Origin: a virus
Reading direction: 5' to 3' (one strand)
IMG/VR virus record: IMGVR_UViG_3300046170_000340
Coordinates: 1-38,244 of that record
Length of the DNA stretch: 38,244 nt
Both the position numbers and the translations under genes were made by a program. A model generated the notes under the pieces. The model was given only the letters and a program-made list of their open reading frames with translations. It searched no databases and had not been told where the DNA came from. Shown piece after piece: positions 1 to 38,244 of this stretch. The first letter of the stretch is position 1. Each line of letters begins with the position of its first letter.

Positions 1-268
1 GCGATTGAGGAGCTCCACGATTGGTCACTCAACTTCGACACTGGTCTTAATCCCTATTGCTTGTTCATTGACATCATCGGCTACTCAGTTGACCGATGGG
101 GCTGCTATGCCTACTGTCACGACCTCAAAGACTGCGGAGAAATCTTTGGCTACAAAGAACTCTGCTTATTAGCTGATGCTCTCAAAATATTTGAAGAACC
201 ACGGTTACGACGACGTGTATGCCTGGTGTGACGCTTTAAATAAACCGAGCACGAAGACTAAGTGCTAG
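1..268 (+). CDS. Hypothetical phage protein, C-terminal part, frame-broken
   Basis: The frame is open from the window edge, so the start lies outside. It encodes a Cys-, Tyr- and Asp-rich segment that reads cleanly to about base 183. There the frame must move by one base in the AAAA run at 184-187. After the shift it continues as a coherent tail (YLKNHGYDDVYAWCDALN) to a TAG at 266-268. Without the shift it ends at 231 in an Arg-rich stretch unlike the rest. Family not recognised. Confidence 0.55.
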
Positions 269-278
269 TTATATGATT

Positions 279-300
279 GGGAGTACATAATTGTGCTCCC
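279..300 (+). promoter_or_regulatory. Hairpin upstream of the RlpA-like gene
   Basis: GGGAGTAC and GTGCTCCC can pair over 8 bp (one G-T pair) around a 6-base loop. No clear U-run follows, so it may be a weak terminator for the upstream gene or a leader structure. A similar GGAGCA/TGCTCC hairpin (728-744) precedes the next gene. Confidence 0.35.
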
Positions 301-342
301 TATCTGTTAACTTAAGGTTTGGTAAATAATGATACTAACTAA

Positions 343-687
343 ATGTTTATTAAATCTATCTCTGCTATCGCTGCTGCTGCCTTGCTCAGTGTTGGCTCAT
401 CCGTCCAAGCAGGAGGCTCAATGCTTTCTTCCTGGTACGGTGGCTATTTCCACGGCAGGACCACAGCCAACGGCGAGACTTACGATATGTACGGACTTAC
501 CGCCGCACATAAGTCGCTACCTTTCGGTACAAAACTACGTGTTTGCTACCAAGGATGCGTGGATGTACGTATCAATGATCGCGGTCCCTATATTGGTGCT
601 CGTGAGCTTGATTTATCGTACGGAGCTGCAAAACAAATCGGATTAACTCATCCCGGTGTAGATTATGTAAGCTTTACTTATCTATAA
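343..687 (+). CDS. RlpA-like double-psi beta-barrel exported protein
   Basis: 114 aa. Residues 1-23 form a signal peptide: positive start, Ala/Leu-rich core, cleavage likely after VQA. The remainder is an RlpA-like double-psi beta-barrel: a WYG...GR.TANGE block, then AAHKSLPFGTKLRV, then the VRINDRGPY signature with the conserved Asp, then an Ala-rich helix. RlpA relatives are periplasmic or outer-membrane peptidoglycan proteins; some cleave denuded glycan. There is no lipobox Cys at the cleavage site, so a soluble periplasmic form is predicted. In a phage it could assist lysis or remodel the wall. An overlapping ORF at 329-646 is a frame shadow. Confidence 0.85.
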   Translation: MFIKSISAIAAAALLSVGSSVQAGGSMLSSWYGGYFHGRTTANGETYDMYGLTAAHKSLPFGTKLRVCYQGCVDVRINDRGPYIGARELDLSYGAAKQIGLTHPGVDYVSFTYL

Positions 688-727
688 TCCCATCTGTGTG
701 AGTTCACTGATAAAGTAAATATAGTTG

Positions 728-744
728 GGAGCATTCCCTGCTCC
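728..744 (+). promoter_or_regulatory. Small hairpin between the RlpA-like gene and the next gene
   Basis: GGAGCA pairs with TGCTCC around TTCCC. A short AT-rich tail follows, without a uniform T run. It could be a weak terminator or processing site. Confidence 0.3.
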
Positions 745-770
745 TGACTGTTATTAAACAGGAGAAAAGA

Positions 771-902
771 ATGTCTAAAACTATTAAACGTGAATCGACT
801 AAAGGATTTATTCAACACCTTGAACACGAGCTGAAAGAACGTAAAGAAGCACGAGACTTCGAACGAGACTATAAAATTAGAACACAAGATTTAGACCTTT
901 AA
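771..902 (+). CDS. Small charged hypothetical protein (43 aa)
   Basis: ATG preceded by a strong AGGAG at 760-764. The product is rich in Lys, Arg, Glu and His, predicted as one amphipathic helix (residues 8-36), with no membrane segment or signal. The family is not recognised. It sits alone between RlpA and psbA. The ribosome-binding site is the main support. Confidence 0.6.
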   Translation: MSKTIKRESTKGFIQHLEHELKERKEARDFERDYKIRTQDLDL

Positions 903-927
903 GTATATCTACTGTGTCTATTTGCAA

Positions 928-946
928 ACAATCAAGCTATGATTGT
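928..946 (+). promoter_or_regulatory. Hairpin in the psbA leader region
   Basis: ACAATCA and TGATTGT pair over 7 bp around AGCTA, about 60 bases before the psbA start. This is the only structure noticed in the 100-base gap before psbA; no convincing -35/-10 pair was found. It may shape the psbA 5' leader. Confidence 0.25.
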
Positions 947-1005
947 TAAGTAAGGTTAACCACACCTGAGTACTAACCCAATAAACAAAACACCGCATTA
1001 ATTCA

Positions 1006-2088
1006 ATGGCTTCAACAGTATTACAGCGCTCTGGCGCTACTTCTAACTGGGAGCAGTTTTGCAAGTGGGTTACATCAACTGACAACCGCCTCTATGTGGG
1101 CTGGTTTGGCGTGTTGATGATTCCTACGTTGCTTGCTGCAACCATCTGCTTCATTATCGCCTTCGTTGGCGCACCCCCTGTAGATATCGATGGCATTCGT
1201 GAACCAGTTGCTGGATCGCTCCTTTACGGAAATAACATTATTTCAGGAGCAGTTGTCCCGTCTTCGAACGCAATCGGACTGCATTTCTACCCAGTTTGGG
1301 AGGCGGCCACTCTTGACGAATGGCTCTACAACGGCGGACCCTTCCAGCTCGTTGTGTTCCACTTCCTCATCGGTATCTACGCTTACATGGGACGCGAATG
1401 GGAACTTAGCTACCGGTTAGGTATGCGCCCATGGATTTGCGTTGCTTACTCTGCACCTGTTGCAGCAGCATCCGCAGTCTTCCTCGTCTATCCCTTTGGT
1501 CAGGGTTCTTTCTCTGACGCAATGCCGCTTGGCATCTCTGGCACATTCAACTACATGTTGGTGTTCCAAGCAGAGCACAACATCCTCATGCACCCCTTCC
1601 ACATGTTGGGAGTAGCAGGTGTATTCGGTGGCTCACTGTTCTCTGCAATGCACGGCTCACTCGTTACCAGTTCCTTGGTGCGTGAAACCACTGAAACTGA
1701 ATCACAAAACTATGGCTACAAGTTCGGACAAGAAGAAGAGACCTACAACATCGTTGCCGCTCATGGCTACTTTGGTCGACTTATCTTCCAATACGCTTCT
1801 TTTAACAACAGCCGTAGCCTTCACTTCTTCCTTGCTGCTTGGCCAGTGGTTGGTATCTGGTTTACAGCTCTTGGTGTTAGCACCATGGCTTTTAACCTCA
1901 ATGGTTTCAACTTCAACCAGTCAATTGCAGACGGTCAAGGTCGAGTCCTCAACACCTGGGCAGACGTACTGAACCGCGCTGGTCTCGGTATGGAAGTGAT
2001 GCATGAGAGAAACGCCCATAATTTCCCTCTGGATTTGGCAGCTGCTGAATCTACCCCAGTTGCCCTAACAGCACCTTCTATTGGCTAG
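1006..2088 (+). CDS. psbA: Photosystem II D1 protein
   Basis: Intact 360-aa D1 reaction-centre protein with five transmembrane helices. Visible landmarks: the [12 protein letters not shown] lumenal loop; the Tyr-Z region ([18 protein letters not shown]) with the Mn-ligand Asp; the His of HPFHMLG; the [17 protein letters not shown] loop. The C-terminal extension after LDLAA is the part normally removed by CtpA. The residue equivalent to D1-130 is Glu (MGREWELS; position 131 here because of one extra N-terminal residue), as in high-light D1 isoforms. In the thylakoid the product would replace photodamaged host D1 during infection. No frame break occurs here, unlike psbD. Confidence 0.99.
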
Positions 2089-2115
2089 TATCTAATAGTT
2101 GTTGTCTTCATTACA

Positions 2116-2138
2116 GCCTCACTTCTGTGGGGCTTTTT
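2116..2138 (+). terminator. Rho-independent terminator after psbA
   Basis: GCCTCAC and GTGGGGC form a 7-bp stem (one G-T pair) with loop TTCT, followed by TTTTT. It lies 28 bases after the psbA stop. It probably terminates or attenuates psbA transcripts before the psbD group. Confidence 0.8.
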
Positions 2139-2156
2139 AATACAAAATTATATCTA

Positions 2157-2367
2157 ATGATTGAACTGATTACTTACTACGTTATTGGTGGCGCACTACT
2201 TGTCGGTGCACCAGCAATCTTCCTTCTGATTGTTTTTATGCCTGCCCTGCAGAACACTAAAGGGCGGCATGGTTGGTTACAAAGACCACAAAACATACGG
2301 TGATATCTCGTCTTATGAGAACGCACCTTCAGATCAAACAACCTTTTATCTGGAGTTATCACAATGA
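2157..2367 (+). CDS. Single-pass membrane microprotein between psbA and psbD (frame-broken)
   Basis: After removal of one base near 2262-2266 (AAAGGGCGGC) this encodes 69 aa. Residues 5-30 form one hydrophobic transmembrane helix (ITYYVIGGALLVGAPAIFLL...). A polar tail rich in Tyr, Asp and Glu follows, ending in ELSQ. The reconstructed TGA (2365-2367) overlaps the psbD ATG (2364-2366) as ATGA, the junction used by other gene pairs here, which supports the reconstruction. Without correction the frame stops at 2303. It matches no PSII low-mass subunit I can name. The location suggests a photosystem or thylakoid role, but that is inference. Confidence 0.6.
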
Positions 2368-3420
2368 CAACCTGCAACATTAACCGCACCTAGGAGAGGA
2401 TACTTTGACCTTATTGACGACTGGCTTAAACGCGATCGCTTCGTCTTTATTGGCTGGTCTGGACTCCTACTTCTACCTACTGCTTATCTGGCCATTGGTG
2501 GCTGGCTTACTGGCACGACCTTTGTCACAAGCTGGTATACCCATGGGTTGGCGTCTTCTTACCTTGAAGGCGCTAATTTTCTCACGTCAGCTGTGTCAAC
2601 GCCTGCTGATGCTATGGGTCATTCTCTTCTTTTACTTTGGGGTCCTGAGTCTCAGGGCGACTTCGTCCGCTGGTGTCAACTTGGAGGGCTTTGGGCCTTT
2701 GTTGCTCTCCACGGTGCATTTGCACTGATTGGTTTCATGCTTCGGCAATTCGAAATCAGCAGACTTGTCGGCATCCGTCCGTACAACGCAATTGCATTCT
2801 CTGGACCTATCGCTGTATTCGTCAGCGTATTCCTTATCTATCCACTAGGACAGAGCAGCTGGTTCTTCGCACCATCATTTGGTGTCGCAGCAATCTTCCG
2901 CTTCCTTCTGTTCTTACAAGGCTTCCATAACTGGACGCTCAATCCATTCCACATGATGGGAGTAGCTGGCATCCTTGGTGGTGCTCTGCTGTCTGCCATT
3001 CATGGCGTAACTGTAGAGAACACACTGTATGAAGATGGCGAACAGGCTAATACCTTTAAGGCATTTGATAGCACGCAAGAAGAGGAGACTTATTCGATGG
3101 TTACTGCCAATCGCTTTTGGTCGCAAATCTTCGGTATTGCTTTCAGTAATAAGCGCTGGCTTCACTTCTTTATGCTGTTTGTACCTGTTATGGGGCTATG
3201 GACTAGCTCCATTGGTATTATCGGTCTGGCTCTTAATCTTCGTGCTTACGATTTTGTAAGCCAAGAGATACGAGCAGCAGAAGACCCTGAGTTCGAAACC
3301 TTTTACACTAAGAACATCTTGTTAAATGAAGGCTTACGTGCATGGTTGGCACCTGTTGACCAGCCACACGAGAACTTTATTTTCCCAGAAGAAGTTCTAC
3401 CTAGAGGTAATGCGCTGTGA
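2364..3420 (+). CDS. psbD: Photosystem II D2 protein (frame-broken near the start)
   Basis: With one base removed at about 2391 the ATG at 2364 gives a 351-aa D2, the normal family length. The first nine codons (MTTCNINRT) then run into [17 protein letters not shown]. From there the sequence is continuous D2: five membrane helices, [15 protein letters not shown] with the chlorophyll-ligand His, an [19 protein letters not shown] loop and an [15 protein letters not shown] end. In the raw frame a TAG follows codon 9, and the D2 frame has no ATG/GTG/TTG until 2548, which would delete the first helix. D2 pairs with D1 in the PSII core. The stop overlaps the next gene's GTG. Confidence 0.95.
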
Positions 3421-3665
3421 TTAAAGCACTCTTCAGTTTTATATTCGCTGCTGTGCTGTGGGTTCAAGTCCCACAGTGGAGCGATGACTGGAGTAAGTGC
3501 GCTGTTGATGTGCCTGACGTTCAATGTCATTGGTACATCACAGCACCAGACAGCACTATGGGCGTTGGCTTTAGTTGGGCTAATGCTCCATGGTTCTCTG
3601 CCGAAGGGTTAAGAGATGTTGGTAACTTAAAGAACACCGTTGAGTCTTTACAGAAAACATTATGA
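3417..3665 (+). CDS. Small exported protein downstream of psbD
   Basis: 82 aa starting at a GTG that overlaps the psbD stop (GTGA). Residues 1-20 look like a signal peptide or membrane anchor. The mature part is Trp-rich with two cysteines ([11 protein letters not shown]) that could form a disulfide in the lumen or periplasm. A DNA segment at about 3457-3477 resembles a tRNA T-arm but is coding here. The family is not recognised. The stop overlaps the next ATG (ATGA), so it is translationally coupled within the photosynthesis group. Confidence 0.6.
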
Positions 3666-3832
3666 TTAAAACAATCAGCTTAGATGTAATGGAATTTGAC
3701 CAACAACAACTAAACGATATTCGTGCTGCAGTTGTCTATTACATGCAGAGAAATATATCTATCAGAAACCCCCGTTACGAGGAATATGAAGATATACTTA
3801 AGACACTTAACAAAACATTACATACAAAATGA
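3662..3832 (+). CDS. Small hypothetical protein (56 aa)
   Basis: ATG overlaps the previous TGA and its own TGA overlaps the hli ATG, so it is embedded in the psbD-hli run. The product is polar and mostly helical, with no signal or membrane segment. Its middle is rich in Tyr and Arg (VVYYMQRNISIRNPRYEEY). The family is not recognised. The coupled junctions are the main support. Confidence 0.6.
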   Translation: MIKTISLDVMEFDQQQLNDIRAAVVYYMQRNISIRNPRYEEYEDILKTLNKTLHTK

Positions 3833-4038
3833 CGACAGTTACAGAAGACGGCGGACGCACAAACGTATACGCCACAGAACCCACTATGTACATTCAGGAG
3901 AACACCATGCCACACAACGAATTTGCTGAAAAACTAAACGGACGCGTAGCCATGCTTGGCGTCATTGCTGCCATCGGCGCATACGCAGTTACCGGACAGT
4001 TGATTCCCTGGAATCTTCTGATTAAGTTAAACAATTGA
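3829..4038 (+). CDS. hli: High-light-inducible protein (HLIP)
   Basis: 69 aa. A polar N-terminal extension precedes the single chlorophyll-a/b-binding-like helix at residues 30-58: EFAEKLNGRVAMLGVIAAIGAY, with the signature E-x-x-N-G-R-x-A-M. HLIPs sit in the thylakoid membrane as dimers, bind chlorophyll and carotenoid, and dissipate excess energy or help PSII assembly. The usual start could also be the internal ATG at 3907 (MPHNEF...). It is the last gene of the photosynthesis run and is followed by a hairpin terminator. Confidence 0.95.
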   Translation: MTTVTEDGGRTNVYATEPTMYIQENTMPHNEFAEKLNGRVAMLGVIAAIGAYAVTGQLIPWNLLIKLNN

Positions 4039-4048
4039 ATAGTCATAT

Positions 4049-4064
4049 GCGCCCTCTCGGGCGC
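4049..4064 (+). terminator. Hairpin terminator after hli
   Basis: A perfect 6-bp GCGCCC/GGGCGC stem around TCTC begins 11 bases after the hli stop and is followed by an AT-rich tail (TATATTATT). The tail is not a pure U-run, so efficiency is uncertain. Confidence 0.65.
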
Positions 4065-4118
4065 TATATTATTGGAGTGCCCGGCGATTGGGCTTGAACA
4101 CATATATCTCAAAATCAA

Positions 4119-4286
4119 ATGGATATCTCACGCGAACAGCTTGACGAATTGACCAGTGTCATTGAAGACACAGTTGAGTACGCTTGCGACCAACAGATGC
4201 TGTCAGGCGAACTCGCTTGGACAGTTATTGAGTGTCTGGCTACAGCAAAGATTGCTGAGCTCAAAGGGGAGCTGGCTGCAGCTTGA
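4119..4286 (+). CDS. Small acidic helical protein (55 aa)
   Basis: The ATG at 4119 starts a 55-aa, Glu/Asp/Leu/Ala-rich, all-helical product with no signal or membrane segment. Its TGA overlaps the TTG start of the next gene. The family is not recognised. It opens the block of small early-type genes after the hli terminator. Confidence 0.6.
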   Translation: MDISREQLDELTSVIEDTVEYACDQQMLSGELAWTVIECLATAKIAELKGELAAA

Positions 4287-4468
4287 TTGACACTGTAAAA
4301 CTTGCAGACCTCTTCATGCACTTTGTAGAGCAGCTGCTTATTCAGCATGAAGCTGAAGACCCTTTGCGTGTCTATCAACTAGTAGCTGATAGATGCCAAG
4401 CACAAGCAAACCGTTTAGCGGCTGAAGACCCAGACCGCAATCGAATAACCACCTATGCCCGCCTCTAG
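4283..4468 (+). CDS. Small helical hypothetical protein (61 aa)
   Basis: Starts at TTG 4283, overlapping the previous TGA. The product is soluble and helical, with repeated AEDP motifs near residues 24 and 46. The TAG lies inside the following hairpin. The family is not recognised. An internal ATG at 4316 would give a shorter form. Confidence 0.5.
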   Translation: MIDTVKLADLFMHFVEQLLIQHEAEDPLRVYQLVADRCQAQANRLAAEDPDRNRITTYARL

Positions 4469-4473
4469 CGGGC
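4457..4473 (+). terminator. Hairpin overlapping the end of the 61-aa gene
   Basis: A perfect 6-bp GCCCGC/GCGGGC stem with loop CTCTA, followed by GCTCTATTT. It resembles the hairpin after hli (both carry a GGGCGCT-type right arm), suggesting a shared terminator or processing element. Confidence 0.55.
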
Positions 4474-4523
4474 GCTCTATTTCCACTGTGCCCTTATGGG
4501 CTTGTTCACTTACATACACTCAC

Positions 4524-5175
4524 ATGACCGTAACCACTGCTCCTACATCCAACGCTCTTGCTACCGATCTCATCACCGAGATGGTTGGTAGGCTCATCCA
4601 GCGTTGACATGATGATTGGCATTGGCCTCAACAAAGAATCAGATGCTGTGTTCTTCCAGTATCTAGGCGAAGAGCAGACTCCATCTGCCTTGATGCTTCC
4701 CTCTGGCAAGCCACTCACTCGTCTCGCCAACGTTCGTCTTGTCGGACTGACTGTTGCTGACGGCGTCGGTGCATTCAATGCCACCAAGCTCAACGTCTAC
4801 ATCGAGTCCACTGCAGGTCGGCAAGTAATGCTTACCTCTGGTCTCAACACACTGTGGTCTCAGTACCTGGTGTCTGGCTTGATGGCTTGCTTCAACGAGT
4901 TCTCTCTTGACCAGACCTTCACCCTTGACACTTGGAAAGGTACTTCACAGATGCGTCCTTGCTTCTCTGCTATCCGCCAAGCGGGTAACAAGATGTCCTG
5001 TCAGATGCTGACTGACCAGCTCAAGGAAGCCAAGGCTGACCGTGATGCAGACCGTACGCTCAAAATCATGCGTGACGCTGTTGAGATTATCAACAACTCT
5101 GTCACTGGTGGTGCTGTACAGCCTGTGTCTGTGTCTGAGCCCACTACCACTATCGAGGAAGCACTCGACTTCTGA
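4524..5175 (+). CDS. Conserved phage hypothetical protein, about 216 aa (frame-broken)
   Basis: The ATG at 4524 begins a Thr/Ala-rich N-terminus (MTVTTAPTSNALATDLITEM). Removing one base near 4590 joins it to a long frame beginning GGSSSVDMMIGIGLNKESD. The body is alpha/beta with no membrane segment. The C-terminal third is Lys/Asp-rich and ends with an acidic TTTIEEALDF tail. Without the fix the upstream frame stops at 4609. Family not recognised; an acidic tail can mediate protein contacts in DNA-binding proteins, but no DNA-binding motif is seen. Confidence 0.65.
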
Positions 5176-5349
5176 ATGGTTAGCTCAGCTGCGACTGAGT
5201 TACATGCAGCACATCGGTATCTAACTGGTGTGTTGCTTCATCTCAGTATTGATTCCGAGCACATGACTGCTCGAAGACTCATTGAACTCATTGAGTATTT
5301 CCATAACCATCCAACTGAATACCTGGAGCTAATTCATGCCACCGATTGA
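5176..5349 (+). CDS. Small His-rich hypothetical protein (57 aa)
   Basis: The ATG directly follows the previous TGA. The 57-aa product is helical with eight histidines and no Cys, and the stop overlaps the next gene by 14 bases. The family is not recognised. Confidence 0.55.
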   Translation: MVSSAATELHAAHRYLTGVLLHLSIDSEHMTARRLIELIEYFHNHPTEYLELIHATD

Positions 5350-5560
5350 CAAAGTACCTGACTATGACGTGCTCGATGTCGTACTGCTGTGCCACGCAGC
5401 ATTGGCCCAAGACTCACCAGAGTTTCCTACGGTCTATCTCAACCAGATACTCAACATCATGTTTGCTTATCTCACTATGGACCAGCGAAAGGAAGTCGAA
5501 GTCTACCTTGCTGAGAAAAAGTATCTGCCACCTTTGAAATTACATTTACCTAACACTTGA
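5336..5560 (+). CDS. Small hypothetical protein (74 aa)
   Basis: Soluble, mostly helical, with hydrophobic Leu/Val stretches (YDVLDVVLLCHAAL) too short to be a clear membrane segment. Its TGA overlaps the next ATG (TGATG). The family is not recognised. Confidence 0.6.
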   Translation: MPPIDKVPDYDVLDVVLLCHAALAQDSPEFPTVYLNQILNIMFAYLTMDQRKEVEVYLAEKKYLPPLKLHLPNT

Positions 5561-5727
5561 TGAAAGACTACGACGTTGTCTATATAGATAAAGAAGGTGA
5601 CAAGCAAGACTTTGTAGTCACCGCTACTGATACACGAGTAGCGATTAGCAACACAATCGAGCTCTGCCCTGATTGTCGTCGTGTTATTCGCTGCTCACCC
5701 AAACCAATGTTTGAAGATGACAATTAA
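5560..5727 (+). CDS. Small protein with a Cys pair (55 aa)
   Basis: Starts at the ATG overlapping the previous stop. N-terminal beta-rich half, then CPDCRRVIRC near residues 37-46: a CxxC plus a third Cys that could bind zinc. It ends in an acidic FEDDN and overlaps the next ATG by 11 bases. A small zinc-binding protein is possible but unproven. Confidence 0.55.
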   Translation: MKDYDVVYIDKEGDKQDFVVTATDTRVAISNTIELCPDCRRVIRCSPKPMFEDDN

Positions 5728-5908
5728 CCATCACGTAATCCTGACTGATGAAGAGCAATTGATTGCCGTCCAAGCAGTTGATTTCTTCTATCGCTACTTC
5801 AAAGGAACAATTGAATCTGATGACTTTGAACAAGGTCGTCTAGCCGCTCGTGAATACGGGCACGAATCAATCAGTGATCTTGCTACCAAACTTGCTACCT
5901 CAAACTAA
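5717..5908 (+). CDS. Small hypothetical protein (63 aa)
   Basis: I choose the ATG at 5717 (MTINHHVILTDEEQ) over an upstream TTG because it sits just before the previous stop. The product is acidic and helical. Its TAA overlaps the next ATG (TAATG). The family is not recognised. Confidence 0.6.
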   Translation: MTINHHVILTDEEQLIAVQAVDFFYRYFKGTIESDDFEQGRLAAREYGHESISDLATKLATSN

Positions 5909-6216
5909 TGTTTAAACTCAACAGTGAAATGGAAGCAATCCCTGTGACTGCTCCTGAAATTCGTACTGTCTTCAACCCAAACACTATGGAAGAAGACACA
6001 CATCTCGGCTATGAAGCTGAGATTCAATACAAACGTAAGCCACCCTCTAATCGTTTGATTTTATGCAGTCGCTTAGACCAAGTAAATGTCGGTGAACCTG
6101 TCATGATTTCATATCATATGGGTATGAAGTGTTACCAACACGCTCGACATTTAGTAATATCAAATGATGAGAACTGTATCGGTGGTTTTTATTACACCGA
6201 CGGAACACCTGCTTAA
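5908..6216 (+). CDS. Hypothetical beta-rich protein (102 aa)
   Basis: TAATG junction with the previous gene. The 102-aa product is predominantly beta (RTVFNPNTMEEDTHLGYEAEIQYK), with three Cys and no membrane segment. The family is not recognised. Confidence 0.6.
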   Translation: MFKLNSEMEAIPVTAPEIRTVFNPNTMEEDTHLGYEAEIQYKRKPPSNRLILCSRLDQVNVGEPVMISYHMGMKCYQHARHLVISNDENCIGGFYYTDGTPA

Positions 6217-6219
6217 TCA

Positions 6220-6567
6220 ATGATGAAAACTTACGAACTCTATGTATTTACTCAAGAGTCTTGTGCTCCCTGCACACGCCTCAAGGACCACGTCCAAACT
6301 CTCACGGAAGCTGAGCAAGCTGAACTCCACTTTGTGCCTCTTAAGACGGCCTCAGGCGCTCGTACGGCGCTTGCAGAGGAGTTATCGGTGGACCTTACAC
6401 CAACACTCGTTGTTGTACATGAGGAGGTCGCTTGCCAACTCGATGCCGATGGCGACGAAGACTGCGACTATGTCGAGCAGTCAGTTGAAAGATTCGTTGG
6501 AGCTAACAGCATCATCGAACATCTACAAGCAACGCTAGACGCTTACACTTACGCACATCCTGAATGA
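6220..6567 (+). CDS. Thioredoxin/glutaredoxin-like protein
   Basis: 115 aa. A beta strand (YELYVFTQESC) leads into the redox motif CAPC at residues 16-19. A helix, a second strand (LHFVPLKT) and the cis-proline region (VDLTPTLVVV) follow, giving a thioredoxin-type fold. The C-terminus is acidic and carries extra Cys residues. A phage thioredoxin could reduce the ribonucleotide reductase encoded nearby or act as a polymerase processivity partner, as host thioredoxin does for T7. The start is MM at 6220 or 6223. The end overlaps the next ATG by 4 bases. Confidence 0.8.
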   Translation: MMKTYELYVFTQESCAPCTRLKDHVQTLTEAEQAELHFVPLKTASGARTALAEELSVDLTPTLVVVHEEVACQLDADGDEDCDYVEQSVERFVGANSIIEHLQATLDAYTYAHPE

Positions 6568-7016
6568 TAAAATACGTTTACGGAATTATCCATTCTGATG
6601 ATCCTCATATTGACTGCCTAATACCTGACTGTGCTGAACCAGATGCTGAGTATGCATACGATAGATATCTAGAAGATACTGAAGCTGACTGGTTAGAAGT
6701 CCTCACCTTAAATGAAGACGACTACTGGCGTGGTTGGTTTTACTACAACGATATGAGTGACGGTGAAGATGCTGCTCCTTGTGAAGTTAATACAGAAGAG
6801 CACCTCGATTGGCACTGGGAATCTAATAGCGGAGGTGGTCACTATGACTGCCTTCGTTATGAACACGTAGTTAACAACAGAATTGTCACTACTCGCTACT
6901 TCAAATCTGTAGGTATGCAGATGTGGGACGACCCTGTTGATATTACAACTCACCATCAATTTGAAAATAGACTTACAACTAATGACACAGATCGAACGCG
7001 AAGAGCTTATATTTGA
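6564..7016 (+). CDS. Acidic hypothetical protein (150 aa)
   Basis: ATGATAA junction with the thioredoxin-like gene. Strongly acidic, Trp- and Tyr-rich, with four Cys and several His, and no membrane segment. The family is not recognised. The last 11 codons (TTNDTDRTRRAYI) overlap the next gene. A TAATG junction typical of this genome sits at 6980-6984 in another frame, so the true end may be there if the sequence has a further one-base error. Confidence 0.55.
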   Translation: MIKYVYGIIHSDDPHIDCLIPDCAEPDAEYAYDRYLEDTEADWLEVLTLNEDDYWRGWFYYNDMSDGEDAAPCEVNTEEHLDWHWESNSGGGHYDCLRYEHVVNNRIVTTRYFKSVGMQMWDDPVDITTHHQFENRLTTNDTDRTRRAYI

Positions 7017-7182
7017 TTTAGCCCAACACAGAGTAAGACAGTTATCAGACGCAGGTATATTCGCTATGGCGGTAGACCAAATGTGTGCACTGCTTTCTCG
7101 TGAAACTGATGAGCAATTGCTCAAGGTATCACTGGGATATGAACCAAAAAAAGATAAGAGTAAATCTGGTAAAGGATTTTAA
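6982..7182 (+). CDS. Small hypothetical protein with Lys-rich tail (66 aa)
   Basis: Start taken at ATG 6982 (MTQIEREELIFDLAQHRV) rather than an upstream codon that would overlap the previous gene more. A helical body with a basic, Gly/Ser-containing tail (KKDKSKSGKGF). Its TAA directly precedes the IF-1 ATG. The family is not recognised. Confidence 0.6.
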   Translation: MTQIEREELIFDLAQHRVRQLSDAGIFAMAVDQMCALLSRETDEQLLKVSLGYEPKKDKSKSGKGF

Positions 7183-7407
7183 ATGGCTAAAGCTAATGTA
7201 ATATCAGCGAGAGGTTCAATCCTTCGTGAAGATGGCAATGGATATTTCCGTGTTGAACTTGAAGACCCTGCTGGACATGTATGTCTATGCCGTGCTTCAG
7301 GTAAACTAATTACACGCAAAATTCAACTTCTTGTTGGTGACACTGTCACCGTAGAACTCAGTCCTTATGACCTTGACCGAGGTCGCATTACACTCAGAGA
7401 GAAATAA
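7183..7407 (+). CDS. infA: Translation initiation factor IF-1 homologue
   Basis: 74 aa, close to the 72-aa bacterial length, a single OB fold. Family landmarks in order: MAKAN.I...G.IL, then YFRVELE...GHV, then RASGK, then the signature VGDTVTVELSPYDLDRGRITLREK. Cellular IF-1 binds the 30S A site and works with IF-2 and IF-3 in initiation. A phage copy could bias initiation toward phage mRNA or replace host IF-1 during shutoff; that role is inference. It lies between a small unknown gene and mazG with no intergenic space, so it is co-transcribed with nucleotide-metabolism genes. An RNA-chaperone use of the OB fold is an alternative. Confidence 0.93.
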   Translation: MAKANVISARGSILREDGNGYFRVELEDPAGHVCLCRASGKLITRKIQLLVGDTVTVELSPYDLDRGRITLREK

Positions 7408-7848
7408 ATGTCACTACTAGAACAAGCACGAAAGTTCCGCGAAACCTTTAATCAAGAAGTATTGCCTAATATTTCACGTTATGGTTTCATCAAAAAGAAA
7501 CTATGGGATATGCAGACTCGTCTCGTTAGAGAGGAAGCTGGTGAGTTCTTAGTTGCTGCAGATGAATGCTTTGCTGACCCCGAAGACCCTAGGCGTAGAG
7601 AGGAGTTAGTCAAAGAATTATCAGATCTTGTCTTTGTTTGCTATCAGTTTGCTGCTACTTATAACATTGATTTAGATAAGGCAATGACCCTCGTCTTTGA
7701 ATCTAATCTCAGTAAACTAGATGAACAAGGAAAGCCAATCTATCGCGAAGACGGCAAGGTCTTGAAAGGACCTAACTATCAGCCACCAGACTTAGCTGAT
7801 TGTCTACCTCAACCACAACTTAACTATTACGATACAAATGGAAAATAA
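7408..7848 (+). CDS. mazG: MazG-like nucleotide pyrophosphohydrolase
   Basis: 146 aa, all-alpha NTP-pyrophosphohydrolase fold. The EEAGEF motif (an E-E-x-x-E type metal site) is near residue 46 and a KELSDLVFVCYQF helix carries the second acidic pair. A C-terminal GKPIYREDGKVLKGPNYQPPDL region matches phage MazG-type proteins. The family hydrolyses dNTPs or NTPs to monophosphates. In cyanophages MazG has been linked to nucleotide recycling or ppGpp modulation; the in vivo substrate cannot be read here. The TAA overlaps the ribonucleotide reductase ATG (TAATG). Confidence 0.9.
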   Translation: MSLLEQARKFRETFNQEVLPNISRYGFIKKKLWDMQTRLVREEAGEFLVAADECFADPEDPRRREELVKELSDLVFVCYQFAATYNIDLDKAMTLVFESNLSKLDEQGKPIYREDGKVLKGPNYQPPDLADCLPQPQLNYYDTNGK

Positions 7849-9257
7849 TGTCATTGCCCGGACTGGACGAGTTCAAAACTGGATTGATGACCCGAGTAGC
7901 CGACTTCCTGTCAGTTGCACAGTCTTTGTTGTTGAAGACAGTATGGAGGGACCCAACGGCATTGAAGCCAGCTGGCGATTTGTCAGCCATGCTCTACGAT
8001 TTGGAGCAGGAGTTGCAGTCCATCTCTCTAAGATTAGACCTGCTGGCACAGATAACGGGTCAGGACTCGTTGCGAGTGGCCCGTGCTCATTTGGAAAAAT
8101 CTATAGTTGTCTTAACGAACAACTCCGACGCGGAGGCGTATACAAGAACGGAGCAGTAGTTCTCCATCTTGACCTCAATCATCCAGACATTCTGGACTTT
8201 ATTGATATGCCTAGGAATGAAATCCCTTGGGCTAAACGATGTATTGACTTGTCTCCTGTTATGTGGGACATGGCAAACCCCGTAGTCAAAGAAGCAATCC
8301 TTAAAGGCATTGCACGCGGTGATATCTGGCTCGCCAAAATCAAAAGAGATCAAAAAGGCGAACGGATTTACGCGAACGTGTGCCTCGAAGTCTTCCTTAA
8401 GATCAAGGGGCACTTGTCTTTTAGAGCACATCAACGTTGGTGCTTGTACTCCAGAAGAGCTGCCTGGTGCATTTACTGCAGGCATGGCAGAGCTCTGTGC
8501 ATTACATCCAACTACTGGTGTTGAGAAAACTGGCGAGTATCTTTCTCAAGAAGAAGACCGTCAAGTTGGTCTCGGCATGCTTGGACTAGCTAACTTGCTT
8601 GCGCTGGAAGGAGTTACATACGCTCAGTTTGGTGAAGCATTGACTGCTCATCACTACCCTGAAGGTGATTACATTACGACTCCAGCTGCACGTAAGATAG
8701 TTACACAGCTACAAGCAGGAATTGATGCAGCAGCAGAAGTAGCACGAGCCGCAAACATGGACCGTGCCTTCGCTATTGCTCCCACTGCCTCTTGCAGTTA
8801 CCGTTACACAGACCGAGCTGGCTATACCACAGCCCCCGAACTTGCACCGCCAATCGGGCGCACAGTGGATAGGGACAGCTCTACATTCGGTGTCGAAACT
8901 TTCGACTACGGAGATGTTGAAACAGCTGAATCTGTTGGCTGGGAAGACTATCGCCGTGTAGTTGATGGAATCATGGAAATGATTAATCGCACTGGCTTAG
9001 CGCATGGCTATAGCTTCAACTCATGGAGCGACGTTGTTCAGTACGACGACGACTTTATTGAAGCATGGCTTGATTCTCCACAGACTTCGCTGTACTACAG
9101 CTTGCAAGTCATGCAGAACACGCAGGCAAAAGATGATGCTCTAGCAGCACTTGACGGTAACTTCGGTGAGATGTTCGGCTTTAATGACGACGACGCCGAT
9201 GATGACATCATTAACGTATTTAATGATCCAGCAGCCTGTGTTGGCTGCGCTGAATAA
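7848..9257 (+). CDS. nrdA: Ribonucleotide reductase alpha subunit, compact cyanophage type (frame-broken)
   Basis: Reconstructed at about 469 aa with two one-base corrections: an A lost in the AAAA run at 7875-7878 and an extra base in GGGGC at 8407-8411. Landmarks: SCTVFVVEDSMEG with the first active-site Cys; the active-site loop NVCLE with the thiyl Cys and Glu; PTASCS; a C-terminal CVGC pair for re-reduction by thioredoxin. The enzyme reduces ribonucleoside diphosphates to dNDPs with the beta subunit encoded next. It is much shorter than E. coli NrdA, with no ATP-cone seen. If no base was lost near 7876, the start could instead be the ATG at 7838 in the second frame. Confidence 0.88.
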
Positions 9258-9276
9258 ACCCTTATACATAAAACCA

Positions 9277-10008
9277 ATGAAAGCAGAAACTCCTTACATT
9301 CATCTTCACCAGCGCAAGCGTACCTGGACTCCTGTCCAAGTATCTGCTGGTCAGCTACTTAATGGTGGCGAAGAAGTCATTCAACGAGCACTAGCACTTC
9401 GTTGCCTTGAAATCCCAGTGGGTGACTTCATTAGCGATGCTATGAAAGGCGACCTACCTGATGTGAAAGGTTGCAAGGAGTTGCTTGCTTCTAACGTTGT
9501 TGACGAAGAAAACCATGATATTGCCCTCAATTTCGCTGCTGCAGCGCATGGAGTCTCCCCTCGGTTTGAGAAGGAGGCTGCACACATTTGCAAGACGTGG
9601 CTTGAACTGGATAGACACCCAGTACTCAAGGCTGTTGTCCTCGAACGCTCCGTCTTCTTTGTACTGCTTCCCATCTTCCGCTTCCTGGGAGATACAGGAT
9701 TGCGTACGACAAGTGCGGATATCAGCCGAGACGAACAGACGCATGTTGCCGCCAACACGCTTGTATGTGAAGCGCTCGGTCTTAAATCTGACAAGACCCT
9801 CAACAATCTCCGCCGCGCTACGGTCGCATGGTGCCTTCAGTCCCTCAAGGGGGAAGCTGATCACAAGCATCTGTCCAGTAACTTCTGGCTTGCAAGTTCA
9901 GATTCTCTCTACACAAGAGGGAAAGCAGAAGGTCTAGCCGAGACACGCGCTAGCCGTATGCCTGCATTCTTTGAGACTGCTAATCAAAACCTACCACAAT
10001 ATGCTTAA
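9277..10008 (+). CDS. nrdB: Ribonucleotide reductase beta subunit, divergent
   Basis: 243 aa, shorter than usual NrdB (about 320-375). Ferritin-like di-metal ligands are visible: a first acidic residue near NGGEE, DEENH (E-x-x-H) near residue 77, a Glu in VLERSVFF, and DEQTH (E-x-x-H) near residue 151. At the place of the E. coli radical Tyr122 (four residues after the first ligand His) there is Leu, so no canonical tyrosyl radical is possible. Compact cyanophage beta subunits adjacent to alpha and lacking that Tyr have been described as a distinct class I clade. I choose ATG 9277 because upstream codons overlap the alpha gene. Confidence 0.82.
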   Translation: MKAETPYIHLHQRKRTWTPVQVSAGQLLNGGEEVIQRALALRCLEIPVGDFISDAMKGDLPDVKGCKELLASNVVDEENHDIALNFAAAAHGVSPRFEKEAAHICKTWLELDRHPVLKAVVLERSVFFVLLPIFRFLGDTGLRTTSADISRDEQTHVAANTLVCEALGLKSDKTLNNLRRATVAWCLQSLKGEADHKHLSSNFWLASSDSLYTRGKAEGLAETRASRMPAFFETANQNLPQYA

Positions 10009-10285
10009 GAAAAAAGAATTAGCTAGACGCTTATATAAAGCTTACGAATTACATCTCTCTTCATTAGATACATCAGCACTGTATGATTTAACTGAAGAGC
10101 TATCAAGTGGTTGCATTGTCAATCACTTGAATGATGTGACTGTTGACGAGCTAAAAACTTATGTGAGACAAACATTTATTCATTCTCACCCTCCTATGTA
10201 CTTGATTAGTCCTGCTGTGACTACTCAAGTTGTTACGTCCAAAAATGAAAACGTACTAACTAAACTAAAGTCTATTTTTAAATGA
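10001..10285 (+). CDS. Hypothetical protein (94 aa)
   Basis: ATG at 10001 overlaps the nrdB stop by 8 bases. Basic N-terminus (MLKKKELARRLYKAYEL), helical, no membrane segment; the C-terminus is Lys/Thr-rich. Its TGA overlaps the next ATG. The family is not recognised. Confidence 0.6.
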   Translation: MLKKKELARRLYKAYELHLSSLDTSALYDLTEELSSGCIVNHLNDVTVDELKTYVRQTFIHSHPPMYLISPAVTTQVVTSKNENVLTKLKSIFK

Positions 10286-10577
10286 CACCTATACTTGAAT
10301 TCGCCGGTAAAGATAAACAAAAGATTCAAATCCTAGAGCAAGAACTTGACCTAGAAAAATTTGATGACAAAGGATTGCCTGCTGACACTCATATTGTTAC
10401 ATATGAAATCAAAGACAAAACCCTTGTAGATGCTGTTCGTGCCTACACTATGGTTGATATCTTTGATGCTTACTTTGATAAGCTTAAAGGTACTGGCAAA
10501 GTAGTTAAGCATTCAGTCTGGCTACGGCAATCGTAAGGCCAAATCTATACGGCAAAATTAAAACTAACGATGACTAA
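10282..10577 (+). CDS. Hypothetical protein (about 97 aa, two frame breaks)
   Basis: The first 75 residues (MTPILEFAGKDKQKIQ...KGTGKVV) are clean. Removing one base near 10510 and one near 10538 turns the rest into IQSGYGNRKPNLYGKIKTNDD, ending at TAA 10575-10577, which overlaps the next ATG by 8 bases. In the raw frame it ends at 10536 in SVWLRQS. The family is not recognised; the reconstructed tail is coherent, but I cannot confirm it without homologues. Confidence 0.5.
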
Positions 10578-10674
10578 ACAAGACTACATTGATAAACTCG
10601 TTACTATTGTTAAGCAGAAAGCAGAACACTGTACTGTTAAACAACTACGAGTCTTAATTAACTCCTATAAATAA
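10570..10674 (+). CDS. Small hypothetical protein (34 aa)
   Basis: MTKQDYIDKLV start, Lys-rich and helical. Its TAA overlaps the thyX ATG by one base (TAATG), the standard junction in this genome. No family recognised. Confidence 0.5.
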   Translation: MTKQDYIDKLVTIVKQKAEHCTVKQLRVLINSYK

Positions 10675-11306
10675 TGCACGACGCTAAACTTATCTGGGTT
10701 ACACCAGATGCTGAGGCACTAATCGCAAAGATTGCCCGTGTCTCTAACCCTAAGAATGAAGATAACCCTGACTCAGAACGGTTGTTGCGTTATCTAATCA
10801 AGCACAAGCACTGGTCACCATTTGAAATGGCGTCTATGTGCGTTGAGATTCACACTACACGTGCCATCTCTCCACAAATTCTGCGTCACCGTAGCTTCTC
10901 TTTCCAAGAGTTCTCACAACGGTACGCTATTCCTACTGATACCTTTGCGACTGTGCTGCCAAAGCTCCGTCGTCAAGATGAAGAGAACAGGCAGAACTCT
11001 ATTGATGACCTTGCAAGTGAAACTGCTGAGTACTACGAAGACCGTATTGATGCTCACTTCCGTCAAGGTGTTGAGCTGTATGAATCCTTGCTTCACTCTG
11101 GTGTAGCTAAAGAATGTGCACGTTCTGTCTTGCCTATCAACACTGTGACTCGTCTGTATATGTCAGGCACTATTCGTAGCTGGCTCCATTACATTGACCT
11201 ACGCGGTGACAACGGTACACAGCGAGAGCATATGTCAATTGCTCGTAGTGTTGGTGAAATTCTTGATACTCAACTTCCAAATATTGCTCGCGCAATGTGG
11301 GGTTAA
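10674..11306 (+). CDS. thyX: FAD-dependent thymidylate synthase
   Basis: 210 aa. The ThyX motif is present: RHRSFSFQEFSQRY near residues 63-76 (RHR followed by S at +7). Upstream HKHWSPFEMA and downstream CARSVLPINTVTRLYMSGTIRSWLHYIDLR blocks complete the active site; Ser in VLPIN and Arg in LDLR-type segments are family-typical. It methylates dUMP to dTMP with methylene-THF and reduced FAD. It follows RNR and supplies dTTP for replication. Length and motifs are complete. Confidence 0.96.
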   Translation: MHDAKLIWVTPDAEALIAKIARVSNPKNEDNPDSERLLRYLIKHKHWSPFEMASMCVEIHTTRAISPQILRHRSFSFQEFSQRYAIPTDTFATVLPKLRRQDEENRQNSIDDLASETAEYYEDRIDAHFRQGVELYESLLHSGVAKECARSVLPINTVTRLYMSGTIRSWLHYIDLRGDNGTQREHMSIARSVGEILDTQLPNIARAMWG

Positions 11307-11342
11307 GTGCTTATATTAGAGGCTGACCAATGACTATAAATA

Positions 11343-11999
11343 ATGAACTTTATTGCAGCAACCGTTGAACTACGAGACTTCGTTGCAAATCCGATCAACG
11401 CTTATGGGCTTGACTATAGCGGTGCTGATGCTGTTATCCCCTCTGGCAATAGTGCTGGAGAGGTCAAGCTTCGCCTCCTCTGCTATAACCGTCCAGGACC
11501 CAAACTAGAAACGTTTGGTGGATGGAAACAAGGCACCCGTGCGTTGATTACTGGCAACCTTGTATTCAGCGATGACACCAGTCAGCCTATGGATTTGATT
11601 GTTACTACGATTGAACCTAATATTCCACAAGACATGTTCTGTAACCAGGTAGTCCTGGGTAATGCATTCTTTGGTTCAGATGAAATCAAAGAACGTAAGA
11701 ACTCTCAAATTGCTATTAAGATTGGAACGACATTAGATAATAGTGATGTAACTACCTGGCTATTTATGGAGACCCATGATTCACGAAAAAGTAAGCTCAC
11801 TGAAAGAGTCCGTAAAGGGCGTCCTATCTGCGTCCAAGGTTATCTGCGTGAGTATCGCAAAGAGGGCGACACTTCCCCTTATCGAGCAATCGTTGCAAAT
11901 GACTTCACGACTAGAAAGGACCGTGAGCAAGGAAGCCGAAAAGCAGCAACAGGCTCTGCAAAAGGATATGCAGAAGTCGACCCCGTTCCCGATTACTGA
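11343..11999 (+). CDS. Single-stranded DNA-binding-like protein
   Basis: 218 aa. Two OB-like halves with the order seen in SSB proteins: strand, RLLCYNR, then GTRALITGNLVFSD; later a second set WLFMETH, GRPICVQGYLREYRKEG, RAIVANDF. The tail (YAEVDPVPDY) is acidic with a terminal aromatic, like SSB C-termini that recruit partners. It would coat ssDNA at the phage fork. Recognition is by pattern, not by one diagnostic motif, so SSB-like is the safe call. A terminator follows. Confidence 0.65.
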   Translation: MNFIAATVELRDFVANPINAYGLDYSGADAVIPSGNSAGEVKLRLLCYNRPGPKLETFGGWKQGTRALITGNLVFSDDTSQPMDLIVTTIEPNIPQDMFCNQVVLGNAFFGSDEIKERKNSQIAIKIGTTLDNSDVTTWLFMETHDSRKSKLTERVRKGRPICVQGYLREYRKEGDTSPYRAIVANDFTTRKDREQGSRKAATGSAKGYAEVDPVPDY

Positions 12000-12031
12000 T
12001 GTTGGTTTGACTGACTAGGTATACCCCAAAT

Positions 12032-12054
12032 GGCTCTCGTGCGAGGCCTTTTTT
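12032..12054 (+). terminator. Rho-independent terminator after the SSB-like gene
   Basis: A GGC-CTC/GAG-GCC stem with one bulged T and a 4-base loop, followed by TTTTTT. It closes the RNR-thyX-SSB transcription segment and faces a minus-strand small gene. Confidence 0.75.
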
Positions 12055-12068
12055 AATGCCAAAAATTT

Positions 12069-12242
12069 TCAAGCCGGTTTCAATGGAATGTTTGGTACAT
12101 GTTCTCTCATATGTTCGTCGTATCTGTAGTCAGGTACCTGTGATGGTGATGGTCTCAGTATTGACGGCCAACTAGATTCATTATCACCTGCACGTGCAAT
12201 TAGTTGCATTACATCGTTAGGTATAGCGCCTGCTAATCTCAT
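12069..12242 (-). CDS. Lone minus-strand small protein (57 aa)
   Basis: The ATG at 12242 (minus) opens a 57-aa frame: helical start (MRLAGAIPNDVMQLIARAGDN), Pro/Ser-rich middle, a VPDYRYDEHMREHV segment, stop TGA at 12069-12071. It fills the otherwise empty gap between two plus-strand operons. The composition is protein-like and no competing plus-strand frame exists. The family is not recognised. Confidence 0.5.
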   Translation of the reverse strand: MRLAGAIPNDVMQLIARAGDNESSWPSILRPSPSQVPDYRYDEHMREHVPNIPLKPA

Positions 12243-12305
12243 ATTTATTTAGCTCACATTTATCTATTGTATTACTTATATTTGTAGAGTCTAAATAATA
12301 AAAAT

Positions 12306-13046
12306 ATGACGCTACAAGTTCTACCCCCAGAAATGCTGGAGGGTCCTAAAGACAAAATTGAAACTAAAGAAGCACAACCTTATTGGAAACCTAGCTCACT
12401 AAAAGATGGCGAATCAGAAGAGTTCCGACTGCTCGGTTGCTACGACACAGGTCATGCAATCGTCGGATGGCAATACGCATCTGAAAAAGTGCGCGATAAC
12501 GGTGAACTTGGTTTTGCTGGTTACGTCGTTACTCGCAGTCACCCTGGGCAACCGGATGACATCGCCCGTGAAACCGACTGGTCCAAACCAGACCGTCCCA
12601 AGATTGACGGCACCTTCGTTAAGCCACGGCGGTTCCTTGCATGGGTAGCAACGAGTGCTGCACGTGGACGTTTAGAGGTACTATTCATTGAACAAAAATC
12701 ACTACGAGAACAACTCACAGAAATTCTTCAAGAGATTGAAGATTACACTTGGACAGAAGATGGACTTGCTAATTTTTCGATCAAGATTAGCCGCAAGGGA
12801 GCCGGTCTGGAAACTTCATACAGCATTTTACCAAAAGTCCGTAAGGTCCCAGATAAAATTGTTTCAAGCTGGCAAAAAGAAAAAGATACTATCTGGTTAC
12901 CTAATTTCTTTGAAGGCAAAGACCCTTTTGACGGCAAGCAAGTGGACGCTAAAGGTCTTCCAGCTGGTGGAACCGACAAACGTGGAGCGCACGTAACACC
13001 TACTACTGCTAAGAAAAAAGTTGAAGAAAGTCAAGCCGAGTTCTAG
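12306..13046 (+). CDS. Probable DNA-metabolism protein with acidic tail
   Basis: 246 aa, no membrane segment. N-terminal YWKPSSLKDGESEEFRLLG, a GFAGYVVTRSHPGQPDD segment, then a beta-rich core and KVPDKIVSSWQKEKDTIWLPNFFEGKDPFDG. A low-complexity, Gly/Thr/Lys-rich linker leads to an acidic end (KVEESQAEF). Position immediately before the exonuclease and primase, plus the acidic tail, suggests an ssDNA-binding or recombination accessory protein. The family is not firmly recognised. Confidence 0.6.
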   Translation: MTLQVLPPEMLEGPKDKIETKEAQPYWKPSSLKDGESEEFRLLGCYDTGHAIVGWQYASEKVRDNGELGFAGYVVTRSHPGQPDDIARETDWSKPDRPKIDGTFVKPRRFLAWVATSAARGRLEVLFIEQKSLREQLTEILQEIEDYTWTEDGLANFSIKISRKGAGLETSYSILPKVRKVPDKIVSSWQKEKDTIWLPNFFEGKDPFDGKQVDAKGLPAGGTDKRGAHVTPTTAKKKVEESQAEF

Positions 13047-13215
13047 TAACTACCGACCACACTATGTCGATGAGAATGCAGAGATTGTATACGTCTCAGT
13101 TAATAGCTGGATGAGTTCAATGGCTGCACCTCATTGGGTTAAGAGACATTACCCTGGTTACAAATGTAAAAATGTCTCACCTGAAACACTTAATAAACTA
13201 ACTGAAAATGATTGA
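13021..13215 (+). CDS. Small hypothetical protein (start uncertain)
   Basis: An open frame from TTG 13021 overlaps the upstream gene by 26 bases. The convincing part begins at NYRPHYVDENAEIVYV (about 13048). It is aromatic-rich and ends KLTEND, overlapping the next ATG. No ATG lies in frame before 13111, so either the TTG is used or the start codon has been altered by an error. No family recognised. Confidence 0.5.
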   Translation: MKKVKPSSSNYRPHYVDENAEIVYVSVNSWMSSMAAPHWVKRHYPGYKCKNVSPETLNKLTEND

Positions 13216-13393
13216 ACTTACTGTAAACAAAAACGAATTGGGACTGCATGAAGCTGTTGCCACACTTCAACTTCCACCAATGACTGTAAGCCGTGCAAAA
13301 GCTGACCGTGATGACTTGGAGTATGAACTCCGCCGTGCATTCGAAGAACTTGTAGGCGAAATCGTAACCAAACAACTCAAGGATGAATTCTAA
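13208..13393 (+). CDS. Small hypothetical protein (61 aa)
   Basis: ATG overlaps the previous stop by 8 bases and the TAA overlaps the next ATG region (TAATG). Acidic and helical (AKADRDDLEYELRRAFEELVGEIV). No family recognised. Confidence 0.6.
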   Translation: MIELTVNKNELGLHEAVATLQLPPMTVSRAKADRDDLEYELRRAFEELVGEIVTKQLKDEF

Positions 13394-13762
13394 TGACCAA
13401 CATTAATACCGAAGGCTTGCCACCTGAAATGCAAGCACGCATCGCAGACATTATTGAGAAAGCAAAAGCTAATGCCGTTAATCCTGGAGCTCCTGGGCTT
13501 GTTCCTACTGTGCCTAACCCTGTACTACAGCCTCCGGCTCCTGTTGTACGCCCTCCCTCGTTGATGGACCATGTAATTGCACTACGTCAAGAAGTTGCTG
13601 TACTTAGCCAGAAAGTAGATGCAATGGGTCAAGTATCAGAAGCAGTAGGGCAATGCAGTGGGGCAGATGTATCAAATGTTTCAACAGCAAACCACACCTA
13701 CAGATACAGGCGCAACGTATAGCCAGAACTTCCAAGAGCAAATGACTGACGAAGATTACTAA
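13393..13762 (+). CDS. Pro-rich/coiled hypothetical protein (frame-broken)
   Basis: The raw frame runs to 13722. Removing one G from the GGGG run at 13660-13663 replaces the odd Ser/Thr-rich end with a Gln-rich one (QMYQMFQQQTTPTDTG...EQMTDEDY). That ends in TAA at 13760-13762, overlapping the exonuclease ATG. Features: helical start, Pro-rich linker (residues 36-56), short coiled coil (VIALRQEVAVLSQKVDAM), acidic tail. About 122 aa when corrected. The family is not recognised. Confidence 0.55.
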
Positions 13763-14532
13763 TGTCTGATGAGAACCTAGGTCCTAAAGAAAAACCGTAC
13801 AGGATTCAAACTGCACAGGGTTACCGTAAGTATCTCTGTTCTGGTTTGTACATGCCTTCTGTTACTACAGTTCTATCGGCTACCGAAACAGAAAAATCTA
13901 AAGCAGGTCTAAGAACTTGGCAGAAAAATAATCCTGGTGCACTTGAAGCTGCATCTAAACGGGGCTCTGCTATTCACTTAGGTTGTGAAAACTACCTTCG
14001 TGGATTGGACCCAGGTGTACCTGAAGAATATCAAGACTTCTGGTCAGGGTTAACACCATATCTTGATTGGTTTGATACCATACATTGGAGCGAGCGTCCA
14101 CTTCGCCCTGACTGGAATCACTTGCGTAGTGACGACAGAGAAGTTGCATATGTCTGGAGCACTGAGCATTTATATGCTGGTTGTCCTGACTTGATTGGAG
14201 AAATCGGGGGTGTCAAAATCATCGCTGACTTCAAGACAAGCAACGGTCCATACATGAACTGCTTCCCAGAGAAGGGTGACCGTATGGGCTTCGGTGGATT
14301 CAGGAAGTACCAAAAGTGTGCACAACAAATGGCGGCTTACCGCCTTGCATTATTTGAGCGTACTGGTTATAAATGTGATGTTGCTTTGATTATTGTCTCT
14401 ACACCTGAGATATCTCAAGGCATCTTTATTGATAGCGACCAGCTTGATAGATTCGAAGCTAAGTTCCTGACACGATGTAAACAATTTCATAGCATAGGAG
14501 ATGACGAAGAAGATACTAAAGATTGCAGTTAA
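13762..14532 (+). CDS. PD-(D/E)XK exonuclease (Cas4/RecB-like)
   Basis: 256 aa. The PD-(D/E)XK active site is visible: RGSAIHLGCENYL helix near residue 68, then YAGCPDLIGEI near 139 (conserved Asp), then the core IADFKTS (D-x-K) near 155, then QMAAYRLALFE (the Gln-containing motif). This family digests DNA ends for recombination or degrades host DNA. The gene ends inside the start of the primase/helicase (32-base overlap), indicating coupled expression. Confidence 0.88.
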   Translation: MSDENLGPKEKPYRIQTAQGYRKYLCSGLYMPSVTTVLSATETEKSKAGLRTWQKNNPGALEAASKRGSAIHLGCENYLRGLDPGVPEEYQDFWSGLTPYLDWFDTIHWSERPLRPDWNHLRSDDREVAYVWSTEHLYAGCPDLIGEIGGVKIIADFKTSNGPYMNCFPEKGDRMGFGGFRKYQKCAQQMAAYRLALFERTGYKCDVALIIVSTPEISQGIFIDSDQLDRFEAKFLTRCKQFHSIGDDEEDTKDCS

Positions 14533-16732
14533 CAAAAACTGTGTCAACAAAGAGAACCCACAGCTTGTAGCTAGGGGTTGGAAAAATGTACTAGTAGATA
14601 TTGACTATCTACTTGGGTGGGTTGACAAAGGCTACGGCTGGTGTTCAACCCATTTTATTGAACGCTATCGGAATGCAGACAATGCAGCAGGTAGCAACCT
14701 TATCGTTATTGATATTGACGGTGATACAACACTCGATGCTTTCTGGGCTACTCAGACTGCACGTGACTGGTGCTTAGCCACCTATACATCTGCAAGTCAT
14801 AGCGATAAAGAGCACAGGTTCCGTGCTTTGTTTCCACTAGAGACTGATTTGGAATCAGCATCACAACACCGTGGTGCTTACTGGTTGATTGTCAACCGAT
14901 TGCTAGCAGACCTTGGACTTGAATCGCTTAAAGATAACTGTGGTCAAAAGCCTGAGCGCCTTTGGTATGGCAGCTCAAGTACTACTAGCCGTCTTAATGA
15001 TGGCGCGATGGTTCCCGCTTTCTTGCTGGCTGATATTGACTACGAAGAGCCTGCGGATTTCGTACGTACTGATTGTGAAGACATTGATGTACGACGCTGT
15101 CAGTGGCTCCTACGTGAGTTCCTGGAGCCTACTAGCGACGATGAGTACGAGTCTTACTACGTGCCCGTCATGGCTGCCTGCGCTGGTGTAGGTGGCGTCT
15201 TATTTGATGACTGGGTTGACTGGGTTATCCGTGGTCATCATGGTCACAAAGAAGAAAACATTAGACCTTTTAAATGGAAAGGTCTCGGTAAGTATGCAGG
15301 TCATACTAAACTATATTCGCTTGCAAAGAAGCAAGATGCTAACTGGACTAGACACCTACCACCTGAACTTAAGTTTGGTGCTGTAGGTGGCGCTGTTGGT
15401 TATACAGAAACAGATCCACTTGTTAGTTTTGATGATGTCATTTCCCATGCTAAAGGAGAAAACCATATGGAGTTTGAACCAGAACCGTTACCTGACTCGA
15501 AAGAGGTCAAGAAGCGGGGCCGTCCAAAGAAAAGTAGTGAAGATGCTGCTAAGGAGCGTGAAGCTGATGTAGAGAAAGTAAGAACTATTCTCACTGACTT
15601 ACGTAAGAATGAGCTCACTAATGCTATTGAGTACACTGATGCTCAAGGTAAAACGATTGCACTTCAAGGTAATGACCTTGACTTAATGACTACTAAGATG
15701 GCATGCGAGCACGGGATATTTATCCCTGAGCCACGCATTAAATCTGCTATTCAATATGCAGCGCAGAAGAATAGCTACTGTCCCATCCGTCGTTACCTTG
15801 ACCACTGTGCTGCTCATGCAAAGCCTCACAAAGATTGGGACAAGGTTGGTGAAATCTTCCTAGGTAACAAGCACAGCATTGCTACTCTCGCTATGCAACG
15901 CATGATGATTGGTGCAGTTGCTCGTGCTTATAACCCTGGCTGCTCTATGTCATGGCTACCCATCCTCGTGGGTGCTCAAGGTGTAGGTAAGTCTATGTTC
16001 TCTCGCAACCTAGTCCCTGACTTGTTGTTTGCAGAGATTACTACCCCACTAGATACGCTTATCAAAGAGCAGTACAGACTGCACGTTGCTTGGCTGCTAG
16101 AGCTACCTGAGATTGATAACTACTTCAACATCAGGAACATTGAAAACTTCAAGAACCTTGTGACTAGCAGAGTAGATGAAGTGCGTTACCCATACGCATC
16201 ACTGCCATCTAAGTTGCCACGTCGCTTCGTGATGATTGGTACTACTAACCGTAACCAGTTCCTTGTAGATAGCACAGGCAACAGACGTTTCGTACCACTT
16301 GAGATTGGCGGTGGCTTTCAGATTCCCTGGAAGCAACTAGCTGAAGAGCGTGACAGTCTTTGGGCTGCTGCTGTAGCCGCATTCCGTAGTGGAGAAGGCT
16401 ACGAGTTCAACAGTGGTGAGATTGCTGCTATCTCTGAGTACATCCAAGAGTTCGGTGACCCTGACCCCTGGATGGATAAGGTTGCTAGTTACGTAGCAAT
16501 CCGTGAAGAAGTTACAGCTGCTGATGTTCTTACACATGCACTTGAACTTGACCCACGCAACCAAGGTCGTAGGGAAGCAAGACGTATTGCTGATGTACTA
16601 CAGACTATGGGATGGCGACGACTAGTCACCTCCCGTAAAGACCCAGTCACTGGTAAGTCTAAGTCTGTTCGTGTATGGCAACGTCCTAAAGATGACCCTC
16701 TGACTGAAGACCATATCCTTAATGACTTCTAA
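14501..16732 (+). CDS. Primase/helicase: N-terminal PrimPol (AEP) and C-terminal VapE-type ATPase
   Basis: 743 aa, the longest uninterrupted gene of the left half. N-terminal half: archaeo-eukaryotic primase signatures LIVIDIDGDT (D-x-D), SASHS (s-x-H) and RFRALFPLE, then RLWYGSSS. Basic linker near residue 340 (KKRGRPKK). C-terminal half: VirE/VapE superfamily-3-like ATPase with Walker A VGAQGVGKS near residue 490, Walker B WLLELPEID, and sensor/Arg region VMIGTTNRNQFLVDSTGNRRF. It would prime and unwind phage DNA at the fork. The fold differs from the T7 TOPRIM/DnaB primase-helicase although the polymerase is T7-like. Confidence 0.88.
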   Translation: MTKKILKIAVNKNCVNKENPQLVARGWKNVLVDIDYLLGWVDKGYGWCSTHFIERYRNADNAAGSNLIVIDIDGDTTLDAFWATQTARDWCLATYTSASHSDKEHRFRALFPLETDLESASQHRGAYWLIVNRLLADLGLESLKDNCGQKPERLWYGSSSTTSRLNDGAMVPAFLLADIDYEEPADFVRTDCEDIDVRRCQWLLREFLEPTSDDEYESYYVPVMAACAGVGGVLFDDWVDWVIRGHHGHKEENIRPFKWKGLGKYAGHTKLYSLAKKQDANWTRHLPPELKFGAVGGAVGYTETDPLVSFDDVISHAKGENHMEFEPEPLPDSKEVKKRGRPKKSSEDAAKEREADVEKVRTILTDLRKNELTNAIEYTDAQGKTIALQGNDLDLMTTKMACEHGIFIPEPRIKSAIQYAAQKNSYCPIRRYLDHCAAHAKPHKDWDKVGEIFLGNKHSIATLAMQRMMIGAVARAYNPGCSMSWLPILVGAQGVGKSMFSRNLVPDLLFAEITTPLDTLIKEQYRLHVAWLLELPEIDNYFNIRNIENFKNLVTSRVDEVRYPYASLPSKLPRRFVMIGTTNRNQFLVDSTGNRRFVPLEIGGGFQIPWKQLAEERDSLWAAAVAAFRSGEGYEFNSGEIAAISEYIQEFGDPDPWMDKVASYVAIREEVTAADVLTHALELDPRNQGRREARRIADVLQTMGWRRLVTSRKDPVTGKSKSVRVWQRPKDDPLTEDHILNDF

Positions 16733-16881
16733 TGTACTGGACTTTTATTAATTACAACGACGGTGATGAGGTCACTGTCGAAGCGGAAGGGTTTGATGAA
16801 GCTTGTCACATCATGTTTGGAGACGATACTTATGACTATTGTTCTTACGAACTAAGTGAAAGCTCTGATACAGAACCTTAA
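16732..16881 (+). CDS. Small acidic hypothetical protein (49 aa)
   Basis: TAATG junction with the primase/helicase gene. The 49-aa product is very acidic (many Asp and Glu, almost no Lys or Arg), Tyr-rich, with two Cys. A DNA-mimic character is conceivable from charge alone but unsupported otherwise. The family is not recognised. Confidence 0.55.
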   Translation: MYWTFINYNDGDEVTVEAEGFDEACHIMFGDDTYDYCSYELSESSDTEP

Positions 16882-16933
16882 CTCACACAAATAACACTTT
16901 TTCACTACACTTTAACTACGGAATAAAAATATA

Positions 16934-17164
16934 ATGAATTCAAATGACATCAAAATTGGCTTGCGTGTTGACATTGAAGGCAGGACTGCACTGGTTGTAG
17001 GTCGCCCTGAGTACTACACACCTCGCGCAAAGCTTGTTCGTATCAAGTATGAAAATAGTACTCGTTATGAATACAAACTTAGCCATCAAATGCAAGCACT
17101 ACCTATCGCTCAGCAATACCCACACCACGGTGGTACTCATGTAAAACCTGAAGGAGAATTCTAA
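16934..17164 (+). CDS. Small hypothetical protein (76 aa)
   Basis: Beta-rich start (IKIGLRVDIEGRTALVVGRP) resembling a small barrel, His-rich C-terminal part (YPHHGGTHVKPEGEF). The TAA overlaps the next ATG (TAATG). No specific family assigned. Confidence 0.65.
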   Translation: MNSNDIKIGLRVDIEGRTALVVGRPEYYTPRAKLVRIKYENSTRYEYKLSHQMQALPIAQQYPHHGGTHVKPEGEF

Positions 17165-17943
17165 TGGCTGAAGCTCAACCCTCTAAGAAGCGTGGTGGTC
17201 ACGCTTACGGTAGACGCGTAACTCAACTCTCTAACACTGCAGAAGAGGGTGAGCTTTGTCTATATACAGGTCACTCGTTAGGTAGGTTCTCTACTCACAG
17301 CATGCGATACGACAGTCACCAAGCGTGTACTCGTTGTGTTGCATCTGCTCGTGAAGGTCGAATGTCTTTTGACATTGACCGCTTGTTAAAGAAGCACCGT
17401 AAACGTGCTCTAAAGTTTTGGTCTCAAGTAGATATCAGTAACCCTGACGACTGCTGGATGTGGAATGGCTGCATTAACAAACGCACCAAGCAACCACAGT
17501 TCTCCTGGCGTAGGCATGGGCTTGCTAGCTCGACTCAACATCATCCACAACGCGTTGCTATGTGGTTCACTTGGGGAGATTTAGGCTATACAGGAGTCAA
17601 AACTACTTGCGGTGAAAAGTATTGCTGCAATCCATTTCATCTCATCCCACAGCACGTCGGTGTCTTTGTTGACCACGACAGTTACCTTGAAAGCTTTGAG
17701 CTTGCTTGTGAAATCCATACGCTTAAGCAGCAGATTGCTGAGTATGTATTAGAAGAAGCACTCAAAGAACAAGAACGTATTGATGCATCTTCCGAACTAA
17801 ATGCTCGAGAAGACTTAATGCTTAACCCTGATACAGGGTTTGGTGAACGCTTTGAAGCTGTCATGACTGACATGCTTGCAGGTAGACATGCATCACAAGT
17901 CAACATTCACCAAGAAGGTTTACATCGAGGTCCAGCAGGATAA
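17164..17943 (+). CDS. HNH-like (His-Me finger) zinc-binding nuclease candidate
   Basis: 259 aa. The N-terminal part has CxxC pairs (TRCVAS region). Residues 98-160 resemble the zinc-loop of phage HNH/His-Me endonucleases: CWMWNG, then a positively charged stretch, RVAMWFTWGDLG, then TCGEKYCCNPFHLIPQ (C..C-C-N-P-x-H-L). The His usually preceding the first Cys (v-x-H-x-C) is not present (KTTCG), so catalysis is uncertain. Acidic helical C-terminus (LEEALKEQERID). Location in the replication cluster suggests resolvase/endonuclease or DNA-binding duty. Confidence 0.55.
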   Translation: MAEAQPSKKRGGHAYGRRVTQLSNTAEEGELCLYTGHSLGRFSTHSMRYDSHQACTRCVASAREGRMSFDIDRLLKKHRKRALKFWSQVDISNPDDCWMWNGCINKRTKQPQFSWRRHGLASSTQHHPQRVAMWFTWGDLGYTGVKTTCGEKYCCNPFHLIPQHVGVFVDHDSYLESFELACEIHTLKQQIAEYVLEEALKEQERIDASSELNAREDLMLNPDTGFGERFEAVMTDMLAGRHASQVNIHQEGLHRGPAG

Positions 17944-18011
17944 TGATGAAAACCCCACGGAAGAATTTTAATTTACTTAACATCAAACAAGAGTCATTGA
18001 ATTATGTCTAG
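17943..18011 (+). CDS. Possible 22-aa leader peptide
   Basis: ATG overlapping the previous TAA opens a 22-codon basic peptide ending after the next gene's ATG (4-base-type overlap at 18004-18011). It may only couple translation between neighbours. Weak support. Confidence 0.25.
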   Translation: MMKTPRKNFNLLNIKQESLNYV

Positions 18012-18423
18012 ACGAACTGACCTACTACAAAATCTTCTCCAATCTGAAAAGTTTGGTGATGAGAAATCACAAGAGCAGAAGTTTCTTGCAGCTACTGCAG
18101 AGCTTATCTTGACTGACCTCATCAACATTGCAATCAAAGGTGTAGAAGCACAAGGCGCTGGTTCGTTGGTTATCAATCTCATGAACGACTCCACGACATT
18201 TATGTCCGGGAGTTCTATTGAAGCTGATATCTATACTGCTGAGCAAGAAGAGGATGCTGACATCCTTGAGTTCTTGCGTGGACTGATGGAAGAAATCGAC
18301 ACTAATGACTGGTCAACAAACGTATTAATTACCTTGATTAGTGATGCTGGAACAAGAACATTTGCTGTCGAAGCAGGAGGGAGCCAAGAGAGCTTCAGCT
18401 CGCTCGCAGCAGAATTTATCTGA
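18004..18423 (+). CDS. Hypothetical protein (139 aa)
   Basis: Helical N-terminus (QNLLQSEKFGDEKSQEQKFLAATAELILTDLINIAIKGVE), then a beta-rich half with SSIEADIYTAEQEEDADILEFLRGLMEEID. Acidic, no membrane segment, no Cys. The end overlaps the Dam-like gene by about 80 bases. The family is not recognised. Confidence 0.6.
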   Translation: MSRRTDLLQNLLQSEKFGDEKSQEQKFLAATAELILTDLINIAIKGVEAQGAGSLVINLMNDSTTFMSGSSIEADIYTAEQEEDADILEFLRGLMEEIDTNDWSTNVLITLISDAGTRTFAVEAGGSQESFSSLAAEFI

Positions 18424-19012
18424 CAAACTGAAAGCTTCTGGATTGAAGCTACCTCTCTATCCAACTCCACAGCTCATTGAGCGTGCGCGTGAAGTCATGG
18501 GTGGGATTGACTTTGACCCTACCTCTGACCCTGTACAGCAGGTGCTTGTAGATGCAACATCAGTTCCATCATTAGAAAGTAATCCACTCAAAGAACATTG
18601 GCATGGGAATGTATGGGTTGCACCTAAGGGTGCTGTACGTAATTCTCGTATCTGGTTAAATAAAACTATTAATGAATACCGTAATGGTTATATCAATAGC
18701 TTTATATTTTTTACCAGTGCATCTGAAATCATTAGAGCTACACCAGTTATGTGGGACTACCCAGTCTGCATTCCTTTCAAACGTATTAAGCAACTGCGTG
18801 CTACATCTAATGGGTTTGAACCTGTCTGTCCATCTACTTGGAATGCCATCGTCTATGGTCCACCACTTGATACTATGATGAATGACATTGACAAAGTCAC
18901 ACTGTTTCATAACAAGTTCCGTGATGTTGGTCGTGTTATTTACAATGAGTACGCAGGAGATAGCTGGGCTAAAGACCTAGAGTATTACGAAGAAAGCAAG
19001 GGGAATATCTAA
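18341..19012 (+). CDS. Dam-like N6-adenine methyltransferase fold lacking the catalytic motif
   Basis: Up to 223 aa; the start may be downstream of 18341 because the first 25 codons overlap another gene. It follows the phage Dam layout: YPTPQLIERAREVMGGIDFDPTSDP (AdoMet-binding DP.SDP), a VLVDATSVPSLESNPLKEHW block, then GNVWVAPKG, SFIFFTSASEIIRATP and CIPFKRIKQL. Where the family has the catalytic NPPY there is VAPKG, so methylation is not expected. The AdoMet-site segment remains. It might be a non-catalytic DNA-binding or SAM-binding protein. A later GPP in VYGPPLD is not in the motif position. Confidence 0.65.
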   Translation: MMLEQEHLLSKQEGAKRASARSQQNLSDKLKASGLKLPLYPTPQLIERAREVMGGIDFDPTSDPVQQVLVDATSVPSLESNPLKEHWHGNVWVAPKGAVRNSRIWLNKTINEYRNGYINSFIFFTSASEIIRATPVMWDYPVCIPFKRIKQLRATSNGFEPVCPSTWNAIVYGPPLDTMMNDIDKVTLFHNKFRDVGRVIYNEYAGDSWAKDLEYYEESKGNI

Positions 19013-19422
19013 TGAGCAAACATATAACCCCTAGCTACATGTACAATTTCCCATCTGGATTAAACATTCATCCGTGCCGATTAATTCAACGTGACGGTAC
19101 ATTGATGTGGAAGCACGCTTTGCTTTACCAAGGTCAACTTAATTTGCCTACAACTGAAGCACACGAGCAGCACATAATAAAAACTGCTCAGCGCCTAGAG
19201 GAACTGAACAGTTGGGTGTCTCGTGATTTAGAACCATGGAATGGAATCAAAATCATTGCTTGGTATGCTCCTCACATTGAAGAGCTAGCCGAAGGTATTG
19301 GTGTTTATTTTAAGCACTCACAGTATGATACTAATCAAATATCTGATATCTTATCTGCACATATTCAAAGTCATGAGACCTTGAATGCTAATGATAGATA
19401 CGTATATTTTAAGCGCTGTTGA
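19012..19422 (+). CDS. Hypothetical protein (136 aa)
   Basis: ATG overlaps the previous TAA. Mixed alpha/beta, Tyr- and His-rich (MYNFPSGLNIHPCRLIQRDGTLMWKHALLYQG), no membrane segment. It is the last plus-strand gene before a convergent hairpin. The family is not recognised. Confidence 0.6.
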   Translation: MSKHITPSYMYNFPSGLNIHPCRLIQRDGTLMWKHALLYQGQLNLPTTEAHEQHIIKTAQRLEELNSWVSRDLEPWNGIKIIAWYAPHIEELAEGIGVYFKHSQYDTNQISDILSAHIQSHETLNANDRYVYFKRC

Positions 19423-19442
19423 TTGCGCCCTAACGAGCGCTT
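19411..19442. terminator. Inverted repeat between convergent genes
   Basis: AAGCGCT and AGCGCTT form a perfect 7-bp inverted repeat, with an inner GCGC/GCGC pairing. It overlaps the end of the plus gene and lies 6 bases from the end of the minus-strand DUF3310 gene. It could stop transcription from both sides. Confidence 0.5.
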
Positions 19443-19447
19443 TATAA

Positions 19448-19819
19448 CTATAGCGAATCTATTAGACGGTTCAAATACCATCTCGCCTTCTCTGCGTCTT
19501 GCTTAGGGTCATCCTTAAGCCACAGTCGTAGCAGATACTTTAGTGCCTGTGCTTGAAGCATTCCTGCTTTAACTTCAGGTGCATCTTGAATAGCATCTTC
19601 AATAATGTCAATCGCTTCTTGACTGCCTCGTGTGTAATGAGCAGGGCTATTGACCTTGTCTGATTTACCGTACTCACTAAAGCTGATTACATCCTTGCCA
19701 CCCCAATGAAACGGCACTGACTGTGCAGCTTGATTATGGAAATCAATAGTGTCGTAATCAATCTTCCCGCACCATGACTCAAACTTATCATTGTTCTTGA
19801 GAAAGTCTTCGTAATCCAT
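19448..19819 (-). CDS. DUF3310 family protein (T7 gp1.7-like nucleotide kinase family)
   Basis: 123 aa on the minus strand within a plus-strand region. The DUF3310 pattern is in the C-terminal two thirds: SDKVNSPAHYTRGSQEAIDIIE, then QALKYLLRLWLKDDPKQDAEKARWYLNRLI. T7 gp1.7 of this family is a dTMP/dGMP kinase, so a role in dNTP supply is reasonable by family; activity is not shown here. The N-terminal 55 residues are an acidic, aromatic extension. Alone on its strand, it needs its own promoter in 19820-19875, where I see no clear motif. Confidence 0.8.
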   Translation of the reverse strand: MDYEDFLKNNDKFESWCGKIDYDTIDFHNQAAQSVPFHWGGKDVISFSEYGKSDKVNSPAHYTRGSQEAIDIIEDAIQDAPEVKAGMLQAQALKYLLRLWLKDDPKQDAEKARWYLNRLIDSL

Positions 19820-19880
19820 ATGTAGTCGCAGCTATGTGTTTCACTACCTAATATAGGAGTGAAAGTACTATTTTGTGGAT

Positions 19881-20441
19881 ATGATTGCACCATTAGGAGA
19901 CCCGACTTATATTAAAAATAAAGAGAAATACTTTATGTCAATCGCTAAGACAGTAGGACTTGCTTCAACGCATCCTAAGTCTCCTGGCGGCTGCATTCTT
20001 GTACGTGACCGAGAGATTATTGGTGATGGCAGGTCTATACTTACAGCATCAAAAGTTGAAATTGATTGTCTGACATATGCTATTGCTACATGCTCTAAGC
20101 GAGGTACACCTACTACTGGTGCTACTGTTTATACAACACGCTATCCCTTCTCTGCCTCAGTCTTTCAGTGTTACCTAATGGGTATCAAAAAGATTGTTGT
20201 CCTTGCACATGAATGGGAAGCTTATTACAAAGATGAATTCCGTCGAGCTGCACGGCTTGCGCGTGAACTAAGCATCGCAATCGAACCTCTTTTCGATGAG
20301 GAAGACCCACGCTTTGGAGTTAACAAAGCACCTAAACGCAAACTTGAAAAAGAACTCTACGACGCATCTACTTTTGTCGTCGATGAGTATGACCCACAAA
20401 CTACTACTGAAATTTTAGATGACAACCAACCTACTGTTTGA
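19881..20441 (+). CDS. dCMP-deaminase-fold protein lacking zinc ligands
   Basis: 187 aa from ATG 19881 (a GTG two codons upstream is possible). Overall order matches dCMP deaminases: EKYFMSIAKTVGLAST, then a GGCILVRDREIIGDGRS strand, then ATVYTTRYPFSAS, then GIKKIVVL, then YKDEFRRAARLARELSIAIEPL. The zinc/catalytic HAE is ASKVEIDC and the PCxxC pair is PFSAS, so His and both Cys ligands are gone. It is therefore unlikely to deaminate dCMP. The intact fold and good length suggest a retained binding or regulatory role. It overlaps the polymerase start by 23 bases. Confidence 0.75.
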   Translation: MIAPLGDPTYIKNKEKYFMSIAKTVGLASTHPKSPGGCILVRDREIIGDGRSILTASKVEIDCLTYAIATCSKRGTPTTGATVYTTRYPFSASVFQCYLMGIKKIVVLAHEWEAYYKDEFRRAARLARELSIAIEPLFDEEDPRFGVNKAPKRKLEKELYDASTFVVDEYDPQTTTEILDDNQPTV

Positions 20442-22248
20442 CCTTGAGACCACTGGACTTCTACGTCGTGGCTCCACAATCCATTGCATCGTCATGCGTG
20501 ACATGAACACAGCTGACGAACCTATTGTCTTTGACTACAAGCCTGAGCGTGCTGTCGTTCAAGGCATCAAGCAACTTGAGAATGCTGATGCACTTATTGG
20601 ACACAACATCACTGGCTATGACATCCCTCTTATCAAAGAGCAGTTCCCTGACTTCGACTTCCAAGGTGAAGTGCTTGACACTCTTGTCATGTCTCGCCTT
20701 GTACTATCCAAACATCAGTGACCGCGATTATGAGCGTCGTCCTGATGGGATGCCTCAGCGTTTGTATGGACGTCACTCTCTCGAAGCATGGGGCTATCGC
20801 TTAAAGTGTTTCAAGGGAGACTTTGCAAAGAACGACAGTAACGACTGGAGTACTTATACCCCTGAGATGCTTGATTATTGCATCCAAGATACGCAAGTCA
20901 CACTGCGTTTATACGAATTACTACAACGGAGAATGGAGACTTATGCCTGATTACATCAAACTCGAAATGGATATGGCCATGCTTATGGCTCAGCAAGAAG
21001 CATCAGGGTTTCGCTTTGATATGGATGCTGCCGTGCGTGTACGTGCACAGCTCCAAGATGAGTTTGATTCTATTACTGAAGCTATTGCCAAAATATATCT
21101 GTACTGTACCGGGTAAAGTCTTTACTCCCTAAGCGTGCAGATAAGAAGCGTGGCTATGTAGCAGGTGCTCCTATGACACGCCTGACTGACTTCAATCCGA
21201 CGTCACGTCAGAACATTGCCTGGGCATTGCAGACCTTCCGTGGTGCTCGTTTCACAAGGATTACAGAGACTGGTAAGCCTAAGGTTGATGAAGCAACTCT
21301 CTCTGAGGTGCGGGACATTGCACTGTCTGCTGGTAATCAGCAGCTACATGACGAGTGTGAGATGTTTATCCGTCTGTTGACCTTGCAGAAGTGGCTGGGT
21401 CAGCTGTCCGAGGGAACCAACTCTTGGTTCAACTCTATTGAGGGGGACGGCTGTATCCACCACAGCTGCACACTGTCAACACAGACGGGACGTAATGCTC
21501 ACCGTGGTCCCAACTTGGGCCAGGTCGTCTCTGCACCATGGGCACGTGAACTATTTGTTCCACACCCTGGTCATGTCATGGTGGGTGCTGACTTAGAAGG
21601 TCTGGAATTAAGACTGCTTGGGCACTACCTAGCAGCCTTTGATGAAGGCTCCTTCGCTGAGGTTGTTGTCAACGGCGACATCCATCAGCAGAACGCTGAC
21701 CGTGTGGGGTGTACACGTACACAAGTCAAGACCCTCACGTATGCGTTCATATATGGTGCCGGTGACGTGAAGCTTGGCCATAGTCTTCAGCCTGAGCTGT
21801 CAGATGCACAGAAGAAAACACTTGGCGGTGAGTTACGCCGCAAATTCCTTGACGCTATCCCTGGATTGGAGCCATTAGTAGATGCAGTTAAACTTAAAGT
21901 TCGGTCAACTGGTCGCCTTAGGGGCCTTGATGGGCGTCCTATATTCTGTCGTGCTGAGCACAGTAGTCCCAACTTCTTACTTCAGTCTGCCGGAGCAATC
22001 ATCTCCAAGCGATGGGTGGTGATTGGACAGCAACTGTTAACGATGCAGGGACTTACATATGACGTTGACTACACCCGTTGTGCCTACGTGCACGATGAAG
22101 TGCAGATGTCTGTCGTACCTGCTGAAGTTGATCGCATGAAGATGCTGTTAGAAGCAGCAGCACCTGAAGCTGGTAAGTATTACAACCTGCGTGTACCTAT
22201 TGGCTGCATGCTGCTGACCATGGAGATAACTGGGCAGCTACCCACTAA
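20419..22248 (+). CDS. Family A DNA polymerase (T7-like), several frame breaks
   Basis: Reconstructed at about 608 aa. The 3'-5' exonuclease begins LLFDLETTGLL (D-x-E) with HNITGYDIPLI and DTLVMSRL; then YERRPDGMPQRLYGRHSLEAWGYRLK and LDYCIQDTQVT. The polymerase domain has TGRNAHRGPNLGQV, motif A GADLEGLELRLLGHY, motif B RTQVKTLTYAFIYGAGD and motif C YVHDEVQMS. Breaks (one extra base each) lie near 20701, 20945, 21099-21111 and 21130, and a lost base near 22208 gives a family-typical GDNWAATH end at TAA 22246-22248. In the raw frame the C-terminus runs to 22489 into the next gene. It replicates the phage genome with the PrimPol protein. Confidence 0.92.
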
Positions 22249-22339
22249 ATTAGCTAGACTATATATACGTTCATCCCCTAACATAGGGGACGCAAGTACT
22301 CTACGAATGAGAGGAAGGAACGGGAAACTACACCTCACT

Positions 22340-22536
22340 ATGGAGTTTCCAATGACCCAAATTCAAGCCCGTGCTGTCGAGAATGCTCGTAAAGAGTACC
22401 GTCGTGCACAGAACGAACTGCGTGTTCACCGCCTTTCTGAGACCGCGTACCGTGGTATTCCCACAGTTTCAATCCTACTACCCCAGTAGAGCGTCACGGT
22501 TGTTTCACTTATCGTGGCGTTAGTTACTGCCACTAA
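22340..22536 (+). CDS. Small protein with YRG motifs (about 65 aa, frame-broken)
   Basis: Starts at ATG 22340 or 22352 (MTQIQARAVENARKEYRRAQNELRV). A lost base near 22469 joins it to a frame ending HGCFTYRGVSYCH, stop 22534-22536. Two YRG-containing segments (AYRGIPT and TYRGVSY) support the join. The raw frame would end at 22489. A basic helix precedes the YRG part. A terminator follows 24 bases on. Confidence 0.5.
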
Positions 22537-22559
22537 TTGACAATTAAATAAGTGTATAT

Positions 22560-22584
22560 CCCTCCTATCGGAGGGTCTTTTTTT
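22560..22584 (+). terminator. Terminator after the replication cluster
   Basis: A 6-bp CCCTCC/GGAGGG stem with loop TATC, then TCTTTTTTT. It closes the long plus-strand replication transcript and immediately precedes the barrel-protein unit. It is nearly identical to the terminator at 23041. Confidence 0.9.
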
Positions 22585-22598
22585 GTTCTTTTATAACA

Positions 22599-22604
22599 TA
22601 TAAT
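22599..22604 (+). promoter_or_regulatory. Candidate -10 box for the barrel-protein gene
   Basis: A perfect TATAAT lies 49 bases before the ATG, just after the upstream terminator. No good -35 hexamer is seen at normal spacing. An AGCGA/TCGCT inverted repeat at about 22611-22630 lies in the presumed leader. Confidence 0.45.
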
Positions 22605-22652
22605 AATCTAAGCGATGAGTATAAATCGCTATACATACGTATTACATCTATT

Positions 22653-23024
22653 ATGAAATCTATTATTGCCGTTGCAGCTCTGTCTGCTTTGTCTGCTCCT
22701 GCTTTCGCTGGTCCTTATGCCAACGTTGAGAACAATGCAGGCTGGGTTGGTGACGACTTCACCGCCGCTGTGACTGAAGTGCACGCTGGCTATGAGTTTG
22801 AAGCTAGCGATTCTGTTACCCTATATGTACAGGCAGGTCCTGCTTTCATCTCTATTGAAGATGAAGACTTGGAGACCGAAGTGTCTGGTAAATTTGGTGT
22901 TACTGCCGATGTCTCAGAATCATTCGAACTCTACGGAGAAGTCGCATTCCTCACGGAAGACCAAGAATTTGACGTGGATACCCTTACATTGGGTACCAAG
23001 GTTGGTGCAACCTACCGCTTCTGA
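22653..23024 (+). CDS. Exported outer-membrane beta-barrel-like protein
   Basis: 123 aa. Residues 1-19 form a classic signal peptide (MKSIIAVAALSALSAPAFA, cleavage after AFA). The mature chain alternates hydrophobic and polar residues in about eight short strands (TAAVTEVHAGYEFEAS, VTLYVQAGPAFISI, GKFGVTADVS, FELYGEVAFLT) and ends in TYRF, the terminal aromatic typical of barrels inserted by BamA. It is acidic overall. It resembles small cyanobacterial/OmpA-like barrels. As a phage gene it may alter the host outer membrane (superinfection exclusion or permeability); that is inference. It has its own promoter candidate and terminator. Confidence 0.75.
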   Translation: MKSIIAVAALSALSAPAFAGPYANVENNAGWVGDDFTAAVTEVHAGYEFEASDSVTLYVQAGPAFISIEDEDLETEVSGKFGVTADVSESFELYGEVAFLTEDQEFDVDTLTLGTKVGATYRF

Positions 23025-23040
23025 TAAATAACTACTGTTC

Positions 23041-23064
23041 CCCCTCCTAACGGAGGGGTTTTTT
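23041..23064. terminator. Terminator after the barrel gene
   Basis: A 7-bp CCCCTCC/GGAGGGG stem, loop TAAC, then TTTTTT. It is 16 bases after the barrel stop and 11 bases from the end of the convergent minus-strand gene. Confidence 0.9.
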
Positions 23065-23074
23065 GTCGTTTCTT

Positions 23075-23392
23075 TTAGTCATAGATATCTTTGTAAACGT
23101 TATCCATTTCAGGTCTAAAGCTTTCACTCTTCCGTGTGTTTACACCAATCTCTCGGTTACGTGATTGCTGAATGCCTTCACCATCAGGGTTAAATGCACC
23201 TGTGCCTGGAGCCTGTGGTGTAGAAGCAATAGGTCGCTTAGCGTCATAAGCACGCCGACCACGGAACGCTCGTGTGCGTCCTACTGCTTGAGCTCGTTCG
23301 CCATATGCACCGCTACTGTTGTATGCCTGCTTGTCTTGATCACTAAGCCTCCGCCTATCAACGGGTCCATTCTTGACACCAAATTTCTGCAC
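23075..23392 (-). CDS. Hypothetical basic protein (105 aa)
   Basis: Start GTG 23392 (no in-frame ATG is nearby). Low-complexity, Arg/Gly/Ala/Asn-rich, predicted disordered (DRRRLSDQDKQAYNSSGAYGERAQ, then GRTRAFRGRRAYDAKRP). No membrane segment or Cys. It could be a virion or scaffold-type protein by composition only. It is last in the minus-strand run beginning at the integrase side. Confidence 0.55.
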   Translation of the reverse strand: MQKFGVKNGPVDRRRLSDQDKQAYNSSGAYGERAQAVGRTRAFRGRRAYDAKRPIASTPQAPGTGAFNPDGEGIQQSRNREIGVNTRKSESFRPEMDNVYKDIYD

Positions 23393-23405
23393 GGCACTAC
23401 CTTCG

Positions 23406-23600
23406 TTATGTATCTATTGTACTGAAGTAATCTTCTCTAGGTATTACGTTGCCATCACATATGAGTTTGTCTAAGTAATCAATATCTGCTTGCTGTAGTT
23501 CTACATCATTGTCATACAGCCATTGCCATGCACTGTGGTACTCGTCCAATGAGTTGCATGGCAGTACTGCCAAACGCAATGCGCTTAGCTTCTTTGACAT
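23406..23600 (-). CDS. Small hypothetical protein (64 aa)
   Basis: ATG directly follows the previous gene's TGA. Acidic, helical, with ELQQADIDYLDKLICDGNVIPREDY. No family recognised. Confidence 0.6.
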   Translation of the reverse strand: MSKKLSALRLAVLPCNSLDEYHSAWQWLYDNDVELQQADIDYLDKLICDGNVIPREDYFSTIDT

Positions 23601-23811
23601 TCACAGACCCACTTCTTGGTTAAGCTTTTGCACTGCTTTAGCTACAGGCATCAGCGTAGCCATCAGCTTCTTAGGTGTTTCTGTTTCAATCAATTCAATC
23701 TTGCTTTCAAGCTCTGTAATCTTTGCGTCCTTCTCTTTAGTTTTGTAATCAGTAAACTTTATACTAAGCAGCAAGTGCTAGTACAGGTCCGACTATATAC
23801 TCTAGTGCCAT
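23601..23811 (-). CDS. Small membrane-anchored coiled-coil protein (frame-broken)
   Basis: With one base removed near 23765 it gives 69 aa: a hydrophobic N-terminal segment (MALEYIVGPVLALAA) followed by a charged coiled coil (DYKTKEKDAKITELESKIELIE) and ending NQEVGL. The stop abuts the next ATG, supporting the join. In the raw frame it ends after 15 codons. It may be a lysis accessory (spanin- or holin-like architecture), without specific evidence. Confidence 0.5.
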
Positions 23812-23845
23812 ATCTATTTGTTAGCTAGCGATAGTCTAGCCTAAA

Positions 23846-24173
23846 TTATCCAATCATAAGACCATCATCATCAAGGTCTTCGTTCTCATAACTCTCGTCA
23901 TCAATGTCAGTTGGCATCGGGTCATCTGACATCATCAGCAGGTCCATAAATGTCTCTTCACTAATGATTTCAGGCAGGCCATGTCTGCTGCTCGTCAATC
24001 TTAAACATGATGCCATTAGACATTAGTGTCTGTTGCACACCGTTCTTCTGCTCCATGCGTGACTTAAGCAGTCGCAAGCATGTCTTCTCCAATGCTGGGC
24101 GGCTCATACGATTGACTTCGTACCGTGCTCGTGTCAGTGCAAATCGTTGTTCTATCGATAGTGCTGCGTTCAT
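23846..24173 (-). CDS. Hypothetical protein, about 108 aa (frame-broken)
   Basis: ATG 24173 (MNAALSIEQRFALTRARYEVNRM), a helical N-terminal part to about residue 60 (KIDEQQT). One extra base near 23980 breaks the frame. The continuation GLPEIISEETFMDLLMMSDDPMPTDIDDE is very acidic and ends MIG at TAA 23846-23848. Family not recognised; its place next to HNH and small phage genes fits packaging-region accessory proteins. Confidence 0.55.
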
Positions 24174-24513
24174 CTAATTCTTCCTCAAATCTTTTGTTTG
24201 AAATCCATTCTTCAATTAATTCTTTTGCAGTCTCATTATAAAAAGACTGCTTTGAAACCATACTAACCAAGGTTGAGAACCTTTGGAGTGATTACACTCA
24301 AGGCAGCAAGGCAGTAAGTTGCTACGTAAGCTGCTTCCACCCTTTGACTTTCGGCTTTATGTGGTCCAGTGTGGTGGCACGTTGGCATCTGCAATAGCTA
24401 CAGAGCCCACCCCATCCATACTTAATTGACTTTTTAAATCTGCGCTTGGCTACTTGTTTAGATAAACAAGAGAGGTCGAACATTAGGTCCTTCCAGTCTT
24501 CAGCAATTCCCAT
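24064..24513 (-). CDS. HNH endonuclease (two frame breaks)
   Basis: ATG 24513. Helical start, then LCSYCRCQRATTLDHIKPKVKG with two CxxC-type cysteines and the DH of the HNH active site. After one extra base near 24339 it continues GSSLRSNLLPCCLECNHSKGS, giving the second CxxC and the N..H of the ββα-metal fold. A lost base near 24252 restores the original frame to SFYNETAKELIEEWISNKRFEEE. The end is uncertain: the frame runs to 24064 but overlaps the next gene, so the true stop may be near 24170. Phage HNH proteins near packaging genes can assist terminase; free-standing homing types are the alternative. Confidence 0.7.
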
Positions 24514-24579
24514 AGTTGTTATTAGGCAACTGCCTTAACTATAGTTATGTAACGTCTCTACTGTGTTTATGTAGTGATA

Positions 24580-24819
24580 TTAATTGCACTTCTTAGCAAC
24601 TAGTTGGTCCATCTTGTCTTCAATCCTAATGAGATGGTCCTCCATACGTAGCATTGCTGCTGTGAACTCCTGCTTAGGAGTGTATGTTTCAACTAACTTT
24701 AGCTCAAGCTTATCTACCTTGCTATCTAACAGAGTTACACGATGATTTACTTTATTAAAAAGCACAGCAGTACCTGTAACTACAGCAATAATAACGGGCA
24801 CGAATGTTTCAATCATCAT
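24580..24819 (-). CDS. Small membrane-anchored coiled-coil protein (79 aa)
   Basis: Start at ATG 24819 (MMIETFVPVIIAVVTGTAVLF): an N-terminal transmembrane helix at residues 3-21, then a long amphipathic coiled coil (NHRVTLLDSKVDKLELKLVE, MLRMEDHLIRIEDKMDQL). It overlaps the end of the upstream gene by about 11 bases. A holin-like or spanin-like lysis part is possible; virion membrane anchoring is an alternative. Confidence 0.6.
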   Translation of the reverse strand: MMIETFVPVIIAVVTGTAVLFNKVNHRVTLLDSKVDKLELKLVETYTPKQEFTAAMLRMEDHLIRIEDKMDQLVAKKCN

Positions 24820-25072
24820 TTTCCACAGCCTTATAGCTAGTTGAGATAGACCATCCGTCTTCACCAAACGTGCCGGTCTCTTTGGTTTCCCATTTGTCTT
24901 CAGCCTTTTCAACAGGCTGCGTTTCAATCCACTCTTCTTCTGCCGCATCAAGCTTATGCGGAAGGGTGGTGTAGAACTTCTTTGCTTGGATGGCACGCTG
25001 AATTCTCTCCAGGTCTGAGCGTGTGTCAAACCTGAAGATCCATTTCCCATCACTGGGAATATTGCCTAGTCC
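24809..25072 (-). CDS. Hypothetical protein, about 87 aa, start codon not found
   Basis: The frame opens after a TGA at 25079 with no ATG, GTG or TTG before GLGNIPSDGKWIFRFDTRSDLERIQRAI, a strongly protein-like region. The middle is basic and helical (AIQAKKFYTTLPHKLDAAEEEWIE), the end acidic (YKAVENDD). A 7-base homopolymer run lies at 25073-25079, so one miscounted base may hide the start. No family recognised. Confidence 0.5.
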   Translation of the reverse strand, partial: GLGNIPSDGKWIFRFDTRSDLERIQRAIQAKKFYTTLPHKLDAAEEEWIETQPVEKAEDKWETKETGTFGEDGWSISTSYKAVENDD

Positions 25073-25216
25073 TTTTTTTCAGAGCCCGGCTTCATGGTGT
25101 TCACTGCACTAAGCACAAGCTGAATCATGCTGTTCGGACTTCAATGGAGTCAGAGCAATGATTTCACTAGCAGCTGCAAGAACAATCCAGAAGATTGCTG
25201 ATTCTAGGATAGCCAT
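25066..25216 (-). CDS. Small hydrophobic protein (49 aa, frame-broken)
   Basis: ATG 25216: one transmembrane helix (ESAIFWIVLAAASEIIALTPLKS). With one base removed near 25136 the chain continues NSMIQLVLSAVNTMKPGSEKKD to TAG at 25066-25068. The raw frame ends sooner with an unrelated tail. It may be a holin or a membrane microprotein. The family is not firmly named. Confidence 0.55.
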
Positions 25217-25259
25217 TGTATTAATGAGGACTAACGTTATCTTTATTTTAACTACTAAA

Positions 25260-25366
25260 CTACGCTAACTACAGTAGTTTTCTATATATCTATTATTTAA
25301 TCCTACGTAGCTCCTATATATCTATTATTTAAAAACAGTATATAGGGATTAGCGTAGTTAGCGTAG
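25260..25366. repeat. Direct and inverted repeats flanking the integrase 3' end (attP-like)
   Basis: A 19-bp direct repeat CTATATATCTATTATTTAA occurs at 25282-25300 and 25314-25332. A 13-bp inverted pair, CTACGCTAACTAC at 25260-25272 and its complement at 25354-25366, encloses them; the right copy overlaps the last codons of the integrase. The TACGTAG at about 25303-25309 is a further palindrome. Such clustered repeats beside a tyrosine integrase resemble arm-type sites of a phage attachment region; a core identical to a host tRNA was not recognised. Confidence 0.55.
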
Positions 25367-26158
25367 CTTTTGTAGCTCGCCTACCTTTAGTACTGCCTGT
25401 TCTAGGTCCTCTAGGAATACATCACCATAGTCAGCCGTAGTTCCCTGAGGAGTATGTCCTACGAGACGCATGGCAATACTGTATTCAACGCCTGCTTTCC
25501 GCATTCGGTTGATGAAGTTATGACGAAGAGAATGTGCTGGATAACCAGTGCGGCGCTTCAGCTTTCTGCTCCACATATCTCCTGGTGAGTATGAGCTAGA
25601 GCTGCTATGTACTTTGAGTGCGTTCACAAACGGGATACAAGCAGGGTGAATAGGAACCTGCCTTACTGACTCCTCATTTTTTAATTTACGGATTTTGTTG
25701 TGCTTTAAATCAAAGTACGGAATCTCTTCATTAAGAACTATTTCTTCAGGCAAGATGCCTCCAATTTCACCTAAACGCATGCCGTGATGCCAGATACACA
25801 GGAACATAGGGTCTTTGTGAAACTCATGGAAGTAATTCCACGACTGTTGTGTGTACTTACGCTTTGACTTTGTGTAGTCTGCTCCTTGACCAAGCCAAGG
25901 GTTTGTGTCTACTAGCTTTGCTTTGATACCTACATTCCAAATTGATTGTAGAGAGGCAAGACGCATCTTCAAAGTGCCTCCACACCAGCTACCCCAAGGC
26001 TTTAGACGTTCCATCCTGTACCTTGTGACTTGAGCCTCGTCTATGTCTGACACCGCTAGTTCACCAATAGGGTCAACTGCATTTAGCCAGAGTTTGTATG
26101 TGCCCGGCTCAATAGGCTTGAGACGGTGTGCGAAATCCGCAAGTTCGTAGACGTTCAT
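25358..26158 (-). CDS. int: Tyrosine recombinase/integrase
   Basis: 266 aa. The N-terminal core-binding helical domain (residues 1-105) precedes the catalytic domain. Catalytic residues: Arg in HGMRLGE, Lys in the beta-hairpin region near NKIRKLKN, HSLRH (H-x-x-R), the His of VGHTPQGTT, and Tyr in ADYGDV. It performs site-specific integration and excision. An upstream in-frame TAA fixes the start at 26158. It has no long N-terminal arm-binding domain, so arm binding by the adjacent repeats may need another protein. Transcribed leftward, away from the barrel cassette. Confidence 0.92.
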   Translation of the reverse strand: MNVYELADFAHRLKPIEPGTYKLWLNAVDPIGELAVSDIDEAQVTRYRMERLKPWGSWCGGTLKMRLASLQSIWNVGIKAKLVDTNPWLGQGADYTKSKRKYTQQSWNYFHEFHKDPMFLCIWHHGMRLGEIGGILPEEIVLNEEIPYFDLKHNKIRKLKNEESVRQVPIHPACIPFVNALKVHSSSSSYSPGDMWSRKLKRRTGYPAHSLRHNFINRMRKAGVEYSIAMRLVGHTPQGTTADYGDVFLEDLEQAVLKVGELQKLR

Positions 26159-26262
26159 GAGTGGTTATAAACAACACCTGCTGGAATGCTACTGCTAAGT
26201 AACAAATAGTGTGGGTGTTGCACCACCACACCAACAGGCTTACCGGGATTGTACCACGTCAG

Positions 26263-26631
26263 TCAGGCTGCTTGGAGTACTGCTTGCCCTTTGGCTGTAT
26301 CAGCACGTTTCTTAGCAGTCGTGCGTGCGTACTGCTTGTCGCTCATAGCGTCACGCTTTTTCTTCGGCAGGTAACGCTCACCTGTTGCGCCTTTACCTTC
26401 TGTTGAATTCTTGCCTGACTTAGTACCCCAATCTTCCTTGGTCCACTTTTTCATCTTGTTATTTTTTGCAGAAGGTTTCTTACCTTCGTAGCCACCACCA
26501 CTGTCTTTGTAGTACTTGGTTGCAAGTTGCATAGCACGAGCAGAGTGCTTGCCACCCATCTTTGCTTTCGCTCTTGATTTAGCGGCAGCCCATTTCTTTG
26601 GGTCTTTCTTTGTTGCTACTCCATCAGCCAT
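26263..26631 (-). CDS. Basic DUF5872-like protein
   Basis: 122 aa from the internal ATG at 26631 (MADGVATKKDPKKW), which overlaps the previous small gene; the upstream ATG at 26643 is less likely. Very Lys-rich. C-terminal half: KKWTKEDWGTKSGKNSTEGKGATGERYLPKKKRDAM, the pattern of DUF5872 proteins common in cyanophages. Function unknown. A DNA-condensing or virion role would fit its charge but is inference. Confidence 0.75.
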   Translation of the reverse strand: MADGVATKKDPKKWAAAKSRAKAKMGGKHSARAMQLATKYYKDSGGGYEGKKPSAKNNKMKKWTKEDWGTKSGKNSTEGKGATGERYLPKKKRDAMSDKQYARTTAKKRADTAKGQAVLQAA

Positions 26632-26707
26632 GCTTACACCCACAGTCTTTTTTTACTTTGGCTTTCTTCTTATCGAGGAAAGCTTGTGCCTGTTGCTTTT
26701 TAGACAT
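26624..26707 (-). CDS. Tiny Lys-rich protein with CGC end (27 aa)
   Basis: ATG 26707 overlaps the previous gene's stop; the product MSKKQQAQAFLDKKKAKVKK then ends in CGC-KHG. It is a short paralogue of the adjacent 46-aa protein (shared MSK..AQ.FL.KKKA). The Cys pair and His could bind a metal. Confidence 0.5.
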   Translation of the reverse strand: MSKKQQAQAFLDKKKAKVKKDCGCKHG

Positions 26708-26847
26708 TAGCCTCGTCTGGTTCCACCAAACGGATTACCTTTGAGATTATCTTTAGCCTTATCAGCTTTAGACTTTTGCTCATCTTTTTTAGCTTTGGCT
26801 TCTGCTTTCTTTTTCTCAAGAAAGTCTTGTGCTTTTTCTTTAGACAT
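26707..26847 (-). CDS. Small Lys-rich protein (46 aa)
   Basis: ATG 26847, product begins MSKEKAQDFLEKKKAEAKAK and ends GGTRRG; strongly charged and helical. Paralogue of the next 27-aa gene. Family not recognised. A longer frame on the same strand (26700-26936) is a shadow. Confidence 0.55.
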   Translation of the reverse strand: MSKEKAQDFLEKKKAEAKAKKDEQKSKADKAKDNLKGNPFGGTRRG

Positions 26848-26850
26848 GGA

Positions 26851-27150
26851 TTAACAGTTCCAACGTTTACGTGCTGCTTTACCGCGTTCACCAGTCCAGC
26901 CACGTGAGCGAGCACAGAATGATTTCTTGCGGGCACCTGCTTTAGTACCAGGCTTACCGTTAGGAGCAGGAGCTTTTAAATTGCTACCAGTTCTACGGTT
27001 AATAGATGCACGACCTTTAGCAGTCAGTCCTGCGCCTTCTTTAACAGATAGTTTATGTCCGCCTTTAACGGTCATACCATCCATAGCACCTTTCTTTTTG
27101 CTCTTGCCGTGAGCTTGTGCTTTTGATTTAGCGGCAGCCCTATCAGCCAT
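26851..27150 (-). CDS. Basic DUF6321-like protein
   Basis: 99 aa, Lys/Arg/Gly-rich. A GAMDGMTVKGGHKLSVKEG segment is followed by GLTAKGRASINRRTGSNLKAPAP and AGARKKSFCARSRGWTGERGKAARKRWNC. The MTVKGGHK and KSFCARS patterns match the phage DUF6321 type. Function unknown; the composition suggests nucleic-acid contact. It heads the cluster of basic small proteins. Confidence 0.75.
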   Translation of the reverse strand: MADRAAAKSKAQAHGKSKKKGAMDGMTVKGGHKLSVKEGAGLTAKGRASINRRTGSNLKAPAPNGKPGTKAGARKKSFCARSRGWTGERGKAARKRWNC

Positions 27151-27181
27151 GAGTTATTAACAGATGCTTTATATAGTTTAG

Positions 27182-27403
27182 CTAAAAATCTTCATCACTT
27201 TTGTCTTTTTTCTCTTGTACTTTAGTAATGCCGTAGCTAGCAAGCACTGTTGTGACTAGTGAGCTGATAAAAGCAGAGTCAACACTTTTAGCCATGCCAA
27301 AGTAACTCGCTGTGAGTACAGCAAGCGACCACGTCAGTACACCAGCAGGGATGATGTTATGAAATAGTTGTCGTATTATATTGTTCTTTTTAGGATTGTC
27401 CAT
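27182..27403 (-). CDS. Holin candidate (73 aa)
   Basis: A short basic N-terminus, two hydrophobic segments (IIPAGVLTWSLAVLTASYFG, residues 17-36; FISSLVTTVLASYGI, residues 45-59) and a charged, Lys/Asp-rich C-terminus (KVQEKKDKSDEDF). This two-helix topology with a charged tail suits a class II holin, which would release the GH19 endolysin encoded at 29.3 kb. No sequence-family signature is available to me. Confidence 0.5.
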   Translation of the reverse strand: MDNPKKNNIIRQLFHNIIPAGVLTWSLAVLTASYFGMAKSVDSAFISSLVTTVLASYGITKVQEKKDKSDEDF

Positions 27404-27456
27404 GAGGATACAGTGAGAAAAAGATACAATAGTTAAAGCAACTTGTAAGCAGATGT

Positions 27457-27843
27457 ATGTATCGCCTACTTCTATTATTGCTGATTGCTGGACCTGTTAG
27501 CGCACAATCAGTGACGCCTAATTTTACGACTGGGTCTATGACACAGACAGTTACTGCTACTCAAGAAGTGACTGAAACGATTGCTATTGAACGGTTTGGC
27601 GGTGCTGTGAATACTTGGAACGGAGATAACGTACAGCCAGTACAGGACGCTACTGCTACTAGCCCTACTACTGGAACTATTGATATTACAAGTAGCAGTG
27701 CCGAGTTTTATGTCGTAGATCCTTCACAGCCATGGCAACTAGAGATAATCACACGAGCAGCAGGTCTAGTAGAGACAGAAGATGTGACAAGAACAATCGA
27801 AACAAACACTACTACCAATACTTTATCGGTCTTCTCGCAATAG
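27457..27843 (+). CDS. Exported beta-rich hypothetical protein (128 aa)
   Basis: Signal peptide in residues 1-16 (MYRLLLLLLIAGPVSA, then QSV). The mature protein is Thr/Val/Ser-rich and beta-predicted (SMTQTVTATQEVTETIAIERFGG), with no Cys. The C-terminal 37 codons overlap the next gene in another frame. No family recognised. Divergent from the holin candidate at 27403. Confidence 0.6.
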   Translation: MYRLLLLLLIAGPVSAQSVTPNFTTGSMTQTVTATQEVTETIAIERFGGAVNTWNGDNVQPVQDATATSPTTGTIDITSSSAEFYVVDPSQPWQLEIITRAAGLVETEDVTRTIETNTTTNTLSVFSQ

Positions 27844-28310
27844 TTTGCTGTAGTCCTGCTTGGGCTGAAGGTAATACGAGTGTCGCTGCTAATCCTGTTG
27901 CTGCTATCAGTGGGTCTGTTGCTAACCAAGCTGTACAGATTAATCAAGGCTCATTAAGTACACAATCGTTTGCTACGGGGCACTACTGTAATGGTCCAGT
28001 TATTAGCATTACTCCTTATTATTTACAGACTGAGTCTTTCACTTCTGTGTATGCAACCAACAGAAACTATGGGGGACAAATTAGTCTATCGATGCCCTTG
28101 GACGGTAGTTCAGTAGAGCTGTGTAAAGCATTAGCGAGACAGAGGTTAGAGAAGGGACGGTTGGACTATGAGCTTGTGCGTATTAAAGAGTGCATTAATA
28201 TTCATCAGAGTGGTTATCAGATACATTCGGCTAGTCCGTTTTATGCGATTTGCGCCGATGTTCTAGTCGCTGACGAGCCCACGTCGGCTGAGGCTTCCCC
28301 CGAGCTTTAG
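27732..28310 (+). CDS. Exported hypothetical protein (192 aa)
   Basis: ATG 27732 overlaps the previous gene by 112 bases. An unusually long, basic 26-residue leader precedes a hydrophobic core (YYQYFIGLLAIVCCSPAWA, likely cleavage after AWA). The mature part is Asn/Gln/Ser-rich, with paired Cys (HYCNGPVI, ELCKALARQRL, KECINI, YAICADV). No family recognised. No other ATG, GTG or TTG lies before the hydrophobic core, which supports the overlapping start. Its 3' end overlaps a convergent minus-strand gene. Confidence 0.55.
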   Translation: MATRDNHTSSRSSRDRRCDKNNRNKHYYQYFIGLLAIVCCSPAWAEGNTSVAANPVAAISGSVANQAVQINQGSLSTQSFATGHYCNGPVISITPYYLQTESFTSVYATNRNYGGQISLSMPLDGSSVELCKALARQRLEKGRLDYELVRIKECINIHQSGYQIHSASPFYAICADVLVADEPTSAEASPEL

Positions 28311-28793
28311 ATAGCTTCTTGAGAATGATTTTCAATAAGGGCTTAATGAGCTTCAAAAGGTAATCAAAAAAACTTTTACCTACTAATGCAGGCACCTACA
28401 GAAGCAACAGCTGCGACAGTTGCTGTCACTGAAGTTGTAATCATTACTTCGTTACTAGGTAAAGGTATCTCTACTTCAGTTAGTGGAATAATGATTACGT
28501 TGTCTACTGCTTCTTCTTTCTCAGGTGGTACTACAGGCAGAGGTGGTAGCTCTGGTGTAATCGTAGGTGGTATCTGTGGTGCTGGCTGAACTGGTGGCGG
28601 CTTACTTACGGGCTCTTCTGTAGGTTCAGGTTTAGGTTCTGTTTGCGGAACTCCTGGTCCTGGTATATCTCTTATGCGTGGAGGTATTGGTGTCCATCGT
28701 GGTGTATTGACCAGTGGCATATCCAAGGTTGGACCTGGTATTTGAAACGCACTTGGTAAAGGGAATTGGTGGTAGCAGTGGTGCTACTTCCAT
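28231..28793 (-). CDS. Proline-rich membrane protein (two frame breaks)
   Basis: ATG 28793 (MEVAPLLPPFPLPSAFQIPGPTL after removing one base near 28766). A Pro-rich region (many PxP and PPP, residues 35-90) leads into VEIPLPSNEVMITTSVTATVAAVASVGAC, a membrane-like helix. The raw frame stops at 28376. Removing one base near 28387 continues LVGKSFFDYLLKLIKPLLKIILKKLSKARG, a basic amphipathic tail, to TAG 28231-28233. About 186 aa. It could be a lysis or virion protein spanning the membrane. The last 80 bases are antisense to the gene at 27732-28310. Confidence 0.6.
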
Positions 28794-28924
28794 TGGTCAG
28801 TCATCGGGTCTTCCCCACCCTCAGCTATTGCTACAGCACGCCGATAGAAATAGCAGTCGGTTTTATCTGCTTCTTCTAAAGCTACTTTTACTTTCTCCCA
28901 GTTGGTGCGTTCTGCTTCACTCAT
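28784..28924 (-). CDS. Small acidic hypothetical protein (46 aa)
   Basis: ATG 28924 overlaps the previous TGA (ATGA). Helical, Glu-rich, two Trp; ends GEDPMTDQWK. Its end overlaps the next minus gene's ATG by 10 bases. The family is not recognised. Confidence 0.6.
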   Translation of the reverse strand: MSEAERTNWEKVKVALEEADKTDCYFYRRAVAIAEGGEDPMTDQWK

Positions 28925-29193
28925 TCGTTTGCTTTGATAAAGTCCATTTCAGCGTGCATCAGGTCACTAAGGTTAGAGACTTGAGCACAGCAGTTTTTGA
29001 TTAGCCCACGCTGATTAGCAGTGAGGTTGTCAGCATCTATTGCGTCTTCTGATAGCACGTTGGCGACATCACCCATTGCCATAATGATTGCTGGCATTCC
29101 CCACTTTTCTACGAGACCAGACATTACAGAGAGCAGTGGATTAGAACCACTCTCGACAATCTTCCAGAAATTTGCTCGTTCTTCAGTGGTCAT
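28921..29193 (-). CDS. Hypothetical protein (90 aa)
   Basis: ATG 29193; all-helical, with a moderately hydrophobic central part (MPAIIMAMGDVANVL) and NLTANQRGLIKNCCAQVSNLSDLMHAEMDF. No signal peptide. Stop couples to the next gene. Head of a three-gene minus-strand group. The family is not recognised. Confidence 0.6.
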   Translation of the reverse strand: MTTEERANFWKIVESGSNPLLSVMSGLVEKWGMPAIIMAMGDVANVLSEDAIDADNLTANQRGLIKNCCAQVSNLSDLMHAEMDFIKANE

Positions 29194-29253
29194 AATGTAG
29201 CCCTATGTTAATACTATTCTAAAGTAGAATGTGACAATAGAGTTATATTTATT

Positions 29254-29970
29254 ATGCCTGAAATTTCTGTAGATGAGTTTGTTAATTTCTTCAAATATTA
29301 TAAGGATGAGCCACATCAGCGAGCAGGTGTTAAGGAGCTCTACCGTTACTTAGATTTGATTAGTAAAGATGAGACATCATCTTGGATTAAAATCTATCGT
29401 GAAGGACCGAAGAAAGAAGCACCAGTTAAGACTGCTGATGAAGTTTATGTAACCAAAGCACAGTTGGCTGCTATCTGGGGATGCTCTGCTGATTTAATCC
29501 ACGACTACGAAATTGATGAGATGAACTCGTGCTTGGAAAAGTATGAGATTACAACTGCTCCACGCATCCGTCACTTCCTATCACAGACAGGACACGAGAG
29601 TGGTGGCGGTCGTTATAAGAAAGAGATTGCCAGTGGTGAAGCGTATAACGGTCGTGATGACTTAGGTAATACATCACCTGGTGATGGTCCTAAGTACAAA
29701 GGTGCGGGCTACATCCAGCTGACTGGGAAATACAACTACTCACGATTGGCGGAGTATCTAGGTGACCCCCGTGTGATGGAAGGTGTTGAGTATGTAGCAG
29801 AAAACCTGCCGTTTACATCAGCAGGTTACTGGTGGGAAGACAACCGTATGAACGAGTTGATTGATAGTGGCGCTGATGTTTATCAGGTAACTCAACGAAT
29901 TAACGGCGGTCAGAACGGCATCGATGACCGTATTCGTTACTATAATATTTGCTTACAACAGATTAAATAA
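29254..29970 (+). CDS. GH19-type endolysin (chitinase-like muramidase)
   Basis: 238 aa. Residues 1-80 are a non-catalytic extension, possibly a wall-binding or regulatory part. The catalytic domain starts near residue 85: RIRHFLSQTGHESGGGRYKKE (GHES, with catalytic Glu), then GDGPKYKGAGYIQLTGKYNYSRLAEYLGDP (the GxGYIQLTG signature), then SAGYWW and RINGGQNGIDDR. GH19 phage proteins cut peptidoglycan glycan for lysis. No signal peptide, so a holin is needed; candidates are encoded at 27.2 and 24.6-25.2 kb on the opposite strand. Confidence 0.93.
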   Translation: MPEISVDEFVNFFKYYKDEPHQRAGVKELYRYLDLISKDETSSWIKIYREGPKKEAPVKTADEVYVTKAQLAAIWGCSADLIHDYEIDEMNSCLEKYEITTAPRIRHFLSQTGHESGGGRYKKEIASGEAYNGRDDLGNTSPGDGPKYKGAGYIQLTGKYNYSRLAEYLGDPRVMEGVEYVAENLPFTSAGYWWEDNRMNELIDSGADVYQVTQRINGGQNGIDDRIRYYNICLQQIK

Positions 29971-30026
29971 GCACCTCACTATGTAATGTGAATGGAGTTA
30001 TAATAGGGATATAGATGAGATAAACT

Positions 30027-30512
30027 ATGTCCCAAAAAATATGGAAAATTATTCCAGAGTTTGAAAACTACGAAGTAAGTAATCACGCAGAAGTTAGAAG
30101 AGTAGGAAGCACTACGCTTAAGACTATTACTATTGAAAAGCGAAGAGGATATTCTGTCGTTCAGCTTTGGAAAAATAACAAAGGTAGAACTTTTCTTTTA
30201 CATAGATTGGTCGGTCAAGCGTTTGTTGAAGGCGACCAATCACTTACGATAGACCACAAAGATACAAACAAGCGGAATAATCTGCCGAGCAACCTGGAGT
30301 ATGTGACTAGAGCAGTTAATACTGAACGCCAGCACGCTGAAGGCTTAGCCAGTGATGTTACCCAGTTCAAGCATACAAAGATAATGCCCGACCAGTACGA
30401 ATGTATTATTGAGCGCTTTGACGAAGGTGAGCCTTGTTCGTTTATTTGCCTTGATTTTGATTGCTGTAGAACCTTAATCAACTGGATAGTACGAGAGCCC
30501 AAACTTGCGTGA
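30027..30512 (+). CDS. NUMOD4/HNH homing-type endonuclease
   Basis: 161 aa. N-terminal NUMOD4 (KIWKIIPEFENYEVSNHAEVRRV), then LHRLVGQAFVEGDQSLTIDHKDTNKRNNLPSNLEYVTRAVNTERQHA, the HNH core with L..R..AF, DH, N..NLE. The remaining 40 residues may hold a DNA-recognition helix (CEPCSFICLDFD-like region). Free-standing mobile endonuclease, placed between the endolysin and tail genes. Not inserted in an intron as far as can be seen. Confidence 0.88.
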   Translation: MSQKIWKIIPEFENYEVSNHAEVRRVGSTTLKTITIEKRRGYSVVQLWKNNKGRTFLLHRLVGQAFVEGDQSLTIDHKDTNKRNNLPSNLEYVTRAVNTERQHAEGLASDVTQFKHTKIMPDQYECIIERFDEGEPCSFICLDFDCCRTLINWIVREPKLA

Positions 30513-30524
30513 AGTCAGGGCTCT
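30494..30524. terminator. Inverted repeat between convergent genes
   Basis: AGAGCCC at 30494-30500 and GGGCTCT at 30518-30524 pair over 7 bp. It lies between the plus-strand HNH gene and the end of the long minus-strand tail gene at 30542. There is no strong U-run on either side. Confidence 0.4.
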
Positions 30525-30541
30525 GCTTGCCTCGAACAAAT

Positions 30542-33500
30542 TTAATAACCGCTATCTGGCTCAGGTGTAGGCGTTGGTGTTGGAGCAGGAGTTGGAGTAA
30601 CTTCTGCTTCTTCTTCTGGTGCTAAATAAGTGCCGTGATAGATGGTACCGCCATCAGGCATATAGAACGTTTCACCGTTCATATCGTGCGTGTGATGGTC
30701 ATTTATTGAACTAGCAGCATTAGCGGCAGCAGCTGTGTAATACAGAGGGTAGTAGCCATCAAGTGCGAATGGTTCAACAGCATTAACTGCGGTACGAACT
30801 GTTGCGGTTAGTGCTGCGGATTCTTCTGCTGATAGTGTTTCACCAGCCATCAAGCGATACAAACTAGATGCGATTGATGTACGACGAGCAGCTGCGTTCT
30901 GTGGGAAAGCAGCGAAAGCAGCAGTGACTGCTTGTTGCATTGCGACGTGTGCTGGGTCATTTGCGTTAAGAGCAGTGAATAGTTTCTTGATAAAGAACTC
31001 TTCACCTAAGCGGTTGTCGTTAGAAATCCACTCGTTGTTGCTGTTATCAACAAACATCGAGTCAATGCCGTTGGTTGAAACGAAGGTACCAGTACCAGAC
31101 ATCTCTGAACCGGTGACGACTGTTTCGCCAACAGGAGCGCCAGAGACGGATGAATCAACGAGGAGCTTGCCCGCAATAAGAATCCCACTAATGTAAATCC
31201 CATCATTACTAGCGGCTGAAGTGCATCTAAGTTTTAGTAAAGGTCCTAAAAGATCAACTGTTCCTCCTAAAGCTAATCCTTGCAATGCACTTGGGCTGTT
31301 TATAAGTGTTTTTGAAATTAAAACATCTGTAACGTCTCTTTCTGTTTCAGTACCATTAATTGATTCTGTTATATAACATTTTGAAGCGGAAGGAAGAACT
31401 TCCTGAAAAGAAGACCAAGCTTGTAAAGTTCCAATTATATTATCTGACAATAAAAAGTCTACCTCTAGCTGCCTACTTATCTTTGCATTTTCAATTAAAG
31501 CTCCGTAAGTTATTCCGTCAAATGCTCCTGTTGGTGGATGAGCGGGGGTGGATGTTGTTGCGTTATCACTCCAAACCTGGCTTTGATTCCAGGTGCCACT
31601 TCCGGACCCATCAGATCCTTCCCATACACCACCATCAACAGTCATCGTGTTGGCTGCTACATCAACATCAACAATGTTGATAGGGTCGGAACCTGCAAAG
31701 GCTGCGTAGATGTAGGTTACTCCAGAAACATTCATCCCAAAACTACTGTTTTGAGCTGCAATAGTGAATCCATCATCTTCGACGGTGATTGCCGACAAAG
31801 CGTCTACCTCTTCAACCGCATTTGTATCTGCTCTAAGTAATGAGTTATTATCAACTAACCCACCACGGGCTGTATCCATTAAGGACCAGTTTGAGACATT
31901 AGAGCTAGCAGATTTGCGTAGCACAAATGCAGGCTTAAACCCAGTTGTAATCTTCTGAGATGAGTTACCAGTTCCCGTGTATTCACCGAAGCTAGATACA
32001 CCAGGCGTCTCCGCCCAGCAATAGGCGATGTAATCAGCAGAAGATTCATTTGCTTTATTGCCTACAGAAAACACTGATGAAGTTGGGCTTGTATCGTTCC
32101 AAGCATCTGTTTCAGTTAGTTCAGCATTACTACTCTCAAGAAATATTTGTTTAGTAGGTCCACGTGATACGTGATAAACACGCCACGAGGGCGAACTGGT
32201 TGTTGTGCGTGCCTTGACGATGTAAAAACTTGGGGCGGCGATAAGACCGTGACCTACGTTTCCAGATGACCCAACACCCGTATAACTAACAACACTGAAG
32301 TTACCGTTAGACCTAACCTGCGATTGAATCGATCCGTCGTTATTAGTGACGGTTGTGTCGCCAGCATCCCAGCACCAGGCTACAAAACCATCCCCACTAT
32401 AGTTAATATCAGGCAATGAACCTACTGTAAATCCGTCTGAATCGAAAGATGACAGAGCTATTGTAGATGTAGTTTCTGCAACAGTTAAGTCGCTTTCAAT
32501 GTATTTTTGTGGACCTCTAACTGTATCAAATAACTTATGAGAATAGCCAGTTCTACTCTTTATCCACACCAAATCAGGACTGAAACCAACACCAGTGATT
32601 GACTGTGTGCCACCGTTACCTGTGTATAGGACCGGTGTAAAGCCACTAGACGTACCAACGTTATCGCCAGGTCTGAAGAACTGAAGGTCTGGGTTAGGGG
32701 TGTTGAAGGTGAGTTGTGTTAGAGCAATTGTCAAACCGTATGCACTACTTGATCCAGCCAAGAACACATATCGACCAATAACTTTTGTAGTCCCAAAGCC
32801 TGCAGCAGTTGTCAGGGTCGTCCAGTTTGATCCGTCATTTGATACTGCAATAGCTTGGTTTGCATCAGTAGTAATTGCTATTGCATTAACACTGCCCAAG
32901 TCATAATACTGTCTGCCAGTACCAATTGGATTAGGGCTAGGCCCATCTGTCCAAGCAGGAGAAACGCTGTTTAAGTCATCAGGAACAAAGTTATTGTTGT
33001 AGTTTGAGGCTTGCACCCAGTATTTTTCAACTGCGCTACCAACACTCGCAATCTCACTAGTCTGTGGCGTATAACTTGCGACTGCTCCGGTGGCATCAAC
33101 CATTACCAAAGCATCATCAGCGATGAAGGTGTCAAGGTTTGCGTTAGTTCCTACTGTTAACTTACTGCCGTAAGTTTCAGTTTTGGTGATGTCTGTGGCA
33201 CCACCGACTGTTCCAGAGTTATCAGTACCAACCCATTCGCCACCGTCTACGGTGATTGAAGGGACGCTGGCATCGATGGCGGTGATTTTTACTGTATCAA
33301 GTGCATAAGTCTCTAATTCGTATCTATCGCTTACTGTAGTTTTAGTTGTTAGAACGCGACCATTTACTTTTAGTTCAGCCGTTGAGCCACCGCCATTGCT
33401 GCCAAAAACTTGAATTGTTTCAGCATTTACATTTACAGAAGACAAGTTGATAAGAATTCCTGTCTTGTCTTGGTTTTGACAATAGTTAGAAGTATCGCCA

Positions 33501-36500
33501 TTAAACATATTAGAAGCAACATAGAGCCCTGCTGGTCCAGCGTTTATAGGAGTAACACCATCAGAAGCGGTAACCAAAGATGAGTAATCTGTCAGCAATG
33601 GTTTTCCATCTAGCATAATTTTCTGGACACTAGAATAATTAGTTACTTCAATAGTATTAATCTTTTCTCCTCCGTTAACCACATCACCCACTTCAAACTT
33701 GTCGAAGTTGTTGTCAGTTGGGAAAGTGAGTAGTTCACCTGCTCCAGGGTCACCAGTGATGCCGGTATCCACCAACAAAATTCCATTAATCCATATTCCT
33801 GTAATTCCTACACCTTGCTGTACTTCATTGATTTGGAAGCGAAGGTTACTAATGGTTGAAGATGTTAATGGAACTTCAACTTTATTCATTCCATTAGTAG
33901 GAGAATTAGTTGTTGTTATGCCGTTACCTGAAATCACAAGAGTGCCAGGGTTGGGACTGACAACTCTTCCGAGAACTTCTAATTTAGTTACATTCGTGAA
34001 GGTTTTGTTAAAGGTAATATAGGCGGGATTGCCAGCACCAGTCTGACAATTATTTGTTAGATTACCGTTAAATGCCAGTTCTTTGGCCGATTGAAATCCT
34101 TGTGGAGAAGAAATTAAAGAACTCCAAACTTCACTTTGATCCCAAGCGTTAGTAACATCGACACTCGCAATGGTGTCAGTTGTATAAACGTTCGTACCAC
34201 CACCTTCTACATCAGTAATAGGACCAGCAGAACCCTCGGGGTTTGGCGTCTGTGGAAGCAGTACGTTGCTTTCTTTAACAGAAGCACCAGCGCCATTCTC
34301 TGCTTTAACGATTGCTGAAATCGCACAACCAGCTGGTAGGTCTACATCAGGAGCATTACCTGTTGCGAAGACACTAGGGAACTGAATGCTGTAATCCTTT
34401 GCGGTGACATTAAGGAAGCCAGGGGTCAGTGGCTTGAATGCCGGTGACTTGTGCTTTGTCGTTAATGATTTGAAGCTTACCGTATGCCTCATTCTGTGTA
34501 TCAACGATTGGGGTTGAAGGAACAAACGAGAACGGGATACCAGCTTTGTTATTAGCAATCCAACGACCGGAAGAAGCAGAGAGGTCTACTTCAGTACCTT
34601 CAACTTGAAGGATGGTACCTTCTGCTGTTTCGGTTGAACCTGTGACGTTTGTTTCGCCACCACCGCCTGGGATGGATGAATCAACGAGGAGTTTGCCACC
34701 AACAGAAATTGAATAAATTTGACCACCACCAATCGCACCAGTTTGAGAAATTGATTGGAAAGTTAGCTTTGAAAGAGTAATGTTACCAAGATTTTTTGTG
34801 ATTACAGTAGTGCTTTGACCTGCAAATGTTTCAGCTGGTTCCGTATTAGTTTGTAAGCTCCACGTAGCGTTACCATCTCCAATTAATGTAACAATAACTT
34901 CTCCAGCGGGTAGACCATCGAAATCAATAGTCATTGGAGTATTAATAGGATTACTTAGAACACCTCCTCCATCGGTAGTCACACCGTTGAAAATTCCTTC
35001 TGCTGTTCCGGCAGTACATCCGCTAACGCCTTGGCTCCACTCTTGACTTGGCTCATAGCGTCCATCACCGGAATCACCAGATCCATCCTGTCCGTACCAT
35101 GAACCACCATCAACAGTCATCGTGTTGGCGGCTGTGTCCATGGCAGTGATTGATACTTGCTGATTAATTTTAAAAAATTGACCGTCGATGGTACTTTGAT
35201 CGCTGTATAAACGGAACGTTCTGCTGCCCTTCAATGTAACTACATTGTTTCCAGCGGGTAATATTGCTGAAACTTCGTTCATAGCAGTCCCCCAAGCTAC
35301 GCTATCGACTTGAACTCCATCAACAGACAATGTCATCGTCGGATTATCCGATGATTTTCTTACTCCTTTAAACACAATATTAGCTGGACCTGAAATATTC
35401 CAAGTCATAGTCATATTATTAGTGCTGCTTGTCCATCCATTAGTGTCGTTCCAGTTTGTTACCCACTCGTCAACATTGTTTTCAGTTGTTGCTGTTAGTG
35501 TTGGTGTTCCTTGACCCTGAACCAAGTCACCCACTTCAAAATACTGAAGGTCGGGGTTGGGGTTGTTGAAGGTGAGGGTTATATTGCCATCAGCAGTAAC
35601 ATAATAACCGTTACGAGACATTACTTGGTCAGCTTTAACCCTATCTGGAAATACATCGGTCTCACCGGTGCCACCTCCAACTCTGATAGCCAGCCAATAA
35701 GTTGCCGTACTAGAAGAGTTAATCGCACCAATCGTGGAGCTTGAGACACCACTAGAGTCATAAACCCAGTCACCTTGACCTGTTTCACTTTTAAATAAGT
35801 TAAAGGAAGCAGTAGTAGACCCGGTGTTTAAATAAGTTGTAGTTGCAGGAGAATCTAATTTCCACATTGTTTGATAAACATTGGCACCACTTGGTGGAGA
35901 CACGCCAATATTTACGGTCTGTTGGTCTACAGCATTGGACCAATTAAGTGTACGACAATCATTAGCTACAGCTACTACATATCGGTAAGTTACTGAAGTA
36001 ATTTCAGTTACACTCGCAATCTCACTGGTCTGTGGCGTATAAGAAGCAGGCTCAAGTTCACCACTACCGTCTTGCTTGGGTGTGCCATCTGTCATATAGA
36101 TGCCACCAGTGATGATGTTTAAATCTTTGTCACTAGCAACGGTCAGCTTGGTGTTATAAGCTTCGGTCTTGGTGATGTCTGTGGCACCTAATCCGCCAGG
36201 GATGGATGAGTCAACGAGGATAGTATTGTTTATTTCAAGAGCACACAAGGTTGCTCCAGTAGTGCTTGAACCAGCAATTGTAATTCCTGAAACATTTGAA
36301 CTTGTGACTGTAATAGTCTGCCATTTGTCTGATTGACTGTTGCCTAGTGTTCCTTGAGCTTCGAGAGTATCAAATCCATTTCCACTAATGCTGATAGGAT
36401 TTTGTGGAATATCACCGTCTGATCGAAATTTGACTCTCATAGATGAGACATTTTCAAACGAAGTGGTAAAACTAAAAATGTCCGCAACAGTTCCAGCAGA

Positions 36501-38244
36501 TGCGTGAGTAGTTAAATTTCCATCAAACGCCTTAACCGCTTGTTGAGCACCAGTTAGTAAAGCGCTCCACTGCTGACTTGGCTCATAGCGTCCATCCCCC
36601 TGGTCGCCAGATCCGTCCGCTCCTTTCCAGCTGCCCCCATCAACTGTGATGGTTGGTCCGGCTTCATCGATGGCGGTGATTGAGGCTGCGTCTGGGTTAG
36701 AGACGGATTGGTCTACGAGGAGCTTGCCGTCAACACGTATCGCGGATATTTGAGTGTATTGAGAGCTCCCGCCATCCAAGCAGGATACTGAAGTTAGATT
36801 ACCATTTACTATTGAACTGATGTCTGTCCATACTTCATCGCTTCTTACATTGACACCATTTGCCTGTATGGAAATACTTTCATTCCATATATTCTCATTA
36901 CCATAGATCTCAAACACCGTACCCGTTACATTTAATGTGCAGACGGTTCTTGTACCGACACCAGATGACACTTTGGTTGATAAGTCGCCATCAAATGTAT
37001 ATTCCCAGGGGTTCCCAATGTTGTTATCTCCACCATCGCTCCACTCTTGACTCTGATTCCAATCACTCTGAACCACATCACCCACTTCAAACTTGTCGAA
37101 GTTGTTGGCGGTTGGGAAGGTGAGGGTTTCAAGTTGAGTTCCAGAGTTCATCAAAGGATACTCTTGATCGTTATCGTCGATTAGATAGATGTATCCATTA
37201 GTTGCTGTAATCGTGACTGTCACTGTCCCGGTAATTGCCTGCGCAGCAAACCTGAATGAACTTTCACCATTATTATTTTGAACAGCAGCGCCGGATCCAT
37301 CTAGCCAGTTATTAGGTGTAGCTGTGCTATACCAAGCACCAGTTTGATTGGTTGCTGTTAAATTACTTCCCTTAAGATCTGTCCCATCGATATTGAAAGA
37401 CCTGATTTCAGAACCTCTAGAGCCGCTATACAGCTCCATACGAAATCCCGAGACAGAAGTGATATTATTTGCAGTAAGCCAATCGGTAATGTCTACATCT
37501 GTAAAACTTTGCGATCCATCACCTGCTGTCCAATCAACACCACTTGAAATAAATGTGCTAACACTCGCAATCCTGTCAGTTGAATAAACGTTTTCACCTG
37601 CGCCTTCTACTTTGGTGATGGTGTCTGATTCGACGCCAAAGTTAAATGTAGTTCCTGACAGTCGTGCTTTAACTGCGAAGGTTGGGTCTGGTGTTCCATC
37701 TAGTCCCATTACTGTTGTGTATGGGAACTCTTTATCTGTGAAACGGTTCTCACCATCGTAGATTTCAGTGAGGATTACTTCATCAATAACCGGAGCAATC
37801 TCAACTGCTGATACAGGTCCGCCATAACCAGTGCCTGATGCTGTCGTATTCAGGGCGTCAGTTGTGGTGACGGTACAACCAATGAACTTAGTGATATCTG
37901 ATTCGGGTACTACATAAGTAGATGCGGTCTGACCTGGGATATCTACTTTGTTTGTACCAAGCAGGTCATCAGCGTAGTGCCACTGATAGGTGAAGACGTA
38001 ACCGCCATCAGGTTGTTTGCCACCAGTTACAACGGGAATAGCTTCAGCATTCTCACGGATGAGTGGTGGGTTTGGAGCAATGACAACAGTAATTTCTAGA
38101 GGGTCAATGACTGAGTTAATAAAATCAGCACCAGTAATCTTGTAGGTAGAGTCACTGCGATTAACGAGGAGATAGTCAGTCGTTTCGAGGCTAGCCATTA
38201 GTGTGTCCGTTTCTTGTGTATAAGTAGTGTCAGAGCGATTGACG
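30542..38244 (-). CDS. Very long tail-fibre/adhesin-like protein, N-terminus beyond the window (frame-broken)
   Basis: Open from the right edge (an in-frame LVNRSDTTY... continues past the ATG at 38198), so the start is not in the window. About 2,565 aa are visible after removing one base near 34421 (raw frames stop at 34410 and reopen as DPGFLNVTAKD). N-terminus: tandem VNRSD units. The body has repeated Ig-like/lectin-like modules of the kinds ITKVEGAG.NVYSTD..ASV, MTVDGG.W.G.DGSG, SFDGNLTT, VGDVV, and LLVDSS. Repeats with VWIKSRTGYSHKLFDTVRG resemble a phage repeat domain. The C-terminus has HHTHDMNGETFYMPDGG and a Pro/Thr tail (TPTPAPTPTPTPEPDSGY). It is probably a host-recognition fibre. 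Confidence 0.82.
33683..37107 (-). repeat. Repeated modules inside the tail-fibre gene
   Basis: Near-identical DNA segments recur: CACATCACCCACTTCAAACT at about 33682 and 37076, CCATCAACAGTCATCGTGTTGG at about 31632 and 35105 (with one more at 36637), and GATGGATGAATCAACGAGGA (34670, 36202 and 31148 in variants). They reflect duplicated protein modules VGDVV, MTVDGG and VDSS. Such repeats allow recombination between modules and can trouble assembly. Confidence 0.75.

Follow-up and report, generated by a model that had tools for sequence, protein, structure and literature searches.

A translation initiation factor IF-1 homologue with a remodelled decoding-site loop in an uncultured cyanophage lineage

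Phage-encoded IF-1 proteins and the locus analysed

The known routes by which phages act on host translation are tRNAs and kinases and, in huge phages, ribosomal proteins and initiation factors. Viral ribosomal proteins have been described (PMC6375957), and Al-Shayeb et al. reported IF1 and IF3 in huge phages, where they are proposed to redirect host translation (PMC7162821). Among annotated phage records, convincing IF-1 matches were found in huge phages (469-595 kb) and in Bacteroides phages of 167-179 kb, in agreement with an initial annotation of the DNA studied here, which had considered such a gene unusual at this genome size. IF-1-like genes occur in Lak phages, in the uncultured phages LR756511 and LR756508 and in Sinorhizobium phage Phosso, in which the gene is annotated as IF-1. 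Several other matches in the phage collection appear to be bacterial DNA entered under phage names; CAKLQH020000005.1, filed as Acinetobacter phage, holds infA among truA, leuB, leuC and leuD and looks like mislabelled host DNA. A second, separate set of viral IF-1 sequences (L047, L050, L051 and L055), characterized by EERG(S/N)GFF...GKMEKRN, also has a changed decoding-site loop, and two of its members lie in contigs of about 350 kb. The cyanophage isolates in the annotated phage collection gave no IF-1 match at E values up to 10, in a search from which near copies of the record analysed here were possibly left out, and no report of IF-1 in cyanophages was found in our literature search.

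The locus described here comes from IMG/VR virus record IMGVR_UViG_3300046170_000340, which is classed as linear; the whole stretch of 38,244 bases (positions 1 to 38,244) is referred to as the window. It carries an intact IF-1 homologue (infA) at 7183..7407 on the plus strand, which was identified by reading of the ORF, by family models, by sequence search of the PDB and by AlphaFold2 modelling with Foldseek comparison.

Family membership and predicted fold

The infA ORF consists of 74 codons and a stop, running from ATG to TAA with no internal stop; the opposite strand in the same register contains several stops. Direct reading of the sequence reveals a Shine-Dalgarno-like site, AAGGA, at 7172..7176 (plus strand), six bases 5' of the ATG. 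The initial annotation of the product as a 74-residue IF-1 is borne out: the ORF is exact, the stretch it quoted, VGDTVTVELSPYDLDRGRI, reads as given and corresponds to residues 51-69, and the cut-offs of both the infA and the eIF-1a models are passed. The NCBIfam equivalog model TIGR00008 (infA) gave 64.3 bits against a cut-off of 61.15 (E 7e-18), and this position just above the cut-off is counted against our best explanation; Pfam eIF-1a (PF01176) gave 57.4 bits against a cut-off of 30.2. Eleven records from relatives or other viruses were checked as well, and ten of them pass TIGR00008, the remaining one having a frame-shifted N-terminus, and eIF-1a matches all 28 members of the phage clade that were tested. 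A chance ORF was rejected on the family scores and on conservation.

Structural comparison points the same way. The top 12 matches in the PDB sequence search are all bacterial IF-1 chains (best E 1e-15). An AlphaFold2 model built from 28 relatives reached a pLDDT of 83, and its first 11 PDB matches in Foldseek are bacterial IF-1s (TM 0.72-0.93), including E. coli IF1 from 30S complexes. The predicted structure is a single five-strand OB fold, with TM values of 0.83-0.93 against the best-matching IF-1 structures from crystallography and cryo-EM.

The family that comes nearest to competing is the N-terminal OB domain of RsgA (YjeQ/YloQ), which shares with IF-1 the OB fold and 30S binding near the decoding site; RsgA binds the 30S subunit in the same region as IF-1. 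The phage protein is a weak match to this profile, passing the RsgA_N cut-off at 29 against 27 bits, whereas the cellular and huge-phage IF-1s tested score at most 23 bits, below the cut-off. An assignment to the RsgA OB family was nevertheless rejected: the score is about half of that obtained with the IF-1 model, ordinary IF-1s also cross-match weakly, and the 74-residue ORF ends after the OB fold, so that the circularly permuted GTPase domain that follows the OB domain in RsgA is lacking. Solved RsgA folds also rank well below IF-1s among the Foldseek matches of the model. We take the RsgA_N match as a hint about the surface of the phage protein, and as no ground for leaving the IF-1 family.

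Phylogenetic trees were built from 72 usable columns, with non-cyanobacterial IF-1s for comparison. In the unrooted tree made without an outgroup, the phage copies form one tight set (support 99) on a long stem, nested among IF-1s. When RsgA OB domains were added (again 72 columns), the phage set was placed beside the RsgA domains, on their side of a long branch. Of the three RsgA rows used at first, one proved to be in the wrong reading frame, and the picture was unchanged in a rerun after it was dropped. This placement is probably long-branch attraction. Membership is therefore based on the family models, the signature residues and the fold, and not on the tree; at the level of sequence and model, these confirm the gene as a genuine member of the IF-1 (infA) family.

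As for cellular sources, no cyanobacterial IF-1 was present among the best 80 loci listed in a genome scan for IF-1. Two sequences of unverified source, regarded as possible cyanobacterial IF-1s, were used only as search queries; one of them matches the phage clade at 62-67% over the full length, better than most other sequences at about 52%, and is treated as a lead and not as evidence. A plasmid search with an IF-1 query had no cyanobacterium among the best 30 of 119 records.

Gene neighbourhood and conservation in the lineage

The genes around infA all lie on the plus strand. Upstream are a thioredoxin-like gene (6220..6567; Pfam E 2.5e-5, below the cut-off), relatives of which precede IF-1 in most relatives that reach far enough, and a small ORF of unassigned function (6937..7182), present in some relatives only, whose stop abuts the IF-1 ATG. 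Downstream, the start of mazG (7408..7848), which encodes a MazG/PRA-PH-like nucleotide pyrophosphohydrolase, abuts the IF-1 stop. It is followed by nrdA for the ribonucleotide reductase large subunit (7838..9257), assigned by sequence and by its position beside nrdB and interrupted near 8400, where the frame breaks by one base, by nrdB for the small subunit (9277..10008), and by a gene for a ThyX-like, FAD-dependent thymidylate synthase (10674..11306) with 50% identity to the gene so annotated in Synechococcus phage S-EIV1. In relative L194, nrdA is intact as an ORF of 483 aa. The order thioredoxin-like gene, IF-1, mazG, nrdA, nrdB and thyX recurs with small changes among the relatives, and this conserved phage gene order across tens of contigs supports the view that the IF-1 is phage-encoded. 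Since the IF-1 ATG directly follows the upstream stop and the mazG ATG (7408) directly follows the IF-1 stop, a single operon is plausible. IF-1 had been described at the outset as transcribed with RNR, MazG and ThyX; genes of these kinds are indeed present further downstream in the same orientation, whereas their co-transcription is deduced from the layout. No tRNA genes were found in the 38,244-base window or in an 87-kb relative, and there is thus no sign of a general load of translation genes.

The window psbA is 81% identical to cyanophage psbA, with psbD- and hli-like genes beside it, and the closest matches to NrdB and to the DNA polymerase come from T7-like cyanopodoviruses (at most about 58% and 48%, respectively). 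The closest contig is the 87-kb record (L203), which has an IF-1 of 97% identity and carries terminase and head genes; the best match of its terminase (55%) and major head protein (64.5%) is S-EIV1 (KJ410740, 79,178 bp). As the closest isolate by these two proteins, S-EIV1 is of similar size and shares thyX and a family-A polymerase, but it contains no match to the window psbA or RNR proteins, and a profile search with filters off found IF-1 absent from it (best E 0.27). Contig G002, with 80,569 bp and a 141-bp exact repeat at its ends, suggests that complete genomes of the lineage measure about 80 kb. From psbA and psbD and from the host of S-EIV1, we infer that the host is a picocyanobacterium.

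Three genes of the window, psbD, nrdA and the DNA polymerase gene, are split into overlapping frames (at 2400-2550, 8390-8410 and 20700-21180, respectively). An intact psbD exists in relative G001, the window frame near 8400 is one base off with respect to the nearest relatives, and the 87-kb relative has frame breaks of its own in virE and nrdA; assembly indel errors are a likelier cause of these breaks than biology. The 87-kb relative encodes a sigma-70 factor (L203:8280-9215, minus strand) whose regions 1.2, 2, 3 and 4 all score above the Pfam cut-offs, from which the lineage may redirect host transcription besides translation. Elsewhere in the window are a double-psi beta-barrel protein of the lytic transglycosylase/RlpA-like type upstream of psbA (343-687, plus strand; Pfam DPBB_1, E 6.5e-21) and a porin-like cyanophage outer-membrane-like beta barrel (22653-23024, plus strand; Pfam Phage_OMP, E 8e-37). 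A VapE-like primase/helicase-type protein (14501-16732, plus strand) is encoded near the T7-like polymerase, making the replication module mosaic relative to T7-like cyanophages. A tyrosine recombinase-like integrase (25358-26158, minus strand; Pfam Phage_integrase, 29 against 27.1 bits) hints at integration or relics of it, and the 87-kb relative has an integrase-like gene with just 37% identity to it.

Two IMG/VR searches with IF-1 returned 56 and 61 loci with about 50 distinct clade proteins, and the phage IF-1 clade is represented in at least 60 IMG/VR contigs. Because these searches themselves ask for IF-1, its constancy was retested with nrdB as an independent anchor, which yielded 66 loci. 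In 50 of them IF-1 precedes mazG-nrdA, at a distance of about 2 kb on the upstream side of nrdB, and 15 start too near nrdB to tell; the only locus without it (L265) belongs to a far more distant phage whose nrdB is 56% identical. Every clade contig with enough sequence upstream of nrdB (50/50) thus carries IF-1. Between clade pairs the median synonymous difference is 0.80 per site, which is nearly saturated, and dN/dS has a median of 0.10 and a maximum of 0.24 (187 pairs with usable dS), from which we conclude that the protein is functional and has been retained for a long time. A stray capture was rejected on this constancy and on the low dN/dS. Judged from these sequences, IF-1 belongs to the core genes of an uncultured marine cyanophage lineage with genomes of about 80 kb, which is distantly related to S-EIV1.

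The remodelled loop and its possible role

The approximately 50 phage-clade proteins were aligned with 49 cellular IF-1s, among which cyanobacterial IF-1s are not represented (E. coli numbering without Met). In canonical IF-1, the loop 40-45 presumably inserts into the h44 minor groove next to A1492 and A1493, and Arg40, Tyr43 and Arg45 are taken here as its h44 contacts, both after the 30S-IF1 structure. At this loop the phage proteins depart from the cellular pattern. Codons 7303..7326 of the window encode KLITRKIQ in place of the canonical KMR(K/M)(N/H)YIR, and the stretch is nearly invariant in the clade, reading LITRKIQLLVGD almost without exception. Positions 40-45 are ITRKIQ in nearly every phage copy against R(K/M)(N/H)Y-I-(R/K) in cellular IF-1s: in the clade, Arg40 is replaced by Ile or Val, Tyr43 by Lys and Arg45 by Gln or, in a few members, His, with Thr and Arg at positions 41 and 42, whereas the cellular set has R at position 40 in 97%, Y/F at position 43 in 95% and R/K at position 45 in 99%. 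The h44 loop R40-x-x-Y43-I-R/K45, a motif typical of the family but outside its curated definition, is accordingly absent from the phage clade (I40 T41 R42 K43 I44 Q45). His34 is replaced by Arg, and CLCRA precedes the loop in place of the cellular (L/T)A(H/Y)I. Between strands 2 and 3 a two-residue insertion, Asp28-Pro29 (codons 7264..7269), occurs in none of the 49 cellular IF-1s, and its Pro is found in all phage-clade members. The clade is also slightly more basic, with a median net charge of +3 against +1.

Other parts are kept. The near-universal residues Gly37, Asp50, Asp60, Gly64-Arg65 and Arg69 are retained, and the C-terminal signature SPYDLxRGRI (SPYDLDRGRI in the window, codons 7360..7389), together with Arg69, is fixed or nearly so in 50 clade proteins. 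The earlier statement that the whole IF-1 OB fold is kept thus holds for the fold, but it understated the change revealed by the alignment in the loop expected at the ribosome. Given the location of this loop and its difference, the part of the protein likeliest to set its decoding-site effect is unlike that of cellular IF-1 and fixed in the clade, and with the h44-contact residues replaced by Ile, Lys and Gln, 30S binding could be weaker or different. The changed loop, also seen in IF-1s from other viral contigs, lowers certainty about function but not about membership. A nearly invariant natural swap of this kind provides ready-made IF-1 variants for testing the decoding-site residues that control initiation; a literature search for the IF1 point mutants R40D and R69L found no report.

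We propose that the phage IF-1 is expressed with the nucleotide-metabolism block (mazG, nrdA, nrdB and thyX), probably in early or mid infection. By analogy with IF-1 in general, its OB barrel would most likely bind the host 30S subunit at the A site (h44, 530 loop and uS12), where it would supplement or displace host IF-1 at initiation, and the likeliest consequence of the nearly fixed, non-canonical h44-facing loop would be a change in the occupancy of the decoding site, or in the kinetics there, to the benefit of initiation during infection. Taken as a whole, a genuine, specialised core-gene IF-1 that acts at the host 30S A site during infection is the best explanation and, in our estimate, probably the right one. 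It is a more doubtful proposition that the rewritten loop shifts 30S initiation to phage messages, be it through the choice of start sites, through leaderless or weak-SD mRNAs or by excluding host IF-1, and a preference for phage mRNAs is speculative; if true, IF-1 would be a phage lever for translational takeover.

The replacement of residues 40, 43 and 45 by fixed non-canonical ones, the purifying selection and the slightly greater RsgA_N likeness of the clade compared with other IF-1s tested would also fit an IF-1-derived antagonist, which would sit in the 30S A site without supporting normal initiation, thereby throttling host translation or blocking maturation factors like RsgA. We consider this unlikely, as a general block would gain little for a phage needing host translation until lysis, the C-terminal signature and Arg69 are kept, and the loop varies in other phage IF-1s as well (L047 type, GKMEKRNKIRV). 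Cyanophages often carry host genes, and the window has psbA, psbD and an hli-like gene; IF-1 might then be a plain host capture that keeps up supply in a dying cell, its altered loop inherited from a picocyanobacterial IF-1. The apparent presence of one infA in the host (PMC6337551, table) is counted in favour of this reading, but no cellular IF-1 retrieved, in a set without cyanobacterial IF-1s, exceeds about 57% identity to the phage protein, and we give the capture little credence.

A role mainly as a cold-shock-like RNA chaperone or transcription antiterminator, helping phage transcripts to fold or to pass terminators, draws on the RNA chaperone and antitermination activity of E. coli IF1, which can replace cold-shock proteins in B. 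subtilis (both reviewed in PMC3017892), and on the more basic character of the clade. The most constrained features are, however, IF-1-specific (SPYDLxRGRI and Arg69), and the best fold matches are IF-1s and not cold-shock proteins, making such a role quite improbable. Returning to the specialised IF-1, a lineage with its own rewritten copy may, as far as the sequences indicate, directly adjust the start of translation in the infected cell. This lineage of marine cyanophages, which is common and has genomes of about 80 kb, keeps the gene in all members that could be tested, which would mean that adjusting initiation pays even where tRNAs are not detected.

In comparison with bacterial IF-1 (E. 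coli IF1; solved structures 2n8n and 4ql5), the cyanophage protein shares the OB fold, the length, SPYDLxRGRI, Arg69, Gly37-Lys38 and Asp50 at about 50% identity, but it differs in ITRKIQ, Arg34, CLCRA and the insertion after strand 2, and in being phage-borne beside mazG-nrdA. With the IF1 of huge phages it has in common that it is encoded in a bona fide phage genome. Phage IF-1 is already known from huge phages, and the cyanophage copy is a remodelled variant: in contrast to the genomes of 469-595 kb, it belongs to a lineage of about 80 kb in which the gene is constant, has a fixed operon position and forms its own long-stemmed set.
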